A stretch of DNA of 64,000 nt from Allobosea sp. BH3 (GTDB lineage Bacteria > Pseudomonadota > Alphaproteobacteria > Rhizobiales > Beijerinckiaceae), in assembly GCF_025499465.1 (NCBI RefSeq), contig NZ_JAIMCA010000004.1:496001-560000 (forward strand), written 5' to 3'. Position 1 is the first letter of the stretch. Each line of letters starts with the position of its first letter. Below, one piece after another: positions 1-64,000 of the stretch. Below the pieces are notes generated by a model. The model was not told where the DNA came from. It saw nothing but the letters and a program-made list of their open reading frames with translations, and made no database searches. The translations under genes and the position numbers were made by a program.

Positions 1-83
1 TTGACGTCTTCCTCGGTCAACGCGCCCCTGCGGGTAAGCCCCGAAAGGATGCCGGAGAGTCTGTCGCTCAGCGTGCCGAACAT
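1..83 (-). CDS. ffh: Signal recognition particle protein Ffh, N-terminal fragment (cut by window edge)
   Basis: Reading leftwards from an ATG at 83-81, the minus strand stays open for 27 codons to the window edge and begins MFGTLSDRLSGILSGLTRRG. This matches the start of the Ffh N domain (typical form MFxxLSxRLsgil..L.grG.L.E.DV). Ffh is the SRP GTPase that binds signal sequences with 4.5S RNA and delivers ribosomes to FtsY. A weak AGGT-type ribosome binding site lies upstream. Only the N-terminus is visible, so the GTPase and M domains cannot be checked. In many Rhizobiales ffh heads an operon with rpsP, rimM and trmD; those would lie left of this window. Confidence 0.8.
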   Translation of the reverse strand, partial: MFGTLSDRLSGILSGLTRRGALTEEDV

Positions 84-393
84 GCGGACCTGCTTGCTTG
101 CCTCAGGAAACCGGCACCGCCAGAACTGCATCGCCAAGCGGTTTCGCGCCCGAGGGCGCAGACGCGCTGTCGGGCGTTGACCTCCGGGCTCATGGAAGCG
201 ACTAAGGCGCGGCCCGGTCGGCGGATGTGGTTTCGGCGATGTCGGCGAAACGGATGGCCGGACTTAAAGCGGAAGAATGTGGCGAAAGTCAAGTTTCGGG
301 GACAATCGCCGCCGCTCGCGCCGGCTGCGATTGCATCCGACTCCACACTACCGCAATCCTGCACCGCTTGATTTGCACGCCGAAGGATAGACG
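84..393. other. Intergenic region between ffh and the first secreted protein
   Basis: This 310-bp stretch separates the divergent ffh fragment and the secreted protein gene at 394. Only short frames without recognisable protein features cross it. It should carry the promoters for both genes. I see a possible -35 hexamer (TTGACC near 177) on the plus strand but no convincing -10 partner. No RNA gene was recognised. Confidence 0.5.
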
Positions 394-816
394 ATGCCTT
401 GCCTCTTTAGAACGATCCTGCCTGCCGCTGTCGGGGCCATCATCGTCTCGACCTCGGCTCTCGCCCAACCCTGCGCCAGCAACTTCAAGGTTGACGGCGT
501 ACCGATGGTCACGGGCCTGAGCTATCGCACCTGGGATCTCGTCAGCCGGCCGCCTGCCACCGTCCTCAAGGACCTCGCCGCCGCCGTTTCGGCAGAAGGT
601 TTCGCCGATATGCGTATCGACAAGTCGACCAGCGCCGTCGTCGCCATTCAGGAGACCTCAGGCTCGGGCCGTCCGCAGACGCTCCGCATCACGGCTCGCA
701 AGAACGGCAAGAGCACGCGGGTCGATGCCGTCTTCGTCGTCCAGGCGGGGCAGGTCGCGCCGGAAGATTATGTTCGCAAGGCATTCTGCCGCGTCATCGA
801 CGGCGCACGCGGCTGA
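394..816 (+). CDS. Small secreted protein of unknown function
   Basis: A 140-residue protein with a clear Sec signal peptide: a short basic start, a hydrophobic stretch at about residues 7-21 and an Ala-x-Ala site ending in ALAQ near residue 25. The mature part (about 115 residues) has two cysteines, one just after the cleavage site (QPCAS) and one near the end (AFCRV), which could form a disulfide in the periplasm. No catalytic motif is recognised. The ATG is preceded by a GAAGGA-type ribosome binding site. It ends 70 bp before a CAP-domain lipoprotein gene on the same strand, so the two may be co-transcribed. Function unknown. Confidence 0.6.
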   Translation: MPCLFRTILPAAVGAIIVSTSALAQPCASNFKVDGVPMVTGLSYRTWDLVSRPPATVLKDLAAAVSAEGFADMRIDKSTSAVVAIQETSGSGRPQTLRITARKNGKSTRVDAVFVVQAGQVAPEDYVRKAFCRVIDGARG

Positions 817-886
817 TCGTGCGGCGGCCCTAGAATGGCCCCGATCCGGCGGCATCGCTGCTCAACCGATTCGAGATGACGCCAGA

Positions 887-1447
887 ATGAAACGCCACAC
901 AGCCCTGTCCCTGCTGATTTCTGCCATCCTCCTCGCGGGCTGCGCCGGCGACGCGCGCCGTGAAGGGCCGATCACCCCGGGCGCGGCGGAGAAGCTTGCC
1001 GCCGTCTCGCTCGATCCGGCCTCGGCGGGGCGCATCCTGAATGCCTATCGTGCGAGCCACGGCCTCGGCCCCGTCAGGCCCGACCCGCGGCTGATGGGCA
1101 TGGCGCAGCGCCAGGCGGATGCGATGGCGAAGTCGAACTCCCTGTCGCATGACGCCGCCGGCGCCTTCGCCGCCCGCGTCGAGTCGGCCGGCCTGAATGG
1201 CGCCCGCGCGGCGGAGAACATCGGCGCGGGCTATTTCTCGACCGAGGAGGCCTTCACAGGCTGGCGGCAGTCTTCGGCGCACAACGCCAACCTGCTGATG
1301 CGCGAGGCGACCCGCTACGGCATCGCGCTGGCCAAGGACCCGCGCACGAGCTACGGCGCCTGGTGGGCGCTGGTCGTGGCGGCCGATCCCGAGCCGCGGC
1401 GCGAGATCAGCGCAGGCCCCTTTGGCTCGGCCGGCAGCATCCGCTGA
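887..1447 (+). CDS. CAP/SCP-domain lipoprotein
   Basis: The start at 887 is chosen because it gives a lipoprotein signal peptide: MKRHTALSLLISAILLAGC, with lipobox LLAG-C and the acylated Cys at residue 19. An in-frame extension upstream to 725 lacks any such feature. The mature 168-residue protein matches the CAP (SCP/PR-1) fold: N-terminal AYRASHGLGPVRPDPRL, then AQRQADAMA, SLSHDAAGAF with the family His, an AENIGAGY motif, a GW..S..H.aNLL segment and WWALVVA. CAP proteins of bacteria are extracellular or envelope proteins of poorly known biochemical role. It probably sits in the inner leaflet of the outer membrane via Lgt, Lsp and Lnt processing (lgt is at 47056-47898). Confidence 0.85.
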   Translation: MKRHTALSLLISAILLAGCAGDARREGPITPGAAEKLAAVSLDPASAGRILNAYRASHGLGPVRPDPRLMGMAQRQADAMAKSNSLSHDAAGAFAARVESAGLNGARAAENIGAGYFSTEEAFTGWRQSSAHNANLLMREATRYGIALAKDPRTSYGAWWALVVAADPEPRREISAGPFGSAGSIR

Positions 1448-1465
1448 GCCTGCCTCACAGAGTTC

Positions 1466-1578
1466 AGCCCTCATCCTGAGGAGGCCCGGAGGGCCGTCTC
1501 GAAGGATGGTCCAGTTGGTTCCGGACCTCCTGAAGCATCCTTCGAGACGCCGCTTCGCGGCTCCTCAGGATGAGGGCT
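1466..1578. repeat. Dispersed palindromic repeat, family A (complete copy)
   Basis: A nested inverted repeat fills the gap between two plus-strand genes. Outer arms of 17 bp (AGCCCTCATCCTGAGGA at 1466-1482 and its perfect complement at 1562-1578) enclose inner arms of 14 bp (CGTCTCGAAGGATG at 1495-1508 and its complement at 1536-1549). The same sequence recurs at 18091, in frame inside uvrC at 52438, and as a half copy at 57358. It can fold into one long hairpin. It resembles the non-coding palindromic repeats common in Rhizobiales and has no open frame of its own. Confidence 0.85.
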
Positions 1579-1663
1579 TAGCCTTGCCGCTTTCACCAAG
1601 CTTACCCCTTTACAAGGCGCCCCATCTGGTGATGGCTCTCGCCTTTACAGGGAGAGCCCCGTC

Positions 1664-2290
1664 ATGACCTTCGAAGCCTGGGCTGCATTCGCCGCCGCCA
1701 CCGCCGTACTGCTGGTGATCCCCGGCCCGACCATCCTGCTCGTCATCTCCTATGCGCTCGGCCAGGGCTGGCGCACCGCCCTGCCGACCGCGATCGGCGT
1801 GGCGCTCGGCGACTTCACGGCAATGACGCTCTCCATGCTCGGCGTCGGCGCCTTGCTGGCGACATCGGCCTTCGTGTTCACCGCCTTGAAGTGGATCGGC
1901 GCCGCCTATCTGATCTGGCTCGGCATCAAGCTCTTCCGGGCGGGCGGCTCGCTCGATGCCAAGCCGCGCGAGGATGCCGTCTCGGGCTGGAAGATGCTGG
2001 CTCATGCCTGGCTGGTGACGGCGCTGAACCCGAAGAGCATCACCTTCTTCGTCGCCTTCCTGCCCCAGTTCCTCGATCCGAAGGGCGATTTCTGGACACA
2101 GATGCTGATCTTCGAGGCCACCTTCGTCACGCTCGCCTTCGCCAATGCGCTGGGCTACGCGCTGATCGCGTCGCGCGCCCGCGCCGTGGTCAGCAACCCG
2201 CGCGCCATCGGCCTCTTCAACAAGGCCGGCGGCACGCTCCTCGTCGGCGCCGGCATCGCCACCGTCGCCATGCGCTCCAGCAGCAACTGA
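1664..2290 (+). CDS. LysE/RhtB-family amino acid exporter
   Basis: A 208-residue inner membrane protein with about six hydrophobic segments. The first segment carries the family signature (LVIPGPTILLVISYALGQG, about residues 19-37), followed by GVALGDF and the KWIGAAYLIWLGIKLFR segment typical of RhtB-type translocators. A second conserved block, LNPKSITFFVAFLPQF, is present near residue 125. This family exports amino acids or derivatives such as homoserine, threonine or lysine; the substrate cannot be read from the sequence. The next gene starts 8 bp downstream, suggesting co-transcription with the methyltransferase. Confidence 0.88.
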   Translation: MTFEAWAAFAAATAVLLVIPGPTILLVISYALGQGWRTALPTAIGVALGDFTAMTLSMLGVGALLATSAFVFTALKWIGAAYLIWLGIKLFRAGGSLDAKPREDAVSGWKMLAHAWLVTALNPKSITFFVAFLPQFLDPKGDFWTQMLIFEATFVTLAFANALGYALIASRARAVVSNPRAIGLFNKAGGTLLVGAGIATVAMRSSSN

Positions 2291-2298
2291 ACCCGACC

Positions 2299-2910
2299 AT
2301 GCCTACGAATAAAGACAGCCGGACGCTCGACTTCTATGCGGCCGAGGCCGGCGCCTACGCCGAGCGGCGGCGCGAGGCCGAGCACCACCGCATCGACCTG
2401 TTCGCCGCGCGCCTCCACACCGGCGCCCGCATCCTCGAACTGGGCTGCGGCGGCGGCCAGGACAGCGCCGAGATGCTCGCGCGTGGCTTCGACGTCGTCC
2501 CGACCGACGGCTCTCCCGAGCTCGCGCGCGAGGCCGAGCGCCGGCTCGGCCGCCCCGTGCGGGTGCTCCTCTTCGAGGATTTGAACGAAGCCGCCGCCTA
2601 TGACGGCGTCTGGGCGCATGCCTGCCTGCTGCACGCACCTCGCCCGGCCCTGCCCCGCATCATCGACAGGATCCATGCCGCGCTCCGGCCCGGAGGCGTC
2701 CTCTACGCCAGCTTCAAGGCCGGCGAGGCCGAAGGCCGTGATAGCCTGGGCCGCTATTTCAACTACCTGTCGCCATCCGAGCTCGCCGCCGCCTTCGGCG
2801 CGCCATCGCGCTGGTCGTCCTTCGAGATCGAGGAGGATATGGGCGGCGGATACGACAAGATGCCGACACGCTGGCTGCATGTCCTGACGAGCAAGTCTCC
2901 GGAGGCTTGA
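2299..2910 (+). CDS. Class I SAM-dependent methyltransferase
   Basis: Start at 2299 (MPTNKDSRTLDFYAAEAGAY), 8 bp after the LysE stop; a longer in-frame reading upstream overlaps lysE and is not protein-like. The 203-residue product has the Rossmann motif I ILELGCGGGQD near residues 43-53, an acidic motif II (VVPTDGSPELA), and motif post-II regions around DGVWAHACLLHAPRPALPRIIDRIHAALRPGG in broken pieces typical of the UbiE/Methyltransf_25 group. It would be a cytoplasmic methyltransferase for a small molecule. The substrate is unknown; proximity to the exporter gives only a weak hint of shared metabolism. Confidence 0.82.
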   Translation: MPTNKDSRTLDFYAAEAGAYAERRREAEHHRIDLFAARLHTGARILELGCGGGQDSAEMLARGFDVVPTDGSPELAREAERRLGRPVRVLLFEDLNEAAAYDGVWAHACLLHAPRPALPRIIDRIHAALRPGGVLYASFKAGEAEGRDSLGRYFNYLSPSELAAAFGAPSRWSSFEIEEDMGGGYDKMPTRWLHVLTSKSPEA

Positions 2911-2943
2911 CCAGGCGTCGCGGCGTCCTACCTCTTCAGGGCC

Positions 2944-4002
2944 ATGGATCGTCGCAAACTTCTCTCCTTCGTCGGCCTCGGTGCGCTGCTGGCTTCCAGC
3001 AGCGCAGCCTGGGCCGCCATCTCCCGCTCCCGCAACCCCTATTACCAGGGTCCGGTCAGCGACCATTTCAACGGGCTCGTCTTCAGCGACGGTCGCACCC
3101 CCAACAAGGGGCTGATGGACGTGCTGCGATGGCAGACCGGCAAGCGCGAGCGCGAGGCCTTCCCGCAGCTCTACGAGGCCCCGCCGCAGGACAAGCCGCC
3201 CGAGCGCGTCGAAAGCGCCCGCATCGTCCATCTCGGCCATGCCTCCTTCCTCTACCAGATCGGCGGGCTGAACCTGCTGGTCGACCCGGTCTATTCCGAG
3301 CGCGCCAGCCCCTTCACCTTCCTCGGACCCAAGCGCGTGAACGCGCCCGGCGTCGCCTTCGACGATCTGCCGACGATCGACGCCGTCCTCGTCACCCACA
3401 ACCATTACGACCATCTCGACATCGAGACGCTCGCAATGATCCATGGCCGCGACCGGCCGCGGATGATCATGCCGCTCGGCAACGACACCATCGTCAAGGC
3501 GCGGATTCCGGATGCCCGCGCCGAGGCGCATGACTGGAACGACAGACTTGCCCTGTCGGACGATGTCGCGCTCACCCTGGTCCCGACCTATCACTGGTCG
3601 GCCCGCGGCGCCTTCGACCGGCGCATGGCCTTGTGGTGCTCCTATATCCTCGAAGCGGCCGGCACGAAGATCTTCCATGTCGGCGACACAGGCTTTCACG
3701 ACGGCTCGCTCTATGAGCGGCTGGGCCGCGAGCACGGTCCGTTCGGCCTCGCGGTTCTGCCCATCGGCGCCTATGAACCGCGCTGGTTCATGTCGGACAA
3801 CCACATGAACCCGGAGGAGGCGGTGAAGGTCATGCTCGCGCTCGGCGCCGAGCAGGCGATCGGCCACCATTGGGGCACCTTCCAGCTCACCGACGAAGGC
3901 GTCGAACGCCCGCCCGAGGCACTGAAGGCGGCGCTGCAGGCCGCCGGCCTGCCCGAGGAGCGCTTCAGGCCGATGCGGCCGGGGTTGAGCTGGATGGCGT
4001 GA
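2944..4002 (+). CDS. Metallo-beta-lactamase-fold hydrolase, NAPE-PLD/UlaG-like
   Basis: A 352-residue protein with a hydrophobic N-terminus (residues 5-24, ending AWA) that is likely a signal peptide or anchor. The metal site HNHYDH (H152, H154, D156, H157) and later HVGDTGFHDG and GHHWGTF motifs define a binuclear metallo-beta-lactamase fold. The region FLGPKRVNAPGV and the PIGAYEPRWFM segment are typical of the group related to N-acyl-phosphatidylethanolamine phospholipase D. It may hydrolyse a phosphodiester in lipid metabolism at the periplasmic face. Substrate assignment is inference. The ATG overlaps a short GGGCC stretch with no strong ribosome binding site. Confidence 0.82.
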   Translation: MDRRKLLSFVGLGALLASSSAAWAAISRSRNPYYQGPVSDHFNGLVFSDGRTPNKGLMDVLRWQTGKREREAFPQLYEAPPQDKPPERVESARIVHLGHASFLYQIGGLNLLVDPVYSERASPFTFLGPKRVNAPGVAFDDLPTIDAVLVTHNHYDHLDIETLAMIHGRDRPRMIMPLGNDTIVKARIPDARAEAHDWNDRLALSDDVALTLVPTYHWSARGAFDRRMALWCSYILEAAGTKIFHVGDTGFHDGSLYERLGREHGPFGLAVLPIGAYEPRWFMSDNHMNPEEAVKVMLALGAEQAIGHHWGTFQLTDEGVERPPEALKAALQAAGLPEERFRPMRPGLSWMA

Positions 4003-4012
4003 CGGGCGGCCG

Positions 4013-4107
4013 TCATTGGGAGCGCAGCGAAGCAATCCAGGGAATTGCGCAGGACCGTGCTATCCCGTCCTGCTGGATTGCTTCGTCGCTTGCGCTCATC
4101 GCAATGC
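4013..4107. repeat. Imperfect palindromic repeat, family D
   Basis: Between two convergent genes the sequence reads inward from both ends as variants of CATTGNGAGCGNAGCGAAGC followed by AATCCAG. The left arm lies at about 4013-4040 and the complementary right arm at about 4072-4107. It would fold to a long hairpin with a loop of about 30 nt. A dispersed repeat with bidirectional terminator capability is likely; no second complete copy is seen in this window. Confidence 0.6.
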
Positions 4108-4122
4108 CGACTGCAGCAGAGT

Positions 4123-5016
4123 CTATCGCTGCTGCACGTAGACGTTGATCTCGAGGTTCGGATCGCCCGGATCGTTGAGATCGCTGATGTATTCCTCGAG
4201 GAAGGTATCCTTCACGACGATGTTCTTCGCCTCCAGATAGGCGGTGATCGTCTCGTAGGTGGAGTCGATGTCGTCATAGGGCGCCTGATGCAGGAAGCGC
4301 AGCGCCGGCCCCGCCGGCGAGGTGCCCATCCTGAAATCGGGCGCAAGCGAAGGAGCCTGCCCGCCGGGCGGGATCGCAACCGGCAGCATCGCATCGAAGC
4401 GGAAGCCCTCATCGGTCGTCTCGACGAAGAGCGTGAGCGGCCGACCAGCGATGGCAAGGCCGGACCTCTGCGCCTCGGCTCTCAATGCCTTGAAGCTCTC
4501 GGACAGCTTCAGGAAGCCCTGGTCCCAGGTCGACTGGCCGGAGAGCGTCAGCACCGGCTTGGGCGCCAGCATCACCTCGCCGACATCGCTCGGATCGGCG
4601 CTTCTGGCCGAGAGCGTCGCATTGGGGTCCGGCAACCCGGTCTGCTGCTGGGAAGGCGCGGGCGGCAGCGGCTGGCCGGGGGCCGGCAGCGTCGGCGGCG
4701 GCTGCACAGGCTGCGGCTCGATAGGACCGGGCGGCGCGGGCGGTGGCTGCATCGGCTGCGGCGTCACAGGGCCTGAAAGCGGCGGAGGCGGCTGCACCGG
4801 CTGCGGGACAGGTTGTTGTTGCGGCTGAGCCTCCGGAGCGGGAACTGGCTGCGCCTGCGCCGGAGCAGACGGCATCTGGACCGGCGTGCCGGGTGGTGGC
4901 GCGAGCGGCGCGGATTCGACGGGCGCAGGCGGCGCCACGCCCTGCGCGAAGGCCAAGCCGCCGGTCGCAGCCGCCATCACCGTGAATGCCAGAACACAGA
5001 CCCGGGAATACCGCAT
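4123..5016 (-). CDS. Secreted Pro/Gln-rich protein with C-terminal GyrI-like effector-binding domain
   Basis: Start chosen at 5016 (MRYSRVCVLAFTVMAAATGG), where a signal peptide begins and ends near GLAFAQ (about residue 24); a longer frame upstream overlaps dapF and lacks protein character. Of 297 residues, about 30-130 are Pro/Gln/Ala-rich with repeated PxPVQPPP units, the kind of extended linker that spans periplasm or cell wall. The last about 150 residues match the GyrI-like/AraC effector-binding fold: LRFLHQAPYDDIDSTYETI, then VKDTFLEEYISD and a terminal LEINVYVQ strand. Such domains usually bind small hydrophobic ligands in the cytoplasm, so export is unusual. It is divergent from dapF. 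Confidence 0.78.
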   Translation of the reverse strand: MRYSRVCVLAFTVMAAATGGLAFAQGVAPPAPVESAPLAPPPGTPVQMPSAPAQAQPVPAPEAQPQQQPVPQPVQPPPPLSGPVTPQPMQPPPAPPGPIEPQPVQPPPTLPAPGQPLPPAPSQQQTGLPDPNATLSARSADPSDVGEVMLAPKPVLTLSGQSTWDQGFLKLSESFKALRAEAQRSGLAIAGRPLTLFVETTDEGFRFDAMLPVAIPPGGQAPSLAPDFRMGTSPAGPALRFLHQAPYDDIDSTYETITAYLEAKNIVVKDTFLEEYISDLNDPGDPNLEINVYVQQR

Positions 5017-5155
5017 CGTCACGACCCTGAATCTCAAGCGATTCGCACCTTGCGGCGCAGCATAGGATGTCCACTTACTCTCAGGAACGGGCAGGAGGGT
5101 GGCTTTTTCGCGTCGCCTCCGCCATAGACGGCCAATTGATGGGATGTGTGACCAA

Positions 5156-6040
5156 ATGAACGCTCTGGCCAACCGCCGGTTCCTCAAGATGAACGGGCTC
5201 GGCAACCAGATCACAGTGCTGGACCTGCGCGGTTCGAAGCACCGCGTCAGTGAATCCGAGGCGCGCGCCATCGCTTCCGAGCCGCGGGCCCGCTTCGACC
5301 AGCTCATGGTGCTGCACGACGCTGTCACCCCCGGCACCGACGCCTTCGTCCGCATCTACAATACGGACGGCTCGGAGGCCGGCGCTTGCGGCAACGGCAC
5401 GCGCTGCGTCGCCTGGGCGATGATGGCCGATCCGCAGATGGGCAGCACGGCCAAGAGCCGCCTTGCGATCGAGACCCGGGCCGGGTTGCTGCCGGCCGTC
5501 CGCGACAGCGAGACCGTCTTCACCGTCGACATGGGCGCACCGCGCCTCGGCTGGGAGGAGATCCCGCTCGCCGAGCCCTTCGAGGACACCAGCCATTTCG
5601 AGCTCCAGATCGGGCCGATCGACGATCCGATCCTGCACACGCCCTGCGCGGTCAACATGGGCAACCCGCACGCCGTCTTCTTCGTCGACGACCCCTATCG
5701 CTTCAATCTGGAGCAGATCGGCCCGCTGCTCGAGAACCACCCGATCTTCCCCGACCGCGCCAATATCGAGCTCGCCGCCGTGAAGGCGCCGAACCATATC
5801 GTCCTGCGCGTCTGGGAGCGCGGCGCCGGCATCACCCAGGCCTGCGGCTCGGGCGCCTGCGCGGCGCTGGTCGCGGCCGTGCGGCGCGAGTTGTCGGACC
5901 GCAAGGCCATCGTCAGCCTGCCGGGCGGGGATCTCACCGTCGAATGGCGCGAGAGTGACGGTCATGTGCTGATGACCGGCCCGGCCGAATTCGAATGGGA
6001 GGGCACGCTGGACCCGGCCCTGTTCACGAACGCGGCCTGA
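5156..6040 (+). CDS. dapF: Diaminopimelate epimerase
   Basis: Converts LL-2,6-diaminopimelate to the meso form for lysine and peptidoglycan. Start chosen at 5156 ([18 protein letters not shown]) because homologues begin just before the KMxGLGN motif; a second ATG at 5144 and a GTG at 5099 are possible but add no conserved sequence. The 294-residue protein has both catalytic cysteines: GACGNGTRC in the N-terminal half and QACGSGACA in the C-terminal half, with the two pseudo-symmetric domains of the family. It is followed after 11 bp by mtaB, so the two form an operon. Confidence 0.96.
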
Positions 6041-6051
6041 GGGTCGCCCCG

Positions 6052-7323
6052 ATGACTCTCGAGGTCGTCACCTTCGGCTGCCGCCTCAACATCGTCGAGA
6101 GCGAGGCGCTGCGGCTCCAGGCGGAAGCCGCCGGCCTGACGGATGTGGCGATCGTCAATTCCTGCGCCGTCACCTCTGAGGCGACCCGGCAGGCCCGGCA
6201 GGCGATCCGGCGCCTCAAGCGCGAGCGACCGGACCGCCCGGTCATCGTCACCGGCTGCGCCGCGCAGATCGAGCCCGCCCGCTTTGCCGCCATGCCGGAG
6301 GCCGACCGCATCCTCGGCAATGACGAAAAGCTCGCCCCCGAAAGCTGGGCCGCGCTCGCGCGCTCGAACAGCCTGGGCGAACCCGGCGCGACACCGGACG
6401 AAAAGGTCGCGGTGGGCGACATCATGGCGCGCTCGACGCTGCGGGCACCGGTTACGGGCCGCTTCGCCGGCCATACGCGCGGCTTCGTGCAGGTGCAGAA
6501 TGGCTGCGACCATCGCTGCACCTTCTGCGTCATCCCCTTCGGGCGCGGCAATTCACGCTCGCTGCCGCAGGCCGATGTCGTCGCGCAATGCCGCCGGCTG
6601 GTCGAGGCCGGGGCGCGCGAGATCGTGCTGACCGGCGTCGACCTCACCAGCTATGGCCGCGATCTGCCCGGCTCACCGATGCTCGGCACGTTGGCGCAAG
6701 CGATCCTGGACGCCCTGCCCGAACTGCCGCGCCTGCGCCTGTCATCCATCGACGCCGTCGAGGTCGACGATACGCTGCGTGACCTCATCGCTGGCGAAGC
6801 ACGGCTGATGCCGCATCTGCATCTTTCGCTGCAGGCCGGCGACGATCTGATCCTGAAGCGCATGAAGCGGCGCCACAGCCGGGAAGACGCCATCCGCTTC
6901 TGCAGCGAGATCCGCACCTTGCGCCCCGACATCGTCTTCGGCGCCGACCTCATCGCCGGCTTCCCGACCGAGGACGAGGCGATGTTCGGCCGCTCGCTAT
7001 CGCTGGTGGAGGAATGCGGCCTGAGCTTCGTCCATGTCTTCCCCTATTCCGCCCGTCCCGAGACGCCGGCCGCACGGATGCCGCAACTGCCGGGCGGGGT
7101 CGTTGCCGAGCGCGCCGCGCGGCTGCGGGCTGCAGCAGAGCTGGCGCAGGAACGCCACCTCGCGCAGCGCATCGGCCGCCGGCTCACCGTGCTGACAGAG
7201 CGCGGCAATACCGGCCGGGCGGAGGATTTCACGTTGGTGCGCTTCGCCCGCGACGTCGCGGCGGGCCAGATCGTCCCGGCGACCGGCCACACGGCCGATG
7301 GCCGCGCGCTGCTAGCTGCTTGA
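6052..7323 (+). CDS. mtaB: tRNA t6A37 methylthiotransferase MtaB
   Basis: A radical-SAM enzyme that adds a methylthio group to C2 of N6-threonylcarbamoyladenosine at position 37 of ANN-decoding tRNAs. Start at 6052 (MTLEVVTFGCRLNIVESEAL). The 423-residue protein has the N-terminal UPF0004 domain with cysteines in FGCRLN, VNSCAVT and TGCAAQ binding one Fe-S cluster. The radical SAM motif CDHRCTFCVIP (CxxxCxxC) lies near residue 150 and the C-terminal TRAM-like segment near LTERGNTGRAEDFTLVRF. Length fits the MtaB clade. It shares an operon with dapF, an order common in Rhizobiales where ftsY often follows; here ftsY does not follow. Confidence 0.93.
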   Translation: MTLEVVTFGCRLNIVESEALRLQAEAAGLTDVAIVNSCAVTSEATRQARQAIRRLKRERPDRPVIVTGCAAQIEPARFAAMPEADRILGNDEKLAPESWAALARSNSLGEPGATPDEKVAVGDIMARSTLRAPVTGRFAGHTRGFVQVQNGCDHRCTFCVIPFGRGNSRSLPQADVVAQCRRLVEAGAREIVLTGVDLTSYGRDLPGSPMLGTLAQAILDALPELPRLRLSSIDAVEVDDTLRDLIAGEARLMPHLHLSLQAGDDLILKRMKRRHSREDAIRFCSEIRTLRPDIVFGADLIAGFPTEDEAMFGRSLSLVEECGLSFVHVFPYSARPETPAARMPQLPGGVVAERAARLRAAAELAQERHLAQRIGRRLTVLTERGNTGRAEDFTLVRFARDVAAGQIVPATGHTADGRALLAA

Positions 7324-7328
7324 GGCTG

Positions 7329-7381
7329 GAAAAGAAAAGCCGCCTCGGTCGCCGATGGGAGGAGGGAGAGACCGAGGCGGC
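7329..7381 (-). terminator. Hairpin terminator at a convergent junction
   Basis: A perfect 12-bp stem (GCCGCCTCGGTC at 7339-7350, complement at 7370-7381) with a 19-nt loop sits between mtaB and the sulfite-oxidase-like gene. On the minus strand it is followed directly by a T-rich tract (CTTTTCTTTT), so it is an intrinsic terminator for the minus-strand gene. It probably also slows plus-strand readthrough from mtaB. Confidence 0.8.
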
Positions 7382-7446
7382 AGAGCCATGCCCGGAATGG
7401 CAGACCCACGCATTAGACGCCGCAGGACCATGAAAGGTTCAAAAAC

Positions 7447-8556
7447 TCAGGCGACGATCCTGCCTTCCACGCGCTGCACCTGATTGTTGCAATAGCCGCG
7501 CGGATTCCAGACCGGCTCGAGCGGCTGGCTGTTGCCCTCGGCGTCCCGCGCCCGGGCCATGATGGCGATCGGCCCTGCCCGCTCCGCCGGCACCTGCGCC
7601 TCGAAGCGCTGCCACGCGAAGGGCCCTTCGCCTTGCTCCAGCCGCACTTCCCGCCAGCTTGCACCGCCGTTGCCCGAGACCTCGACGGAGGCGAGCGGAA
7701 TGGCGCCGCTCCACGCGAAGCCCGTGACCCTGATGCGCTCGCCCAGCCGTGCCTCGAAGCCGTCCTCCGGCGCCGTGAGCAGCGATTTCACCGGCATGTC
7801 GGTGATGACAGAGAAATTCGCCGGATCGAGCGCCTCGCCGGGTGCAACCAGGCTGATCGGCAGGCGATAATCCGTGCCGCGCATCTTCTCGCCGTCATGC
7901 TCGTCCTTGCGCAGCGTGATCCGCTCCAGCCACTTCTGCCAGGCCGAGCCCGGATAGCCCGGCGCGACGATGCGCAGAGGTCCACCATGCAGCCGCGGCA
8001 GCGGCTCGCCATTCATGCCGAAGGCGATCAGCGTCTCCGGGGACAGCGCCTTGGCGATAGGCAGCCCGCGCGAGAGCGCCGCCTTCTCCGGCTTCCCGAT
8101 CTGCCGATCCGGCGAATGATGGCCGGTATAGACGACCTCCGGCTTCACTCCGGCGGCCCTCAGCACATCGGCGAGGCGGACGCCGGTCCAGCGCGCGCAG
8201 CCGACCGCTCCCAACCGCCATTGCAGCCCGTCCGTCGCCGGCTCGAACTGCGAGCGGCCATTGCCGGCGCATTCCAGCACGGCGGTCACGCTGACGGTCT
8301 CGAAGGCATCCTTCAGCTCGGCCACGGTCCAGACGGTCGGCCGCTCGACCTCCCCGTCGATGGCGAGCCGCCAGTTCCCCTCCGCGACGGGCTCGGGCAG
8401 CTCGCCATTGTTGCGGATAAAGAAGGCATCGATCGGGGTTATCGCCTCGCCGAGCAACGAGAGCGCCGGCTCCGCATTCAGCGCCTCCTCGTCATGGACA
8501 TGGAGGCCGGGCTTCAGCCGCCGCAACAGGGGCAATTCGACGAGACGGTGAGGCAA
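7447..8556 (-). CDS. Sulfite-oxidase-family molybdenum cofactor enzyme
   Basis: The 369-residue protein has the oxidoreductase molybdopterin-binding domain: PIDAFFIRNNGELPE near residue 41, VLECAGNGRSQF with the cysteine that ligates molybdenum, the HGGPLRIVAPG block, and a C-terminal Mo-co dimerisation domain ending WNPRGYCNNQVQRV. No Tat signal is seen, nor a haem domain. The likely reaction is sulfite to sulfate or a related oxidation, but SorA- or YedY-like alternatives cannot be separated. The start is uncertain: the only standard initiator is TTG at 8556, and the frame stays open upstream to a stop at 8598. moaD/moaE for cofactor synthesis are at 53764-54521. Confidence 0.85.
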   Translation of the reverse strand: MPHRLVELPLLRRLKPGLHVHDEEALNAEPALSLLGEAITPIDAFFIRNNGELPEPVAEGNWRLAIDGEVERPTVWTVAELKDAFETVSVTAVLECAGNGRSQFEPATDGLQWRLGAVGCARWTGVRLADVLRAAGVKPEVVYTGHHSPDRQIGKPEKAALSRGLPIAKALSPETLIAFGMNGEPLPRLHGGPLRIVAPGYPGSAWQKWLERITLRKDEHDGEKMRGTDYRLPISLVAPGEALDPANFSVITDMPVKSLLTAPEDGFEARLGERIRVTGFAWSGAIPLASVEVSGNGGASWREVRLEQGEGPFAWQRFEAQVPAERAGPIAIMARARDAEGNSQPLEPVWNPRGYCNNQVQRVEGRIVA

Positions 8557-8662
8557 GCGGTCAATCTCTCCGGCGAGGGGCCATGGCGCAATAGATCATG
8601 CCGATGGCCGGCCCGGAAGACATGGTGCTCTTCGCGGGCCGATGCCTCCCCCGCGCCCCGCC

Positions 8663-10378
8663 TCACTTCCTGACCACGAGCTCCTCGCGCAACACGCGGC
8701 GCAGCACCTTGCCGACATTGGTCTTCGGCAGCGTCTCCCGGAAGAAGATCTGCTTGGGCACCTTGTAGCCGGTCAGGTTCTCCTTGCAGAAGGCGCGCAG
8801 CTCGTCCGCCGTCAGGGTCTGGTCCTTGCGCACCACGAAGGCGGTGACCGCCTCGCCCGAATGCTCGTCGGGCAGGCCGATCACGGCCGCCTCGAGAACG
8901 CCGGCATGCGAGGCCAGGACATCCTCGACCTCGTTGGGATAGACGTTGAATCCGGAGACCAGCACCATGTCCTTCATCCGGTCGACGATCTTGATCTGCC
9001 CGTCAGGCAGCATCAGCCCGATGTCGCCGCTGCGGAAAAAGCCGTCTGCCGTCATGGCGCGGGCCGTCTCGTCCGGGCGGTTCCAGTAGCCCGCCATGAC
9101 CTGCGGGCCGCGGATGCAGATCTCGCCGGCTTCGCCCAGCGGCATGTCGTGGCCGTCGGCGTCGCGGATGGCGATCTCGGTCGAGGGGATGGGGAAGCCG
9201 ATCGTTCCGGTGAACTCCTGGATGTCGGGCCGGTTGATCGTCGCCACGGGCGAGGTTTCCGAGAGGCCGTAGCCCTCGATGATCGTCCGGCCTGTGACTG
9301 CTTTCCACTGCTTCGCCACCGCGGCCTGGGTCGCCATGCCACCGGCGACCGCGAAGCGCATCTCGGAGAAATCGACCTCCTTGATCTCGGGATGGTTGGC
9401 GAGCGCGTTGTAGAGCGTGTTGACGCCGGAAAAGAGCGTGAAGCGGCCGCTCTTCAGCGTCTTGATGAAGCCGGGGATATCTCGCGGATTGGCGATCAGC
9501 AGGCTCTTCGCGCCGATGCGCAGCATGAACAGGCAGCAGCAGGTCAGCGCGAAGATGTGGTAGAGCGGCAGCGCCGTGACCATGACATGCTGGTAGTCGG
9601 CGCGGCCGAGCGGCGGCTCCAGCATCCATTCCAGCCAAAGCCCCGACTGCTGGACATTCGCCGCGACATTGCGATGCGTCAGCGTCGCGCCCTTGGCGAT
9701 GCCGGTCGTCCCGCCGGTATATTGCAGGAAGGCGATATCGCCCGGAGCGACGGAGACCGGTTTCATCCGCTCCGCCGCCCGCAGGATGTGGCGGAGCTCG
9801 ACGGCGCCCGGCAGGTTGAACGGCTTGACGACCTTCTTGATCCGCCGCGCGACGAAATTGACGATATGCCCCTTGAAGCCCATCAGGTCGCCGGCCGTGG
9901 CGACGACGACGGCGTCGAGCCTCAGATGCGGCTTCGCCTCTTCGACGACATGGGCGAAATTCTCGATCACCACCAGCACCCGCGCACCGGCATCGTTGAC
10001 CTGATGGGCGAGTTCGCGGGCCGTATAGAGCGGGTTGACGTTGACGACCGTGTAGCCGCCGATCAGCGCGCCGAAGAGCGCCGCCGGATAGGCCAGGATG
10101 TTCGGCATCATCAGGGCGACGCGGTCGCCCGGCTTGAAGCCCTTCGCCTGCAGCCAGCCAGCGAAGGCCTCCGCCGCGTGCAGCGTTTCGGCGAAGGTGA
10201 TCGTCTTGCCGAAGCTCTCGAAGGCGGGCCGATCCGCAAAGGTGCTGCCCGCGGTCCGGATCAGATCGACTAAGGTCCCGATCCGCGCCTCATCCAGCTC
10301 GGGCGGCACGGCCGGCGGATAATGCGCGAGCCACGGGCGCATGCCCTGCCTGGCCTGCGCGGCGCCAATCGCATTCAT
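8663..10378 (-). CDS. Long-chain fatty acid-CoA ligase (FadD type)
   Basis: An ATP-dependent acyl-CoA synthetase of the ANL superfamily, 571 residues. Start chosen at the second of two tandem ATGs (10378) because the GGGAGG ribosome binding site then has 5-nt spacing; 10381 is possible. Motifs: the P-loop YTGGTTGIAKGA, the A5 motif IEGYGLSET near mid-protein, SGDIGLM and the hinge KDMVLVSGFNVYPNEVED, and the catalytic lysine in LPKTNVGKVLRR near the C-terminus. FadD activates imported or recycled fatty acids for beta-oxidation or phospholipid synthesis at the membrane. It is followed by the sulfite-oxidase-like gene with a 106-bp gap. Confidence 0.92.
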   Translation of the reverse strand: MNAIGAAQARQGMRPWLAHYPPAVPPELDEARIGTLVDLIRTAGSTFADRPAFESFGKTITFAETLHAAEAFAGWLQAKGFKPGDRVALMMPNILAYPAALFGALIGGYTVVNVNPLYTARELAHQVNDAGARVLVVIENFAHVVEEAKPHLRLDAVVVATAGDLMGFKGHIVNFVARRIKKVVKPFNLPGAVELRHILRAAERMKPVSVAPGDIAFLQYTGGTTGIAKGATLTHRNVAANVQQSGLWLEWMLEPPLGRADYQHVMVTALPLYHIFALTCCCLFMLRIGAKSLLIANPRDIPGFIKTLKSGRFTLFSGVNTLYNALANHPEIKEVDFSEMRFAVAGGMATQAAVAKQWKAVTGRTIIEGYGLSETSPVATINRPDIQEFTGTIGFPIPSTEIAIRDADGHDMPLGEAGEICIRGPQVMAGYWNRPDETARAMTADGFFRSGDIGLMLPDGQIKIVDRMKDMVLVSGFNVYPNEVEDVLASHAGVLEAAVIGLPDEHSGEAVTAFVVRKDQTLTADELRAFCKENLTGYKVPKQIFFRETLPKTNVGKVLRRVLREELVVRK

Positions 10379-10580
10379 CATCCCCTCCCTATGGCCCGGT
10401 TGACCGCCGCGGGGCGGAGTCCGGTGCATTTTCAGTATCATACAGTGCGGAAACGCCGGCCTTGGCGCAAGGCGCTTCCGCATCTCACGATAGTTCATAC
10501 TTAAACTGTCTACAGGATATGAACGCAAGCGGAACCGCAGGCCGCCGCCTGCGATTCCGCCCTCGCCTCTTGGATGCGCC

Positions 10581-12665
10581 TCAGCGCGCCTGCGCCATGG
10601 CCAGAGCCTGCGCGCTCACCACCGCCTCGGCCGGTTTGCCGGCGAGCTCCGCCAGATGGTCGAAGCGCGCGCTGAAGGAGCCGACGCCGGAGGTGGCCGA
10701 GCGCAGCTCGACGATGAGACCCGTCATCTCCGCTTCCGGCACCAGTGCCTTGATCTGGTCCCAGCCGCGCCAGCCGGGGCGCGTGTCGTATCCCAGTATC
10801 TGCCCGCGCCGCGCCGAGATCAGCGCCGAGGCGCGTGACATCGCATCGGAGGGAATAACCACCTCGACGGAGAGAATCGGCTCCAGCAGCACGGGCCTCG
10901 CCAGCGGCATCGCTTCGCTCATGGCCAGCCGCGCCGCCTGCCGGAACGCCATGTCTGAGGAATCGACGGTGTGATAGGAGCCGTCCGTCAGCGCGACAGC
11001 GATATCGACGACAGGGAAGCCGAGCGGCCCTTTCTCGCAATAATCGCGCATTCCGGCCTCGACGGAGCCGATATACTGGCGAGGCACCACCCCGCCGGTG
11101 ATCCTGTCGACGAAGCGGATGCCCTCCCCGCGCGATAGCGGCGCCACCTCGATGACGACGTCACCATACTGGCCATGGCCGCCGCTCTGCTTGCGATGCC
11201 GGCCGCGTGCATTCGCCTCGCCGCGAATGGTCTCGCGGTAGCCGACCTGCGGATTGCGGCTGGTCACCGTGACGCCGTAGCGGCCGGACAGTTTCTCCAG
11301 CGCCACCCGCAGATGCATCTCGCCCTGGCCGGAGAGCCGGGTCTCGCCGAGCTCCGGCACCTGCGTCACCATGAGCGCACTGTCCTCCTCCGTCAGCCGC
11401 TGCAGCGCGGCAGCGAGCCGGACATCGTCCTTGCGCTCCTTCACCGCGATGGCCAGCGTGTGGACCGCCTCCGGCGGGGCAATCGCGCTGACAACGCCCG
11501 CCCGCTGCTTACCGAGCATGAACGCCTCGCCCGTGCTGATGCCGTCGAGCTTTCCGAAGCCGGCGACCTCGCCCTCCTCGGCCGCGGGCTTGCGGCTCTG
11601 CTCGGGGCCCTTGAGCGCAACCACGCTGGCAATGCGCGCCTCGGCGCCGCCCGACGAGGTCACCACATCGCCCTCGGCCAGGCGCCCGCGCATTACGCGG
11701 GCGAGCGAAAGCTTGCCGCCCTGGCTGGAATGCCATGTCTTCATCACCTGCGCGAGCGGAGGCCCCTCGGCGAGGATGCCGGCGCGGCCGCGCGTTTCGC
11801 TGAGCCCCGGCGCCTCGTGCCGCAGCGCCTTGAGCAGCCGCGTCACGCCGTTGCCGCGCTCAGCCGCCCCGATCAGCACCGGCACGACATGGCGGTGCTG
11901 CAATTCGCGGGCGAGATCGTCGAAGATGCGATCGCGCGGCGGCTCCATGTCGCCGAGCAGTTCCTCCATCAGCTCGTCGTCGTAATCGGCGAGCCGCTCC
12001 AGCATCGAGAACCGCGCTTCCTTCTCCCGGTCGGTCTCGTCGACCGCCAGAGGCACGACCTCGCTCGGCGCATGCTCGCGATAGATGAAGGCCCGCTCCA
12101 AAGCGAGGTCGATGAAGCCGACGGCGATGCCCTTCTGCCAGATCGGGATCTGGCGCAGCAGCAGCGGCGTCCGCGAGGCGCGCTGCAGGATCGAAAGCGT
12201 CTCGCGCACCCGGCGCGAGGCCGTGTCGATCTTGTTCAGGAACAGGAAGCGCGGAATATCGGCCTCCTCGAGTTCGCGCAGCACGAGCTCCAGCGCCGGC
12301 GCCTTGCGGTCATCCGCCTCGCAGACCACGACGGCCGCATCGACCGCCGGCATCACATGGCGCATTTCGTGGAGGAACTCGACCGAGCCGGGGCAGTCGA
12401 TGAAATGGAAGGTCTCGCCCAGGAAATCGACCGTCGCGATGGAGGGTTCGGTGCTCATCTGGTGCGCGCGCGCCTCGGGCGCCGCATCGCCGACCGTGTT
12501 GCCGCCCTTCACCGAGCCGGCGCGGGAGAGCGCGCCGCAGCGCATGAGGATGCTTTCGAGCAAGGTCGTCTTGCCGCTCTGGAAGGGGCCGACGATCGCG
12601 ATGCATCGTGGCCCCGCGCGTCGGGTACCTGCTGCGGAGACTCCGTTCTGTGCCGATGCGGGCAT
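10581..12665 (-). CDS. Elongation factor G paralogue with altered GTPase motifs
   Basis: 694 residues with all five EF-G domains recognisable: GTPase domain with P-loop GPFQSGKTT (26-34) and NKID (144-147), domain II around LSLARVMRGRLAEGDVV, domain III (LTEEDSALMVTQVPELGETRLSGQGEMHL in pieces), domain IV (GHGQYGDVVIEVAPL) and domain V (SVEVVIPSDAMSRASALISARRGQILG). It departs from canonical EF-G: P-loop GHIDAGKTT is replaced, the RGITI switch I motif is absent (STEPSIATV), and DTPGH is DCPGS, so the catalytic His is Ser94. It is therefore an EF-G-like paralogue rather than the housekeeping translocase. Its ribosome binding site is inside a hairpin (12668-12701). Confidence 0.85.
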   Translation of the reverse strand: MPASAQNGVSAAGTRRAGPRCIAIVGPFQSGKTTLLESILMRCGALSRAGSVKGGNTVGDAAPEARAHQMSTEPSIATVDFLGETFHFIDCPGSVEFLHEMRHVMPAVDAAVVVCEADDRKAPALELVLRELEEADIPRFLFLNKIDTASRRVRETLSILQRASRTPLLLRQIPIWQKGIAVGFIDLALERAFIYREHAPSEVVPLAVDETDREKEARFSMLERLADYDDELMEELLGDMEPPRDRIFDDLARELQHRHVVPVLIGAAERGNGVTRLLKALRHEAPGLSETRGRAGILAEGPPLAQVMKTWHSSQGGKLSLARVMRGRLAEGDVVTSSGGAEARIASVVALKGPEQSRKPAAEEGEVAGFGKLDGISTGEAFMLGKQRAGVVSAIAPPEAVHTLAIAVKERKDDVRLAAALQRLTEEDSALMVTQVPELGETRLSGQGEMHLRVALEKLSGRYGVTVTSRNPQVGYRETIRGEANARGRHRKQSGGHGQYGDVVIEVAPLSRGEGIRFVDRITGGVVPRQYIGSVEAGMRDYCEKGPLGFPVVDIAVALTDGSYHTVDSSDMAFRQAARLAMSEAMPLARPVLLEPILSVEVVIPSDAMSRASALISARRGQILGYDTRPGWRGWDQIKALVPEAEMTGLIVELRSATSGVGSFSARFDHLAELAGKPAEAVVSAQALAMAQAR

Positions 12666-12667
12666 GG

Positions 12668-12701
12668 CTTCCTCCTTGGGGTCTGGCCACGAAGGAGGAA
12701 G
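12668..12701 (-). promoter_or_regulatory. Hairpin sequestering the ribosome binding site of the EF-G paralogue
   Basis: On the minus-strand mRNA, CTTCCTCCTT (12701-12692) is followed by a 14-nt loop and then its perfect complement AAGGAGGAAG (12677-12668), two bases before the ATG at 12665. The 3' arm contains the AAGGAGG Shine-Dalgarno sequence with ideal 5-nt spacing, so a folded leader would hide it from the ribosome. This suggests translational control such as a thermosensor or autoregulation; that role is inference. Confidence 0.6.
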
Positions 12702-12904
12702 AGGCTCGACGCCCCCGCTCCGGCGCAGCGGGAAGCCGGCGGGAACGGGAAATGCGCTCGCGCCGGAGGGGCGGCGGTCGCTCGGGCCCGACAGGGTCGG
12801 GCGGCCGTCGAAGAGGCAGTCGGGGCAGGTTCGCGCCGTTTGGAGGCCGGCGCAAGCGCTTTATCCGCTGCGCTGCAGCGCTCGGCGGAAGACGGGTCGA
12901 TCGC

Positions 12905-13351
12905 TCAATCGACGATGCCGTCGCGGCCTTCGATCGCCATCAGCGTCGCGCTCAGCATGGCGATCAGCCGCTCCTTGCCTTGCGCTTCGGCGAAGACCTC
13001 CGCCTGGGCGAGCGTCAGCGTGCGCCCGGCCTTGACCACCTTGCCGCGCGCGACGATGCGCTCGCCCGCAGCAGGAGCCAGCAGGTTGATCTTGAACTCC
13101 ACGGTCAGGACGCCGCGGTCCGGCGGCATCGTGCTGAGCGCGGCATAGCCGGCCGCGCTGTCGGCGATGGCGCCGACTGCGCCGGCATGGACGAAGCCGT
13201 GCTGCTGCGAAATCTCCGGCCGCGGCACGAGCGCGATCTCGACCAGCCCGGGTGCCACGGCGTCGAGCGTCGCGCCCAGCGTGTGCATCAGCCCCTGCTT
13301 GGCGAAGCTCGCCCTGATGCGGCGATCGATCTCGGCGACGTTGTCGTTCAC
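12905..13351 (-). CDS. PaaI-family hotdog thioesterase
   Basis: Start chosen at GTG 13351 (VNDNVAEIDRRIRASFAKQG), with a purine-rich GGGGGCAGGG ribosome binding region; upstream in-frame sequence overlaps the SDR gene and is not protein-like. The 148-residue product carries the hotdog-fold signature QHGFVHAGAVGAIADSAAGYAA with the HG and acidic residue of the PaaI/YigI group, then LTVEFKINLLAPA. These enzymes hydrolyse aryl- or acyl-CoA thioesters. Its start lies 36 bp downstream of the SDR stop on the same strand, consistent with one operon acting on CoA or hydroxyacyl intermediates. Confidence 0.85.
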   Translation of the reverse strand: MNDNVAEIDRRIRASFAKQGLMHTLGATLDAVAPGLVEIALVPRPEISQQHGFVHAGAVGAIADSAAGYAALSTMPPDRGVLTVEFKINLLAPAAGERIVARGKVVKAGRTLTLAQAEVFAEAQGKERLIAMLSATLMAIEGRDGIVD

Positions 13352-13386
13352 CCCTGCCCCCGTTCTTCTGCTGGAGCCCTGGAAGG

Positions 13387-14184
13387 CTAAAGATTCCGCC
13401 GCTCGCCCCTGAGCGTCGGAAGCCCGATGCCGGCCGCGTCGAAGCCCCCGTCGACGGCCAGCACCTGCCCGGTGATGTAGCTGGCCTTGTCGCTGCACAG
13501 GAAGAAGATCGCCTCTGCCAGCTCCTCTTCCAGCCCGTAACGCGCCAGCGGGACGGCGTCGCGATAATCGGCGCGGATCTCGGGGCTGTGGACGGCCTTC
13601 GCCATCGCCGTATCGACCGGCCCCGGCGCCACGGCGTTGACGCGAATCCCCAAACTCGCCAGTTCCACCGCCTGCTGCTTCGTCAGATGGATCAGCGCCG
13701 CCTTCGAAGTCCCGTAGGCGACCCGCAACGTCGAGGCGCGCAGGCCCGAGATCGAGGCGATGTTCACGATGGCGCCGCCGCCATTATCGGCCATCATCGG
13801 CGCGGCGAGCTGCGTCGCCAGGAACGGACCGGAGAGATTGACGGCGAGCACGCGCTGCCATTCGTCATGGGTCGTCTCCAGCAGCGGCTTGAACACGGCC
13901 GTGCCGGCATTGTTGACCAGCGCGTCGAGCCGCCCGAAGCGCTTGGACATGCCCTCGAAGGCGGATGCGAGCTGGGTCGGAAACGCAACGTCGCAGGGCA
14001 GCACCAGCGTCCGCTCCGGATCGGCGATATCGGTCGCGGCCTGCGAGAGCCCGGCACTGTCGATGTCGAGCAGCCCGACCTGCCAACCCTCGGCCAGGAA
14101 GCGCTTTGCCGTGGCGAGCCCGATGCCGCGCGCGGCGCCGGTGATGAGGGCGGTCTTCGTGGCGGTTTCAGTCATGGCGTCCAT
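13387..14184 (-). CDS. Short-chain dehydrogenase/reductase (FabG-like)
   Basis: A 265-residue classical SDR. The cofactor motif TGAARGIG lies near residue 15, LVNNAGTA near residue 90, and the catalytic tetrad Ser-Tyr-Lys in NIASISGLRASTLRVAYGTSKAA, followed by RVNAVAPGPVDT and the C-terminal ITGQVLAVDGGF. Acidic Asp40-41 after the second strand (LLDIDSAG) favours NAD(H). A start at the internal ATG (14175) is possible. The substrate is unknown; being just upstream of a thioesterase suggests hydroxyacyl-type substrates. It is divergent from rplS. Confidence 0.88.
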   Translation of the reverse strand: MDAMTETATKTALITGAARGIGLATAKRFLAEGWQVGLLDIDSAGLSQAATDIADPERTLVLPCDVAFPTQLASAFEGMSKRFGRLDALVNNAGTAVFKPLLETTHDEWQRVLAVNLSGPFLATQLAAPMMADNGGGAIVNIASISGLRASTLRVAYGTSKAALIHLTKQQAVELASLGIRVNAVAPGPVDTAMAKAVHSPEIRADYRDAVPLARYGLEEELAEAIFFLCSDKASYITGQVLAVDGGFDAAGIGLPTLRGERRNL

Positions 14185-14374
14185 CCCGGTATGTCTTGCT
14201 TTGCGCCAACGCTAAGCATGCCGGCGGCGCCCGCGCCAAGCGCCCTGCCGCTCGCGGCCTTGGCCGGCATTGTCGCTCGACAAATGCGGCGCGCTCCTGT
14301 ATGGCCCGGCACTCAACTGAAAACAGCGAGCCGAAAGCCCGCGCTTCCGCGCGAACACGGCCATGGAGAAACCC

Positions 14375-14767
14375 ATGAATATCATCGAGCAGCTCGACGC
14401 CGAGCAGATTGCCAAGCTGAGCGAAGGCAAGGCCATTCCCGCGTTCCAGCCGGGCGACACCGTGCAGGTCAACGTCAAGGTCAAGGAAGGCGAGCGCGCT
14501 CGCGTCCAGGCCTATGAAGGCGTCGTGATCGCCCGCAACGGCGGCGGCCTCAACCAGAGCTTCACCGTCCGCAAGATTTCCTATGGCGAGGGTGTCGAGC
14601 GCGTCTTCCCGCTCTTCTCGCCGAACCTCGACTCCATCAAGGTCGTCCGCAAGGGCAAGGTGCGCCGCGCCAAGCTCTATTACCTGCGCGACCGCCGCGG
14701 CAAGTCGGCCCGCATCGCCGAGCGCGTCGATGCCAAGCCCGCCAAGGGCGAGAAGGCCGGCAAGTAA
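14375..14767 (+). CDS. rplS: 50S ribosomal protein L19
   Basis: L19 sits at the 30S-50S interface of the ribosome. The 130-residue product starts at 14375 ([15 protein letters not shown]), ten bases after GGAG; an in-frame ATG four codons earlier would overlap that ribosome binding site. Conserved segments [54 protein letters not shown] (given here as family landmarks in parts) and [20 protein letters not shown] are intact. A lysine-rich tail follows. It stands alone with its own terminator, instead of following trmD as in many alphaproteobacteria, and leuC lies downstream. Confidence 0.97.
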
Positions 14768-14795
14768 GCCAGAGCCGACACTGGCAGATTTCAGG

Positions 14796-14823
14796 AAACG
14801 CGGCCCCCGGGCCGCGTTTTTTT
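14796..14823 (+). terminator. Intrinsic terminator of rplS
   Basis: AAACGCGGCC and its complement GGCCGCGTTT form a GC-rich hairpin with a short C-rich loop, followed by a run of T residues (to 14823). It lies 28 bp after the rplS stop. A textbook rho-independent terminator. Confidence 0.92.
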
Positions 14824-14838
14824 GTTGCGTGAGCGGCC

Positions 14839-14940
14839 GTCATGCTCGGGCTTGACCCCAGCATCTCGGGACATGGAGGCTCCAGCGGCCCCTCTTGCAT
14901 GCATTTCTCGGGTCTCCGCTTCGCCTCGCCCGGGAATGAC
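14839..14940. repeat. Palindromic repeat, family C
   Basis: Starts GTCATGCTCGGGCTTGACC and ends with the near-complementary GCCCGGGAATGAC, enclosing short internal inverted repeats. Related GTCAT...ATGAC elements occur at 34970-35088 and 55581-55638 and a CTCGGGCT hairpin at 42016. A dispersed intergenic repeat without coding sense. Confidence 0.55.
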
Positions 14941-15025
14941 CGCCGCCCCACCTCTGCGCTCGGCCGATGGCATGCACGCATCAGCATCGATTGTCCGGCT
15001 TCATTGGAACTGCTACATAGTGGTC

Positions 15026-15199
15026 ATGTCGCCGCGTGTGCATCAGTTCCAGCGCTTCTGCGCCGTGCAGGGAGAGGGCCATCTGCCGCCCCTGCCGACG
15101 ACGCAGGATTTCGTCGCGCTGCATGACCATGCCCGCCTGCCCTGGCGCTTCTTCGGCCGCTTCACGGCCTCCATCGCCGCAGGCCTTACCGGCGCCTGA
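15026..15199 (+). CDS. Possible small protein, 57 residues
   Basis: An ATG at 15026 opens a 57-residue frame (MSPRVHQFQRFCAVQGEGHL start) ending just before a GC-rich hairpin (CCGGCCGC at 15202-15209 and its complement at 15216-15223). The composition is less skewed than the surrounding repeat and it has no overlapping competitor. There is no clear ribosome binding site (TAGTGGTC precedes the ATG), no recognised domain and no signal peptide. It could be spurious. It lies about 110 bp upstream of leuC but bears no leucine run, so it is not a leu leader peptide. Confidence 0.3.
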   Translation: MSPRVHQFQRFCAVQGEGHLPPLPTTQDFVALHDHARLPWRFFGRFTASIAAGLTGA

Positions 15200-15308
15200 G
15201 ACCGGCCGCCCGAGAGCGGCCGGCGACAGGCGAACCGTTTTTGCGAGTCGGCCTCGAGCGCCGGCTTAATCGTTCCCAAGACAGTTCAGAAGACCGAGGC
15301 TTCACGCC

Positions 15309-16727
15309 ATGACTGCCAACAACGGCCCCCGCACGCTCTATGACAAGATCTTCGACGACCACGTCGTCGACCGGCAGGACGACGGCACCTGCCTGCTCTA
15401 CATCGACCGCCACCTCGTCCATGAGGTGACGAGCCCGCAGGCTTTCGAGGGCCTGCGCATGACCGGGCGCAAGGTCCGCGCACCGGAGAAGACGCTCGCC
15501 GTCGTCGATCACAACATCCCGACGACCGACCGCAGCAAGGGCATCGCGGAAGAGGAAAGCCGCATCCAGGTCGAGGCTCTGGCCAAGAACGCCAAGGAGT
15601 TTGGCGTCGAGTATTTCAACGAGCTCGACAGGCGCCAGGGCATCGTCCACATCGTCGGCCCCGAGCAGGGCTTCACCCTGCCCGGCACCACCATCGTCTG
15701 CGGCGACAGCCACACCTCGACCCACGGCGCCTTCGGCGCGCTGGCGCACGGCATCGGCACCTCGGAGGTCGAGCATGTGCTCGCCACCCAGACCCTGATC
15801 CAGAAGAAGGCGAAGAACCTGCTCGTCCAGGTGGACGGCACGCCTGCGCCCGGCGTCGGCGCCAAGGATATTACGCTCGCCATCATCGGCGAGACCGGCA
15901 CCGCCGGCGGCACCGGCTCGGTGATCGAATATGCCGGCGAGGCCATCCGCGGCCTCAGCATGGAAGGCCGCATGACGGTCTGCAACATGTCGATCGAGGG
16001 CGGCGCCCGCGCCGGCATGGTCGCGCCCGACCAGAAGGCGTTCGACTACCTCAAGGGCCGGCCCAAGGCGCCGAAGGGCGCCGCCTGGGAGGCCGCCCTG
16101 CGCTACTGGGAGACGCTGTACTCCGACGAGGGTGCGCATTTCGACCGCATCGTCAGGCTGGACGCCGCCAACCTGCCGCCGATCGTCTCCTGGGGCACTT
16201 CGCCCGAGGACGTCATCTCGGTCACCGGCACAGTGCCGGATCCGGAGCTGATCGCGGACGAGGTCAAGCGTGCCTCGAAGAAGCGCGCGCTCGAATATAT
16301 GGGGCTGACCGCCGGCACCAAGATGACCGAGATCCCGCTCGACGTGATCTGGATCGGCTCCTGCACCAATGGCCGCATCGAGGATCTGCGCACCGTCGCC
16401 CGGATCGTCGAGGGCAAGAAGATCCATGAGAGCCTCGACTACGGCATGATCGTCCCCGGCTCCGGCCTGGTGAAGCAGCAGGCGGAGCTGGAAGGTCTCG
16501 ACAAGATCTTCCTCGCCGCCGGCTTCGAATGGCGCGAGCCCGGTTGCTCGATGTGCCTCGGCATGAACCCCGACCAGTTGAAGCCCGGCCAGCGCGCGGC
16601 CTCGACCTCGAACCGCAATTTCGAGGGTCGCCAGGGCTATCGCGGCCGCACCCACCTCGTCTCTCCGGCGATGGCCGCGGCGGCGGCGCTGACCGGCCAT
16701 TTCGTCGACGTGCGCACGCTGGGCTGA
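15309..16727 (+). CDS. leuC: 3-isopropylmalate dehydratase large subunit
   Basis: Second step of leucine synthesis: isomerises 2-isopropylmalate to 3-isopropylmalate together with LeuD. 472 residues, the usual length. The [4Fe-4S] cluster ligands are Cys352 (GSCTNGR), Cys413 and Cys416 (CSMCLGMN); the aconitase-family motifs [11 protein letters not shown] and [21 protein letters not shown] are intact. The start is supported by [20 protein letters not shown]. No leucine-rich leader peptide or T-box-like structure was seen upstream; only a short GC-rich hairpin at 15202-15223. Two other genes intervene before leuD. Confidence 0.96.
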
Positions 16728-16751
16728 GCGGCAACAGCGGGGAGGCCATCC

Positions 16752-16997
16752 ATGTCGGACAATCCCCGCGAAGCCGCCCGCGCCGCCGAAGCGAAGGCGG
16801 CATTGCAACGGGTCAAGCGCGACAGCGAAAGCCTGCTCGGCTCCTCCATGGGCCGGGCGGCAGAGCACTTCTCGGCGGCGGACGCTCCCGAGGGTGACCG
16901 GATCGAGCTCTGGGGCAGGCGCATCGGCCGGTCCCTTTCGCTGCTCGGGGTCGTCGTGCTGACCTGGTGGCTCGGCCACCAGCTGAAGTTCTGGTGA
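16752..16997 (+). CDS. Small membrane-anchored protein between leuC and leuD
   Basis: An 81-residue protein: a charged, Ala-rich N-terminal half likely helical (about residues 4-45), then one hydrophobic segment SLSLLGVVVLTWWLGHQLKF at the C-terminus, i.e. a tail-anchored topology with the N-terminus in the cytoplasm. It starts 24 bp after leuC and its stop overlaps an in-frame GTG of the next gene (GTGA at 16994). Similar small proteins are often found after leuC in Rhizobiales, but no function is established. No catalytic residues are apparent. Confidence 0.65.
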   Translation: MSDNPREAARAAEAKAALQRVKRDSESLLGSSMGRAAEHFSAADAPEGDRIELWGRRIGRSLSLLGVVVLTWWLGHQLKFW

Positions 16998-17002
16998 CGG
17001 AT

Positions 17003-17437
17003 ATGGACGCCATGGTGGCGAAAACGACGGAGATCGACTGGGACGGGGCCAAGGCTCCGTCGCTCGACGCTTTGGAGCTGCTGGCGCAGGCAGCATTCGA
17101 CCGCCTGCCCGACGAGTTCCGCGCGCTCTGCTCGGACGTCATCTTCAACGTCACGGAGTTCCCGGAGGAGGACGTCCTGAAGGAGCTGGAGGCCGAGAGC
17201 CCCTTCGACCTGCTCGGCCTCTTCACCGGCGTCGGCCTGCCGCAGCAGGGCTACGCCCCGCAGACCGGCCAGATGCCCAACACCATCCACCTCTATCGCC
17301 GGCCGATCCTGGACTACTGGGCAGAGAACGACGAGAGCCTCGGCGCCATCGTCACCCATGTCATGGTCCATGAGATCGGTCACCATTTCGGCTTCTCCGA
17401 CGAGGACATGGAAGCCATCGAACAGGCGGCCGGCTAG
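17003..17437 (+). CDS. Zincin-like metallopeptidase family protein
   Basis: A 144-residue minigluzincin-type protein with the HExxH motif [18 protein letters not shown] near the C-terminus; the distal glutamate may be in DEDMEAIE. Upstream blocks [21 protein letters not shown] and [14 protein letters not shown] fit the DUF1025/metallopeptidase group. No signal peptide, so cytoplasmic. The start is ambiguous: ATG at 17003, or GTG at 16994, which overlaps the stop of the preceding membrane protein as GTGA and would imply translational coupling. It lies between leuC and leuD. Activity and substrate are unknown. Confidence 0.8.
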
Positions 17438-17466
17438 GCCGGCCCGAAGCAGCAAGGACGAGAACC

Positions 17467-18069
17467 ATGCAGCCCTTCACCACCCTGACCTCCACCCCCG
17501 CCCCGATGAAGGTGGTCAATGTCGACACCGACATGATCATCCCCAAGCAGTATCTGAAGACGATCAAGCGCACCGGCCTCGGCACCGCGCTGTTCTCGGA
17601 GATGCGCTACAAGGAGGACGGTTCGGAGAACCCCGATTTCGTGCTGAACCAGCCGGCCTACCGCAAATCCGAGATCCTCGTCGCCGGCGACAATTTCGGC
17701 TGCGGCTCCTCGCGCGAGCATGCGCCCTGGGCGCTGCTCGACTTCGGCATCCGCTGCGTGATCTCCACGAGCTTCGCCGACATCTTCTACAACAACTGCT
17801 TCAAGAACGGCATCCTGCCGATCAAGGTCACGCCCGAGCAGCTCGACGCGCTGTTCGACGACGCCGCGCGCGGCTCCAACGCGACGCTGACCGTCAATCT
17901 CGAGAACCAGACCATCCAGGGCCCGGACGGCGGCACGATCACCTTCGAGATCGACCCCTTCCGCAAGCACTGCCTGCTGAACGGCCTCGACGACATCGGC
18001 CTGACGATGGAGAAGGGCGCGAAGATCGACGCCTTCGAGGACAAGCTGAAGCAGCGCGAATGGGCGTGA
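17467..18069 (+). CDS. leuD: 3-isopropylmalate dehydratase small subunit
   Basis: The 200-residue swivel-domain partner of LeuC. Family landmarks: [20 protein letters not shown] near residue 20, [17 protein letters not shown] near residue 75 and [20 protein letters not shown] near residue 100. Length is typical. The ATG follows an AAGGACGAGA ribosome binding region. It is 29 bp downstream of the zincin gene and closes a four-gene leuC-x-y-leuD unit. A half copy of repeat family A follows and could act as transcript end. Confidence 0.96.
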
Positions 18070-18090
18070 GCTGATCCGGCTACAGCTAGC

Positions 18091-18138
18091 AGCCCTCATC
18101 CTGAGGAGCCGCGTCAGCGGCGTCTCGAAGGACGGGGG
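18091..18138. repeat. Palindromic repeat family A, half copy
   Basis: AGCCCTCATCCTGAGGAGCC followed by CGTCTCGAAGGACG matches the left half of the element at 1466-1578. The right half is missing. An internal CCGCGTCAGCGG dyad is present. It lies between the convergent leuD and DUF1501 genes. Confidence 0.75.
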
Positions 18139-18152
18139 CTGCGGAAAACCGG

Positions 18153-19400
18153 CTACCCAACCACCCCCTGCATCGGCTTGAGCTCGCCCGTTCCGGGAAA
18201 CACCTTCTCCGCCAGAACCGGCCCCGAGAGCCCGAAGAGATCGGCCACCACGCCCTTGGCGACGGAGCGGATATCGGTCGTCGGCCGCAGGTCGCGGTTC
18301 TCATAGAGCTGCTCGGCCCTGAGCCCCGGCCAGTCGGCGATGACACGCCCGCCCCTGACCGCCCCGCCGACCAGGAAGGCGACCGTGCCAGTGCCGTGAT
18401 CGGTGCCGGTGGTGCCATTGACCGCCGCCGTTCGCCCGAACTCGGTCACCACCATGACGACCGTGTCCTTCCAGACGGAGCTCAGCCCCTGCTCGAAGGT
18501 CGCGAGCGCACCGTCCAGCCCACCGAGCAGATTGGCGAGCCTGCCCTTGGCCCCGCCCTCATTGGCATGGGTGTCCCAGCCCTCGAAGGCGAGCGCGGCG
18601 ATGCGCGGGCCGTCATCCGCGCCGACAAGGCTGGCTGCCCCCTCCGCGATGCGGCGCATGCCGTCCGCCGAATCTGGCCCCCCCCCGCCCATCTTGCCGT
18701 TCATGCCGCGCCGCTGCGCCAGGGCTTCCGTCTCGATCGCCTGCTGCAGCGCCACCGAAAGCCCCGGGTCGCGCTGGCCGTAGAGGTCCGACAGCCGCAT
18801 CGTCAGGTCGACGCCCGCCCGCGCCATGCGCGGCGGCGCCCAGCCGAGCACCGGTGCCTCGCCGCGCACCACCAGAGGCGGCACCACGCCGACGCCGAGC
18901 ACACCCTTGCGAGCGATGCCCTCGCCCGCCGGCAGGCTGGCGAGCAGACGATTGAGCCAGCCGCTCGCCGTTTGGCCCGGCCCGGCCTGGCCGCTCTCGA
19001 GCACATCCTGCCCGTCGAAATGCGAGCGCTCGCGATAGCCTGTGGCCGCCGCATGGACGATGGCCGCCTGACCGCCCCGGTAGAGCCGCGCCAGATTCGG
19101 CATCGCGGGATGCAGATAAAAGAAGCCGTCGAGCGGCAGGGCCGCATCGGGTCCGTCCTTGGCGAGTCCTATGCCCTCGCGCAGTCCCTCATAGGCCGGG
19201 TCCCCGATGGGCGGCACCGCCGAGAGCCCGTCGAGCGCGCCGCGCAAGACGACGATGAGGAACCGCGGATCGCGCGCGCCGGGCGCCGCATAGGCCGTCT
19301 TCGGCACGAAGGACCACGCGAAGAGCGCGCCGGCCGCACCGAGAACGGCGCGCCGCGACGGCGTCATCCGTTCGCAATCGTCGTCGTCGCGATGATCCAT
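18153..19400 (-). CDS. DUF1501 protein, exported by a Tat-like signal
   Basis: 415 residues. The N-terminus has SRRAVLGAAGALFAWSF with twin arginines at about 15-16, a Tat-type signal with cleavage near AYA-AP. The body matches DUF1501: RFLIVVLRGALDGLSAVPPIGDP, HPAMPNLARLYRGG, AATGYRERSHFDGQDVLESG, and the C-terminal TEFGRTAAVNGTTGTDHGTG block, which resembles alkaline-phosphatase-fold metal sites (D, H residues). The function is unknown. It is transcribed directly after the DUF1800 gene (4-bp gap), the widespread pairing of these families. Confidence 0.88.
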   Translation of the reverse strand: MDHRDDDDCERMTPSRRAVLGAAGALFAWSFVPKTAYAAPGARDPRFLIVVLRGALDGLSAVPPIGDPAYEGLREGIGLAKDGPDAALPLDGFFYLHPAMPNLARLYRGGQAAIVHAAATGYRERSHFDGQDVLESGQAGPGQTASGWLNRLLASLPAGEGIARKGVLGVGVVPPLVVRGEAPVLGWAPPRMARAGVDLTMRLSDLYGQRDPGLSVALQQAIETEALAQRRGMNGKMGGGGPDSADGMRRIAEGAASLVGADDGPRIAALAFEGWDTHANEGGAKGRLANLLGGLDGALATFEQGLSSVWKDTVVMVVTEFGRTAAVNGTTGTDHGTGTVAFLVGGAVRGGRVIADWPGLRAEQLYENRDLRPTTDIRSVAKGVVADLFGLSGPVLAEKVFPGTGELKPMQGVVG

Positions 19401-19404
19401 GGCT

Positions 19405-20874
19405 TCACCTCCGCTGGAATTCGGGGGACATCAGCATCAGCGCGATCGCCTGAGGCTTGCTCTCTGCCCGCGCCACCGCCTGCCTGGTCTCAGGGGACAG
19501 AAGCGGGCCGAGGATGTCATCGGTCAGGCGGCGCGGGTCGGGCGCCGCATTCGCCGCCTGCCGCCCCCAGCCGGCTGCCACGTCGATGCGGGTCTTGATG
19601 CCCTCGGCCGAGGCCCAGACGGCGTTCGTATCGGCATAGCCGTTCGGCCCCGAGGGCTGCCAGAAAGGCTGCCCCATCGCGCCGAGCGGGCCGAGGATCT
19701 GGCCGAAATTCGGCTGAATGCCGGTCGCCCGATAGGCGGCGAGCATGAACTCCTGCGGCGAGCGCAGCTTGGTCGCCGGCGCCTTCCAGGCCTCGTCGCT
19801 GGCGATCAAGGCGCGATAGACGGCAGGCAGGTCTCCCCCGCTGTCGCGGAACGTGGCGCTGAGCAGATCGACCAGCTTCGCTGGCGGATCGTCGGCCACG
19901 AAATAGCGAACGAGCTTGGTCGCAATGAAGCGGGCGGTCGAAGGATGGCGGGCGAGATCGATCAGCGCCGCGACGCCCTGCGCGCGCCCGGGCTGATCGT
20001 AGCGCCGTCCGAGCAGAGGCGTGACGCCGGGCTCGTGCAGCCCGGCGTTGAAGGCGAAGGAGCCCGGAAAGCCGAGCACCGCCTCGCGCCCCACAACGGT
20101 CCAGCCGGTGATGATGCGGGCGAGATTGGTGACGTCCGCCTGCGTGTAGCCGCCCGAGACTCCGAGCGTGTGCAATTCCAGAATCTCGCGGGCGAGGTTC
20201 TCGTTGAGCCCGCGCCCGCGGCGGCGGCCCGCGGACGAATTCGGGCCGATCGATAGCCGGTTGTCGAGAAAGTCGAGCATCGCCGGGTGGCTCTCGGCCG
20301 CGATCAGCATGTCCTCGAAGCGGCCGAAGACATGCGGGCGGATCGCCTCGCGCTCATAGGCGCCAGCCATGATCCGGCAGATATTGCTCTTGGTCGCCCC
20401 GATGCAGAAATGGTTCGACCAGAACATCGTCAGCCGCTCACTGAGGCCTGTATCGGCCGTGAGCGCCAGATCGACCCGCGCCTTCACCTCGTCGCGATAG
20501 GTCCGGAAGGGCAGCTCCGGCTCGTTTGGCGCCGGCTTGGGGGTTTCGGCCATCTGGTTCTGCGGCGCCGAAGCCGTGGCCTTGCCATCTGCGGGCATGG
20601 CGTTGGCAAGCTGCATGCTGGGCTGCGCCGCGGCGGGTCGCTTCGTTTCCCGCTCCAGTTTGACCTTGTCCTCGAACGCATAGAGCGCCCGCCCGATCTC
20701 GGCTGCACCGGAATAGGCCACTCCGGCAGGCTGCGCCGGCGGCCCGGCCGCGATCTCGGCCAGCATCCTGTCTCGTGCCTCGGCCCGGATCGCGTCGCTC
20801 TGCCCGAGTGCGAAGCCTAGTCCGAAACGCTGAAGGCCAACGGAACCGGCACGCATATCGCCTGGGGTCGCCAT
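19405..20874 (-). CDS. DUF1800 protein
   Basis: 489 residues. Recognisable DUF1800 blocks: LQRFGLGFA at the start, RLTMFWSNHFCIG near residue 150, NLAREILELHTLGVSGGYTQADV near residue 230, FAFNAGLHEPGVTPLLG and KLVRYFVADDPP. No obvious signal peptide, although partners are exported. An Ala/Gln/Pro-rich insertion lies near residues 75-115. It forms a two-gene unit with the DUF1501 gene downstream. The pair is common in proteobacteria and planctomycetes but has no established biochemical role. Confidence 0.88.
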   Translation of the reverse strand: MATPGDMRAGSVGLQRFGLGFALGQSDAIRAEARDRMLAEIAAGPPAQPAGVAYSGAAEIGRALYAFEDKVKLERETKRPAAAQPSMQLANAMPADGKATASAPQNQMAETPKPAPNEPELPFRTYRDEVKARVDLALTADTGLSERLTMFWSNHFCIGATKSNICRIMAGAYEREAIRPHVFGRFEDMLIAAESHPAMLDFLDNRLSIGPNSSAGRRRGRGLNENLAREILELHTLGVSGGYTQADVTNLARIITGWTVVGREAVLGFPGSFAFNAGLHEPGVTPLLGRRYDQPGRAQGVAALIDLARHPSTARFIATKLVRYFVADDPPAKLVDLLSATFRDSGGDLPAVYRALIASDEAWKAPATKLRSPQEFMLAAYRATGIQPNFGQILGPLGAMGQPFWQPSGPNGYADTNAVWASAEGIKTRIDVAAGWGRQAANAAPDPRRLTDDILGPLLSPETRQAVARAESKPQAIALMLMSPEFQRR

Positions 20875-20947
20875 CGCATAGTTCCGTTCGCCAGTAGTCG
20901 CCTATGGCAGTGAGGCGCATGAAAATGGCGAAAGAGCGGAGCGTTCG

Positions 20948-22555
20948 TCAACGCAGGCGCCGGCGACGATGGTCGGCCAGTACCGCCATGGCGGCATTGC
21001 GCCCCGGCGCACCGGTGACGCCCCCGCCAGGATGCGCGCCCGAACCGCAGAGATAGAGCCCCGGCACCGGCATGCGATAATCGCCATGGCCGAGCACCGG
21101 CCGCGCCGAGAAGAGCTGGTCCAGCGTCAGGCGGCCGTGGAAGATGTCACCGCCGACGAGCCCGAAGCGCGCCTCCAGATCGGCCGGGCCGAGCGCCAGC
21201 CGCCCGATCACCGAGGCCCGGAAGCCCGGCGCATGGCGCTCGACTGTGTCGATCATCAGATCGGCAACCGTCTCGCGGCATGCCTCCCAATCCAGCCCCT
21301 CCGGAAGCACGGGCGCGACATGCTGGCAGAACAGGCTCGCGACATGCCGGCCGGGCGGCGCGAGCGTATCGTCAAGCGTCGAGGGGATCAGCATCTCGAC
21401 GATCGGCTCCTGCGACCAGCCTGCGAGCCGCGCCTGCGCATGCGCCCGGTCCATATAGGCCAGGCTCGGCGCGATGATGATGCCGCTGGTGAGATGGTCG
21501 CCGGCTTCTGGCAAGCTCGTGAAGCGCGGAAGCTCCGAGAGCGCGACATTCATGCGGAACGTCGCCGAGCCCGACGCGTAGCGCCCCATGCGCTCGCGGA
21601 AATCCGCCGGCACCACGGCCGGATCGACCTTCCCGAACAGCAGGCGCGGGTGCAGGTTGGAGACCACGGCCCTGGCTCGCACGACGTCGCCAGCCTCCGT
21701 CACGGCCCCGACAGCGCGCCCGCCTTGGGTCAGCACCTCCGCGACCGGCGCCTCCAGCCGGACGTTGACGCCCGCCTCGGCGCAGGCCTTGGCCATGGCC
21801 TGCGTGATCGCGCCCATGCCGCCGATGGCATGGCCCCAGGCGCCCCTGTTCCCGTTCACTTCACCGAAGACATGGTGCAGCAGCACATAGGCCGAACCCG
21901 GCGTATAGGGACTGGCATAGTTGCCGACGACGGAATCGAAGCCGAACAGCGCCTTGATCGGCGCGCTCTCGAACCAGCCGTCGAGCCAGTCCCCGGCTGA
22001 TTTGGTGAAGAGGTCGAGCACGTCCCGCCGCGCGGTGGTGTCGAGCCCGCTGATCCGCCGTCCGATCTTGCCCGCGGCGAGGAGCTCCGGCAATGCGGCG
22101 AGCCAGCCGCCTTCGCCGACATTCGGCGGCGCCTGCAGCACGAGATCGCGCAGCACCGCTGCGACGGCCTCCAGCCGGGCCTCATAGGCCGGCAGCCTCT
22201 CGGCGTCAGTGGCTGAGAACTTCGCGACCTCGGCCTGGGTCCGTCCGGCCCCGGCAGCGAGGTAGCCTCCCTCCGGCAGCGGCATGAAGTTCGAGAGCCG
22301 GCGCTCGACGATCCGCAACCCATGCCGCGCGAGTTCCATCTCGCGGATGATCTCGGGACGCAGCAGGCTGACCGTGTAGCTTGCGGTCGAGTTGCGGAAG
22401 CCCGGGTGGAACTCCTCCGTCACCGCCGCGCCGCCGACGACCCCGCGGCGCTCCAGCACCGTGACCTTCAGCCCCGCCTTCGCAAGATACCAGGCGCAGA
22501 CCAGACCGTTATGCCCGGCTCCGAGAATGACGATGTCGGTTTCGCTGGTCGGCAT
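20948..22555 (-). CDS. FAD-dependent oxidoreductase of the phytoene desaturase/PYROXD2 group
   Basis: 535 residues. The N-terminal dinucleotide motif DIVILGAGHNGLVCAWYLAKAG (broken here for length) and VLERRGVVGGAAVTEE identify an FAD-binding amine oxidase-like fold. The C-terminal FAD motif is PGLYLCGSGAHPGGGVTGAPG. The GHNGL variant of the Rossmann motif and DGGGVTG tail are typical of the PYROXD2 (RETSAT-like) group rather than carotenoid desaturases, and no carotenoid genes are nearby. Substrate unknown. The stop of this gene lies 73 bp before the DUF1800 start on the same strand. Confidence 0.83.
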   Translation of the reverse strand: MPTSETDIVILGAGHNGLVCAWYLAKAGLKVTVLERRGVVGGAAVTEEFHPGFRNSTASYTVSLLRPEIIREMELARHGLRIVERRLSNFMPLPEGGYLAAGAGRTQAEVAKFSATDAERLPAYEARLEAVAAVLRDLVLQAPPNVGEGGWLAALPELLAAGKIGRRISGLDTTARRDVLDLFTKSAGDWLDGWFESAPIKALFGFDSVVGNYASPYTPGSAYVLLHHVFGEVNGNRGAWGHAIGGMGAITQAMAKACAEAGVNVRLEAPVAEVLTQGGRAVGAVTEAGDVVRARAVVSNLHPRLLFGKVDPAVVPADFRERMGRYASGSATFRMNVALSELPRFTSLPEAGDHLTSGIIIAPSLAYMDRAHAQARLAGWSQEPIVEMLIPSTLDDTLAPPGRHVASLFCQHVAPVLPEGLDWEACRETVADLMIDTVERHAPGFRASVIGRLALGPADLEARFGLVGGDIFHGRLTLDQLFSARPVLGHGDYRMPVPGLYLCGSGAHPGGGVTGAPGRNAAMAVLADHRRRRLR

Positions 22556-22570
22556 TCCCCGGCCTTCTCC

Positions 22571-23662
22571 TCACATCACCACCGTGATCGTCTCCGCCGC
22601 GCGTGTCAGCCCGGTATAGAGCCAGCGCGCGCGATGCTCGCGGAAAGCGAAGCTTTCGTCGAAGAGCACGACGTCGTCCCATTGCGAGCCTTGCGATTTG
22701 TGCACCGTCAGGGCGTAGCCGAAGGTGAATTCGTCGGTGTGCTTGCGCAGTTCCCAAGGCACCTCGTCCTCGGTCCCGTCGAAGAAATTAGGCATCACCG
22801 AAACCTTCACTGCCTTGGCGCCGGTGTCGTCCTCCGGCGTCACGCGCATGGTGACGAGGCCTTTCTTCGAGGTCTTGATCTCCTGCACGATCCAGGAACC
22901 GCCATTGAGCAGGCCCTTGCTCTTGTCGTTGCGCAGGCAGACCAGCTTCTCGCCGGCGACCGGGTTGATCTCGGTGCGGCCCATCAGCTGGCGGATGCGG
23001 GCGTTGTAGTTGCGCCGTGTCTTGTTCATGCCGACCAGCACCTGGTCGGCCCCCATGACGATCTCGGGATTGATGTCCTCGCGCCGGATCACGCGGCTCG
23101 GACCATAATCGCCATAGTCGAGCCGGCCGCCTTCGCGCACGATCATCGACATCCGCACGATCGGGTTGTCCGCGGCTTGGCGGTGGACCTCGGTCAGCAT
23201 CACGTCCGGCTCCTGCTCGGTGAAGAAGCCGCCGCCCTTCACCGGGGGGAGCTGCGCCGGATCACCCAGCACCAGAACGGGCGTACCGAAGGAGAGCAGA
23301 TCCCGCCCCAGTTCCTCATCGACCATCGAGCACTCGTCGATGATGATCAGCTTCGCCTTGGCCGCCGCGCTCTCGCGATTGATCGAGAAGACCGGGCTCT
23401 CCTCCTCGACGCCGCGCGAGCGATAGATCAGCGAGTGGATGGTCTGCGCGCCATGGCAGCCCTTGTTGCGCAGCACCAGCGCGGCCTTGCCCGTATAGGC
23501 GGCGAAGACGACCTCGCCATCGACAGCCTCGGCGATATGGCGCGCGAGCGTCGTCTTGCCGGTGCCGGCATAGCCGAACATGCGAAAGAGCTGCGGCTCG
23601 CCGGCCTGCAGCCAGCGCGCCACGGCGGTCAGCGCCGCATCCTGCTGGGGCGACCAGCTCAT
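22571..23662 (-). CDS. Dda/RecD-like superfamily 1 DNA helicase
   Basis: 363 residues, start at 23662 (MSWSPQQDAALTAVARWL); a much longer in-frame reading upstream overlaps the chemoreceptor gene antiframe and is low-complexity. Motif I is FGYAGTGKTTLARHI, motif II IIIDECSMVDEEL, motif III VLVLGDPAQLPPVKGGGFF, and the C-terminal UvrD_C_2 part has TVHKSQGSQWDDVVLFDES and WLYTGLTRAAE. This is the AAA_30/Dda architecture: a 5'-3' helicase that may aid replication fork restart or recombination. It lacks RecD N-terminal domains. It ends 15 bp upstream of the PYROXD2-like gene. Confidence 0.88.
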   Translation of the reverse strand: MSWSPQQDAALTAVARWLQAGEPQLFRMFGYAGTGKTTLARHIAEAVDGEVVFAAYTGKAALVLRNKGCHGAQTIHSLIYRSRGVEEESPVFSINRESAAAKAKLIIIDECSMVDEELGRDLLSFGTPVLVLGDPAQLPPVKGGGFFTEQEPDVMLTEVHRQAADNPIVRMSMIVREGGRLDYGDYGPSRVIRREDINPEIVMGADQVLVGMNKTRRNYNARIRQLMGRTEINPVAGEKLVCLRNDKSKGLLNGGSWIVQEIKTSKKGLVTMRVTPEDDTGAKAVKVSVMPNFFDGTEDEVPWELRKHTDEFTFGYALTVHKSQGSQWDDVVLFDESFAFREHRARWLYTGLTRAAETITVVM

Positions 23663-23744
23663 CGTCAGGGTCTCGCGAAGAATGGCATCGCGCAGATGGG
23701 GCAGAGTCGCGCGCGGAAGGCAAGCGCCGTAAGGCAGAGTTCCG

Positions 23745-25430
23745 TCAGGCCGCTCGCAGACGCTGCACGAAAGCTCCGGCTTCAGCCTGCAGGGCGTTGA
23801 TCCGCTGGTCGAGCTCGCGGGCGCTGGTGGCCTTCGTCTCGGCCTGCTCAACGGTCTGCATATTGGCCTGCGCGATCTCGCCCATCGCGACCGCAGCCGT
23901 CCCAGTGATGTCGGAGATGCGCGCCACCGTGTCGCCGAGCGAACCCAGCAGCTCAACATGCGAGCCGACCATGATCGCGATCTCGGTGCCGGTCTGCTCG
24001 ACGGCGGCGACACTGGCGCCGATGGCGGAGACCGCTTCGGCTGCATGCGACAGTGCCTCGTCCGCTTGCGCGATCCGGCCGACAATGCGCGAGGCCGCCT
24101 CGCCCGCCTGGTTGGCGAGCGTCTTCACCTCGGCAGCTACCACGGCGAAGCCTCGGCCATGCGCTCCGGCACGCGCGGCCTCGATCGTCGCGTTGAGGGC
24201 GAGCAGGTTGGTCTGGCGCGCCACCGCCTCGATGATGCCGACGACATCGCGGATCTGCGCCGCGTTCTCGGTCAGGCGCCTGACGAGGTCATGCGTGCCG
24301 GCCGCTTCCCGTGTTGCCGCCGAAGCCGTCTCCGAGACGCGCCGCACCTCGCCATTGATCTGAAGGATGACCTCCTCCATGCGCGAGGCCGCCTCGCTGC
24401 TTCGATGCGCCTCGGCGCCGGCTCCCTCGACGGACGCCGCTGCGATCTCGGTGCTCTTCGAAACCTGGTGGAACCTCACCGCCGAGTCCTGGAGCGCGAG
24501 GCGCAGCACCTCGCTGGCCTGGCCGATCTCGCCGAGCAGCACTCCGAGGCGGGCCTCGAACTCGTCGGCGATGCGCTCCAGCTCGTCGCTGCGCGACTGC
24601 TGCAGGCGGCGCGCATCCCCCGCCTCCGCCTCGCGTGTCACCAGCGTCGCGCGCACCTCGTTGAGCTCCTGGACGACGCGGGCGAGCTGCCCGATCTCGT
24701 CGGCGCGTCCGCTATGGGGAACCGCGATGACCTCGTTGGAGGAGGTCGTCCGCCGGATCGCCTCCATCAGATCCCGCAACGGCCGCGTCAATTGGCTGCG
24801 CAGCATCAGCAGGGCCGCGAGCCCGCCGCCGAGCGGCAGCAGCAGGGCGAACAGCATGGTGCGCAGCCGGATGGCCTCAGCGCGCTCGCTGGCGCGGCCG
24901 GTGGTCCTGGCCGCAAGCCGCGCGAGCTCGTCCCGCAAGGCCGCGGTTGTCACGATAATCTGCTCGACATTGACATGCGCCTCGTCCGCTCCGGCTTCGA
25001 GCAGCGCAGCCTTGGCCGAGACACGTCGGCCGATTTCGACGATGCCGCGCTGGAAATCGAGGAACGTCCGGATGCGCGCTTCGAGAGTTGGATTGGCCTC
25101 GCGCAGATTCTCCGGCAGCGAGGACATCAGATAAATTCGTGCCGCATCGACGCGCTCGATCGAGGCGTCGAGCCTGCCGAGCATCGCCTCGACCTCCCGC
25201 GTCGGAGCATCCGGGTCGATGCGGCTGAGCAGGGCCGTGGAGGCGACGCGGCTGGAGAGAAGCGAGGCACTGCTGGCAAGTCCGAGCGCGGAGAAGGCGG
25301 ATGCATCGATGGCGCGCGCCTCGTCGAAGCCCCTTAGCGCACTGGCGAGTCCAAGCGCCCCTGCAAGACCGAGGAGTGCGAAGAACAACATGATCTTCGC
25401 CGTCAGTCCCAGTCGCCGCATCATAATCAC
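23745..25430 (-). CDS. Methyl-accepting chemotaxis protein
   Basis: 561 residues. A first transmembrane helix ([21 protein letters not shown]), a periplasmic four-helix-bundle-type region of about 150 residues, a second membrane segment ([22 protein letters not shown]), a HAMP domain ([14 protein letters not shown]) and a signalling domain with the hairpin tip [22 protein letters not shown] (in parts) near residue 420. No CheR-tethering pentapeptide at the C-terminus (ends VQRLRAA). The first codon is GTG; ATG two codons later is an equal choice. The sensed ligand is unknown. It stands alone, without che genes nearby. Confidence 0.92.
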
Positions 25431-25616
25431 CGTTCGATAGCCCGCGCCCTTCTTGCAGGTGCGAGCGAACAGGAGGTTAACGCCCGCACGGCATGCCGTA
25501 ACAATTTCAGCAGCTTAGCCGGTTATGAACAGGCTCCTCGCCCTGGTGCGCCACACCGCCGCATGACGCGCCCGACTGCGATTGCCCGGCGCCGAACGGC
25601 AGCCTAGCTTGGCGGC

Positions 25617-26606
25617 ATGAAGCCCCGAGCCATCCGGATTCTCCTGTTCTGCCTCTGCCTTGTGCTGGCGGGCTATGCGGCATTTGCCCTGTCGCCCTGG
25701 CCATCGGCCATGCTGATCCGCCTCGCCTTCGGCTACGGGGCGGCGAAGACCACCGCAGCGCTCGCCCCGCATGTCCCCGCCGGCATTCGCGAGCAGCGCG
25801 AGATTGCCTATGGCAGCGCCCCCGAGGAGCGGCTCGATATCTACCTGCCGCAGGGAGGGCCGCAGCCGGGCAAGCCCACCATCGTCTGGATCCATGGCGG
25901 CGGCTTCGTCGCCGGCGACAAGCAGGACGTGGCGCCTTACCTCAAGATCCTGGCCGGGCGCGGCTACCCCACCGTCGCGATCGGCTATGCGCGCGCGCCG
26001 GACGCCCTCTATCCCGGCCCGGTCATGCAGGCGAACGCCGCGCTCGGCTTCCTGCAACGGGAAGGCCGGCGCCTCGGCCTCGACCCGGACCGCATCGTGC
26101 TCGCCGGCGATTCGGCCGGCGCGCATATCGCCGCCCAGCTCGCGGCCGGCCTCACCGGCGTGGACTATGCGGCGCTCATCGGCCTGAAGCCATCGGTCGC
26201 GCCCGCCGCGCTGAAGGGCATCGTGCTGTTCTGCGGGCCGTTCGATCCCACGGCCGTGGAGATGACCGGCCCCTTCGGCGGGGTCGCCCGCGCCGTGCTC
26301 TTCGGCTATTTCGGCACGGCCAATCCGCTGGAGAACGAGCGGATCACCGAGGCAGCCATCCCACGCTACGTGACGGAGGCCTTTCCGCCGAGCTTCATCT
26401 CGGTCGGCAACGGCGATCCGCTCGCGCCGCAATCGGTGGTGATGGCGCAGGCGCTGCGAGATCGCGGCGTCAGGGTCGACACGCTGTTCTTCCCGCCAGA
26501 GCACGAGCCGAAGCTCGCGCACGAATACCAGTTCGATCTCGACAGCTCCCCGGGACGCGAGGCGCTCGAAAGGCTGACGGCCTTCCTCGCCAAGGTCGCG
26601 CATTAG
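25617..26606 (+). CDS. Alpha/beta hydrolase of the hormone-sensitive lipase group
   Basis: 329 residues with an N-terminal hydrophobic segment (ILLFCLCLVLAGYAAFALS) acting as signal anchor. The oxyanion motif WIHGGGFVAGDK and nucleophile elbow VLAGDSAGAHIAAQ define the HSL family; the acid may be in GNGDPLAPQ and the catalytic His in HEYQF. It is likely an envelope-associated esterase of short acyl esters. The ATG follows a GGCGGC run without a strong ribosome binding site. The chemoreceptor gene is divergent from it. Confidence 0.87.
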   Translation: MKPRAIRILLFCLCLVLAGYAAFALSPWPSAMLIRLAFGYGAAKTTAALAPHVPAGIREQREIAYGSAPEERLDIYLPQGGPQPGKPTIVWIHGGGFVAGDKQDVAPYLKILAGRGYPTVAIGYARAPDALYPGPVMQANAALGFLQREGRRLGLDPDRIVLAGDSAGAHIAAQLAAGLTGVDYAALIGLKPSVAPAALKGIVLFCGPFDPTAVEMTGPFGGVARAVLFGYFGTANPLENERITEAAIPRYVTEAFPPSFISVGNGDPLAPQSVVMAQALRDRGVRVDTLFFPPEHEPKLAHEYQFDLDSSPGREALERLTAFLAKVAH

Positions 26607-26698
26607 GCGGGTCGGCGCCGGGATCGGCGCCGCAACCTGGGGATGGCCCGGCACAACGACGCGCAACCCATGGAACGCTTATTGCATCTCTTTACGTG

Positions 26699-26718
26699 GC
26701 GTTCCTGCTCAGGAACGC
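26699..26718. promoter_or_regulatory. 20-bp palindrome upstream of the TylF-like gene
   Basis: GCGTTCCTGCTCAGGAACGC has perfect 9-bp arms around a central CT. It lies 72 bp upstream of the tylF-like ATG and about 90 bp after the hydrolase stop. It could be an operator or a small hairpin; a GAACGC half site lies just upstream near 26673. No cognate regulator is next to it. Confidence 0.4.
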
Positions 26719-26790
26719 AACGCGCCGACATGAATTTTGCTGCGAGAACTGGATAGCATCGAACGATAAAAGCCCAGAACAGGAGCTCTC

Positions 26791-27570
26791 ATGGTGAACA
26801 ATTTTTTCATCGCCAGAGATTTCGACTGGGAGGTGAGGCGATCATCTCACCTCGATCGTGCGCTTAATGTCATAGCTAGGCGGCTCGGGACCCAAATCTA
26901 TACAGCCCCGATCATCGACAGGTTGATTCTGACCCTCACCGGCTTCAGATTATCCGCCACATGGTCAGGCTCTTCGACAAATCTCGAGCAGAGAATCAAT
27001 ATCTATCATCTCGTCAGCCAGGTTTTGGCTTATGAGGTTGAAGGCGATCTGGTTGAAGTCGGCTGCAATGAAGGCCAGTCTTCAATCCTGATCCGGACTG
27101 TGATGAACGACTTCAAGTTGCAGAAAGCGTTTCACGTCTACGACAGTTTCTCGGGGTTGCCCGATACTCGCGCCGAGGACGGCACGTCCTACAAGGCCGG
27201 CGATCTGGCGGTATCGGAAGCGGCTTTCCGAAAGAATTTCGCCGATCGCGGCCTGTCGATCCCGGTGATCCACAAGGGTTGGTTCTCGGATACGCTGCCG
27301 ACCGGGCTTCCTGACAGGATCTGCTTCGCCTATCTGGACGGCGATCTTTACGATTCGATCATGGTCAGCCTGGAGCACGCTTATCCAAGGCTGTCGAAGG
27401 GGGCGATCTGCCTGATCGACGACTATTGCGACACAGCCGTCGATCCGCATGGCTGGAACGAGCTGCCCGGCGTCAAGAAGGCCTGCGACGACTTCCTGGC
27501 CGATAAGCCGGAGAAGATCTGCTACCTCTACTCAGGCTCCTATACGCACGGCTTCTTCCGTAAGCTTTAG
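26791..27570 (+). CDS. TylF/MycF-type O-methyltransferase
   Basis: 259 residues. The SAM-binding block LVEVGCNEGQSSILIRTVMN near residue 90, HVYDSFSGLPDTRAEDGTSY, and metal-binding DGDLYDS plus LIDDYCDTAVDPHGW with LPGVKKACDDF define the macrocin-O-methyltransferase family, metal-dependent sugar or polyketide methyltransferases also found in polysaccharide loci. The first half has distinctly lower G+C than the neighbours (sampled lines 48-53 percent versus about 70 percent in the preceding gene), suggesting acquired DNA. No glycosyltransferase or polyketide genes surround it. The start follows a CAGGAGC ribosome binding site. Confidence 0.85.
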   Translation: MVNNFFIARDFDWEVRRSSHLDRALNVIARRLGTQIYTAPIIDRLILTLTGFRLSATWSGSSTNLEQRINIYHLVSQVLAYEVEGDLVEVGCNEGQSSILIRTVMNDFKLQKAFHVYDSFSGLPDTRAEDGTSYKAGDLAVSEAAFRKNFADRGLSIPVIHKGWFSDTLPTGLPDRICFAYLDGDLYDSIMVSLEHAYPRLSKGAICLIDDYCDTAVDPHGWNELPGVKKACDDFLADKPEKICYLYSGSYTHGFFRKL

Positions 27571-27580
27571 CGGATCGATG

Positions 27581-27617
27581 AAAAGGACGAGAGTGCTCGC
27601 CAAGGGAGCGAGCACTC
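27581..27617 (-). terminator. Hairpin terminator between convergent genes
   Basis: GAGTGCTCGC (27591-27600) and its complement GCGAGCACTC (27608-27617) form a 10-bp stem with a 7-nt loop. On the minus strand a short CCTTTT run follows within six bases, so it would end the oxoprolinase transcript; it also faces the tylF-like gene on the plus strand. Confidence 0.7.
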
Positions 27618-27638
27618 AGACGGTAACGGCCGACCGCC

Positions 27639-30600
27639 TCAGCCCTTGGGCTTGCCGTAGCCGCCCGCCGTCGGTGTGATCACCGTCACCGCCTCGCCCG
27701 CCTGCAGCAGGGTCTGGTCGGAGGGCTTGAGTTCCTCGACAGCTCCGGAGAGGCGCCTCACCAGCGTCCGCCCGAGCTCGCCCGGCTCGCCGCCCTTGAC
27801 GCCAAAGGGGCGCACACGGCGATGCGAGGCGAGGATCGCGCAGTCCATCGTCTTGAGGAAGCGGATGGTCCGGCTGGTGCCGTCACCGGCGCTCCACTCG
27901 CCCTTGCCACCGGACCCGAGACGGATGTGGAAATCCTCCAGCACGACCGGAAAGCGCGTCTCCAGGATCTCGGGATCGGTGAGTCGCGAGTTCGTCATGT
28001 GGACATGGACGCCCGAGGTGCCGTTGAAGCCGGGGCCCGCCGGCGAACCGGAGCAGATCGTCTCGTAGTACTGGTACTCGTCGTTGCCGAAGGTGAGGTT
28101 GTTCATCGTGCCCTGCGAGCACGCCATCGCCTCCAGCGCGCCGAACAGCGTGTTCGTCACCGCCTGGCTGACCTCGACATTGCCCGCCACGACCGCGGCC
28201 GGATAGCGCGGGCTGAGCATCGAGCCGTCCGGCACCACGATCCTGATCGGCCTCAGGCACCCCGCATTCATCGGGATCGCGTCGTCGACCATGACGCGGA
28301 AGACATAGAGCACGGCGGCGCGCGTGACGGGCGCCGGCGCGTTGAAATTGTCCGGTCGCTGCTCGGAGGTGCCAGTGAAATCGACCGTCGCTTCGCGCTT
28401 CTCGCGGTCGACGGTGATCTTCACCTTGATCGCGCAGCCCTGGTCCATCGGATAGGTGAATTCGCAGTCGTGGAGCTTGGCGAGCAGACGCGCCACGCTC
28501 TCGGCCGCGTTGTCCTGCACATGGCCCATATAGGCCTGCACGACATCGAGCCCGAAGGAGCGGATCATCTTGCGCAGCTCCGCCACGCCCTTCTCGTTGG
28601 CAGCGATCTGCGCCTTCAGGTCGTTGACGTTCTGCACGACGTTGCGCACCGGATAGCGCGCGCCGGTCAGCACCTTGACCAGCTCCTCCTCGCAGAAGCG
28701 GCCCTGATCGACGATCTTGAAGTTGTCGATATAGACGCCTTCTTCCTCGATATTCGTCGCCAGCGGCGACATCGAGCCCGGCGCCGTGCCGCCGACATCG
28801 GCGTGGTGTCCGCGGCTAGCCACCCAGAACAGGATCTCCTTGTCCCGGTCGTCAAAGACCGGCGTGCAGACCGTGATGTCCGGCAGATGCGTGCCGCCAT
28901 TGTAAGGTGCGTTCAGCGTGTAGACGTCGCCCGGCTTGATCACCGGGTTGTTGGCGATCACGGTCTCGACCGAACGGTCCATCGAGCCCAGATGCACCGG
29001 CATATGCGGCGCATTGGCGACGAGCGCGCCGGTCTGGTCGAAGACGGCGCAGGAGAAGTCGAGCCGCTCCTTGATGTTCACCGAATAGGCGGTGTTCTGC
29101 AGTGTCACGCCCATCTGCTCGGCGATCGACATGAACAGGTTGTTGAAGATCTCGAGCATCACCGGGTCGGCCTTGGTGCCGATCGCCGCCTGCTGGACCA
29201 GCGCCTTGACGCGCACCAGGACGAGATGGTCCTTCGGCGTCAGCTTCGCGCTCCAGCCTTCCTCGACCACGACGGTCTGGTTCGGCTCAATGATGATGGC
29301 AGGTCCCGCGACGCTCTGGCCGGGCTTGATCGCCTCGCGCCTGACGACGGCGGCATCGTGCCATTGCCCCTTCGAGAACAGCCGCGTGCGCTCAGCGACC
29401 TTGGGCTCGCCCGCCAATTCGGCGGCGGAGGCCTCCTCGAACTTCGCGCCACCGCCGACCGCCTCGACCTCGACAGCCTCGACCACCAGCGCCTTGGTCT
29501 CGTCCATGAAGCCGAAGCGCGCCTTGTGCGCCGTCTGGAAGGCGCTCTTCATGGCCTGCGCCTCACCGGCCGGGATCGCGATGGCCGTGTCTGTGCCGGC
29601 ATAGCGGATATGGGCGCGCACATGGATGGCGATGTCGCCCTCGGCCACGCCCTGGCCAGCGACCTCGGCGCGGGTCTCGGCTCCGAGCCTCCCGGCCACC
29701 GCGTCGATCGCCGCCTTGACCTTGTCGTCGAGCGCGACATCGAGGGCCGCGGTGCGTGTCGAGCGGATCTCGGCGAGGCCCATGCCATAAGCCGAGAGCA
29801 GGCCCGAGAAGGGGTGCAGCAGCACCGTCTTGATCCCGAGCGCATCGGCCACGAGGCAGGCATGCTGGCCGCCGGCGCCGCCGAAGGAGTTCAGCGCATA
29901 GCGGGTGATGTCGTAGCCGCGCTGGACGGAGATCTTCTTGATCGCCTCGGCCATGTTGGCCACCGCGATCTGGATGAAGCCGTCCGCGACCTCCTCGGCC
30001 GAGCGGCCGTCGCCGACCTCGGCGGCAAGCGTCGCGAACTTCGCCCGCACAGCCTCGACATCGAGCGGCTGGTCCTGCCCTGGCCCGAAGATGGCCGGGA
30101 AATAGGCAGGGATCAGCTTGCCGACCATGACGTTCGCATCCGTCACCGCCAGCGGCCCGCCGCGGCGATAGGCGGCAGGGCCTGGATTCGCCCCGGCGGA
30201 ATCCGGGCCGACGCGGAAGCGAGAGCCGTCGAAATGGAGGATCGAGCCGCCACCGGCCGCAACCGTGTGGATCAGCATCATCGGCGCGCGCATGCGCACG
30301 CCGGCGACCTCCGTCTCGAAGGCCCGCTCATATTCGCCGTCGAAATGGGCAACGTCCGTCGAGGTGCCGCCCATGTCGAAGCCGATCACCTTGTCGAAGC
30401 CGGCCGAACGGCCGGTCTCGGCGAGGCCGACGACGCCGCCGGCGGGGCCGGACAGGATCGCATCCTTGCCTTGGAACAGCTCGGCGGCCGTGAGCCCGCC
30501 CGAGGACATCATGAACATCAGCCGCGCGCCGGTGCGGGCGATGTCGAGTTCGTCGGAAACCTGCTTCACATAGCGGGCGAGGATGGGCGAGAGATACGCA

Positions 30601-31235
30601 TCGACCACGGCCGTGTCGCCGCGCCCGACCAGCTTCACCAGCGGCGAGACCTCATGGCTGACGGAAACCTGCGGGAAGCCGATGTCGCGCGCGATCCGGG
30701 CCGCGACCTGCTCATGGGCCGGGTAGCGATAGCCGTGCATGAAGACGATGGCGAGCGCGCGGAAGCCGGCATCGTACTGCGCCTGCAGCGCCTTGCGGAT
30801 CGCCGCTGCGTCAGGCTCACGCTCGACCGCGCCGTCGGCCAGCACCCGCTCCTCGATCTCGACGACATCCTCGTAGAGCTGCTCGGGCTTGATGATCTCC
30901 TTGGCGAAGATGTCCGGCCGCGCCTGGTAGCCGATGCGCAGCGCGTCGCGGAAACCCTTGGTCGTGACCAGCAGCGTGCGGTCGCCCTTGCGCTCCAGCA
31001 GCGCATTGGTGGCCACGGTCGTGCCCATGCGGACCTCGCCGATGGTGGCGGCCGGAATGGCCTCCCCGGCCTTCAGCCCGATCAGGTCGCGGATGCCCTG
31101 AACCGCGGCGTCGCGATAGGCGCCCGGATTCTCGGAAAGCAGCTTTCTGGCATGAAGCTTGCCAGCCGGCTCGCGGCCGATCACGTCGGTAAATGTGCCG
31201 CCGCGATCGATCCAGAAGTCCCAATGCGCCGACAT
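27639..31235 (-). CDS. Fused HyuA-HyuB / 5-oxoprolinase-type ATP-dependent amidohydrolase
   Basis: 1198 residues. The N-terminal HyuA half (about 1-690) begins [16 protein letters not shown], has [30 protein letters not shown] and the actin-like phosphate loops. The C-terminal HyuB half (about 700-1198) starts [20 protein letters not shown] and has [29 protein letters not shown] and [13 protein letters not shown]. This fused layout is that of eukaryotic and some bacterial 5-oxoprolinases, which open 5-oxoproline to glutamate with ATP; hydantoinases and acetophenone carboxylases are alternatives. It is divergent from a TRAP transporter that could import its substrate. Confidence 0.88.
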
Positions 31236-31286
31236 GGAAGCCCCTCCTCCGTCCGCCCCTGGGTCGGAGCGATCTACGTTGACGTT

Positions 31287-31307
31287 TCATCGATAAATCG
31301 TCGATGA
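31287..31307. promoter_or_regulatory. Operator-like palindrome between oxoprolinase and TRAP genes
   Basis: TCATCGA (31287-31293) and TCGATGA (31301-31307) form a perfect 7-bp inverted repeat with a 7-nt AT-rich spacer. It overlaps the -10 region of the minus-strand promoter and lies just upstream of the plus-strand -35 box. The winged-helix regulator at 34435-34956 is the obvious candidate to bind it. Confidence 0.5.
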
Positions 31308-31318
31308 CTTATTGACAA
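31290..31318 (-). promoter_or_regulatory. Sigma-70-like promoter for the oxoprolinase gene
   Basis: On the minus strand TTGTCA (31318-31313) and TATCGA (31295-31290) are separated by 17 nt. The -10 box lies within the palindrome at 31287-31307, so a bound repressor would block it. The oxoprolinase ATG is at 31235. Confidence 0.5.
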
Positions 31319-31339
31319 GCCGGTTTCGCCGGCTACGAT
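31312..31339 (+). promoter_or_regulatory. Sigma-70-like promoter for the TRAP operon
   Basis: A consensus -35 box TTGACA (31312-31317) is followed after 16 nt by TACGAT (31334-31339). It overlaps the divergent -35 box by five bases. A GCCGG...CCGGC dyad fills the spacer. Expected start near 31346, 50-55 nt upstream of the leader ORF. Confidence 0.6.
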
Positions 31340-31399
31340 CTCGATTGTGGCTGGAACATGGCTGAGGGGCCGGGCCAGCTTGAGGCGGAGGATGCAAGA

Positions 31400-31465
31400 A
31401 TGCGAGCTCTCCTGACAACCGGGTGCACCGGCGCCGCAGACCTGTGGGAAGGGCGCATCTCATGA
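31400..31465 (+). CDS. Possible 21-residue leader peptide coupled to the TRAP small permease
   Basis: ATG at 31400 lies 8 nt after a strong GGAGG, opening a 21-codon frame (MRALLTTG start) whose TGA stop overlaps the ATG of the TRAP small permease as ATGA (31462-31465). The frame differs from that of the permease. Ribosome binding is better here than for the permease itself (GGGAAGGG). It may serve translational coupling or be a regulatory leader; no codon runs suggesting attenuation by one amino acid are seen. Confidence 0.4.
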   Translation: MRALLTTGCTGAADLWEGRIS

Positions 31466-32010
31466 TCCGCCGCGCACTAGACGCCCTCTATCTCTGGGCC
31501 GGCTATGCCGCTGGCTGCTTCCTGGTGGTCATCTTCGTGCTGATGATGAGCTTGTCGCTCGGGCGCGAGATCGGCCTCAACATCCCCTCCGGCGACGACT
31601 TCGCCTCCTGGTGCATGGCGGCGATGGCGTTCCTCGGGCTCGCCCATACCTTCAAGTCCGGCGACATGATCCGGGTCGGCCTGCTGATCGACCGGTTCAA
31701 GGGCAAGACGCGCTGGTGCTTCGAGGTCTTTTCGCTGGTGCTCGGCCTGGGCTTCGTCGGCTTCTTCGCCTGGCACGCCGTGATCATGACCTGGCAGTCC
31801 TATGAGTTCAACGACATCGCCGGCGGCGTCGTCGCGATGCCGATGTGGATTCCGCAGCTCGGCTATTCCGGCGGCCTTGTGATCCTGTTCATCGCCTTCG
31901 CCGACGAGTTCGTTCACGTCGTGCTGCGCCGGCAGGAGCCGCGCTACGAGAAGCCGCCCGCGCAGTCCGACGAGGAAATCGTCGAGCGCGCCATGGCGAG
32001 CGGGGTTTGA
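31462..32010 (+). CDS. TRAP transporter small permease (DctQ type)
   Basis: 182 residues, four transmembrane helices: residues about 10-32, 45-63 (with WCMAAMAFLGLAHTFKSGDMIRV, the DctQ hallmark, in two pieces), 82-105 and 128-148. Start at 31462 follows GGGAAGGG. DctQ subunits join the large permease DctM in the inner membrane to import solutes delivered by the periplasmic DctP with a sodium gradient. The stop is 5 bp before the DctM start. A 21-codon ORF overlaps its start. Confidence 0.9.
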   Translation: MIRRALDALYLWAGYAAGCFLVVIFVLMMSLSLGREIGLNIPSGDDFASWCMAAMAFLGLAHTFKSGDMIRVGLLIDRFKGKTRWCFEVFSLVLGLGFVGFFAWHAVIMTWQSYEFNDIAGGVVAMPMWIPQLGYSGGLVILFIAFADEFVHVVLRRQEPRYEKPPAQSDEEIVERAMASGV

Positions 32011-32014
32011 CACG

Positions 32015-33325
32015 ATGGCAATGATCGAAATTTCGGGGCTCCTGCTCCTGCTGCTGATCGTCTTCCTGGCCGGCGGCGTCTGGATCGCGATCTCGCTGAT
32101 GGCCTGCGGCTGGGTCGCGATGCAGTTCGTCGCTGGTGGCATCCCCGCCGGCGCCGTGCTGGCAACCACGATCTGGGGCAACAGCGCCTCCTGGACGCTG
32201 GCGGCGCTCCCGCTCTTCATCTGGATGGGCGAGATCCTCTACCGCACCAAGCTCTCCGAGGAGATGTTCCGCGGCCTCGCCCCCTGGCTGAACTGGCTCC
32301 CCGGCCGGCTGATGCATGTCAACGTGCTGGCCTGCGGCATCTTCGGCTCGGTCTCCGGTTCCTCGGCAGCGACCTGCGCCACCGTCGCCAAGATCGCCCT
32401 GCCCGAGCTCAAGAAGCGTGGCTACAACGAGAAGCTCGCGCTGGGCTCGCTCGCCGGCGCCGGCACGCTGGGCATCCTGATCCCGCCCTCGATCACCATG
32501 GTGGTCTATGCGGTCGCGGCGAACGTCTCGATCATCCAGGTCTTTCTCGCCGGCTTCCTGCCCGGCCTGCTCGTGATGGTGCTCTATTCCGGCTACATCG
32601 CGGTCTGGCACCTGCTGCATCCGGACCAGGCTCCTCCCAAGGAGCCGAAGATGAGCTTCCGCGAGAAGATGCGGGAATCGGCGCAGCTCATCCCCTGCAT
32701 GCTGCTGATCGCGCTGGTCTTCCTCTCGCTGCTGCTGGGCTGGGCAACCGCGACGGAATGCGCCGCCTGGGGCGTGCTCGGCTCCTTCGGCATCGCCTGG
32801 TGGTCAGGCACGCTCACGAAAGAGGCCTTCTGGCAGAGCGTCATGGGCACGACGCGGATCACCGGCATGATCATGCTGATCCTGGCCGGCGCCTCCTTCA
32901 TGTCGACCTCCATGGCCTATACCGGCATCCCGCTGGCCCTGGCTGCCTGGGTGGATTCGCTTCACCTCTCGCCCTATGCGCTGATCGCTGCCCTGACGGT
33001 GATGTACATCATCCTCGGCACGGCGCTGGACGGCATCTCGATGATCGTGCTGACGACCGCGATCGTGCTGCCGATGATCAAGGCCGCGGGCTTCGATCTG
33101 GTCTGGTTCGGTATCTTCCTCGTGCTGATCGTCGAGATGGCGGAAGTCTCCCCGCCCGTCGGCTTCAACCTCTTCGTGCTGCAGACGATGTCGGGCAAGG
33201 ATTCCAACACCGTCGCGCTCGCGGCGCTGCCCTTCTTTTTTCTACTGGTCGCCGCCGTCGCGATCATTACGATCTTCCCATGGATCGTGATGGTGCTGCC
33301 GGAGATGGCCTTTCCGCCGCAGTAA
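32015..33325 (+). CDS. TRAP transporter large permease (DctM type)
   Basis: 436 residues with about 12 hydrophobic segments. Family landmarks: GVWIAISLMACGW near the N-terminus, FGSVSGSSAATCATVAKIALPEL, the LGSLAGAGTLGILIPPSI substrate/ion-binding motif and the C-terminal VEMAEVSPPVGFNLFVLQ repeat of the same type. It forms the conducting unit with the small permease and uses a cation gradient. It overlaps nothing and is followed after 34 bp by the binding protein with an ACGGAG-type ribosome binding site. Confidence 0.93.
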   Translation: MAMIEISGLLLLLLIVFLAGGVWIAISLMACGWVAMQFVAGGIPAGAVLATTIWGNSASWTLAALPLFIWMGEILYRTKLSEEMFRGLAPWLNWLPGRLMHVNVLACGIFGSVSGSSAATCATVAKIALPELKKRGYNEKLALGSLAGAGTLGILIPPSITMVVYAVAANVSIIQVFLAGFLPGLLVMVLYSGYIAVWHLLHPDQAPPKEPKMSFREKMRESAQLIPCMLLIALVFLSLLLGWATATECAAWGVLGSFGIAWWSGTLTKEAFWQSVMGTTRITGMIMLILAGASFMSTSMAYTGIPLALAAWVDSLHLSPYALIAALTVMYIILGTALDGISMIVLTTAIVLPMIKAAGFDLVWFGIFLVLIVEMAEVSPPVGFNLFVLQTMSGKDSNTVALAALPFFFLLVAAVAIITIFPWIVMVLPEMAFPPQ

Positions 33326-33359
33326 AAGAGACCAACAACAGGGAACGGAGAAAAACGAC

Positions 33360-34355
33360 ATGACGCGTAACGACTTCATCAAGGGCCTGCTTGCCATTGG
33401 CGTGGCCGCCGGCACTCTGGCCCTCGCAAGCACCGGCGCCATGGCGCAGACCAAGTGGAATCTGCCCGCCGCCTACCCGGCCGACAACCCGCACAGCGAA
33501 AACCTCGCCCTCTTCGCCAAGGACGTCGAGACGGCGACCGGCGGCAAGCTCTCGATCACGGTCCACGCCAACGCCTCGCTCTTCAAGGCGCCGGAGATCA
33601 AGCGCGCCGTCCAGACCGGCCAGGCCCAGATGGGCGAAGTGCTGATGTCGATCCACGAGAACGAGGACCCGGTCTACGGCATCGACGTCGTGCCCTTCCT
33701 CGCCGCCTCCTTCGAGGAATCGAAGAAGCTCTATGCCGCCTCGAAAGCGGCAGTCGAGAAGAAGCTCGACAGCCAGGGCGTCAAGCTGCTGTTCATGGTC
33801 CCCTGGGCGCCGCAGGGCGTCTACGCCAAGAAGGACATCAACACGATCGAGGACATGAAGGGCCTGAAGTGGCGCTCCTACAATGTCGGCACGACCCGCC
33901 TCGGCGAGTTGCTCGGCATGCAGTCGGTCACGATTCAGGCCGCCGAACTGCCGCAGGCTCTGGCGACCGGCGTCGTCAACTCGTTCATGTCGTCGGGCGG
34001 CACGGGCTATGATTCCAAGGTCTGGGAGTCGCTGACCCACTTCTATGACACCAAGGCCTGGATCCCGAAGAACGCGACCTTCGTCAACAAGGCCGCCTTC
34101 AACGGCCTCGACAAGGCGACGCAGGACGCCATCCTCAAGGCTTCGGCCGACGCCGAAGCGCGCGGCTGGAAGATGTGGGAGGAGAAGGCCGGCTGGTATC
34201 TCGACCAGCTCAAGGCCAAGGGCATGAAGGTCCAGGCGCCGAGCCCGGAACTCGCGGCCGGCTTTAAGAAGGCTGGCGAGACCCTGACCTCCGACTGGCT
34301 GAAGAAGGCCGGTGCCGACGGCCAGGCGATCGTCGACGCCTACAAGAAGATGTAA
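33360..34355 (+). CDS. TRAP transporter substrate-binding protein (DctP type)
   Basis: 331 residues with a signal peptide (FIKGLLAIGVAAGTLALAST, cleavage near AMA-QT). DctP features: WNLPAAYPADNPHSENLALFAKDVE near the mature N-terminus, GQAQMGEVLMS, and the ligand-arginine region MKGLKWRSYNVGTTRLGELLGMQ where Arg binds a carboxylate. It captures an organic acid in the periplasm. With the adjacent oxoprolinase-like enzyme, a cyclic amino acid such as 5-oxoproline is a reasonable guess. A hairpin terminator follows, separating it from the regulator gene. Confidence 0.92.
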   Translation: MTRNDFIKGLLAIGVAAGTLALASTGAMAQTKWNLPAAYPADNPHSENLALFAKDVETATGGKLSITVHANASLFKAPEIKRAVQTGQAQMGEVLMSIHENEDPVYGIDVVPFLAASFEESKKLYAASKAAVEKKLDSQGVKLLFMVPWAPQGVYAKKDINTIEDMKGLKWRSYNVGTTRLGELLGMQSVTIQAAELPQALATGVVNSFMSSGGTGYDSKVWESLTHFYDTKAWIPKNATFVNKAAFNGLDKATQDAILKASADAEARGWKMWEEKAGWYLDQLKAKGMKVQAPSPELAAGFKKAGETLTSDWLKKAGADGQAIVDAYKKM

Positions 34356-34375
34356 GGCTGCAAGCCTCGAGAAAG

Positions 34376-34405
34376 GGCGCGGGATTCCAACTCCCGCGCC
34401 ATTTT
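34376..34405 (+). terminator. Terminator after the TRAP operon
   Basis: GGCGCGGGA (34376-34384) and TCCCGCGCC (34392-34400) form a perfect 9-bp stem with a 7-nt loop, followed by ATTTT. It sits 20 bp after the binding protein stop and would reduce transcription into the regulator gene. Confidence 0.8.
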
Positions 34406-34434
34406 CGTCACTGAAAGGTGCAGCTGGACAAGCG

Positions 34435-34956
34435 ATGCAGCCAGACCTCGACGACCTTGGCCCGATCGTCTCCTCCGGCCATCTCGCCTCCGGCGCGCTG
34501 CCGGCGCTGTCGGAGTACGAGTTCGCGCTCAGCATGTCGGTGCATGCCTTCCATCGCTGGATGGTGCGCTGCATGGCGGCGGCCGGCGTGCCGGACCTCT
34601 CGCCGCTCGACGTGCTGGTGCTGCACAACGTCAACCATCGCGGCAAGCCGAAGCGGCTCTCCGACATCTGCCTCGTCCTCAATATCGAGGACACGCATAT
34701 CGTGAACTACTCGCTGAAGAAGCTGGAGCGGCTGAAGCTCATCCGTGGCGGCCGCAAGGGCAAGGAAAAGACCGCCGAGGTCACGCCCGCCGGCGGCGAG
34801 GCCTGCCGGCGCTACGCCCAGATTCGCGAACAGCTGCTCGTCAAATCCGTGCGTGCCACCGGCCTCGATCCGGCGCGCCTCTCCGAGATCGCCGCTGTCA
34901 TGCGCTCGCTGTCAGGGCAGTACGATCAGGCCGCACGAGCGGCGGCGAGCCTGTAG
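34435..34956 (+). CDS. Winged-helix (MarR-like) transcriptional regulator
   Basis: 173 residues, start at 34435 (MQPDLDDLGPIVSSGHLASG); earlier in-frame sequence overlaps dctP's tail region and is not conserved-looking. The centre holds a winged helix: LSPLDVLVLHNVNHRGKPKRLSDIC as helix 1-2, a recognition helix in VLNIEDTHIVNYSLKKLERL, and a wing with GGRKGKEKTAEVTPAG. Proteins of this type accompany TRAP and hydantoinase genes in alphaproteobacteria. It is the likely regulator of the divergent promoters at 31290-31339, probably responding to the transported substrate; this is inferred from context. Confidence 0.8.
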   Translation: MQPDLDDLGPIVSSGHLASGALPALSEYEFALSMSVHAFHRWMVRCMAAAGVPDLSPLDVLVLHNVNHRGKPKRLSDICLVLNIEDTHIVNYSLKKLERLKLIRGGRKGKEKTAEVTPAGGEACRRYAQIREQLLVKSVRATGLDPARLSEIAAVMRSLSGQYDQAARAAASL

Positions 34957-34969
34957 AGGACTGATATTG

Positions 34970-35088
34970 CACGGAACCACGGTGTCATCCCGGACAAGCG
35001 GCGCAGCCGCGCCGATCCGGGATCCATCGTAGGGTTCAGAGCTTTACGATGGATCCCGGCGCTCCGCTTCGCTGCGGCCGGGATGACG
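34970..35088. repeat. Palindromic repeat, family B (complete copy)
   Basis: Begins GCACGGAACCACGGTGTCAT and folds through outer arms GTCATCCCGG (34984) and CCGGGATGAC (to 35087). Inner arms around GATCCGGGATCCATCGTA and TACGATGGATCCCGGC give a nested hairpin. A shorter copy with the same lead-in is at 55581-55638. It fills the gap between the regulator and the convergent AHSA1 gene. Confidence 0.8.
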
Positions 35089-35117
35089 CGGCGCTTCCGG
35101 GTGAAGTCGGCAAGCCT

Positions 35118-35675
35118 TTAGGCAAGTCCTGAAGGCTCGGGCAGGTGCTTCTGCCGGGCGGCATAATCCTGCTCCAGTGCTTCGTGCTTTGACCAGAAGC
35201 CACGCGGCTTGCTGCCGTTGAGCTGATCCTCGAGCAGGCCCAGATGCAGGTGCCAGCCGCTGGAAACCATGGCCATCCGCGCCTTGGTGCCGAGCCGGCG
35301 GTGGGTCAGCACGAGGCGCACCTTCTCGCCCTCCTTCGTCAGCTCGAACTCGACATCCGAATCCGGTTCCCCCATGCCCACCCAATTGAAGGCGAAGCGA
35401 TGGGGCGGTTCCCAGGCCGTCACCGTCCCGGACATCATCGCCCCCTCGTCATTCATCTTGCGGGCGCTTTCGGGCGGCCGCTCGTCGGTGATCTCCGAGT
35501 GCTTGAAGAAGAGCGCGACCTTGCCGCCCACGAGCGGCTCCGTCTCGCCGCCGCAGAACCAGGTCGAGCGCTTGCCGCCCTCGGTGATGTAGGCCCACAC
35601 CCGCTCGATAGGGCCGGGCAGCAGGCGTTCGAAACGCACAGCTCCGCCTTCCAGAACGATACCGTACTCACTCAT
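35118..35675 (-). CDS. AHSA1/SRPBCC-domain protein
   Basis: 185 residues, start at 35675 (MSEYGIVLEGGAVRFERLLP). The SRPBCC (START-like) fold is shown by the RLLPGPIERVWAYITEGGKRSTWFCGG beginning (in parts), GKVALFFKHSE, VTAWEPPHRFAFNW and the C-terminal SSGWHLHLGLLEDQL. Proteins of the AHSA1 group bind hydrophobic ligands or partners and are often encoded directly after an ArsR regulator, as here, where the start overlaps the regulator stop by 8 nt. The biological ligand is unknown. Probably co-regulated by the ArsR protein. Confidence 0.85.
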   Translation of the reverse strand: MSEYGIVLEGGAVRFERLLPGPIERVWAYITEGGKRSTWFCGGETEPLVGGKVALFFKHSEITDERPPESARKMNDEGAMMSGTVTAWEPPHRFAFNWVGMGEPDSDVEFELTKEGEKVRLVLTHRRLGTKARMAMVSSGWHLHLGLLEDQLNGSKPRGFWSKHEALEQDYAARQKHLPEPSGLA

Positions 35676-36012
35676 CGCGTTCTCCCTCGCTTGTGTCGGG
35701 TTTTGCCAGTTCCTGTTCGAGCAGATCCAGATGGTGGCCCCAGAAGCGGCGCACGCGGCGCAGCCAGGCGTCGAAGGCATCGAGCCCCACCGGGTCCAGC
35801 CGGTAGATCCGCTGCTGGCCGCGGACCTCGACCGTCACCAGCCCCGCCTCCCGCAGCACCTTCAGATGCTGCGAGATCGCGGGAGGACTCGCCTTGAACC
35901 GAGCCCCGATCTCCCCTGCCGGCAGCGCGCCTTCGGCCAGCATCTCCACGATGCTGCGGCGGGTCGGGTCGGCAAGGGCGGCGAAACGGTCCATGCCCAG
36001 AATATTGCGCAT
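35668..36012 (-). CDS. ArsR-family transcriptional regulator
   Basis: 114 residues. The winged helix runs FAALADPTRRSIVEMLAEG, GEIGARFKASPPAISQHLKVLREAGLV, with the wing VRGQQRIYRLDP. No metal-binding cysteine pair (ELCVCDL) is present, so it belongs to the non-metal ArsR group linked to AHSA1 proteins. The start is either ATG 36012, which abuts the operator palindrome, or ATG 35994 (MDRFAALADP), closer to the usual start. It overlaps the AHSA1 gene and is divergent from the EamA gene. Autoregulation through 36014-36042 is expected. Confidence 0.9.
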   Translation of the reverse strand: MRNILGMDRFAALADPTRRSIVEMLAEGALPAGEIGARFKASPPAISQHLKVLREAGLVTVEVRGQQRIYRLDPVGLDAFDAWLRRVRRFWGHHLDLLEQELAKPDTSEGERDE

Positions 36013-36013
36013 C

Positions 36014-36042
36014 TACTTAATTAAGTAAATACTTAAATTATA
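36014..36042 (-). promoter_or_regulatory. ArsR operator and -10 box
   Basis: TACTTAATTAAGTA (36014-36027) is a perfect 14-bp palindrome followed by a further ACTTAA half site (36031-36036). A consensus -10 box TATAAT on the minus strand lies at 36042-36037, so the operator covers the expected start site of the arsR transcript. No clear -35 box is visible. AT-rich TTAAGTA-type sites are typical of ArsR repressors. Confidence 0.7.
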
Positions 36043-36131
36043 GGGCAAGCCTGGCCATGCTGCAGCGCAGGATTGCCTCCAGCGCTGGACTGGGCCAGAG
36101 GTGGCGCCCCTTCGGAAGCCGCCGCAGCAGC

Positions 36132-37049
36132 ATGACCTCCCGCAACGCCTCGCTCGCCGGCATCGCCATGATGCTCCTCGGCATCCTGCTGTTCTCGCTC
36201 AACGACGTGATGGGCAAATGGCTGGTCTCGACCTACACGGTCGGGCAGGTGCTGGTGCTGCGTAGCGCCGCCGCGCTCGTCGTGATCCTGCCCTTCGTCG
36301 TCATGCAGGGGCCCCGCCGCACCCTCAGGCCCGAGCGGCCGGGCCTGCAGGCGCTGCGCGTGCTCTTCGGTTCGCTGGAGGTCGCGCTGTTCTATGCCGC
36401 TGTGGTCTATCTTCCGCTCGCGGACGCGATGACGATCTGGCTGGCAGCCCCGGTCTGGGTCGTGATCCTCGCGGCCCTTCTCCTGGGCGAGCGTGTCGAT
36501 GCAAGGCGCTGGCTTGCCGTCGCGGCTGGCTTCGCCGGCGTCGTCGTCGCCCTGAACCCGACCGGCGCGAGCCTCACCATGCCGGCGCTGATCGCCGTGC
36601 TCGGCAGCGTGCTCTTCGCCGCGATGATGGTCGCCGGCCGGCAGTTGCGCGGCACGCCCGACGTAACGCTGGTTTTCTGGCAGACGCTCGGCGCCCTCGT
36701 CATGGGCCTCGTCCTCCTGCCCCTGGGTTGGGTGAGCCCGAGCCTGACCGATCTGGCCTTGCTCGGCCTGCTCGGCATCGTCGCCATGACGGCCCACATC
36801 TGCGTCACGCGTTCGCTCAAGCTGGCGGAAGCCTCGGTCGTCGTGCCTTATCAATATACACTGATCATCTGGGCGCTGATCTTCGGCTGGTTCGTCTTCG
36901 GCGATTGGCCGACGCCGTCGATGCTCTGGGGCGGCGCGCTGATCGTCACCGCCGGCCTCACCCTGCTTGTTCTGGAGCGGCGGGAGTCAGTGGCCGGCCG
37001 AGACGTCGCGGGCGAAACGGCTCAATCAACGAAGCCCTCTGGCGGCTAG
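36132..37049 (+). CDS. EamA/DMT-family permease
   Basis: 305 residues, start at 36132 (MTSRNASLAGIAMMLLGILL). Ten hydrophobic segments in two EamA repeats: first repeat from LLFSLNDVMGKWL to VVALNPTG, the second from MPALIAVLGSVLFAAMM to GGALIVTAGLTLLVL. The RHA-like motif RSAAALVVILPF follows GQVLVL. Such drug/metabolite transporters export amino acids, nucleosides or other metabolites; the substrate is not evident. It is divergent from arsR but upstream sequences differ, so common regulation is not certain. Confidence 0.88.
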   Translation: MTSRNASLAGIAMMLLGILLFSLNDVMGKWLVSTYTVGQVLVLRSAAALVVILPFVVMQGPRRTLRPERPGLQALRVLFGSLEVALFYAAVVYLPLADAMTIWLAAPVWVVILAALLLGERVDARRWLAVAAGFAGVVVALNPTGASLTMPALIAVLGSVLFAAMMVAGRQLRGTPDVTLVFWQTLGALVMGLVLLPLGWVSPSLTDLALLGLLGIVAMTAHICVTRSLKLAEASVVVPYQYTLIIWALIFGWFVFGDWPTPSMLWGGALIVTAGLTLLVLERRESVAGRDVAGETAQSTKPSGG

Positions 37050-37073
37050 AGCACGCGCCAATCAGATTGCGCG

Positions 37074-37100
37074 GCAATCCGATCGGATCACGCGTTCTCC
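37074..37100. repeat. 27-bp dispersed repeat, family E
   Basis: GCAATCCGATCGGATCACGC followed by GTTCTCC occurs here and, with one mismatch, at 39099-39125. The core AATCCGATCGGATC is itself palindromic (GATCCGATCGGATC-like). Both copies lie in intergenic DNA next to ATCCGGCTCT-type sequences. A short mobile or regulatory repeat. Confidence 0.65.
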
Positions 37101-37234
37101 CATCCGGCTCTAGTCAGTTCCCTCGTCCGTGCCGGGGCCGCCTGCGCTGGGCTCACGCCTCCGGGCTGGCATCGGGGCGGCGGACGCGCCACAAATCTCC
37201 CCGCATTAAAGATGACGCCGGCGGGAGGAACGAT

Positions 37235-38365
37235 ATGGCGCTGATTACCTACCTCACCACGATCAAGTTCGGTTTCGGCGAGATCGCCGGCATCGAGGCG
37301 GATCTGACCGGCCTGGGCATCTCAAAGCCGATGATCGTCGCCGACAAGGGCGTCGCCGCCGCCGGCATCGTCGCGGCCGTGCAGAAGCACGCTGCCGCGC
37401 TGAAGACCGCCCCCGTCTTCCTCGAAACCCCGACCAACCCCACTGAGGAGGCGGTCGAGGCCGCGCTCGCGCTCTATCGCCAGAATGGCTGCGATGGCCT
37501 TGTCGCCATCGGCGGCGGCTCGCCGATCGATCTCGCCAAGGGCGTCGCCCTGCTCGCCACCCATGAGGGCTCGCTGGAGACCTACGCGGCGATCCTCGGC
37601 GGCATCCCGAAGATCACGGCGAAGGTCGCCCCCGTCATCGCCGTCCCGACCACCTCCGGCACGGGCAGTGAGGTCGGCCGCGCCGCGCTCATCACGCTGA
37701 AGGACGGCCGCAAGCTCGGCTTCATCGCGCCGCACCTGATCCCGCGCATCGCGCTCTGCGACCCCGATCTCACCATGGGCATGCCGGCCTGGCTCACGGC
37801 CGCGACCGGCATGGACGCCGTCACCCACTGCATCGAGACCTATCTCTCCCCGCGCGAGAACCCGCCGGCCGAGGCGATCGCGTTGGACGGCCTCAAGCGC
37901 GCCGTCGCCCATATCGAGCGCGCAGTGAAGGACGGCACGGACCGCGAGGCCCGCAAGGAGATGATGATGGCCGCGCTGCAGGGCGGCATGACCTTCCAGA
38001 AGGGGCTCGGCGCCGTCCACGCCCTCTCCCACCCGCTCGGTGGGCTGAAGGACGTCTCGCTCCACCACGGCACCCTGAACGCGGTGCTGCTGCCGGCCGT
38101 GCTGCGCTTCAACGCTCCGTCGGTGGAGGCGAAATACGCCGAGATCCGCCGCACGCTGGGCTTGGCAGCAGACGCCGATCTCGCCGTCTGGATCGCGGAG
38201 CTCGTCGCCCGCATCGGCCTGCCGGCGAACCTGACGCAGATGGGCGTGCCGCGCAGCGTCGTGCCGGCGATCTCGGAAGCGGCGGTGAAGGACCACTCCA
38301 CCGCGAGCAACCCGCGCCCGGCTACCGCCGCAGACTACGCGGCGATGCTGGAAGCCTCGTTCTGA
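37235..38365 (+). CDS. Iron-containing alcohol dehydrogenase
   Basis: 376 residues, start at 37235 after a strong GGGAGGAA ribosome binding site; an in-frame reading further upstream overlaps the EamA gene. NAD-binding motif VAIGGGSPIDLAKG near residue 90, PTTSGTGSEV near 140, and metal ligands Asp and His in GMDAVTHCIETYLS, HALSHPLGG and SLHHGTLNA. The group III family reduces aldehydes or oxidises alcohols, sometimes lactaldehyde or maleylacetate; the substrate is unclear. It faces the PPOX gene across a hairpin. Confidence 0.92.
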   Translation: MALITYLTTIKFGFGEIAGIEADLTGLGISKPMIVADKGVAAAGIVAAVQKHAAALKTAPVFLETPTNPTEEAVEAALALYRQNGCDGLVAIGGGSPIDLAKGVALLATHEGSLETYAAILGGIPKITAKVAPVIAVPTTSGTGSEVGRAALITLKDGRKLGFIAPHLIPRIALCDPDLTMGMPAWLTAATGMDAVTHCIETYLSPRENPPAEAIALDGLKRAVAHIERAVKDGTDREARKEMMMAALQGGMTFQKGLGAVHALSHPLGGLKDVSLHHGTLNAVLLPAVLRFNAPSVEAKYAEIRRTLGLAADADLAVWIAELVARIGLPANLTQMGVPRSVVPAISEAAVKDHSTASNPRPATAADYAAMLEASF

Positions 38366-38376
38366 AACCTACCCGC

Positions 38377-38400
38377 GACCCGGCTCAATAGAGCCGGGTC
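38377..38400. terminator. Bidirectional hairpin at a convergent junction
   Basis: GACCCGGCTC (38377-38386), loop AATA, GAGCCGGGTC (38391-38400): a perfect 10-bp stem. The stop codon of the PPOX gene lies in its loop and the alcohol dehydrogenase stop is 12 bp before it. No T-run follows on either side, so rho-independent action is uncertain. Confidence 0.55.
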
Positions 38401-39020
38401 CGATAGGCTTCCTCCAGATTGCGGTCGGCCTCGTCAGCATCGACCGCCTTGGTCTGGTCGGCGATGATGCGGCCGAGTGAAGGGAAGGAGGCGCGCGGCA
38501 CTTGGGAAGCGGGGTCCCATAGCTTCGAGCGGATCAGCGCCTTGCCACAATGGAAGAAGGCTTCCTCGACCGTGACGAGGAGGCCTGTCACCGGCGGGCG
38601 CTCCTGCACGGTCGAGGCCGCCAGGAGCTCGGCATCGCGCGTTGCCCGTCCCTTGCCGTTGACGCGCAGCGTCTCCGGAATGCCCGGCACCATGAAGACG
38701 AGGCCGACGCCCGGCGCCGAGAGAACATTGCCGAAGCTGTCGACCCGGTTGTTGCCCCGCCTGTCCGGGATCAGCAGCGTCTTCTCGTCCAATACGCGCA
38801 CGAAGCCGGGCGCATCGCCGCGCGGGCTGGCATCGGCGCGCCCCTCGCTGTCGCAGCTCGCGAGCACGAGGAAGGGCGAGAGCGCGATGAAGTCGCGGCA
38901 GAAGCGATCGAGCCGGTCGAGGACCTTGTCGCTCGCCAGCGGAGAGACCACGCCGATATGCCCGCGAAGGGTTTCGGGATCGTCGATGAGCACGGCCGGG
39001 TCGTCGAAGCAGTTCGTCAT
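38385..39020 (-). CDS. FMN-binding PPOX-fold protein (pyridoxamine phosphate oxidase-like)
   Basis: 211 residues, start at 39020 (MTNCFDDPAVLIDDPETLRG) with an AGGA ribosome binding site. The split-barrel fold is shown by FIALSPFLVLASCDSEGRADASPRGDAPGFV (in parts), LLIPDRRGNNRVDSFGNVL, VGLVFMVPGIPETLRVNGKG and the C-terminal FFHCGKALIRSKLWDP. It fits the MSMEG_1061-type FMN-dependent PPOX family, whose substrates are unknown (possibly flavin or deazaflavin-dependent reductions). Cytoplasmic. It is convergent with the iron alcohol dehydrogenase. Confidence 0.87.
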   Translation of the reverse strand: MTNCFDDPAVLIDDPETLRGHIGVVSPLASDKVLDRLDRFCRDFIALSPFLVLASCDSEGRADASPRGDAPGFVRVLDEKTLLIPDRRGNNRVDSFGNVLSAPGVGLVFMVPGIPETLRVNGKGRATRDAELLAASTVQERPPVTGLLVTVEEAFFHCGKALIRSKLWDPASQVPRASFPSLGRIIADQTKAVDADEADRNLEEAYRTRLY

Positions 39021-39098
39021 AACGTGTCCTCGCATGTCGGCGGCAGTCTGGCGGATCGCTGCAACGGACGCCAGAGCGCGCACCGATCGGATGGCGCA

Positions 39099-39125
39099 GC
39101 AATCCGATCGGATCATGCGTTCTCC
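39099..39125. repeat. 27-bp dispersed repeat, family E (second copy)
   Basis: Identical to 37074-37100 except for one base (ATGCG for ACGCG). A further CTGATCTGATCCGGCTCT stretch near 39170 resembles the flank of the first copy. It lies in the 244-bp gap upstream of the PPOX gene and of the secreted protein at 39265. Confidence 0.65.
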
Positions 39126-39264
39126 ATCAATAATTTAGGGACGGGTTCACCGATCAGGTCGAGCCAACCTGATCTGATCCGGCTCTCGTGCAGCATAGCG
39201 CCTTGACCCCCGCCCCGCGCATCGCCATCGTGCAAACATATCGTCCCGTTCTCGAGGCTGATTC

Positions 39265-39726
39265 ATGCGCCGCGCTCTGCTGCGAACCGCCCTTGTCTCC
39301 CTCGGCTGCCTGACGGCTTTTGCCGCCGCCGAAGCCGGCAGCCGGCGCCATGTCCACCCGGCCGATCGGGCGGAGGCGCGCATCATCCCGATGTATGGCG
39401 CATTGCCGGCGTGCGAGGACCCCGCCGTCCTCAGCGAACTGAGCGGCCGGTTCAATTCGCGCGAGGCGACGTTCTGGGGCCCGCTGCAGGCAGGCTCCTA
39501 TGACCGTATCCGGCAGATCGGCTTCCGCACCTGGGGCGACGATTTTGTCCCGCGGCGCTTCTGCAGCGGCCGCGTCCTGCTCAACGACGGCATCTTCCGT
39601 CGCGTCGACTATTCCGTACGCGAGAATCTCGGCCTGTTCGGCATGACCTGGAACCTCGACTGGTGCGTGGGCGGCCTCGACCGTCAGCGCAGCCATGCGC
39701 CCGACTGCCAGATGGCGCGGCCCTGA
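39265..39726 (+). CDS. Secreted protein of unknown function
   Basis: 153 residues. A signal peptide (ALLRTALVSLGCLTAFAAAEA, cleavage near AEA-GS). The mature 130 residues contain four cysteines (ACEDP, FCSGR, WCVGG, DCQMA), consistent with two periplasmic disulfides, and conserved-looking aromatic stretches (ATFWGPLQAGSYDRIRQIGF in part, GMTWNLDWC). Proteins with this pattern recur in Rhizobiales but carry no named domain that I recognise. It lies 16 bp upstream of an RNase T2 gene, so the two are likely co-transcribed and co-exported. Confidence 0.7.
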   Translation: MRRALLRTALVSLGCLTAFAAAEAGSRRHVHPADRAEARIIPMYGALPACEDPAVLSELSGRFNSREATFWGPLQAGSYDRIRQIGFRTWGDDFVPRRFCSGRVLLNDGIFRRVDYSVRENLGLFGMTWNLDWCVGGLDRQRSHAPDCQMARP

Positions 39727-39742
39727 CGCAGCTGTCATCCCG

Positions 39743-40402
39743 ATGAGACGGCTCGCGCTGATCGCCTTGGCGTGGCTGGGACTCAGTGGCCTTTCCCACG
39801 CACAGGATCACGCTCGCGGCGGCGCGCCCGGCGATTTCGACTTCTATGTGCTGGCGCTGTCCTGGTCGCCGGGGTTTTGCGAACTGGACGGCGACCGTTC
39901 GCGCAATCGCGAGCAGTGCGCGCAGGGGGCCGGCCTGCGCTTCGTCGTGCACGGGCTCTGGCCGCAGAACGAACGGGGCTACCCGAGCGAGTGCGGCCCG
40001 GCCGGGCGCGTGCCCTCGCGCATCGCGTTGCAGGAAGCCGAAGGGCTGTTCCCGAGCGAAGGCCTCGCCCGTTACCAATGGCGCAAGCACGGCACCTGCA
40101 GCGGGTCGAGCCCGGCCGACTATTTCCGCGACGCCCGGCGAGCCCGCGATGCGGTGACGATCCCACCCGCTCTCGCCAAGGCTGAGCGTGACCAGAGCTG
40201 GACCGCGATCGACCTCGAACGCGCCTTCGTCGCAGCCAATCCCGGGCTGCGGACGGACATGATGTCGGTCGCCTGCAAGCGCGGCGTACTGCAGGAGGTC
40301 CGCATCTGCTTCAGCAAGGACTTGCGCGGCTTCCGCTCCTGCCAGCAGGTCGACCGCTCCGGCTGTCGCGCCCCCGAATTCACCGTCGTCGCGCCGCGCT
40401 GA
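39743..40402 (+). CDS. Ribonuclease T2 family protein, secreted
   Basis: 219 residues, start at 39743 (MRRLALIALAWLGLSGLSHA), a clear signal peptide cleaved near SHA-QD. Both catalytic segments are intact: CAS I FVVHGLWPQNERGYP and CAS II YQWRKHGTCSGS, each with the active His (and Glu/Lys in the second, here RKHGT). Six or more cysteines fit the disulfide-rich T2 fold. It cleaves single-stranded RNA without base specificity in the periplasm or medium, probably to scavenge nucleotides. Preceded by the secreted unknown at 39265 and followed by rlmJ 31 bp later. Confidence 0.93.
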   Translation: MRRLALIALAWLGLSGLSHAQDHARGGAPGDFDFYVLALSWSPGFCELDGDRSRNREQCAQGAGLRFVVHGLWPQNERGYPSECGPAGRVPSRIALQEAEGLFPSEGLARYQWRKHGTCSGSSPADYFRDARRARDAVTIPPALAKAERDQSWTAIDLERAFVAANPGLRTDMMSVACKRGVLQEVRICFSKDLRGFRSCQQVDRSGCRAPEFTVVAPR

Positions 40403-40433
40403 CTTCGTTCGCGAAATCCCGTAGGACCGGGCG

Positions 40434-41285
40434 ATGAATTACCGCCACGGCTTCCACGCCGGAAACTTTGCCGATGTGCTGAAGCATTCCCTGCTGACGC
40501 GCGTCCTCCTGCACCTGACGGCGAAGGATACGCCGTTCCGCGTCATCGACACCCACGCCGGCGCCGGCCGATACGATCTCGGCTCCGAGGAGGCGCTCAG
40601 GACGCATGAGTGGAAGGACGGCGTCGCGCGGCTCGATCAGTCGCCGCTGGCGCCCGCCGCCGAGGCGTTGCTCGCCCCCTATCGCAGCGCGCTCGCCGGA
40701 GCTCGCGCGCTCTACGGCCCGGACGCCTATCCCGGTTCGCCCTGGCTTTGCCGCCATGCGATGCGCCCTGACGACCGGCTGATCGCCGCCGAACTGCACC
40801 CACCGACCTATCAGAAACTCGCCGAGGCGCTCGGCCGCGACAAGCGTTGCAAGGCGCTCGCCATCGATGGCTGGACGGCCCTGCGCGCCAATGTCCCGCC
40901 CAAGGAGCGGCGCGGCCTCGTGTTGATCGACCCGCCCTTCGAGCAGAAGGACGAATTCGCGACGCTGGCGGAGCAGTTCATCGCCGCCCACCGCAAATGG
41001 CCGACCGGCATCTACATGCTCTGGTATCCGCTGAAGGAGCGCCATGGCATCGAAACCCTGCTCGACGGCGCCAACGATGCCGGCATCGGCCGGCTGCTGA
41101 GGCTCGAGATCGACGTCGACCGCCCGGAAGCCGCAGGCGGCCTCGGCGCGACGGGCCTGCTGATCGCCAATCCGCCGTGGCGCCTGGCGGAGGAGGCCGC
41201 GATCCTGCTGCCGGCATTGACCGAGCGGCTCGCCCAGGGCCGGCGGCCGCGCTATCTATGCGAGCCGATCCGCCCCGACGGCTGA
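40434..41285 (+). CDS. rlmJ: 23S rRNA adenine-2030 N6-methyltransferase
   Basis: 283 residues. The start MNYRHGFHAGNFADVLKHSL is diagnostic of RlmJ. The catalytic motif LIDPPFEQKDEF (DPPF) near residue 162 and IDTHAGAGRYDL (SAM motif I) near residue 38 are present; also GIYMLWYPLKER. It methylates A2030 of 23S rRNA during ribosome maturation. The ATG follows a CCGGGCG region, without a strong ribosome binding site. It is not next to other translation genes. Confidence 0.94.
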   Translation: MNYRHGFHAGNFADVLKHSLLTRVLLHLTAKDTPFRVIDTHAGAGRYDLGSEEALRTHEWKDGVARLDQSPLAPAAEALLAPYRSALAGARALYGPDAYPGSPWLCRHAMRPDDRLIAAELHPPTYQKLAEALGRDKRCKALAIDGWTALRANVPPKERRGLVLIDPPFEQKDEFATLAEQFIAAHRKWPTGIYMLWYPLKERHGIETLLDGANDAGIGRLLRLEIDVDRPEAAGGLGATGLLIANPPWRLAEEAAILLPALTERLAQGRRPRYLCEPIRPDG

Positions 41286-41327
41286 TCGCCCTCTCACGTT
41301 CCGCCTTCCGCCTCAAGGATTTTGCCG

Positions 41328-41930
41328 ATGCTCGTCCTGCGCTCCTCCCCCGCCTCACCCTTCGGCCGCAAGGTCAAGATGGCGGCCATCGAACTCGGCC
41401 TGATGGACCGCATCGAGGTCGTCGCAGCCGACACCAACGATCCCGCCGAGCCGCTGCGCCAGCAGAACCCGCTGGGCAAGATCCCGACATTGGTGCTGGA
41501 GGACGGCACGACGCTGTTCGATTCGCGCGTCATCGTCGAATATCTCGACCATCTCGCCGGCGGCAGGATCTTTCCGGCAGGCGAAGCGAGATTCGCGCAG
41601 CTGCGCCTGATGGCGCTCGCCGACGGCATGGCGGACGCCGCGCTGCTGCAGGTCTATGAAGGGCGCTACCGCCCCGAGGAAGGACGCAACGCGAACTGGG
41701 TGGCGCATCAGGCCGGCAAGGTCGCGCGCGGGCTGGAAGCGCTCGAAGCGGCGCCTCCAGCCTTCCCGGACCGGCCGCGCATCGGTGAAATCGCTCTGGC
41801 CTGCACCCTCGGCTATCTCGACCTGCGTTTCGAAGGCAAATGGCGCGCGGATTTCCCGAAGCTCGTCGCCTGGCTCGACGATTTCGCCGCCCGGGTCCCG
41901 GCTTTCGAGACGACACGCTTCAAGGGCTGA
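41328..41930 (+). CDS. Glutathione S-transferase family protein
   Basis: 200 residues; start at ATG 41328 (an in-frame TTG at 41322 is less likely). The N-terminal thioredoxin fold has LRSSPASPFGRKVKMAAIEL, QNPLGKIPTLVLEDGTTLFDSRVIVEYL with the cis-Pro and the glutathione gamma-glutamyl site (DSR). The helical C-terminal domain follows, ending ARVPAFETTRF. The Ser in SPFGRK may be the catalytic residue. Substrate unknown. Independent of rlmJ (42-bp gap). Confidence 0.9.
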   Translation: MLVLRSSPASPFGRKVKMAAIELGLMDRIEVVAADTNDPAEPLRQQNPLGKIPTLVLEDGTTLFDSRVIVEYLDHLAGGRIFPAGEARFAQLRLMALADGMADAALLQVYEGRYRPEEGRNANWVAHQAGKVARGLEALEAAPPAFPDRPRIGEIALACTLGYLDLRFEGKWRADFPKLVAWLDDFAARVPAFETTRFKG

Positions 41931-41945
41931 GCGGCAGGCGTCAGT

Positions 41946-42037
41946 TCCCGGGCGCCGCATGGCGGTGCCCGGGGACCCCGGACGAAAGGCGCATCGCAAA
42001 ATCGATGTCACGAGATGCTCGGGCTCAAGCCCGAGCA
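41946..42037. repeat. GC-rich inverted repeats downstream of the GST gene
   Basis: Two hairpins: CCCGGGCGCC-GCAT-GGCGGTGCCCGGG (41948 onward) and a perfect TGCTCGGGCT-CA-AGCCCGAGCA (42016-42037). The second shares GCTCGGGCT with the family C element at 14839. They fill the gap between convergent genes and may help end the GST transcript. Confidence 0.55.
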
Positions 42038-42060
42038 CGACCCGTATTCGCTTCCCGCAG

Positions 42061-42094
42061 ACAACAAAAAACCCGGCAGCCGAAGCTGCCGGGT
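42061..42094 (-). terminator. Intrinsic terminator of the Omp25-like gene
   Basis: On the minus strand ACCCGGCAGC, loop TTCG, GCTGCCGGGT is followed at once by TTTTTTGTTGT. This is a perfect 10-bp stem with a UUCG tetraloop and a U-tract, 27 bp after the stop. A strong terminator, fitting a highly expressed porin-like gene. Confidence 0.95.
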
Positions 42095-42120
42095 CATAGG
42101 TCTCCCGAAGGAGGAGGAGA

Positions 42121-42780
42121 TCAGAACTTGTAGCTGAGGCGAGCGCGGACGACCGAGAAGTCGTTGCCGATCTTGACGCCCGTGTTGAGCACGGACTTCT
42201 CGCCCAGGTCGACGTACATGTACTCGACGCCGCCGATGATGTTGTTGGTGAAGGCGTACTCGAGGCCGGCACCGATGGCGTAGCCGCCGGTGTGGCTCTT
42301 GTCGGTCGAGCCGAGGCCGCCGATCGTGGTCTTCACGTTGCCGTAAGCCCAACCACCGGTGACGTAGGGCATGAACCGGTCGAAGGCGACGCCGACGCGA
42401 GCGCGGACCGTGCCGTAGAAGTCGGTGCTGACGCTGTCGCCGAAGGCGTTCGTGCCGGTGCTGAGGTCAGCGCCCTGGATGTCGGCTTCGAGGCCGAGAA
42501 CGAACTGGCCCATCTGGTAGTTGTAGCCGACCTGGCCACCACCGACGAAGCCGTCCATGTCACCGATCGAGACCGTGCGGCCGTTGAACACGTTGCCAGC
42601 GTTCACATTGCCCCAGCCGTAGCCGGCGTTACCACCGACGTAGAAACCGGTCCAGGTGAAAGCCGGGACGTAAACGGGAGCAACGACCGGGCCCTTGCGG
42701 GAGGGCAGATCCGCCGCCGCGGCGGCGCCAGCGGCGACGATGCCGAGCGCAGCAACGCTCGCAAGCAGATACTTCTTCAT
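42121..42780 (-). CDS. Omp25/RopB-type outer membrane beta-barrel protein
   Basis: 219 residues, start at 42780 (MKKYLLASVAALGIVAAGAA) after AGGAG. Signal peptide cleaved near AAA-DLP. The mature domain shows the family pattern: ADLPSRKGPVVAPVY, FTWTGFYVGGNAGYGWG, GFVGGGQVGYNYQMG, FVLGLEADIQGA, a VRARVGVAFDRFMPYVTGGWAYG strand pair and the end SVVRARLSYKF with the terminal Phe required for Bam insertion. Eight-strand outer membrane barrel abundant in Rhizobiales and Brucella, structural role. A long AT-rich leader and a UUCG terminator indicate strong expression. Confidence 0.93.
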   Translation of the reverse strand: MKKYLLASVAALGIVAAGAAAAADLPSRKGPVVAPVYVPAFTWTGFYVGGNAGYGWGNVNAGNVFNGRTVSIGDMDGFVGGGQVGYNYQMGQFVLGLEADIQGADLSTGTNAFGDSVSTDFYGTVRARVGVAFDRFMPYVTGGWAYGNVKTTIGGLGSTDKSHTGGYAIGAGLEYAFTNNIIGGVEYMYVDLGEKSVLNTGVKIGNDFSVVRARLSYKF

Positions 42781-43155
42781 GATTAACTCCTCAGTCGTCG
42801 CAGGAGCCGGACGGGTCCGGCTGTTGATGTCAGTGCACCCCTTATAAGGTGCTCTATCGGTTTTGTCTGTTGCGTCGGCAACACAATCAGCTTGCAGACC
42901 GCGGCAAAAATGCGGCACGAATGCGTTAACCGAACACAAACAAGTAAACTCTCGTTAATCTCTCCGCCCCTGCCCGCCATGGTAAATCGAATACTAATAA
43001 CGGCTCACCACGCGCCCGTAATACCCACACCGGGCCGGACTAGAAACCAGGCAATTTAGCCAAAGTTCCCTCGCTCAAATGCATCTTTTTCAGGCATGGT
43101 TGCTGCTGACAGAGTAGCGTGCTTAAGGCTCGAAATCACAAGGATCGAATGACTC
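42781..43155. other. AT-richer intergenic region between Omp25-like and glycosyltransferase genes
   Basis: 375 bp with visibly lower G+C than the genes. It should hold the promoter of the Omp25-like gene on the minus strand (GTTAACG and TTTACTTG tracts near 42915-42960) and that of the glycosyltransferase on the plus strand. I could not pick a firm -35/-10 pair. No open frame of significance. Confidence 0.45.
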
Positions 43156-43971
43156 GTGCCGCCGCTCTCAATCTTCATCATTGCCCAGAATGAGGCGGAC
43201 CGGATCGGTCGCACGATCGAGGCGGCGCGTGGATTGAGCGACGATATTCTCGTGGTTGACTCCGGATCCAGCGACGGCACTCAGGCTCTGGCCGAAGCGC
43301 TCGGCGCGCGCGTCATGTTCAACCCTTGGCCGGGCTATGGCCCGCAGAAGCGCTTCGCCGAAGAGCAGTGCCGGCATGACTGGCTGCTCAATCTCGACGC
43401 CGACGAAGTCCTGCCCCCCGATCTCGCCGCCGAGATCGCCGCGCTCTTCGCCCGGGGCGAGCCCTCGGCCGACGCCTACAAGATTCGCATCGCCGAAATC
43501 TTCCCCGGCGAGCGGGCGCCGCATCGCTTCGCCTATGCGCTGGCGCCGGTGCGGCTCTACCGCAAGAGCAAAGGTCGCTATTCGCCTTCGCCCGTGCATG
43601 ACCGTGTGGACCTTCAGCCCGGCGCCCGCGTCGGAAAGCTGAACGGAACGGTCCATCACTTCTCCGTCCGTTCGCTCGGCGAGCAGATGGAGAAGCTCAA
43701 CGCCTACAGCGACGCGCAGGCCGACGATCTGGATGCGCGCGGCGAAACGCTCTCGGTATTCAGGCTGGCCGCCGAGTTCCCGGCCAATTTCGTCAAGGCC
43801 TATATCGGGCGGCGCCATGCGCTGCGCGGCATCTACGGCTTCATGACCGCGATGAACTACGCCTTCTACCGCTATCTGCGCGTCGCCAAGCATTGGGAGC
43901 GGCGCCTCGAACGACGCGCTGGAATCGTCCCGTCCGCGACGCCGGCGAAGCACGAGCCCGCCGAACGCTGA
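43156..43971 (+). CDS. Family 2 glycosyltransferase, WaaE/KdtX-like
   Basis: 271 residues, GTG start at 43156. GT-A fold: LSIFIIAQNEADRIGRTIEA at the N-terminus, DILVVDSGSSDGTQALA, and the metal-binding DADE in WLLNLDADEVLPPDL near residue 85. The later VHHFSVRSLGEQMEKLN and GRRHALRGIYGFMTAMNYAFY match WaaE/LgtF-type lipopolysaccharide core glucosyltransferases. It acts at the cytoplasmic face of the inner membrane on lipopolysaccharide core or a related glycan. It is alone, away from other core genes. Confidence 0.87.
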   Translation: MPPLSIFIIAQNEADRIGRTIEAARGLSDDILVVDSGSSDGTQALAEALGARVMFNPWPGYGPQKRFAEEQCRHDWLLNLDADEVLPPDLAAEIAALFARGEPSADAYKIRIAEIFPGERAPHRFAYALAPVRLYRKSKGRYSPSPVHDRVDLQPGARVGKLNGTVHHFSVRSLGEQMEKLNAYSDAQADDLDARGETLSVFRLAAEFPANFVKAYIGRRHALRGIYGFMTAMNYAFYRYLRVAKHWERRLERRAGIVPSATPAKHEPAER

Positions 43972-44007
43972 GCCGGAGAGCCGGCCCTGCCGTGCCGGCC
44001 TCGGACC

Positions 44008-44637
44008 TTAGACCGCCCCTTCGACCCGATACGGAGCCCGGCCGCTCGCCAGTGCCGAATCGAGCAGTTCCAGCCGATCCTGCCCCCAGAACACCTCGCC
44101 ATCGAGCACATAGCTCGGCGCGCCGAAGACGCCGGCCGCGACGGCCGCTTCCCGCGAGTCATTATATCGTTGCTGCACCGGCTCGCTTTCGGCCGCCTCC
44201 AGCAAAGTCGAGCCGTCGAACCCGGCGCGCGACGCGACGGCGAGCAGCGCCTCCGGCCGGCTCATATCGTCCTCGCGAGCCCAGACGCCGGCCATCACGT
44301 CTTCGATGAAACCGGACGGATCGCCCCCACCCAGCATGATCGCGATCGCCATGCGATCCGCCTGTGCGGGATCGAAAGGGAAATGCTTCGGCTGCAGCAC
44401 GAGCTTGCGGCCGCGCCGCTCGCGCCAACGCTGGAGATCCATCAGCCGGTAGCGCTGGCGCACGGGATGGCGCTTCGGCAGCGGAACCCCGCCCGTCTCG
44501 TCGAAGACGGAGCGCAGCGGCACCGGCCGATAGTCGATGTCGCAGCCATGCCGCCGGGCGATCTCATGGAAGAGCTCGTTGCCGAGATAGGTCCAGGGCG
44601 AATGCAGCGAGAAGTAATAGGCGATGGACCGAGGCAA
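44008..44637 (-). CDS. 2-hydroxychromene-2-carboxylate isomerase/DsbA-like protein
   Basis: 209 residues of the kappa-class GST/DsbA fold: IAYYFSLHSPWTYLGNELFHEIA at the start with Ser at the catalytic position (no CxxC), LPKRHPVRQRYRLMDLQRW, and the C-terminal AVAAGVFGAPSYVLDGEVFWGQDRLELLD. HCCA isomerases take part in naphthalene degradation with glutathione, but many homologues have unknown substrates and no degradation genes are nearby. Cytoplasmic; no signal peptide. Convergent with the glycosyltransferase. Confidence 0.87.
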   Translation of the reverse strand: MPRSIAYYFSLHSPWTYLGNELFHEIARRHGCDIDYRPVPLRSVFDETGGVPLPKRHPVRQRYRLMDLQRWRERRGRKLVLQPKHFPFDPAQADRMAIAIMLGGGDPSGFIEDVMAGVWAREDDMSRPEALLAVASRAGFDGSTLLEAAESEPVQQRYNDSREAAVAAGVFGAPSYVLDGEVFWGQDRLELLDSALASGRAPYRVEGAV

Positions 44638-44714
44638 GGCAGGACTCGCAGGCGAGAGAGGAAGAGAAAGACCCTACACCCCGAATGACGGGACAGGCAG
44701 GGGATTCAACGCGG

Positions 44715-44999
44715 TCAGGCAGCCTTGTTCTTCATGGCGCCGATGATCACGGTGAGGATCGCACCGCCGGCACCGCCACTGATCAGATTGGCGAGGATGC
44801 TTCCAACGCTGAGATTGCCGCCCTGCGCCGCGGCGCTGATCGCCGGCAGGACAAGCGGGACGAGTTGGCCCAGCACGCCGCCGCCGACCAGCCCCGAGAT
44901 CGTATTGCCCAAGGTTCCGAGATCGAAACTGGGGCTGGCCTTGCCGGCCGCATTGCCGCCGATCGCACCGGCGACGAGGTTCATCAGAATCTGCTCCAT
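44715..44999 (-). CDS. Small glycine-rich hydrophobic protein
   Basis: 94 residues, start at 44999 (MEQILMNLVAGAIGGNAAGK); an upstream in-frame extension to 45107 lacks any conserved look. Repeated Gly-rich hydrophobic stretches (LGTLGNTISGLVGGGVLGQLVPLVLP, in parts; GGAGGAILTVIIGAM) suggest membrane association or an amyloid-like or oligomeric assembly. Proteins of this pattern are widespread in alphaproteobacteria as unnamed proteins, sometimes wrongly called DNA methyltransferase. A GCCGAG sequence precedes the start. Function unknown. Confidence 0.68.
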   Translation of the reverse strand: MEQILMNLVAGAIGGNAAGKASPSFDLGTLGNTISGLVGGGVLGQLVPLVLPAISAAAQGGNLSVGSILANLISGGAGGAILTVIIGAMKNKAA

Positions 45000-45149
45000 C
45001 TCGGCCCCGCATCTCGCATGCACCGCCCGACGGACATCCCGGGCCGGGGAAGCGATGCATTCGACCGGCCTGGGCGCGACGATGACTCCGTCCGCACAAT
45101 CCAGCAAGCGCTGGTTGCAGACCGCCGCCGGCTATCGGTGAAGTCGATA

Positions 45150-45914
45150 CTAGTCGAGCGCGATCGCCGAGATCAGCCGGCCATAGTCGCTTTCACCACG
45201 ATGGGTGGTGCGCCGATAGCTGAAGAAGCGCGTCTCGTCGGCATAGGTGCACAGGCCCATATCGACGAAGCGGCCGATCCCGGCCTCCTGCGCCTTCAGC
45301 GCGATGAAGGCCGGCAGGTCGAACATCGCATGGGCGGCGCGCTCGGACGCCGTGAAGAAGCGGGCATAGGTCCGGTTCTCGGCCTTGAAGCGCTCGATGA
45401 ATTCCGGCCCGACCTCATAGGCCCTGGCGCTGATGGTCGGCCCCAGCACGGCGAGGATGCGCTCCCGCCTTGCGCCGAGCTTCTCCATCGCCGTCACCGT
45501 CGCGCCGACCACGCCGCTAAAGGCGCCCTTCCAGCCGGAATGCGCCGCCCCGATCACCCGCGCCTCGCCATCCGCGAAGAGAATCGGCCCGCAATCGGCG
45601 CTGGAAACGCCGAGCGCGACGTTCTGCGAGACCGTCACCATCGCATCCGCCTTCGGCCGCTCGCCGGCCCAGGGGCCCGTCACGACTTCGACGTCGGGAG
45701 AATGCACCTGGTACAGGCTGACGAGATGGGTTGGTTCGACCTTGAGATGCCGCGCCATCCGCGCCCGGTTCTCGGCAATGGCTGCCGGCTCGTCGTTCGA
45801 GCCGAGCCCGCCGTTGAGCGAGCCGTAAATGCCGCCGGACGCGCCGCCCTCGCGGGTGAAGAAGGCGTGGCGGATGCCGGCTTCGCCAGCGAGTTCGCGG
45901 GAGGTGATGAACAT
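45150..45914 (-). CDS. pgeF: Peptidoglycan editing factor (YfiH/DUF152 family)
   Basis: 254 residues. Family signature: HAFFTREGGASGGIYGSLNGG near residue 15, LVSLYQVHSPDV, GVSSADCGPILFADGEARVIGAAHSGWKGAFSGV (in parts) with the Cys and two His forming the zinc or copper site, and ERFFSYRRT near the end. PgeF hydrolyses misincorporated L-Ser muropeptides and keeps peptidoglycan composition; older names are polyphenol oxidase/laccase. It follows the MidA-type gene by 53 bp and lgt, so it belongs to an envelope-linked operon. Confidence 0.93.
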   Translation of the reverse strand: MFITSRELAGEAGIRHAFFTREGGASGGIYGSLNGGLGSNDEPAAIAENRARMARHLKVEPTHLVSLYQVHSPDVEVVTGPWAGERPKADAMVTVSQNVALGVSSADCGPILFADGEARVIGAAHSGWKGAFSGVVGATVTAMEKLGARRERILAVLGPTISARAYEVGPEFIERFKAENRTYARFFTASERAAHAMFDLPAFIALKAQEAGIGRFVDMGLCTYADETRFFSYRRTTHRGESDYGRLISAIALD

Positions 45915-45967
45915 GGCGTCGTCCGGTTTGGCGAATCCGCGAGGGGCGGCAAAGAGAGCGGCGGATA

Positions 45968-47059
45968 TCAGCCCTGATCTGGCAGCCGATGAAGGTCAAA
46001 TCCGGGCAGCAGCGGCAGGTCGGGTCGGGATAGAGCGAGAACCTTGAACAATTCGCCCATGCCGGTCTCACCCGGCTCGATCAACCGGTCGAAAGCGGCT
46101 GAAATCGCATCCCGCTGATCGGCATCGGCCTTCAGCGACAGCGCCTGCGCGCGTTGCGCCAGCCCCAGCGCCAGCAGGAAGTCGCGCTGGCTCGCCGGCC
46201 CGTGCAGCGCTGCGCCCGCCTTCAGGGCTGCGTGCCCCATGCGCTCGAAATCGACATGGACGGTGAGGTCCGCCTCCCCCGGCTGAGCGAGAGGATCGAC
46301 GAAGCCATGCTTGCGCATCGCCTGCAGCGTGTCGCCGTAGCCGGAGCGGACCGAGCCATAGTCGATGAACAGCGCCGCCCCACCTTCGGCCGCGACGTGC
46401 CCCGCCACCTGCCCGACGATGTCCAGCGCCAGCGAAGGCTGCTCGAAGACGGAGCCTGCCGGCGCACTGACCCCAAGCGCCCCCTCGGCTTGGGCCGCTA
46501 GCCCGAAAGCGAGCTTTCCCTCCGAGTCGAGCCCCACCAACCGCTCGCGCCAACCCTCTTGTGTCATCACGAACTGGTCGAGCGGCAGGGCGTCGAGGAA
46601 TTCGTTGGCGACGAGAATGACCGGCCCTTCGAGCGCGCTCGCAAGACCATCGTGCCAGACCGGGTCGAAGCCCGTGAGTGCCGCCGCCTGCCGGGCGCGC
46701 AGCGCGGGGCTCGTCTCGACCAGATGGATCGAAGCCGCCTCGCGGAAGCCGGGCAAGATCCGCGTTGCCCGCAGCATGTCGGACATCAGCGTGCCGCGCC
46801 CCGGCCCGAGCTCGACCAGCCGGAACCGCGCCGGCGCGCCCATCGCCTGCCAGAGATGCGCGGCCCAAAGCCCGATCAACTCGCCGAACATCTGGCTGAT
46901 CTCGGGCGCCGTGGTGAAGTCGCCCTCGCGCCCGAAGGGGTCCCGCGTCGTGTAGTAGCCATGGCGCGGATGGCCGAGGCAGAGCCCCATATAGCGCGAC
47001 ACGGGCATTGGCCCGTCAGCTCGGATGATCTCGACGATCTCTGCTTCGAGCGCGTTCAC
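45968..47059 (-). CDS. SAM-dependent methyltransferase, MidA/NDUFAF7 homologue
   Basis: 363 residues; the GTG start at 47059 overlaps the lgt stop as GTGA, giving translational coupling. The SAM domain has RFRLVELGPGRGTLMSDMLRA near residue 75 with preceding PLSRYM-type motif PVSRYMGLCLGHPRHGYYTTRDPFG (in parts), and ILVANEFLDALPLDQFV and GAALFIDYGSVRSGYGDTLQ. The mitochondrial relative NDUFAF7 methylates a complex I subunit arginine, so a role in NADH dehydrogenase assembly is possible but unproven here. A longer in-frame reading upstream is within lgt and not real. Confidence 0.9.
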   Translation of the reverse strand: MNALEAEIVEIIRADGPMPVSRYMGLCLGHPRHGYYTTRDPFGREGDFTTAPEISQMFGELIGLWAAHLWQAMGAPARFRLVELGPGRGTLMSDMLRATRILPGFREAASIHLVETSPALRARQAAALTGFDPVWHDGLASALEGPVILVANEFLDALPLDQFVMTQEGWRERLVGLDSEGKLAFGLAAQAEGALGVSAPAGSVFEQPSLALDIVGQVAGHVAAEGGAALFIDYGSVRSGYGDTLQAMRKHGFVDPLAQPGEADLTVHVDFERMGHAALKAGAALHGPASQRDFLLALGLAQRAQALSLKADADQRDAISAAFDRLIEPGETGMGELFKVLALSRPDLPLLPGFDLHRLPDQG

Positions 47060-47898
47060 GCGCGCGGCCCGGCCCTGCTGCGCAGCGCGAGCCAGAGCCC
47101 GGCGAAGAACACCGGCAGCGACAGCACCATGCCCATCGTGATGCCGCCCGAAAGCGCATCGACCGAGGTGCCGAACAGGAAGCCGAGCTGCGGATCGGGC
47201 TCGCGGAAGAACTCGCAGACGATGCGCGCGACCGCATAGCCCATGCCGAAGACGCCGGCGACCAAGCCCGGTCGTTTGAAGCCGCCGAAGCGCACCAGCA
47301 GGTTGACCAGCACGAAGAGCAGAATGCCCTCCCCCAGCGCCTCGTAGAGCTGGCTTGGATGGCGCGGCACCGGCCCGCCATGAGGAAAGACCATCGCCCA
47401 GGGAACGTCGGGAGCCGGCCGGCCCCAGAGCTCGGCATTGATGAAATTGGCGATGCGCCCGAGAAAGAGCCCGATCGGCACGACAGCGCCCGCGAGGTCG
47501 AAGACCGAGAGCGCCGGATAGCCGCGCCGCCGCGCGAACAGCCACAGGCCCAGCGTCGCGCCGATCAGCCCGCCATGGAAGGACATGCCGCCCTGCCAGA
47601 TCGCGATGATGTCCTGCGGCCGGGAGAGGTAGCGTTCGAGATCGTAGAACAGCACGAAGCCGATCCGCCCGCCGAGCACGACGCCGATCGCCACGAAGAG
47701 CAGCATGTCGTCGAGCTCTTCCGGCTTCGGCCGCGCCCGCCCGCCCCAGAGCCCCTCGGCCATGACGAGCCGGCGCGCATACCACCAGCCGCCGATCAGG
47801 CCGACGACATAGGCGAGCCCGTACCATTTCACCGCAAGCGGTCCGAGCTGGACCGCGACGGGATCGATCATCGGAAAGGGAATCGCGAAGACGGGCAT
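47056..47898 (-). CDS. lgt: Prolipoprotein diacylglyceryl transferase
   Basis: 280 residues, seven transmembrane segments. The Lgt signature GRIANFINAELWGRP near residue 145, HGGLIGATLGLW near residue 105 with the catalytic His, and the RHPSQLYEALGEG block are intact. Lgt transfers diacylglycerol from phosphatidylglycerol to the lipobox Cys, which here includes the CAP-domain lipoprotein at 887-1447. The start MPVFAIPFPMIDPVAVQLGP is typical. First gene of the lgt-MidA-pgeF run. Confidence 0.96.
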   Translation of the reverse strand: MPVFAIPFPMIDPVAVQLGPLAVKWYGLAYVVGLIGGWWYARRLVMAEGLWGGRARPKPEELDDMLLFVAIGVVLGGRIGFVLFYDLERYLSRPQDIIAIWQGGMSFHGGLIGATLGLWLFARRRGYPALSVFDLAGAVVPIGLFLGRIANFINAELWGRPAPDVPWAMVFPHGGPVPRHPSQLYEALGEGILLFVLVNLLVRFGGFKRPGLVAGVFGMGYAVARIVCEFFREPDPQLGFLFGTSVDALSGGITMGMVLSLPVFFAGLWLALRSRAGPRA

Positions 47899-48083
47899 GA
47901 GGAGTATCCGGCAGCGGGCGCACGGTGATGGCTGCCGGGCCGTGATGCGGTCAAGCGAAAAGGCGCCCTGCCGGTCCAGGCAGGGGCCAGTTGATGCGCC
48001 GGGAAGCAGCGCTCCGGCTCAAGACAAGCGGCAGCAACCTTCGGCAAACGCCTTAGGAAAGCCCTGCGCGATTCTCGTCGTTG

Positions 48084-49520
48084 CTATTGGCCAACGAGCG
48101 CCGGAAGTCCCTGAATTTTTGTCATCGGCGGCGGATTCCAGCGCCCGGTAAGCGCCTCCGATTTCGGGCCATAGAGCCGCATCGTCAGGTTGAAGGCGCC
48201 TTTCGGAGACGGAAGCCAGTTGGCCTCCCTGTCCGGCCCGGGGCTTTCGTTCTGCATATAGAGCGTCAGGGAACCGTCGGGATTGTATTTGAACGGCATC
48301 CAGCTGCTCACGGCAAAGCGGTTGAGGCTGTTGGCGACCTGGAAGCCCTCCTGATCGTAGAGGGTGATCGACCAGAACGCGTTGACCGGCGGCGCCGCGC
48401 CGCGCTCGAACTGGATCGTGTACTTGCTGCCGCCGTCGAGCGGCCTGCCGGCTTCGTCGCCGAGATTGAGCGGATAGATCGCATCCTCGGGCAGGTTCGC
48501 GCCGAGACCGACCTGCGCGACGATGGCCCGCTTGAGATAGTAGTTGCCGTAGACGCCCATCGTGTCGGTGTTCATCGACCAATGATTGGCGACACGCGCC
48601 AGCGTCGGGATTTTCCACTCCATCAGCTTGCGTGCAGCCTCCGGCGTCCCCTGGAGGCCGCTCCGCACAGCCGGAGAGAGCTTTTCGACATCGAAGCTCT
48701 TGCCGGCCTCGATCCCGATTCGCCTCATCTGCGCGATGATCGGCTGGTCGGTGAGATGGGGTGGGTGGAGCTTGAGTAGCTCTGCGGCGTAGCCGAAATA
48801 GGCTGCCGCCGGCATGGCGTCGACCTGCGCCTTTGGCGCCGTCTTCATATCGACATTCGGGTCGATCCTGACCTCGGCGGCGCGGGGCGGCTTCCCCCAA
48901 TCCGACAGCAGCGTGACCTTGTAGCCGGCCTGGATCTTGTGCACGGCTTCATAGTCGGGCGGCCCGTCCGTCTTGGTCCGGCCGATCACCCAGACCGTCG
49001 GCGTCGGGGCGTCGATCCGCGTCATCCCGTCGGGAACCGTGCCGCTCCATTTCGGCGGCGTGAGCAGGAAGTTGCCGGCCTGCGTTCCCGTCGTGCGCCA
49101 GCCCGGCGATGCGAACACGTCCGACCACATGTCGAGCATCGGCAGGAGATAGAACCGTCCGCCGGTGTCGGGCACGGATACGACGGCGGCATCCTTCGAC
49201 ATGTCGATCCAAGCGATCGAATACAGCGTGTCGAAGTTGGGCCGGACGACGTCCCGGAAATCGGCAGGCGGGAACTCAGGCACATTGACGAACATGTTCA
49301 TCGGCCCGCGCCCGAAGACCTTGCCGGGCTCGATGTTGGTCGCCTGCCGGCGTGTCACGTCCATCGTGACCAGCGGGTAGAGGTAAATATAGGCATCCAC
49401 CCCGATCGAGTGGGCCTCGGCCTCGGTGACGGCTGGCGGGCTGCTTTGAGCCATCGCCACGGGAGCAAGAATTGAAGCCAATAAAGCGCAGAAAGAATTA
49501 ACAAGTAAATGTCTGCCCAT
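48084..49520 (-). CDS. DUF1254/DUF1214 domain protein, exported
   Basis: 478 residues, start at 49520 (MGRHLLVNSFCALLASILAP) after a strong GGAGGT; the signal peptide ends near AMA-QS. The DUF1254 half has DAYIYLYPLVTMDVTRRQAT, FPPADFRDVVRPNFDTLYSIAWIDM (in parts) and the DUF1214 half FWSITLYDQEGFQVANSLNR with YLQNESPG-like YMQNESPGPDREANWLPSP. These two-domain proteins are usually periplasmic or surface-exposed and of unknown activity; relatives have been linked to haloalkane or phosphonate responses without mechanism. Its 5' leader is AT-rich (about 42 percent G+C in one line). Confidence 0.88.
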   Translation of the reverse strand: MGRHLLVNSFCALLASILAPVAMAQSSPPAVTEAEAHSIGVDAYIYLYPLVTMDVTRRQATNIEPGKVFGRGPMNMFVNVPEFPPADFRDVVRPNFDTLYSIAWIDMSKDAAVVSVPDTGGRFYLLPMLDMWSDVFASPGWRTTGTQAGNFLLTPPKWSGTVPDGMTRIDAPTPTVWVIGRTKTDGPPDYEAVHKIQAGYKVTLLSDWGKPPRAAEVRIDPNVDMKTAPKAQVDAMPAAAYFGYAAELLKLHPPHLTDQPIIAQMRRIGIEAGKSFDVEKLSPAVRSGLQGTPEAARKLMEWKIPTLARVANHWSMNTDTMGVYGNYYLKRAIVAQVGLGANLPEDAIYPLNLGDEAGRPLDGGSKYTIQFERGAAPPVNAFWSITLYDQEGFQVANSLNRFAVSSWMPFKYNPDGSLTLYMQNESPGPDREANWLPSPKGAFNLTMRLYGPKSEALTGRWNPPPMTKIQGLPALVGQ

Positions 49521-49786
49521 CCTGACCTCCCATTTTATTTTCTTCACGGTTTCTCGGATATGGCCGCCCTTTTTCAGTAATCTTCTGCAATATAGATCTG
49601 CTGCAACATTGCGTCGAGCATGCAAAGGCCGGCGCCTCCTTGATCCGGAGGCCATTTCGCCAGCCCGACCGATTATGACCCAAGGTCAGATGGGCGCAAG
49701 TTCTCGGGTTCTGGAGATCGCCATTCCCCCTGACTGCGCATGGCATGCCGCCCGCGGGATCGCGGGGGCCGTGCCTCACCTCATCG
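49521..49786. other. Gap between two minus-strand genes
   Basis: 266 bp between the NADPH oxidoreductase gene (upstream on the minus strand) and the DUF1254 gene. The segment near 49521-49610 is AT-rich, with TTTTATTTTC and GAAAAAGGG-type runs, and probably holds the promoter of the DUF1254 gene. The rest, toward 49786, shows no gene. Confidence 0.4.
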
Positions 49787-50806
49787 TCAAAGCTTCACGA
49801 CCAGCTTCCCGAAGTTCTTGCCTTCGAGCAGCCCGATGAAGGCTTCCGGCGCGTTCGCCAGCCCCTCGACGACGTCCTCCTTGTATTTGACGGCGCCCTC
49901 GGCGATCCAGCGCGCCATCTCGCTGCGGAAGCTCGGCCCCTGGGCCTCGGCGAACTCGCGCTGGATGAAGCCCCGGATCGTCAGGCTCTTCGACAGCACC
50001 TGCCGCATCAGAACCGGCAGCCGGTCCGGCCCCGGGAAATCGCCGGTCGCATTATATTGCGCGATCAGCCCGCAGACCGGAATGCGCGCGAATGTGTTGA
50101 GCAGCGGGAAGACGGCGTCCCAGACATGGCCACCGACATTCTCGAAATAGACATCGATGCCGTCAGGGCAGGCCGCTGCCAGCTTGCCGGCCAGGTCCGG
50201 ATCGCGATGGTCGACCACCGCGTCGAAGCCGAACTTTTCCTTCACATAGGCGCATTTCTCCGGCCCGCCGGCGATGCCCACCGCCCGCGCGCCCTTGATC
50301 CGCGCGATCTGACCGACCGCCGAGCCGACCGGCCCGCTCGCCGCCGCGACGACCACCGTCTCGCCCGTCTTCGGCTGGCCGATGGTGAGAAGCCCGGAAT
50401 AGGCGGTGAAGCCCGGCATGCCGAGCACGCCCAGCGCCGTCGAGAGCGGCGCGGCCTTCGGATCGAGCTTGCGAAGCTGTGCGCCCTTCGCCACGGCATG
50501 GGACTGCCAGCCGGAGAAGGACAACGCGAAATCACCGGCCTTGAAATCGGGATGGCGGCTTTCGAGCACCTCGCCCACGGTGCCGCCTTCCATCACCTGC
50601 CCGATCTCGGTCGAGGCGGCATAGGATTTCGCCGCGCTCATCCGGCCGCGCATATAAGGATCGAGCGAGAGGTAGCGGATCGCCAGCAGCACCTCGCCCT
50701 CCGCGGGCGCGGGAACGGCAGCATGCTCCAGCCTGAAATTCTCAGGCTTCGGCCGCCCTTCGGGACGGGAGGCGAGAACGATCCGAATATTGTCGGGCTG
50801 GGGCAT
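49787..50806 (-). CDS. NADP-dependent oxidoreductase (zinc-free MDR, leukotriene B4 dehydrogenase-like)
   Basis: 339 residues, start at 50806 (MPQPDNIRIVLASRPEGRPK). The GroES-like N-terminus has LSLDPYMRGRM, then GMPGFTAYSGLLTIGQPKTGETVVVAAASGPVGSAVGQIA (in parts) with the AASGxVG cofactor loop, and GIDVYFENVGGHVWDAVFPLL, typical of the curcumin/PTGR enoyl reductase group. No zinc ligands. It reduces alpha,beta-unsaturated aldehydes or ketones with NADPH. A 131-bp gap separates it from uvrC on the other strand. Confidence 0.92.
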   Translation of the reverse strand: MPQPDNIRIVLASRPEGRPKPENFRLEHAAVPAPAEGEVLLAIRYLSLDPYMRGRMSAAKSYAASTEIGQVMEGGTVGEVLESRHPDFKAGDFALSFSGWQSHAVAKGAQLRKLDPKAAPLSTALGVLGMPGFTAYSGLLTIGQPKTGETVVVAAASGPVGSAVGQIARIKGARAVGIAGGPEKCAYVKEKFGFDAVVDHRDPDLAGKLAAACPDGIDVYFENVGGHVWDAVFPLLNTFARIPVCGLIAQYNATGDFPGPDRLPVLMRQVLSKSLTIRGFIQREFAEAQGPSFRSEMARWIAEGAVKYKEDVVEGLANAPEAFIGLLEGKNFGKLVVKL

Positions 50807-50937
50807 GGTATTGATCCTCGTTGGGGAACGCCGCCGGCGTCTGTGACCATCTTGAAACGGCTCGGCGCCTGCGGCCCTGCATTTCCGGACGATACCAGGC
50901 GCATTCCTGACATGACGAAGCCGCTCCGGCATCCTAC

Positions 50938-53061
50938 ATGCAGGCCATGAGTCGCGAACGTCAGGACGATCTGCCACAGGACGAGTTCGAGGACGAGGAG
51001 GAGGCCCTCCCCGCCACCGAACCCGTGCTCGCTCCCGAGGCGGCACCCGGCGCGCTCAAGGCCGGCATCGAGGTCATCCAGCAATTCGCCAAGCACCTGC
51101 CGAACGGGCCGGGCGTCTACCGGATGTTCGATCGGGCCGGCGAGGTGCTCTATGTCGGCAAGGCTAAGAGCCTGAAGAACCGCGTGACCTCCTATGCCCG
51201 CGGCATGGCGCATACCAACGCCGTCGCCCGGATGATCGCCGAGACGGCGAACATGGAGTTCGTCACCACCGGCACCGAAACCGAGGCCCTGCTGCTCGAG
51301 TCGAACCTCATCAAGCAGCTCAGGCCGCGCTACAACGTGCTGCTGCGCGACGACAAGTCGTTTCCCTATATCCTCCTGAGCGGCGACCACGAGGCGCCGG
51401 CGCTGGTCAAGCATCGCGGCTCGCGCCATCGCAAGGGCGACTATTTCGGCCCCTTCGCCTCGGTCTGGGCTGTTACGCGCACCATCGATGCGCTGCAGAA
51501 GGCCTTCCTGATCCGCACCTGCTCGGATTCCTTCTACGAGAACCGTACGCGCCCCTGCCTGCTCTTCCAGATCAAGCGCTGCGCCGGCCCCTGCACCGGG
51601 GAAATCCCGATCCCCGAGTATCAGGCCCTCGCCGGACAGGCCCGCGACTTCCTCTCCGGCCGCTCCTCCGCCGTGAAGCAGCTTCTCTCCGCCCGGATGC
51701 AGGAGGCTGCCGAGGAGCTGGAATTCGAGAAGGCAGCCCGCTATCGCGACCGGCTCGCCGCGCTCTCGGCCGTGCAGGCGGGGCAGGACATCAATACGCA
51801 AGGCGTCGAGGAGGCGGATGTCTTCGCCATCGACGAGCAGGCCGGCCAGTTCTGCGTCGAGATCTTCTTCTTCCGCAATCACCAGAACTGGGGCAACCGC
51901 GCCCTCTTCCCCCGCGCCGACCGCTCGCTGACGCCGGCAGAGGTGCTCGCCTCCGTCGTCGCCCAGTTCTACGACGACAAGCCGCCGCCGCGCCTCGTGC
52001 TGCTCTCGCACCCGGTCGAGGAGATCGAGCTGATCGCGCAGGCGCTTTCGGCGCGGGCCGGCCGCAAGGTCGAGGTCGCGCATCCCAAGCGCGGCGAGCG
52101 CGCCGACCTGATGGCGCACGCCCTCAAGAACGCCCGCGAAGCGCTCTCGCGCAAGCTCGCCGATAATGCCGGCCAGAGCGCGCTGCTCGCCGCGCTCGGC
52201 GCCGCCTTCGGCATGGAAAGCGCGCCCCGCCGGGTCGAGGTCTACGACAACTCCCACATCATGGGCACGAACGCGGTCGGCGGCATGATCGTCGCGGGGC
52301 CGGACGGCTTCGTGAAGAACCAGTACCGCACCTTCAACATCTCGACCGACACCATCGCGGGCGACGATTTCGGCATGATGCGCGAGGTGCTGACGCGCAG
52401 GTTCGCGAAGCTCGCGAAGGAGGAAGGCTTCTCCCTCAGCCCTCATCCAGAGGAGGCCGCCGACGCAGCCGTCCCGAAGGATGCTCCAGAGGGCGATGGA
52501 ACTTCGGCGATCATCCTTCGAGACGCGCCTGACGGCGCTCCTCAGGATGAGGGCTCACGCGGAAAAATCCGCAAGGCTCCGAAACCGCGCAAGGACGAAG
52601 ATGGTTTCCCCTCCCGCCCCGACCTCGTCATCGTCGACGGCGGCAAGGGCCAGTTCGGCGCAGCGCTCAAGATCATGCGCGAGCTCGGCGCGGCCGATAT
52701 CCCCCTCGTCGCGATCGCCAAGGGCGAGGACAGGAACGCCATGCGCGAGACTTTCCACATGGCGGGCCGCGAGCCCTTCAAGCTGCAGCCGCGCGATCCG
52801 GCGCTCTACTTCATCCAGCGCCTGCGCGACGAGGCGCATCGCTTCGCCATCGGCACGCACCGGGCCAAGCGCAAGCGCGAGACGATGAAGAACCCGCTCG
52901 ACGAGATTCCGGGCATCGGCCCCTCGAGAAAAAGGGCGCTCCTGCTGCATTTCGGCACGGTCAAGGCGATCCAGCGCGCCAAGCTCGACGACCTGATGCG
53001 CACGCCCGGCGTCAATGCCGCGACCGCCAAGGCGGTCCATGATTTCTTCCATGATGCCTGA
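50938..53061 (+). CDS. uvrC: Excinuclease ABC subunit C with a repeat-derived insertion
   Basis: 707 residues; E. coli UvrC has 610. The GIY-YIG domain ([24 protein letters not shown], in parts, from about residue 55), the UVR helix pair ([20 protein letters not shown]), the RNase H-like nuclease with [19 protein letters not shown] and [12 protein letters not shown], the conserved His in [10 protein letters not shown], and C-terminal helix-hairpin-helix motifs ([27 protein letters not shown]) are intact. About residues 501-540 ([19 protein letters not shown]...) derive from an in-frame palindromic repeat. Start may be 50938 or ATG 50947. Confidence 0.96.
52438..52554. repeat. Family A palindromic repeat inserted in frame in uvrC
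   Basis: AGCCCTCATCC at the left and GGATGAGGGCT at the right end, plus the inner CGAAGGATG / CATCCTTCGAGACG arms, match the intergenic copy at 1466-1578. Length (117 bp) is a multiple of three, no stop codon is created, and the host frame is kept. It encodes about 39 Asp/Glu/Pro/Ala-rich residues in the linker between the two halves of the UvrC nuclease domain. Confidence 0.85.
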
Positions 53062-53127
53062 GGCATCTGGCCGCCTCGCGGCTTTGCGTGTTGACGCTGT
53101 CATGGTCGCGCTGCTTTGGTTCTCGTC

Positions 53128-53739
53128 GTGACGATTCTTCCAGACGCCATCAGGCGGCGGGGCCCTTGGTCGCTGCCGAACCTCCTCACCTACGGCCGGA
53201 TCCTCGCGATCCCCGCGCTGGTGGCTATCCTGTTCTGGCCGCGCGACGACTGGATGCGCTGGATGGCCCTGGCGATCTACACGGTTGCCGCGATCACGGA
53301 CTATCTCGACGGCTACATCGCTCGCGCCTGGAGCCAGCAATCGGCCATCGGCCGCATGCTCGACCCCATCGCCGACAAGCTGCTCGTGGCTGCCCTGCTG
53401 CTGATGCTGGTGGCGGACGGCACCATCCATGGCTGGACGCTCTGGGCCGCCATCGTCATCCTCTGCCGCGAAATCCTCGTCTCGGGCCTGCGTGAGTTCC
53501 TGGCGGAGCTGAAAGTCAGCGTCCCGGTCAGCAAGGTCGCGAAATGGAAAACGACGGCGCAGCTCTTCGCCCTCGGCTTCCTCATTGCGGGCCCCGCCGG
53601 CGACAAGGTTTTGCCCGGCAACACCACAATCGGCATCGTCCTGCTCTGGGCGGCGGCCGGCCTGACGATCTACACCGGCTGGGACTATTTCAACGCCGGC
53701 GTCCGCCATCTCGTCGCGCAGGACGAGCGCACGCCATGA
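53128..53739 (+). CDS. pgsA: CDP-diacylglycerol-glycerol-3-phosphate 3-phosphatidyltransferase
   Basis: Makes phosphatidylglycerophosphate for phosphatidylglycerol and cardiolipin. Start taken at GTG 53128 (VTILPDAIRRRGPWSLPNLL); TTG at 53116 is possible. The 203-residue membrane protein has the CDP-alcohol phosphotransferase motif DYLDGYIARAWSQQSAIGRM followed by LDPIAD, with all conserved Asp, Gly and Arg residues, and about five transmembrane segments. It follows uvrC by 66 bp, the usual alphaproteobacterial order uvrC-pgsA-moaD-moaE. Its product is the lipid substrate of Lgt. Confidence 0.95.
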   Translation: MTILPDAIRRRGPWSLPNLLTYGRILAIPALVAILFWPRDDWMRWMALAIYTVAAITDYLDGYIARAWSQQSAIGRMLDPIADKLLVAALLLMLVADGTIHGWTLWAAIVILCREILVSGLREFLAELKVSVPVSKVAKWKTTAQLFALGFLIAGPAGDKVLPGNTTIGIVLLWAAAGLTIYTGWDYFNAGVRHLVAQDERTP

Positions 53740-53763
53740 GAACCCTGCGATGAGAACCTTGCG
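53736..53763 (+). repeat. 14-bp tandem duplication between pgsA and moaD
   Basis: ATGAGAACCCTGCG (53736-53749) is followed by ATGAGAACCTTGCG (53750-53763), one mismatch, then by the moaD start ATGAGC. The first copy contains the pgsA stop (ATGA). The duplication creates three ATGA motifs in a row at the gene junction. Confidence 0.8.
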
Positions 53764-54057
53764 ATGAGCAGCGCAGTCGCCACAGCGGCAGCCGGCACGC
53801 GCCCGGTCCGCATCGTCTATTTTGCCTGGGTGCGGGAGCGTGTCGGGCTCCCCGAGGAAACGCTCGACATTCCCGCCGATCTCGCCACCGTCGCGGATCT
53901 CGTGCGCTGGCTGAAGGCGCGTGGCGAAGGCTACGAGGCCGCTTTCGAGAATGAGAAGATCGTGCGCGCCGCGCTCGACCATGTCCACGCCAAGCCGCAG
54001 GCCGCTCTCGGAACCGCCCGCGAGATCGCCTTCTTCCCGCCGATGACCGGCGGCTGA
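53764..54057 (+). CDS. moaD: Molybdopterin synthase small subunit MoaD
   Basis: 97 residues with the ubiquitin-like beta-grasp fold: VRIVYFAWVRERVGLPEETL, a central LATVADLVRWLKARG, and the C-terminal diglycine FFPPMTGG that becomes a thiocarboxylate to deliver sulfur to precursor Z. It pairs with MoaE 8 bp downstream. The cofactor produced serves molybdoenzymes such as the sulfite-oxidase-like protein at 7447-8556. An N-terminal extension (MSSAVATAAAGTR) precedes the fold. Confidence 0.94.
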   Translation: MSSAVATAAAGTRPVRIVYFAWVRERVGLPEETLDIPADLATVADLVRWLKARGEGYEAAFENEKIVRAALDHVHAKPQAALGTAREIAFFPPMTGG

Positions 54058-54065
54058 GGCCGTCC

Positions 54066-54521
54066 ATGACGCCCCTCATCCGGATCCAGCGCGAGGATTT
54101 CTCGCTTCAGGACGAGATCGACGCTCTGAGTACCGGCCGCGCCGATATCGGCGCCGTGGTCTCCTTCACCGGGCTCTGCCGCGACGAAGCCGGCACGCTC
54201 ACGGCTCTCGAACTGGAACACTACCCCGGCATGGCCGAAGTGGAGATGAGCCGCGTCGCCACCGAAGCTGTGGAGCGCTGGCCGCTGATGGGGCTGGTCG
54301 CGATCCACCGCTATGGGCTGATCCGGCCGGGCGAGCAGATCGTGCTGGTGCTCGCGGCCTCGGCGCATCGCCGCGCCGCCTTCGAGGCCGCCGATTTCAT
54401 GATGGATTACCTCAAGACCCGCGCCCCGTTCTGGAAGCGCGAGCACCGCGCCGACGGCACGCTCGGCGGCTGGGTCGAGGCCAAGGCGGAGGATGACGAT
54501 GCCGCGCAGCGCTGGAGCTGA
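54066..54521 (+). CDS. moaE: Molybdopterin synthase catalytic subunit MoaE
   Basis: 151 residues. MoaE landmarks: IGAVVSFTGLCRDEAGTL near residue 37, LELEHYPGMAEVEMSRV, HRYGLIRPGEQIVLVLAASAHRRAAFEAADFMMDYLKTRAPFWKRE (in parts) with the conserved Lys and Arg that bind the precursor, and GGWVEAKAEDDD at the end. It forms the heterotetramer with MoaD. The downstream gene starts inside its 3' end (overlap of 23-29 nt). Confidence 0.95.
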   Translation: MTPLIRIQREDFSLQDEIDALSTGRADIGAVVSFTGLCRDEAGTLTALELEHYPGMAEVEMSRVATEAVERWPLMGLVAIHRYGLIRPGEQIVLVLAASAHRRAAFEAADFMMDYLKTRAPFWKREHRADGTLGGWVEAKAEDDDAAQRWS

Positions 54522-55566
54522 CACCGGTTTTGCTGCGTTGCTCCTTTCGCTGGCCCTGTGTGCGCCGGCGCAGGCCCAGATCGGCGAGATGAAGGTTTTC
54601 CGCGACTGGATCGCCGGCTGCGACAACACCAGGGCCTGCACAGCGCTCTCGCTGCCGAACGAGGCCGACGACGAAATCGCCTTTCTGCGCCTCGACCGCC
54701 CGGCCGGGCCGACCGGCGCGCCGACACTCGCCCTCAAGCTGCGGGCATCGAAACTCCCGAAGCAGTTTTCGCTGGAACTCGCATTGGATGGCGCCCCCTT
54801 CCCGGCTGCCGGCCGTCGCCTGCAGACGACGAGCATCGATAGCGAAACCGCAGAAATCGCGATTGCGCCCGCCGATGCCGACGCGTTGATAGCGGCCGCG
54901 CGCAAGGCCACGACGCTGACGGCGAAGATCGAGGCGCGAAGCTTCAAGCTCTCGCTCGCGGGCTCGGTCGCGGCCATGCTCTGGATCGACGAGCGGCAGG
55001 GGCGGCTGAACACGCCGTCCGCGCTGATCCGCAAGGGGACGGCCGTGACCGTGCCGCCCGCGCCGCCGCTCCCCGTCATCGCCAGCAAGCCGGCCATGGG
55101 CAAGCCCTTGCCGAAGGAGCAAGCCGCGGCGCTGGTGAAAGCCATGCGCGCCGAACTGAACCGGCGCGAGCCGGATTCCTGCGAGGAAATGTCCGAGGGT
55201 TCCGACGGCGCCTTTCCGTTGGACGATTCGACAAGGCTGATCGTCATCGCCTGCTCGCGGGGCGCCTACAACGTCGCCAGCCAGTTCTGGCTGGTGCCCG
55301 GGCGCGACGTCGCGAAGGCCAAGCCCGCCGAGTTCGAAGGCAACCGCGGTCGCGAGGGCAATGAACTGGTCAACGCGGATTACGACCCGAAGTCGGGCCG
55401 CGTCATGTTCTACGCCAAGGGCCGCGGCATCGGCGATTGCGGCACATCCGGCTCCTATGGCTGGAACGGGACGCGGTTCGCCGTGCTCCAGCTCAGCGGG
55501 ATGGACATCTGCCGCCTCATTTCCGGCGATGACTGGATCACGTTGTTCAGGAGCGACGAGAAGTAG
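54499..55566 (+). CDS. DUF1176 domain protein, exported
   Basis: 355 residues; ATG 54499 is chosen because GGAGG then has 6-nt spacing (ATG 54493 would abut it). It overlaps moaE by 23 nt in another frame. Signal peptide: GFAALLLSLALCAPAQAQ. DUF1176 features: VFRDWIAGCDNTRACTALSL, then SAGSVAAMLWIDERQGR-like region, SCEEMSEG, LIVIACSRGAYNVASQFWLV, and GDCGTSGSYGWNGTRFAVLQLSGMDICRL (in parts). Several cysteine pairs fit periplasmic disulfides. Function unknown. Translationally linked to moaE. Confidence 0.88.
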   Translation: MPRSAGADTGFAALLLSLALCAPAQAQIGEMKVFRDWIAGCDNTRACTALSLPNEADDEIAFLRLDRPAGPTGAPTLALKLRASKLPKQFSLELALDGAPFPAAGRRLQTTSIDSETAEIAIAPADADALIAAARKATTLTAKIEARSFKLSLAGSVAAMLWIDERQGRLNTPSALIRKGTAVTVPPAPPLPVIASKPAMGKPLPKEQAAALVKAMRAELNRREPDSCEEMSEGSDGAFPLDDSTRLIVIACSRGAYNVASQFWLVPGRDVAKAKPAEFEGNRGREGNELVNADYDPKSGRVMFYAKGRGIGDCGTSGSYGWNGTRFAVLQLSGMDICRLISGDDWITLFRSDEK

Positions 55567-55580
55567 AGCGTATCGATTTC

Positions 55581-55638
55581 GCACGGAGCCACGCCGTCAT
55601 CCCGGATCTGCGCGGCTACGCCGCTTGTCCGGGATGAT
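55581..55638. repeat. Palindromic repeat family B, short copy
   Basis: Same lead-in as at 34970 (GCACGGAGCCACGCCGTCAT), then outer arms GTCATCCCGGA (55596-55606) and TCCGGGATGAT (55628-55638) around GCGCGGC. It follows the DUF1176 gene by 15 bp and lacks the inner long arms of the larger copy. Confidence 0.75.
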
Positions 55639-55776
55639 GTGGCGTTCCTCAATGGAAGAGGCCTGGCTCGCCGAATGCGCAAAGGGGCCGCATCGCTGCG
55701 ACCCCTTCTTCAAACCTCGTTCCATGGCCTCCGGCGTTGACCTTGCCGGGCCGCTTCCAGAGCGACCTCGCGGCTC

Positions 55777-56664
55777 TCACGCCGCCTTCGACGCCGGGCG
55801 CACCGATGCCGAATAATCTTCCATGATCACCTTGCCCATATTGCCGGTGATGAAGTTGTAGGGACCGATCTCAGAGACGAGCGTCACCTCGGCAGCCGAT
55901 CCGGTGATGAAGCATTCCGAGAAGCCTTCGAGCTCTTCCGGCCGGATGCGCCGCTCCACCACCTCGAAGCCGCGCTGGCGGCACAGCTCGATCACCGACT
56001 GGCGCGTGAGGCCGTTCAGGAAGCGATCCGCCTGCGGCGTGTGGATCACGCCATCCTTGATGAAGAAGATGTTGGCGCCGGTGCATTCGGCGACATTGCC
56101 TTCCCAATCGAGCATCATCGCGTCGGCATAGCCGGCGCGCTCCGCCTTATGCTTGGAGAGCGTGGCGATCATGTAGAGCCCCGCCGCCTTGGCATGGACC
56201 GGCGCGCAGGCCGGGTCGGGCCGGCGATAGGCGGCGACATCGAGGCGGATGCCCTTCAGCTTCTGCGCCATGTCGAACATGCTCGGCCACTCCCACACCG
56301 CGATCGCGGTATGGATCGTGTTGTTGAGGCCCGAGACGGCCATCATCTCAGAGCCGCGCCAGGCGACCGGGCGGACATAGGCGTCCTTGAGGCCGTTCTC
56401 GCGCAGGCAGAGATATTTGGCCTCGTCGATCTCGGCGACCGAATAGGGGATCGTGAAATCCATGATCTCGGCCGACTTGTGGAAGCGCTTCGTGTGCTCC
56501 GTGCACTTGTAGATCACGCCGTCATAGGAGCGTTCGCCCTCGAACACGCAGGAGCCGTAATGGAGCCCATGGGTCAGTACGTGCACCTTCGCGTCCTTCC
56601 ACGGCACGAGCTTGCCGTCGAACCAGATGACGCCATCGCGCTGGTCGAAAGGAATGACTGACAT
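55777..56664 (-). CDS. ilvE: Branched-chain amino acid aminotransferase
   Basis: Last step of leucine, isoleucine and valine synthesis with PLP. Start at 56664 (MSVIPFDQRDGVIWFDGKLV) after AGGAGAAGG. 295 residues of the class IV fold: VHVLTHGLHYGSCVFEGERSY, the PLP lysine in PVHAKAAGLYMIATLS, DWEGNVAECTGANIFFIKDG, and NGLTRQSVIEL. Functionally joined to leuC-leuD at 15309-18069. It is divergent from the MarR-type gene; a palindrome in between may control one or both. Confidence 0.93.
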   Translation of the reverse strand: MSVIPFDQRDGVIWFDGKLVPWKDAKVHVLTHGLHYGSCVFEGERSYDGVIYKCTEHTKRFHKSAEIMDFTIPYSVAEIDEAKYLCLRENGLKDAYVRPVAWRGSEMMAVSGLNNTIHTAIAVWEWPSMFDMAQKLKGIRLDVAAYRRPDPACAPVHAKAAGLYMIATLSKHKAERAGYADAMMLDWEGNVAECTGANIFFIKDGVIHTPQADRFLNGLTRQSVIELCRQRGFEVVERRIRPEELEGFSECFITGSAAEVTLVSEIGPYNFITGNMGKVIMEDYSASVRPASKAA

Positions 56665-56815
56665 GGGACCTTCTCCTGGGTGCTTCTTGAGGCGCCGGAA
56701 TTCGACACAGGCTTTCCCTGAACGCAAGAACAGGTCTAAAGCTGCATCTCAGCGTCGGACTTTGAAATAATCGTTCGCCCGGCGTGCTTGACCGGTAATC
56801 TTCCGTCTGAGATAT

Positions 56816-56830
56816 GTCAATATCATTGAC
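56816..56830. promoter_or_regulatory. MarR operator candidate
   Basis: GTCAATATCATTGAC is a perfect inverted repeat (6-bp arms, 3-bp spacer) between ilvE and the MarR-type gene, 21 bp before the latter's TTG start. A TTGACC -35-like box lies about 25 bp upstream. Position and symmetry fit autoregulation by the MarR dimer. Confidence 0.6.
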
Positions 56831-56850
56831 CTAAATTTTCGGAGCAGCTT

Positions 56851-57354
56851 TTGTCCCTGGCACGCCCCGATCTCGAAGAAGCCCCGGTCCGCTCGCCTGC
56901 GGAGGCCGTCCCGCACGACCTGATCGAGCTGCTCTTCTTCGCCTATCGCGACTTCGTCGGCGACCCGGACCGCATCCTCGCCGATTACGGCTTCGGCCGC
57001 GCGCATCACCGGGTGCTGCATTTCGTCCAGAGGCGGCCGGGCCTGACCATCGCGGAGCTGCTCGACATCCTGCAGATCACCAAGCAGAGCCTGAACCGCG
57101 TGCTCAAGGAGCTGGTCGAGAAGGGCTATATCGAGCAGCGCACCGGTCGACTGGACAAGCGCCAGCGCCATCTCCACACCACTGCGGCGGGGCAGGATCT
57201 GGCGCTCAGGCTCGTGCGGCTGCAGGCCGAGCGCATCAACCGGGCGCTTGCGAGCGTCGGCCCCGAAGCCGCGGCGACGGCGGCACGATACCTCTCCGCG
57301 CTGATCGACCCTTCCGAGCGCCCCAAGGTGGAGCGCCTGCTCGACGGATCCTGA
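56851..57354 (+). CDS. MarR-family transcriptional regulator (PetP-like)
   Basis: 167 residues with a TTG start at 56851, supported by GGAG six bases upstream. The winged helix spans RAHHRVLHFVQRRPGLTIAELLDIL, recognition helix in TKQSLNRVLKELVEKGYI, wing RTGRLDKRQRHLHTT, and a C-terminal dimerisation helix. With the following response regulator the layout resembles petP-petR of Rhodobacter capsulatus, where PetR is needed for cytochrome bc1 expression; here no bc1 genes are adjacent. Naming is therefore tentative. Confidence 0.88.
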   Translation: MSLARPDLEEAPVRSPAEAVPHDLIELLFFAYRDFVGDPDRILADYGFGRAHHRVLHFVQRRPGLTIAELLDILQITKQSLNRVLKELVEKGYIEQRTGRLDKRQRHLHTTAAGQDLALRLVRLQAERINRALASVGPEAAATAARYLSALIDPSERPKVERLLDGS

Positions 57355-57357
57355 TTT

Positions 57358-57390
57358 CAGCCCTCATCCTGAGGAGCGGCCTTGAAGGGG
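57358..57390. repeat. Palindromic repeat family A, fragment
   Basis: TCAGCCCTCATCCTGAGGAG matches the left arm of the element at 1466, followed by CGGCCTTGAAGGG, a degraded form of CGTCTCGAAGGATG. It lies immediately after the MarR-type stop and ahead of the response regulator. Confidence 0.65.
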
Positions 57391-57469
57391 ACCCGTTTCG
57401 CGCGTTGTGCTATGGCTCGATCGCACTGCGATCTGCCCGAAGCACGGGCGCGAGGACAGAGGAGCGTGG

Positions 57470-58213
57470 ATGATCGCGACCGAGACCCTGGCGAAGCCGG
57501 CCCGCAAGCCCCTGCCTGACGAGGCGCCGCACGTTCTCGTCGTCGATGACGATAGGCGCCTGCGCGACCTGCTCGGCCGCTTTCTCGGCGACAATGGCTA
57601 CCGTGTCACGACCGCCGCCAGCGCCGCCGAGGCCGATAATCGCCTCGGACATCTCGTCTTCGACGCCATCGTGCTCGACGTGATGATGCCCGGCGAGAAC
57701 GGCTTCGACTTCGCGCGCCGCTTCCGGGGGTCTTCCGCCATCCCGATCCTGATGCTGACGGCCCGCGCCGACGGCAAGGACCGGATCAACGGCCTCGAGA
57801 TCGGCGTCGACGATTATCTCGCCAAGCCCTTCGAGCCGCGTGAATTGCTGCTGCGCCTCGGCAACATCCTGAAGCGCACTGTCGTCGTCGAGCCTGCCCA
57901 ATCCGGCGCGCGGCCCGATTTCGTTCGCTTCGGCCCCTTCCTCTACGGGCTGACCCGTGGCGAGTTGCGCAAGGGCGACGAGACCATCCGCCTGACCGAG
58001 CGCGAGCGGGAGATTCTGACCGCACTTGCCGAATGCGCCGGCGAGGTGGTGCCGCGCGAGGATCTCGCCGCGCAGGGTTCCGCCGCCAACGACCGCACCG
58101 TCGATGTGCAGATGAACCGGCTGCGCCGCAAGATCGAGCGCGATCCGGCCGACCCGCTCTATCTCCAGACGGTGCGCGGCGTCGGCTACCGGCTCGTGAC
58201 GGACAGGGCGTGA
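57470..58213 (+). CDS. OmpR-family response regulator (PetR-like)
   Basis: 247 residues, start at 57470 (MIATETLAKPARKPLPDEAP) after AGAGGAG. Receiver domain: VLVVDDDRRLRDLL, phosphoacceptor Asp in IVLDVMMPGENGFD, LTARADGKDRINGLE and the Lys in DDYLAKPFEPREL. The DNA-binding domain has LTEREREILTALAECAGEVV, then VDVQMNRLRRKIERDP and VRGVGYRLV. Its stop overlaps the kinase GTG start (GTGA at 58210). It is the output partner of the following histidine kinase. Confidence 0.95.
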   Translation: MIATETLAKPARKPLPDEAPHVLVVDDDRRLRDLLGRFLGDNGYRVTTAASAAEADNRLGHLVFDAIVLDVMMPGENGFDFARRFRGSSAIPILMLTARADGKDRINGLEIGVDDYLAKPFEPRELLLRLGNILKRTVVVEPAQSGARPDFVRFGPFLYGLTRGELRKGDETIRLTEREREILTALAECAGEVVPREDLAAQGSAANDRTVDVQMNRLRRKIERDPADPLYLQTVRGVGYRLVTDRA

Positions 58214-59667
58214 CCCAACTGCAGCAGGACAGGAAAGGCCCGGCGGCCCTGCGCTTCGCCGCATCTGCGCTCGCTCGTTCCGTCGTGCAGGTGCAGCGGG
58301 GCGCAAGCCGCCTGAATCGCGCGATACGCCCTGCGCTGAGGACCATCGGCAGGCCGCTGCGGCACGTTGCGCGCTACATGCCCAAGGGGCTCTATCCGCG
58401 CGCGCTCGTCATCGTCATCGCGCCGGTCGTGCTCCTGCAGTCAGTCATCGCCTATGTCTTCATGGAGCGGCACTGGCAGACGGTGACGCAGCGGCTCTCC
58501 TCGGCCGTCTCGGCCGATATCGCCATGCTGATCGACGTTTATGAAAGCTATCCGCAGGACCCCGACACTGCGACGCTCTCGCGCATCGCCGCCGAGCGTC
58601 TTGGCATGGACGTCGACATCATCCCCGATTCCGACCTGCCGGCGCCGGGGCCGCGTCCGTTCTTCTCACTGCTCGACAACGCGCTCTCGACCGAGCTCAG
58701 CCTGCAGGTCGCCCGCCCCTTCTGGCTCGACACGGTCGGCCGCTCCAGCCTGATCGAGATCCGCATCAAGCTCGGCAAGGACGTGATGCGCATCCTGACC
58801 CGGCGCAACGCGGCCTATGCCAGCAACAGCCACATCTTCCTGCTCTGGATGATCGGCACCTCGCTGATCCTGCTGACCATCGCGGTGCTGTTCCTGCGCA
58901 ATCAGATCCGCCCCATCCTCAAGCTCGCCGATGCGGCTGAAGCCTTCGGCAAGGGCCGCGAGACGGAGTTCCGCCCGCGCGGCGCCCGCGAGGTCCGCCG
59001 GGCCGGCAATGCCTTCATCGAGATGAAGCGGCGCGTCGAGCGCTCCATCGGCGAACGCACGACGATGCTGAACGGCGTCAGCCACGACCTGCGCACCATC
59101 CTCACCCGCTTCCGGCTTTCGCTCGCCCTGATGGAGCGTTCCTCCGAGATCGAGGCGCTCGAGAAGGATGTCGACGAGATGAGCCGCATGCTCGAGGACT
59201 ATCTCGCCTTCGCGCGCGGCGATGCGGGCGAGGCGGCCGTCGAAACCGACATCCGCGGGCTGCTCGAGGAACTGAAATCCGACGCCGAGCGGCAGGGCCA
59301 TCAGACCGAGCTGACGGTGATCGGCGATCCGCTGGTGGTGGTCCGGCCGGACGCCTTCCGCCGCGTCATGACCAACCTCGTCTCGAATGCGGCCCGATAC
59401 GGTGACCGCATCGCGATCAGCGCCGCCCATGACGCCCGCTACCTGATCGTGATGGTGGACGATGACGGCCCGGGCATCCCGGCGGATCAGCGCGAGGACG
59501 TCTTCAGACCCTTCTTCCGGCTCGACGAGGCCCGCAACGTCGACGGCGGCGGCACCGGGCTCGGCCTCGCGATCGCCCGCGACATCGCCCGCTCCCATGG
59601 CGGCGACATCATGCTGGCGGATTCGCCGCTCGGGGGCTTGCGAGCGACGGTACGACTGCCGGTTTGA
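58210..59667 (+). CDS. Sensor histidine kinase
   Basis: 485 residues, GTG start at 58210 coupled to the regulator stop. Two membrane segments (ALVIVIAPVVLLQSVIAYVF, about 71-90, and IFLLWMIGTSLILLTIAVLF, about 218-237) enclose a periplasmic domain of about 125 residues. HAMP follows, then the H-box GVSHDLRTILTRFRLSLALM (phosphoryl His in SHDLRT), N-box NLVSNAARYG, G1 DDGPGIP and G2 GGGTGLGLAIARDIARSHGG. The RTILTRF form is usual in EnvZ-like kinases. The stimulus is unknown. Confidence 0.95.
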   Translation: MTQLQQDRKGPAALRFAASALARSVVQVQRGASRLNRAIRPALRTIGRPLRHVARYMPKGLYPRALVIVIAPVVLLQSVIAYVFMERHWQTVTQRLSSAVSADIAMLIDVYESYPQDPDTATLSRIAAERLGMDVDIIPDSDLPAPGPRPFFSLLDNALSTELSLQVARPFWLDTVGRSSLIEIRIKLGKDVMRILTRRNAAYASNSHIFLLWMIGTSLILLTIAVLFLRNQIRPILKLADAAEAFGKGRETEFRPRGAREVRRAGNAFIEMKRRVERSIGERTTMLNGVSHDLRTILTRFRLSLALMERSSEIEALEKDVDEMSRMLEDYLAFARGDAGEAAVETDIRGLLEELKSDAERQGHQTELTVIGDPLVVVRPDAFRRVMTNLVSNAARYGDRIAISAAHDARYLIVMVDDDGPGIPADQREDVFRPFFRLDEARNVDGGGTGLGLAIARDIARSHGGDIMLADSPLGGLRATVRLPV

Positions 59668-59672
59668 GGCCT

Positions 59673-60101
59673 TCAGGCTGGCGGCGCGAAGACGAAGGGT
59701 GTGACGGCGACGATCAGCGCGAACTGCGTGGCATTGTAGGCCATGGCGCGCCAGTGCAGCGCGTGCAATCGGCGGATCGCCTGTCCGTCACCGGCATCTC
59801 GCGCACTGAGTTCGGCATCCATGTTCCGAAGGATCCACTGCCGCATCGCGATCGCCATACCGCCGATCAAGGCAGGGCCGGCGGCGAAGATCGGGCGGTC
59901 GGCTACCACGAGAGCGATGGCTCCGATGAAGGAGCCGATGCAGATCAGCCGGAAATGAACGCTGAACAGGCCTCGCAACAGCCAGGTCACGATGGGATCT
60001 TCGAATTTAGCCAGAAGGAAGGTCGGCGAGGCGATCAGGAAATACAGGGTCGGAAGCAGAATAGCGACGATGGCAGCCACGGCATAAGCATCGTTGGACA
60101 T
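59673..60101 (-). CDS. Four-helix membrane protein of unknown function
   Basis: 142 residues, start at 60101 (MSNDAYAVAAIVAILLPTLY). Four hydrophobic segments: 7-26, 40-66 (a long one, FSVHFRLICIGSFIGAIALVV), 76-93 and 123-140. Histidines lie near the membrane borders (SVHFRL, LHALHWRAM). No recognised family from memory. It is convergent with the histidine kinase (5-bp gap), with repeats upstream. The ATG is preceded by CTGTGCC, a poor ribosome binding site. Confidence 0.65.
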   Translation of the reverse strand: MSNDAYAVAAIVAILLPTLYFLIASPTFLLAKFEDPIVTWLLRGLFSVHFRLICIGSFIGAIALVVADRPIFAAGPALIGGMAIAMRQWILRNMDAELSARDAGDGQAIRRLHALHWRAMAYNATQFALIVAVTPFVFAPPA

Positions 60102-60227
60102 GGCACAGTCCTCGCGCACGAATGGCTGTGCGGACAGTATGGGGGGCCGGCGCGGGCGGCAATAAAACATAGGTAGCGGGTGGGCCGGCTGCCGGCGGGG
60201 GCCAAACCAGAAGGCGCAGGCAGCGCG

Positions 60228-60372
60228 GGGAACCCCTCCCCCGGATGGGAGAGGGGCAGGGGTGAGGGACCGCCGCTGATCGAAAAGTCGCAACGAAGCC
60301 GCCTCGCCTTCGGCTGAAACGGCAGGCCCTCATCTGGCGCTCCGCACCACCTTCTCCCGTCCGGGAGAAGGG
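60228..60372. repeat. Imperfect palindromic repeat, family F
   Basis: CCCCTCCCCCGGATGGGAGA at the left and TTCTCCCGTCCGGGAGAAGG at the right are each short hairpins (CTCCC...GGGAG type) enclosing about 90 bp. Similar CTCTCCC/GGGAGAG elements are frequent in high-G+C alphaproteobacterial intergenic DNA. One copy in this window. Confidence 0.5.
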
Positions 60373-60600
60373 ATAAGCGCCGCAGTTCCCAAGCACCACC
60401 CGCACCGAAAGCCCCGTCCAGGCTAAGCCTGCGGGGTTCTCGCACTTTCACATCCAAGGGGATGCGCGGGGTCCGGGCGGCGCACGGCTTTTGCCGCGTG
60501 CCGAATGTCGATGTCGAATGTCGAAGTCGATGCGGCGCCTGCCGGCACCGCCCGAACCCCGCGCGCGGTTCTCTCGTGGGTCCGCCCGCCTTAGGCACGA

Positions 60601-60728
60601 CCGGGCCTGCCTGTTCGGCCCGGCGGCGAGAAGACCCTTCCGAGCCCCGCCACCAGCGACGAGAACCCGGAACACCGCATCCCGCCCGGCCGCACGACGC
60701 CTCGCGAAGCCCCCTTGGTCGGGCGGGA
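60601..60728. other. Cluster of perfect GC-rich hairpins
   Basis: CCGGGCC (60601-60607) pairs with GGCCCGG (60617-60623) over a 9-nt loop; TCCCGCCCG (60680-60688) pairs with CGGGCGGGA (60720-60728). A further weaker GAACC...GGTTC dyad is at about 60554-60571. The grouping suggests a folded RNA or a repeat; no known RNA family (RNase P, tmRNA, 6S, SRP) motif was found. Confidence 0.4.
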
Positions 60729-60775
60729 CGGGGGGAGGATAGGTGCAGGTGGATGGGGCGGGGATAAATTGGGGG
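60721..60775 (+). other. G-run tract with quadruplex potential
   Basis: Runs of 3 or more G occur at 60721, 60725, 60730, 60755, 60760 and 60771, the last three with loops of 1 and 7 nt. The plus strand could fold into a G-quadruplex. It sits about 95 bp downstream of the stop of the diguanylate cyclase gene (minus strand). Confidence 0.35.
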
Positions 60776-60869
60776 TTGGCGAGGGCAGGCCGGACGAACG
60801 GCAGCTATGGGTCGAAAGCTTACGTTTGCTAGATTCGGCTGCGCTCACTTGCTCGTCGGTGCGCGCTGA

Positions 60870-62045
60870 TCAGGCGGCTTGTTTCCGTGCTGCGGACGCC
60901 GGGTCACGCGCATCGCCGTCCCGATAGACTGCTACACGGTCACGGCCCTCATGCTTGGCACGATAGAGTGCGACATCCGCCCGGGCGAACACCTCCTTCA
61001 GCGCTTCACCCGCCTCATAGGCCGCCACGCCGAAGCTCGCGCTCAATCGATAGTCTCGCGGAACAAGCGGGTGGCCGGCAGCGGAGAATCGCGCGCGGAC
61101 CGCGTCAGCAAGCTCGGCAGCCGCCGAGGCGCCGATTCCCGGCAACAGCAGTGCGAATTCCTCACCGCCGATGCGGGCAGCATGCACTGCAGGTTGTTCG
61201 AGCAACCTCGCAAATGCGCAGATGATCTCGTCACCTGCAGAATGGCCATATCGATCGTTCACATCCTTGAAGTGATCGATATCGCAAAGGATCAGCGAAC
61301 CGCCGCGCGATCGATTGGTCTGGATCAGCTCATCGAGCGCGCGGCGGTTGAGCAGCGCTGTCAGACTGTCCCGCTCAGATCGTGTTCGATAATTTTCGAT
61401 GACTGCGCCGATGATCTTGCCCAGAAGCAGGAACACCGCGGTCGGTGTGGCTAGTGCCGTAAAGCGCATCAACCCCTTTTCCAACGCCGAATCTCTGACG
61501 CTGAGATACGGGGCGCCGCCCTCGAACAGGAGCGGGAAGAGAGGCACGCGCATGAAGAACACGCCCGCTATGCCGGTTAGCGTTAGCATGAGGCCCATGC
61601 CTAAAATGCCGCGCTCCCGCGCCCGCAAGAGCCTGAGGATGCTGTCTGTCACCGCCAGTCCGCAAGCGAGCTGGAACGGCAAGGTTTGGTAGACAAAGGG
61701 AGCCTGGGTAAACAACAAAACAAGGGCGAGGCCGACCAAGCCGACCACCGTCGCGAGCAGCCACGATTGCGGCCGCCGCTCGCCGGTTACGATGCCGACT
61801 GACCGTCCGACGCAGAGATAGGCGGCTGGCACGAGGACTGTGGCGGCAAGCAGTTCGAAGAAAGAGCCGTTCGAAAGGCTGATGATTAGCACCTCGACGC
61901 TGCCACACAGCAGCGCCACAGCCAGCCAGGCGAGAGATGATTGCCTGCGCATGCCGAAATAGATGGCGATACAGAGGAGGCCGAGAAACGCGAGGACGCA
62001 GGCCTGCACGAAACTCAAGCTAACCATCGAGTTCATTGAAGCCAT
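60870..62045 (-). CDS. Membrane-anchored diguanylate cyclase (GGDEF)
   Basis: 391 residues. About six N-terminal transmembrane helices (residues 8-225) form a sensor-like module, then a GGDEF domain: RDSLTALLNRRALDELI, LILCDIDHFKDVNDRYGHSAGDE (in parts), and the active site RIGGEEFALLLPG. The GGEEF form is catalytically competent and makes cyclic di-GMP from GTP. The RxxD inhibitory site five residues before the motif is absent (EQPAVHAARIGGEEF), so product inhibition is likely lost. Monocistronic. Confidence 0.92.
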   Translation of the reverse strand: MASMNSMVSLSFVQACVLAFLGLLCIAIYFGMRRQSSLAWLAVALLCGSVEVLIISLSNGSFFELLAATVLVPAAYLCVGRSVGIVTGERRPQSWLLATVVGLVGLALVLLFTQAPFVYQTLPFQLACGLAVTDSILRLLRARERGILGMGLMLTLTGIAGVFFMRVPLFPLLFEGGAPYLSVRDSALEKGLMRFTALATPTAVFLLLGKIIGAVIENYRTRSERDSLTALLNRRALDELIQTNRSRGGSLILCDIDHFKDVNDRYGHSAGDEIICAFARLLEQPAVHAARIGGEEFALLLPGIGASAAAELADAVRARFSAAGHPLVPRDYRLSASFGVAAYEAGEALKEVFARADVALYRAKHEGRDRVAVYRDGDARDPASAARKQAA

Positions 62046-62247
62046 GCTCCGATCACAGAGGCTCGGATCGCATCATCAGGAAAAATTTCAGTAAACGGAC
62101 AGCGATTTTCGGCTCTTTCTCCGCCTGATTGGCCTTTTAAATCGGCGATTAGGCGCCAATTCCGGTCGCGATGCGGGCAGGCCGGCAATGTGCGCAATGG
62201 CCGATTGGCGACGCAATTTCAGACGCCGCCGCCCGGTCCCGCAATCG

Positions 62248-62607
62248 TCAGAACAACCGCCCGCCGGCCGGCACCTCATGCCCCGGTCCGATCAGCACCA
62301 CCTCGCCATCGGCATCGGGGATGCCGAGCGTCAGCACCTCGGACATGAACCGGCCGATCTGTCGCGGCGGGAAATTCACCACGGCGAGAACCTGACGGCC
62401 CGGGAGATCCTCGGGCCGGTAGTGCTTCGTGATCTGCGCCGAGGATTTCTTGCGACCGATGCTGCCGCCGAAATCGATGACGAGCTTGATCGAAGGCTTG
62501 CGCGCCTCCGGATAGGGCTCGGCTTCGACGATCGTGCCGACACGGATGTCGACCTTGAGGAAATCGTCGAAGCCGATCTGCGCGGCGGGTTCGGCAGAGG
62601 AGCTCAA
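62248..62607 (-). CDS. csaA: tRNA-binding protein CsaA
   Basis: 119 residues with a single OB-fold tRNA-binding domain: [20 protein letters not shown] at the start, [29 protein letters not shown] (in parts), and the C-terminal [19 protein letters not shown]. CsaA dimers bind tRNA and have chaperone-like activity. The start is taken at TTG 62607, overlapping the chemoreceptor stop as TTGA, which gives LSSSAEP; TTG 62619 four codons earlier is also possible. Cytoplasmic. Confidence 0.9.
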
Positions 62608-64000
62608 AACTCCGACCAACCCCTGTCATGGCTCACGGCGTCGAGCTTCGGCGCTGCCGAGCCGCCGACATAGGCCCTGGCGCGAGGCGCTGCGGCGCGC
62701 GGAGCGGCGACCGGAGCCACGGCGGCCTGCATGGTTCTGGCCATGGCCTTGAGGCCGCCGATATCGCCGCCGACCTGGAAGCGGGCGACCAGCGCGGAGA
62801 GCCTGTCGGCCTCCTGCGAGAGCGAATGCGCCGCGGCAGTCGATTCCTCGGCCATCGCTGCGTTCTGCTGCGTCGCCTGGTCCATCTCGCCGACAGCCGA
62901 GTTGACCTCCTGCAGGCCCGAAGCCTGCTCCTGCGCCGCGCCGGCGATCTCGGCGACGAGTCCGGTCACGCGGTTGATCTCGGAGGCCATGCGCTGCAGC
63001 GCTCCGCCCGTCTGTCCGACCAGCGACACGCCCTTCTCCACCTCGATCGTCGAGACGTCGATCAGCGTCTTGATCTCCTTGGCCGCGGAGGCCGAGCGCT
63101 GCGCCAGCGCCCGCACTTCGGAGGCCACCACCGCGAAGCCCTTGCCGGCATCGCCCGCGCGCGCCGCCTCGACCGAGGCATTCAGCGCCAGCAGGTTCGT
63201 CTGGAAGGCGATTTCGTCGATCACACCGACGATCTGCGAGATCTCCTGCGACGACTTCTCGATGCCGCCCATTGCTGTCACCGCGTCGCGCACGATGCTC
63301 GTCGACTGCTCGGCCTCGGTCTTGACCTGATCGGTCGCCTGATTGGCGAGGCGGGCGCTCTCGGCAGTCTGGCGCACCGTGGCCGTCAGTTCGTCGAGCG
63401 CAGTGGCGGTCTCCTCGACCGAGGAAGCCTGCTGCTCGGTGCGGCTCGCGAGGTCGTCGGCCGCCTGGCTGATCTCGGTCGAACCCGCCTTCATGCTCTC
63501 GGTATTGGTCGCGATCTGGCGCATCGCATCCTGGAGCTTGGCGATGGCGCCGTTGAAATCGTCCTTCAGCTTCACGTATTCGGCCGAGAAGGCTTCCTCG
63601 ATCCGGTATGTCAGGTCGCCCTCGGAGAGATGCTCCAGGCCCCGGCCTAGCGCCTGCACCACGCCGGCCTGAAGACGGGCCTGCTCGCCGCGCTCAGCCT
63701 CGTTGCGGCGGCGCTCGCCTTCGGCGGCCGTGCGGTGGCCGGCGGCCTCCTCCTCGACGCGCACCTTGTCGGCCTCCATCGTCTCCTTGGCCAGGGCCGC
63801 GTCGCGGAAGACGACCAGCGCCCGCGCCATCGAGCCGACCTCGTCGGGCCGCTCCTGATGCGCGATCTGCGTGTCGAGATGCCCCTCCGCCAAGCGGTCC
63901 ATCGAACCCCGCAGCGACTGCAGCATCCCCGTCGCGCGGCGGCTCAGGAACACCACCAGGCCCAGCATGACCAGGCCGAGCGGAACAAGGACCTTGGCGA
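62604..64000 (-). CDS. Methyl-accepting chemotaxis protein, C-terminal part (cut by window edge)
   Basis: The frame runs to the right edge without a stop. Visible are the end of a transmembrane helix ([16 protein letters not shown]), a HAMP domain ([26 protein letters not shown], in parts), a second HAMP-like linker, and the full signalling domain with tip [27 protein letters not shown] (in parts). The C-terminus ends GWSEF after an Ala/Pro-rich linker, which matches the xWxxF pentapeptide that tethers CheR or CheB. The stop overlaps the csaA start. The N-terminal sensing domain lies beyond the window. Confidence 0.92.

Follow-up and report, generated by a model that had tools for sequence, protein, structure and literature searches.

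How does a palindromic repeat that is scattered over a bacterial genome come to be read as part of a conserved repair protein, and does the protein notice it? The question is raised by uvrC (excinuclease ABC subunit C, 707 aa; 50938..53061, + strand, from open reading frame and Pfam) in the window, i.e. the whole stretch of 64,000 nucleotides analysed here (G000:C9:496001-560000, from a genome of 5.25 Mb). Judged by UvrC identity, the host is a Bosea, a soil bacterium: its protein and the one in an uncultured Bosea record (L031) share 94% identity. The open reading frame has no internal stop, and its product has Pfam matches to GIY-YIG, UVR, UvrC_RNaseH, UvrC_RNaseH_dom, HHH_5, and HHH_2, with the insert falling within the RNase H endonuclease match at residues 423-638. 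It lies in a variable linker from DDFGMMRE to PDLVIVDGG (52387..52617, + strand; 231 nt, 77 codons) that holds other repeat families in other Bosea. The initial annotation, which saw one insertion in one essential gene, was too small in scope for this reason, and "essential" is not borne out for uvrC, a gene that is dispensable in E. coli.

The repeat, family A, is a 118-bp palindrome (52438..52555, + strand) encoding UvrC residues 501-540. From palindrome end to palindrome end, it starts with AGCCCTCATCC at 52438 and finishes with GGATGAGGGCT at 52555, and it is built of an outer stem with arms of 18 bp, two hairpin arms that vary in sequence, an inner stem of 13 bp, and a short centre. Along the + strand, the 5' arm of the outer stem (AGCCCTCATCCAGAGGAG, 52438..52455) is followed by variable hairpin arm 1 (52456..52470; 15 nt here, 12-13 nt in several dispersed copies), the 5' and 3' arms of the inner stem (GTCCCGAAGGATG, 52471..52483, and CATCCTTCGAGAC, 52512..52524), variable hairpin arm 2 (52525..52537), and the 3' arm of the outer stem (CTCCTCAGGATGAGGGCT, 52538..52555). 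By eye, the inner hairpin arms differ between the family A copies of this genome and mostly look self-complementary. The initial annotation had rightly recognised a repeat read in frame and without a stop, yet ended it at 52554 and gave it 117 bp; at 118 bp the element is not, as had been claimed, a multiple of three on its own, and the 231 nt belong to the linker as a whole. Among the uvrC alleles, we found none with a cleanly empty site from which the net length of the insertion could be taken exactly.

Family A is dispersed, as had been supposed. A BLAST search of the uvrC copy against its own genome returned 85 rows (both orientations, self counted) that collapse to about 40 places, full elements as well as halves, the best match outside uvrC being 83% identical (E 1.3e-25); a chance resemblance of the insert is rejected on these values. 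Within the window, there is a full copy at 1464..1578 (+ strand; G000:C9:497464-497578) without coding signal across it by codon score, a half copy at 18091..18132 (- strand; G000:C9:514091-514132), and a single element end, CCCTCATCCTGAGGAG, at 57361..57376 (+ strand). Solitary halves are represented by L181, L182, L188, and L195. An exact 17-base end motif occurs 45 times in the genome; with this genome counted, 8 of the 121 genomes sampled from the order contain it. A known RNA family is rejected as well, since among 10 loci an Rfam threshold was reached by a tRNA alone.

Only few of these copies are read as protein. Among 40 places examined in the genome, codon scores supported coding flanks on both sides in one frame at two, uvrC and cobN, and left coding unsupported at the remaining ones; the search of other coding genes proposed in the initial annotation was thereby rewarded with a second in-frame copy, in CobN (L184, G000:C10:450373-453481). 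In a set of 30 family A copies outside uvrC, the cobN copy included, 12 have a length that is a multiple of three and a mean of 2.3 of six frames is open, so that in-frame coding copies would require a filter. Two open frames in other genomes include a family A copy near a possible N-terminus (ORF-based), one for a NIR_SIR protein (L205, G002) and one for a serine hydroxymethyltransferase (L210, G006).

We found uvrC in 66 of 67 Bosea genomes and could read the linker in 64 of these genes, the other two being cut near contig ends. Class labels were assigned by hand from motifs, with automatic clustering as a check, and comprise A (21), an A half plus C (3), B (11), B2 (5), D (3), a tRNA fragment (E, 8), F (2), G (1), and none (10). 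The comparison of relatives suggested at the outset thus had a divided outcome: family A or a half of it is present in 24 of the 64 linkers (three fused to C), while others of similar length carry different repeats, 19 of them from a CCTCCCC superfamily, two a CGTC-type repeat (class F), and one a repeat that we take to be RIME-like (class G). Judged by these motifs, one and the same UvrC linker is occupied, depending on the Bosea species, by a tRNA-Met 3' fragment or by a member of no fewer than four repeat families (A, the CCTCCCC superfamily, CGTC-type F, and RIME-like G). Clustered automatically at E 1e-6, the linkers fell into A with A/C (24), B with B2 and D (19), six of the eight E linkers, and smaller groups, including an F cluster of four rows, two of which were hand-labelled 'none'; at E 1e-3, clusters B, B2, and D all merge with A. 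The reading frame is kept in 62 of the 64 linkers (length a multiple of three). A frameshift, real or due to a sequencing error, seems to be present in the linker of L164 (G019) and L170 (G066), and upstream of the linker in L176 (G049).

Dispersal in a carrier genome was checked for A, B, C, F, and G (rows on both strands, uvrC copy counted), yielding 20 rows for class B in G015, 29 for C in G003, 15 and 20 for F in G045 and G037, and 15 for G in G009. Partial deletions and chimaeras occur among the linkers (L125, L127, L133, L162-L164, L136, L143, L145), some of them composites of an A half plus C (L162-L164) or of B-left plus B2-right (L145). Class E resembles the last 31 nt of the tRNA-Met(CAU) gene. 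This tRNA 3' end is read in frame in uvrC of eight Bosea (L146-L149, L137, L139, L160, and the strongly diverged L161), and in carriers G018, G022, and G006 the match between the uvrC copy and the tRNA covers 25 bases, with 1-2 mismatches. Class E is not dispersed in these three genomes, which contain only 2-3 matches each, tRNA genes included; one match in G022 falls in neither uvrC nor a called tRNA, and matches to the tRNA end in the window's genome are tRNA only. Since class E is not dispersed in the carriers searched, a landing of repeats does not fit the tRNA fragment. Outside Bosea, linkers were readable in 32 of 72 loci, the reading motif not fitting the rest; 30 of them span 27-53 residues, two are 92 and 94 residues long, and no repeat was visible by eye in these 32.

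Linker class departs from the species tree, while the flanks broadly follow it. Both an rpoB tree (58 genomes) and a UvrC tree without the linker (68 rows) were built by a quick method, and hand labels change 28 times on the former and 30 times on the latter. With automatic clusters and singletons pooled, there are 13 (E 1e-3, A and B fused), 21 (1e-6), or 23 (1e-10) changes on the rpoB tree. Among 25 close species pairs (rpoB distance <0.03), 12 have linkers without similarity at E 1e-3. A quartet of close relatives illustrates this: G051 (A), G006 (E), and G048 and G063 (both B) have unlike linkers at rpoB distances of 0.012-0.021, and 60-bp windows of their uvrC bodies mostly contain 0-6 mismatches and never more than 8. 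None of the three large clades on the UvrC tree lacks A, B, or E, and family A accounts for 16 of 21 linkers in the window's clade. Transfer of the whole gene is not favoured, since the UvrC and rpoB trees broadly agree by eye in their large clades; rows placed differently include G011, G010, G002, and G025. The rpoB stretches matched by HMM in Bosea are mostly 4041 or 4071 bp long, a 30-bp difference (e.g. L286 vs L287).

From their sequences, the loops of cobN and ispE appear to behave similarly to the UvrC linker. A cobN match was present in 64 of 67 genomes, of which 57 were fetched and 46 read in the loop (G000 and G020 included). By peptide, these loops contain A (6), F (7), C (3), H (VIPG..TRD, 13), I (VIPD..RSGIHSGA, 2), a short loop without repeat (13), or an unclear one (2), H and I being named from peptides only. 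G051 has a full F element in cobN, and G006, G048, and G063 have only 12 nt like the F end at that spot, which fits either an in-frame deletion remnant or a target resembling the element. In ispE, HMM hits end early in 9 of 67 genomes, one at a contig end, with two of the nine loci unread. Inserts comprise A in G019, G015, G046, and G049, F in G063, and another one in G064, with G047 partly read. Family A or F is in frame in the IspE loop of some Bosea (L359 of G063, L196, L197, L201, L360).

We propose that unrelated palindromic repeats have probably landed, been filtered, and been swapped in the UvrC linker, which would be a tolerated spacer without a new functional domain. The several unrelated short palindromic repeat families of Bosea are probably non-autonomous mobile DNA, copies of which would insert at random sites. 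In coding genes, only open copies of the right length in floppy loops would survive, and the few permissive loops, such as those of UvrC, CobN, and IspE, would accumulate them. Palindromes may tend to lose internal parts, so that in-frame remnants stay behind, and long-standing linker haplotypes may be reshuffled across lineages by recombination over tracts so short that little of the flank moves with them. Among 30 copies including those in uvrC and cobN, there was no consistent target-site duplication (mean 0.4 bp vs 0.23 bp in shuffled flanks, with 12.6% of flank shuffles reaching the observed mean). A RAYT-type Y1 transposase (PF01797) is absent from the window's genome and present in 6 of 67 genomes of the genus; a RAYT-driven REPIN is rejected for this genome because it has no Y1 transposase. 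Given neither a consistent duplication nor a RAYT, insertion as such is something that we infer.

A tolerated spacer agrees with what is seen of the linker itself. Constraint on it is weak, with a dN/dS of 0.50 in the A linker vs 0.06 in the 200 codons upstream (window's clade, 12 of its 16 A linkers, the four most degraded being excluded). An AlphaFold2 model of UvrC from 37 sequences (mean pLDDT 75.5, pTM 0.54) gives pLDDT <50 for residues 501-554, between a helix at 477-496 and a strand at 563-567 that leads to the conserved DGG. The match to the solved C-terminal domain 3c65 breaks off at residue 495 and continues from 555, the chain having no residues in between, and by sequence matches the solved UvrC C-terminal domains are without the 495-555 segment. 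The linker is thus predicted to be disordered, which the low model confidence fits and does not prove; the placement in a loop claimed by the initial annotation is what such a model would lead one to expect. Its claim that repeats create new protein segments holds literally, but no new function is indicated, given a dN/dS of about 0.5 and wholly different linkers in some sister species.

It is unlikely that the linker has been domesticated, with its composition or length selected, for instance as an acidic spacer tuning the nuclease. All 62 in-frame linkers, also the 10 that have no repeat, carry a negative net charge (-2 to -14) and many disorder-promoting residues; moreover, dN/dS is below 1 and the segment is positioned just before the strand with the conserved DGG. 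On the other hand, sequence, class, and length (25-95 aa with conserved ends trimmed) all change freely, and the family A reading frame used here is acidic on its own.

We also consider it improbable that each class arose by many independent insertions at a preferred target. The A copies of ispE and cobN are separate insertions, and the one in L116 (G060) looks like another within uvrC itself, from its differing arm 2 and centre. However, most uvrC A copies have a common arm 1 and centre that are absent from 10 aligned dispersed copies, and most B linkers have a common non-repeat prefix absent from four aligned dispersed B copies. Because of these shared features, each class can be read as having mainly one origin.

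The age of the classes bears on how the linkers have moved. Synonymous differences in linker/body amount to 0.356/0.294 within clades (69 pairs) and 0.417/0.351 across clades (51) for A, and to 0.323/0.301 (19) and 0.356/0.342 (36) for B. The values are 0.216/0.195 within and 0.352/0.306 across for B2 (3 pairs each), 0.340/0.236 for D (3 pairs; ratio 1.44), 0.32/0.397 for A plus C (1 pair), and 0.523/0.274 within (11 pairs) and 0.524/0.349 across (17) for E; L176 and the four most degraded A linkers were left out. With linker/body ratios of 1.2 (A), 1.05 (B), and 1.5-1.9 (E), A and B linkers are of roughly the same age as the clades, and E changes faster. As A and B linkers are about as diverged as the body at synonymous sites, no recent transfer is seen, with the proviso that donors may be unsampled and sites near saturation. 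Mantel tests of linker against body distance gave r 0.14 for A (p 0.19, n 20; r 0.20, p 0.12, n 16 within the window's clade), r 0.45 for B (p 0.0025, n 11), r 0.40 for B2 (p 0.18, n 5), and r -0.52 for E (p 0.99, n 8), hence a clear vertical signal in B only.

Exchange of linkers by short-tract recombination is our preferred but unproven explanation for their distribution, and recombination itself is weakly seen. Flank identity is not in excess in same-class pairs, even over the 36 bp adjoining the linker (53 genes, 1377 pairs; pairs without rpoB overlap, the basal clade, and L176 left out). In the eight closest different-class pairs, divergence is higher over the 60 bp immediately downstream, reaching 0.72 of baseline, compared with a mean of 0.29 (sd 0.11, maximum 0.49) in the other windows of these pairs; same-class pairs at rpoB <0.03 are also raised there (0.66 vs 0.46, n=12). 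A further reading, a doubtful one in our view, regards the UvrC linker as a trans-species polymorphism, in which a few old, unrelated haplotypes, formed from palindromic repeats or a tRNA end, would be kept through many speciations and exchanged almost flank-free, with loop diversity possibly favoured.

Quite unlikely is a single old family A insertion in the Bosea ancestor that was inherited vertically and decayed, the other linkers representing low-complexity drift. The predominance of A in the window's clade, mostly with shared derived arms and centre, would agree with it, as would the resemblance of A to the body in synonymous divergence. Moreover, the palindrome has been lost in several uvrC A copies and retained in others, the mean fold energy being -59.8 kcal/mol in the 21 uvrC copies (-22 to -97) vs -85.5 kcal/mol in 30 copies outside uvrC (cobN copy included). 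However, linker classes B, C, F, and G proved to be dispersed as well, and A, B, and the tRNA fragment are each represented in every one of the three large UvrC clades. This reading is contradicted for the whole genus and stands for the window's clade only. Very unlikely is an ancestral linker of several tandem elements of which each lineage kept one, since no two of A, B, and E were read together in any of the 64 linkers and the G051/G006/G048/G063 quartet would need recent, independent loss of all but one, even though linkers of one class match the clades in approximate age and two composite states (A-half plus C, B-left plus B2-right) exist.

A landing and swapping of repeats in permissive loops has partial counterparts in known systems. 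According to passages of PMC2229807, PMC10969869, and PMC3767692, the Rickettsia palindromic elements (RPE) and Wolbachia palindromic elements measure 100-150 bp, are dispersed, and also lie in frame in exposed regions of conserved genes. The initial annotation drew this parallel with good reason: family A is likewise a palindrome (118 bp, about 40 dispersed places) that is read in frame in conserved genes, here uvrC and cobN, and ispE in relatives. Its host, however, is Bosea and not Rickettsia or Wolbachia, and the likeness is one of description. In a paper on R. japonica, orthologous genes have an insert at the same locus, and for RPE-4/6/7 some orthologs contain different RPE groups or none, a hot spot or common origin being left open. 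Unlike in those RPE passages, Bosea alternates unrelated families at one linker between sister species.

Repetitive extragenic palindromes (REPs) inside open reading frames are described in passages of PMC3733652, including many in replication and repair genes (uvrA, uvrB, and recB among them) and different REPs at about the same recB site in two Xanthomonas; loops or linkers were proposed to be tolerant, and CGTC REPs occur without a transposase. The main text of PMC3733652 does not contain the word uvrC, mentioning 'UvrABCD' and excinuclease ABC proteins, and its passages on intragenic REPs do not describe genus-wide turnover at one loop. Unlike GTAG and CGTC REPs, family A is without either tag at its beginning (AGCCCTCATCC), and class F resembles CGTC-tagged REPs by its first four bases only. 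Family A shares inverted halves around a short centre, along with single units, with REP/REPIN and MITEs, but differs from REPINs in that no Y1 transposase exists in its own genome. Its terminal inverted repeats (the outer arms) are MITE-like, whereas MITEs differ from it in the target-site duplication, of which the 30 copies have no consistent one. In the titles and abstract starts of the open-access literature, we found no paper on palindromic repeats of Bosea or on an in-frame palindromic repeat in uvrC.

In-frame palindromic repeats are thus already known; what is new is the turnover of repeat families at one loop across a genus. One loop in 64 genomes, several unrelated repeats, and a gene that otherwise broadly follows the species amount to a replicated natural experiment, in which one can directly test the entry of repeats into coding genes, the time for which they stay there, and whether they matter to the protein. 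The length and sequence of the linker are a poor guide to kinship in genes of this kind, and dispersed repeats can go on remodelling segments of conserved proteins.
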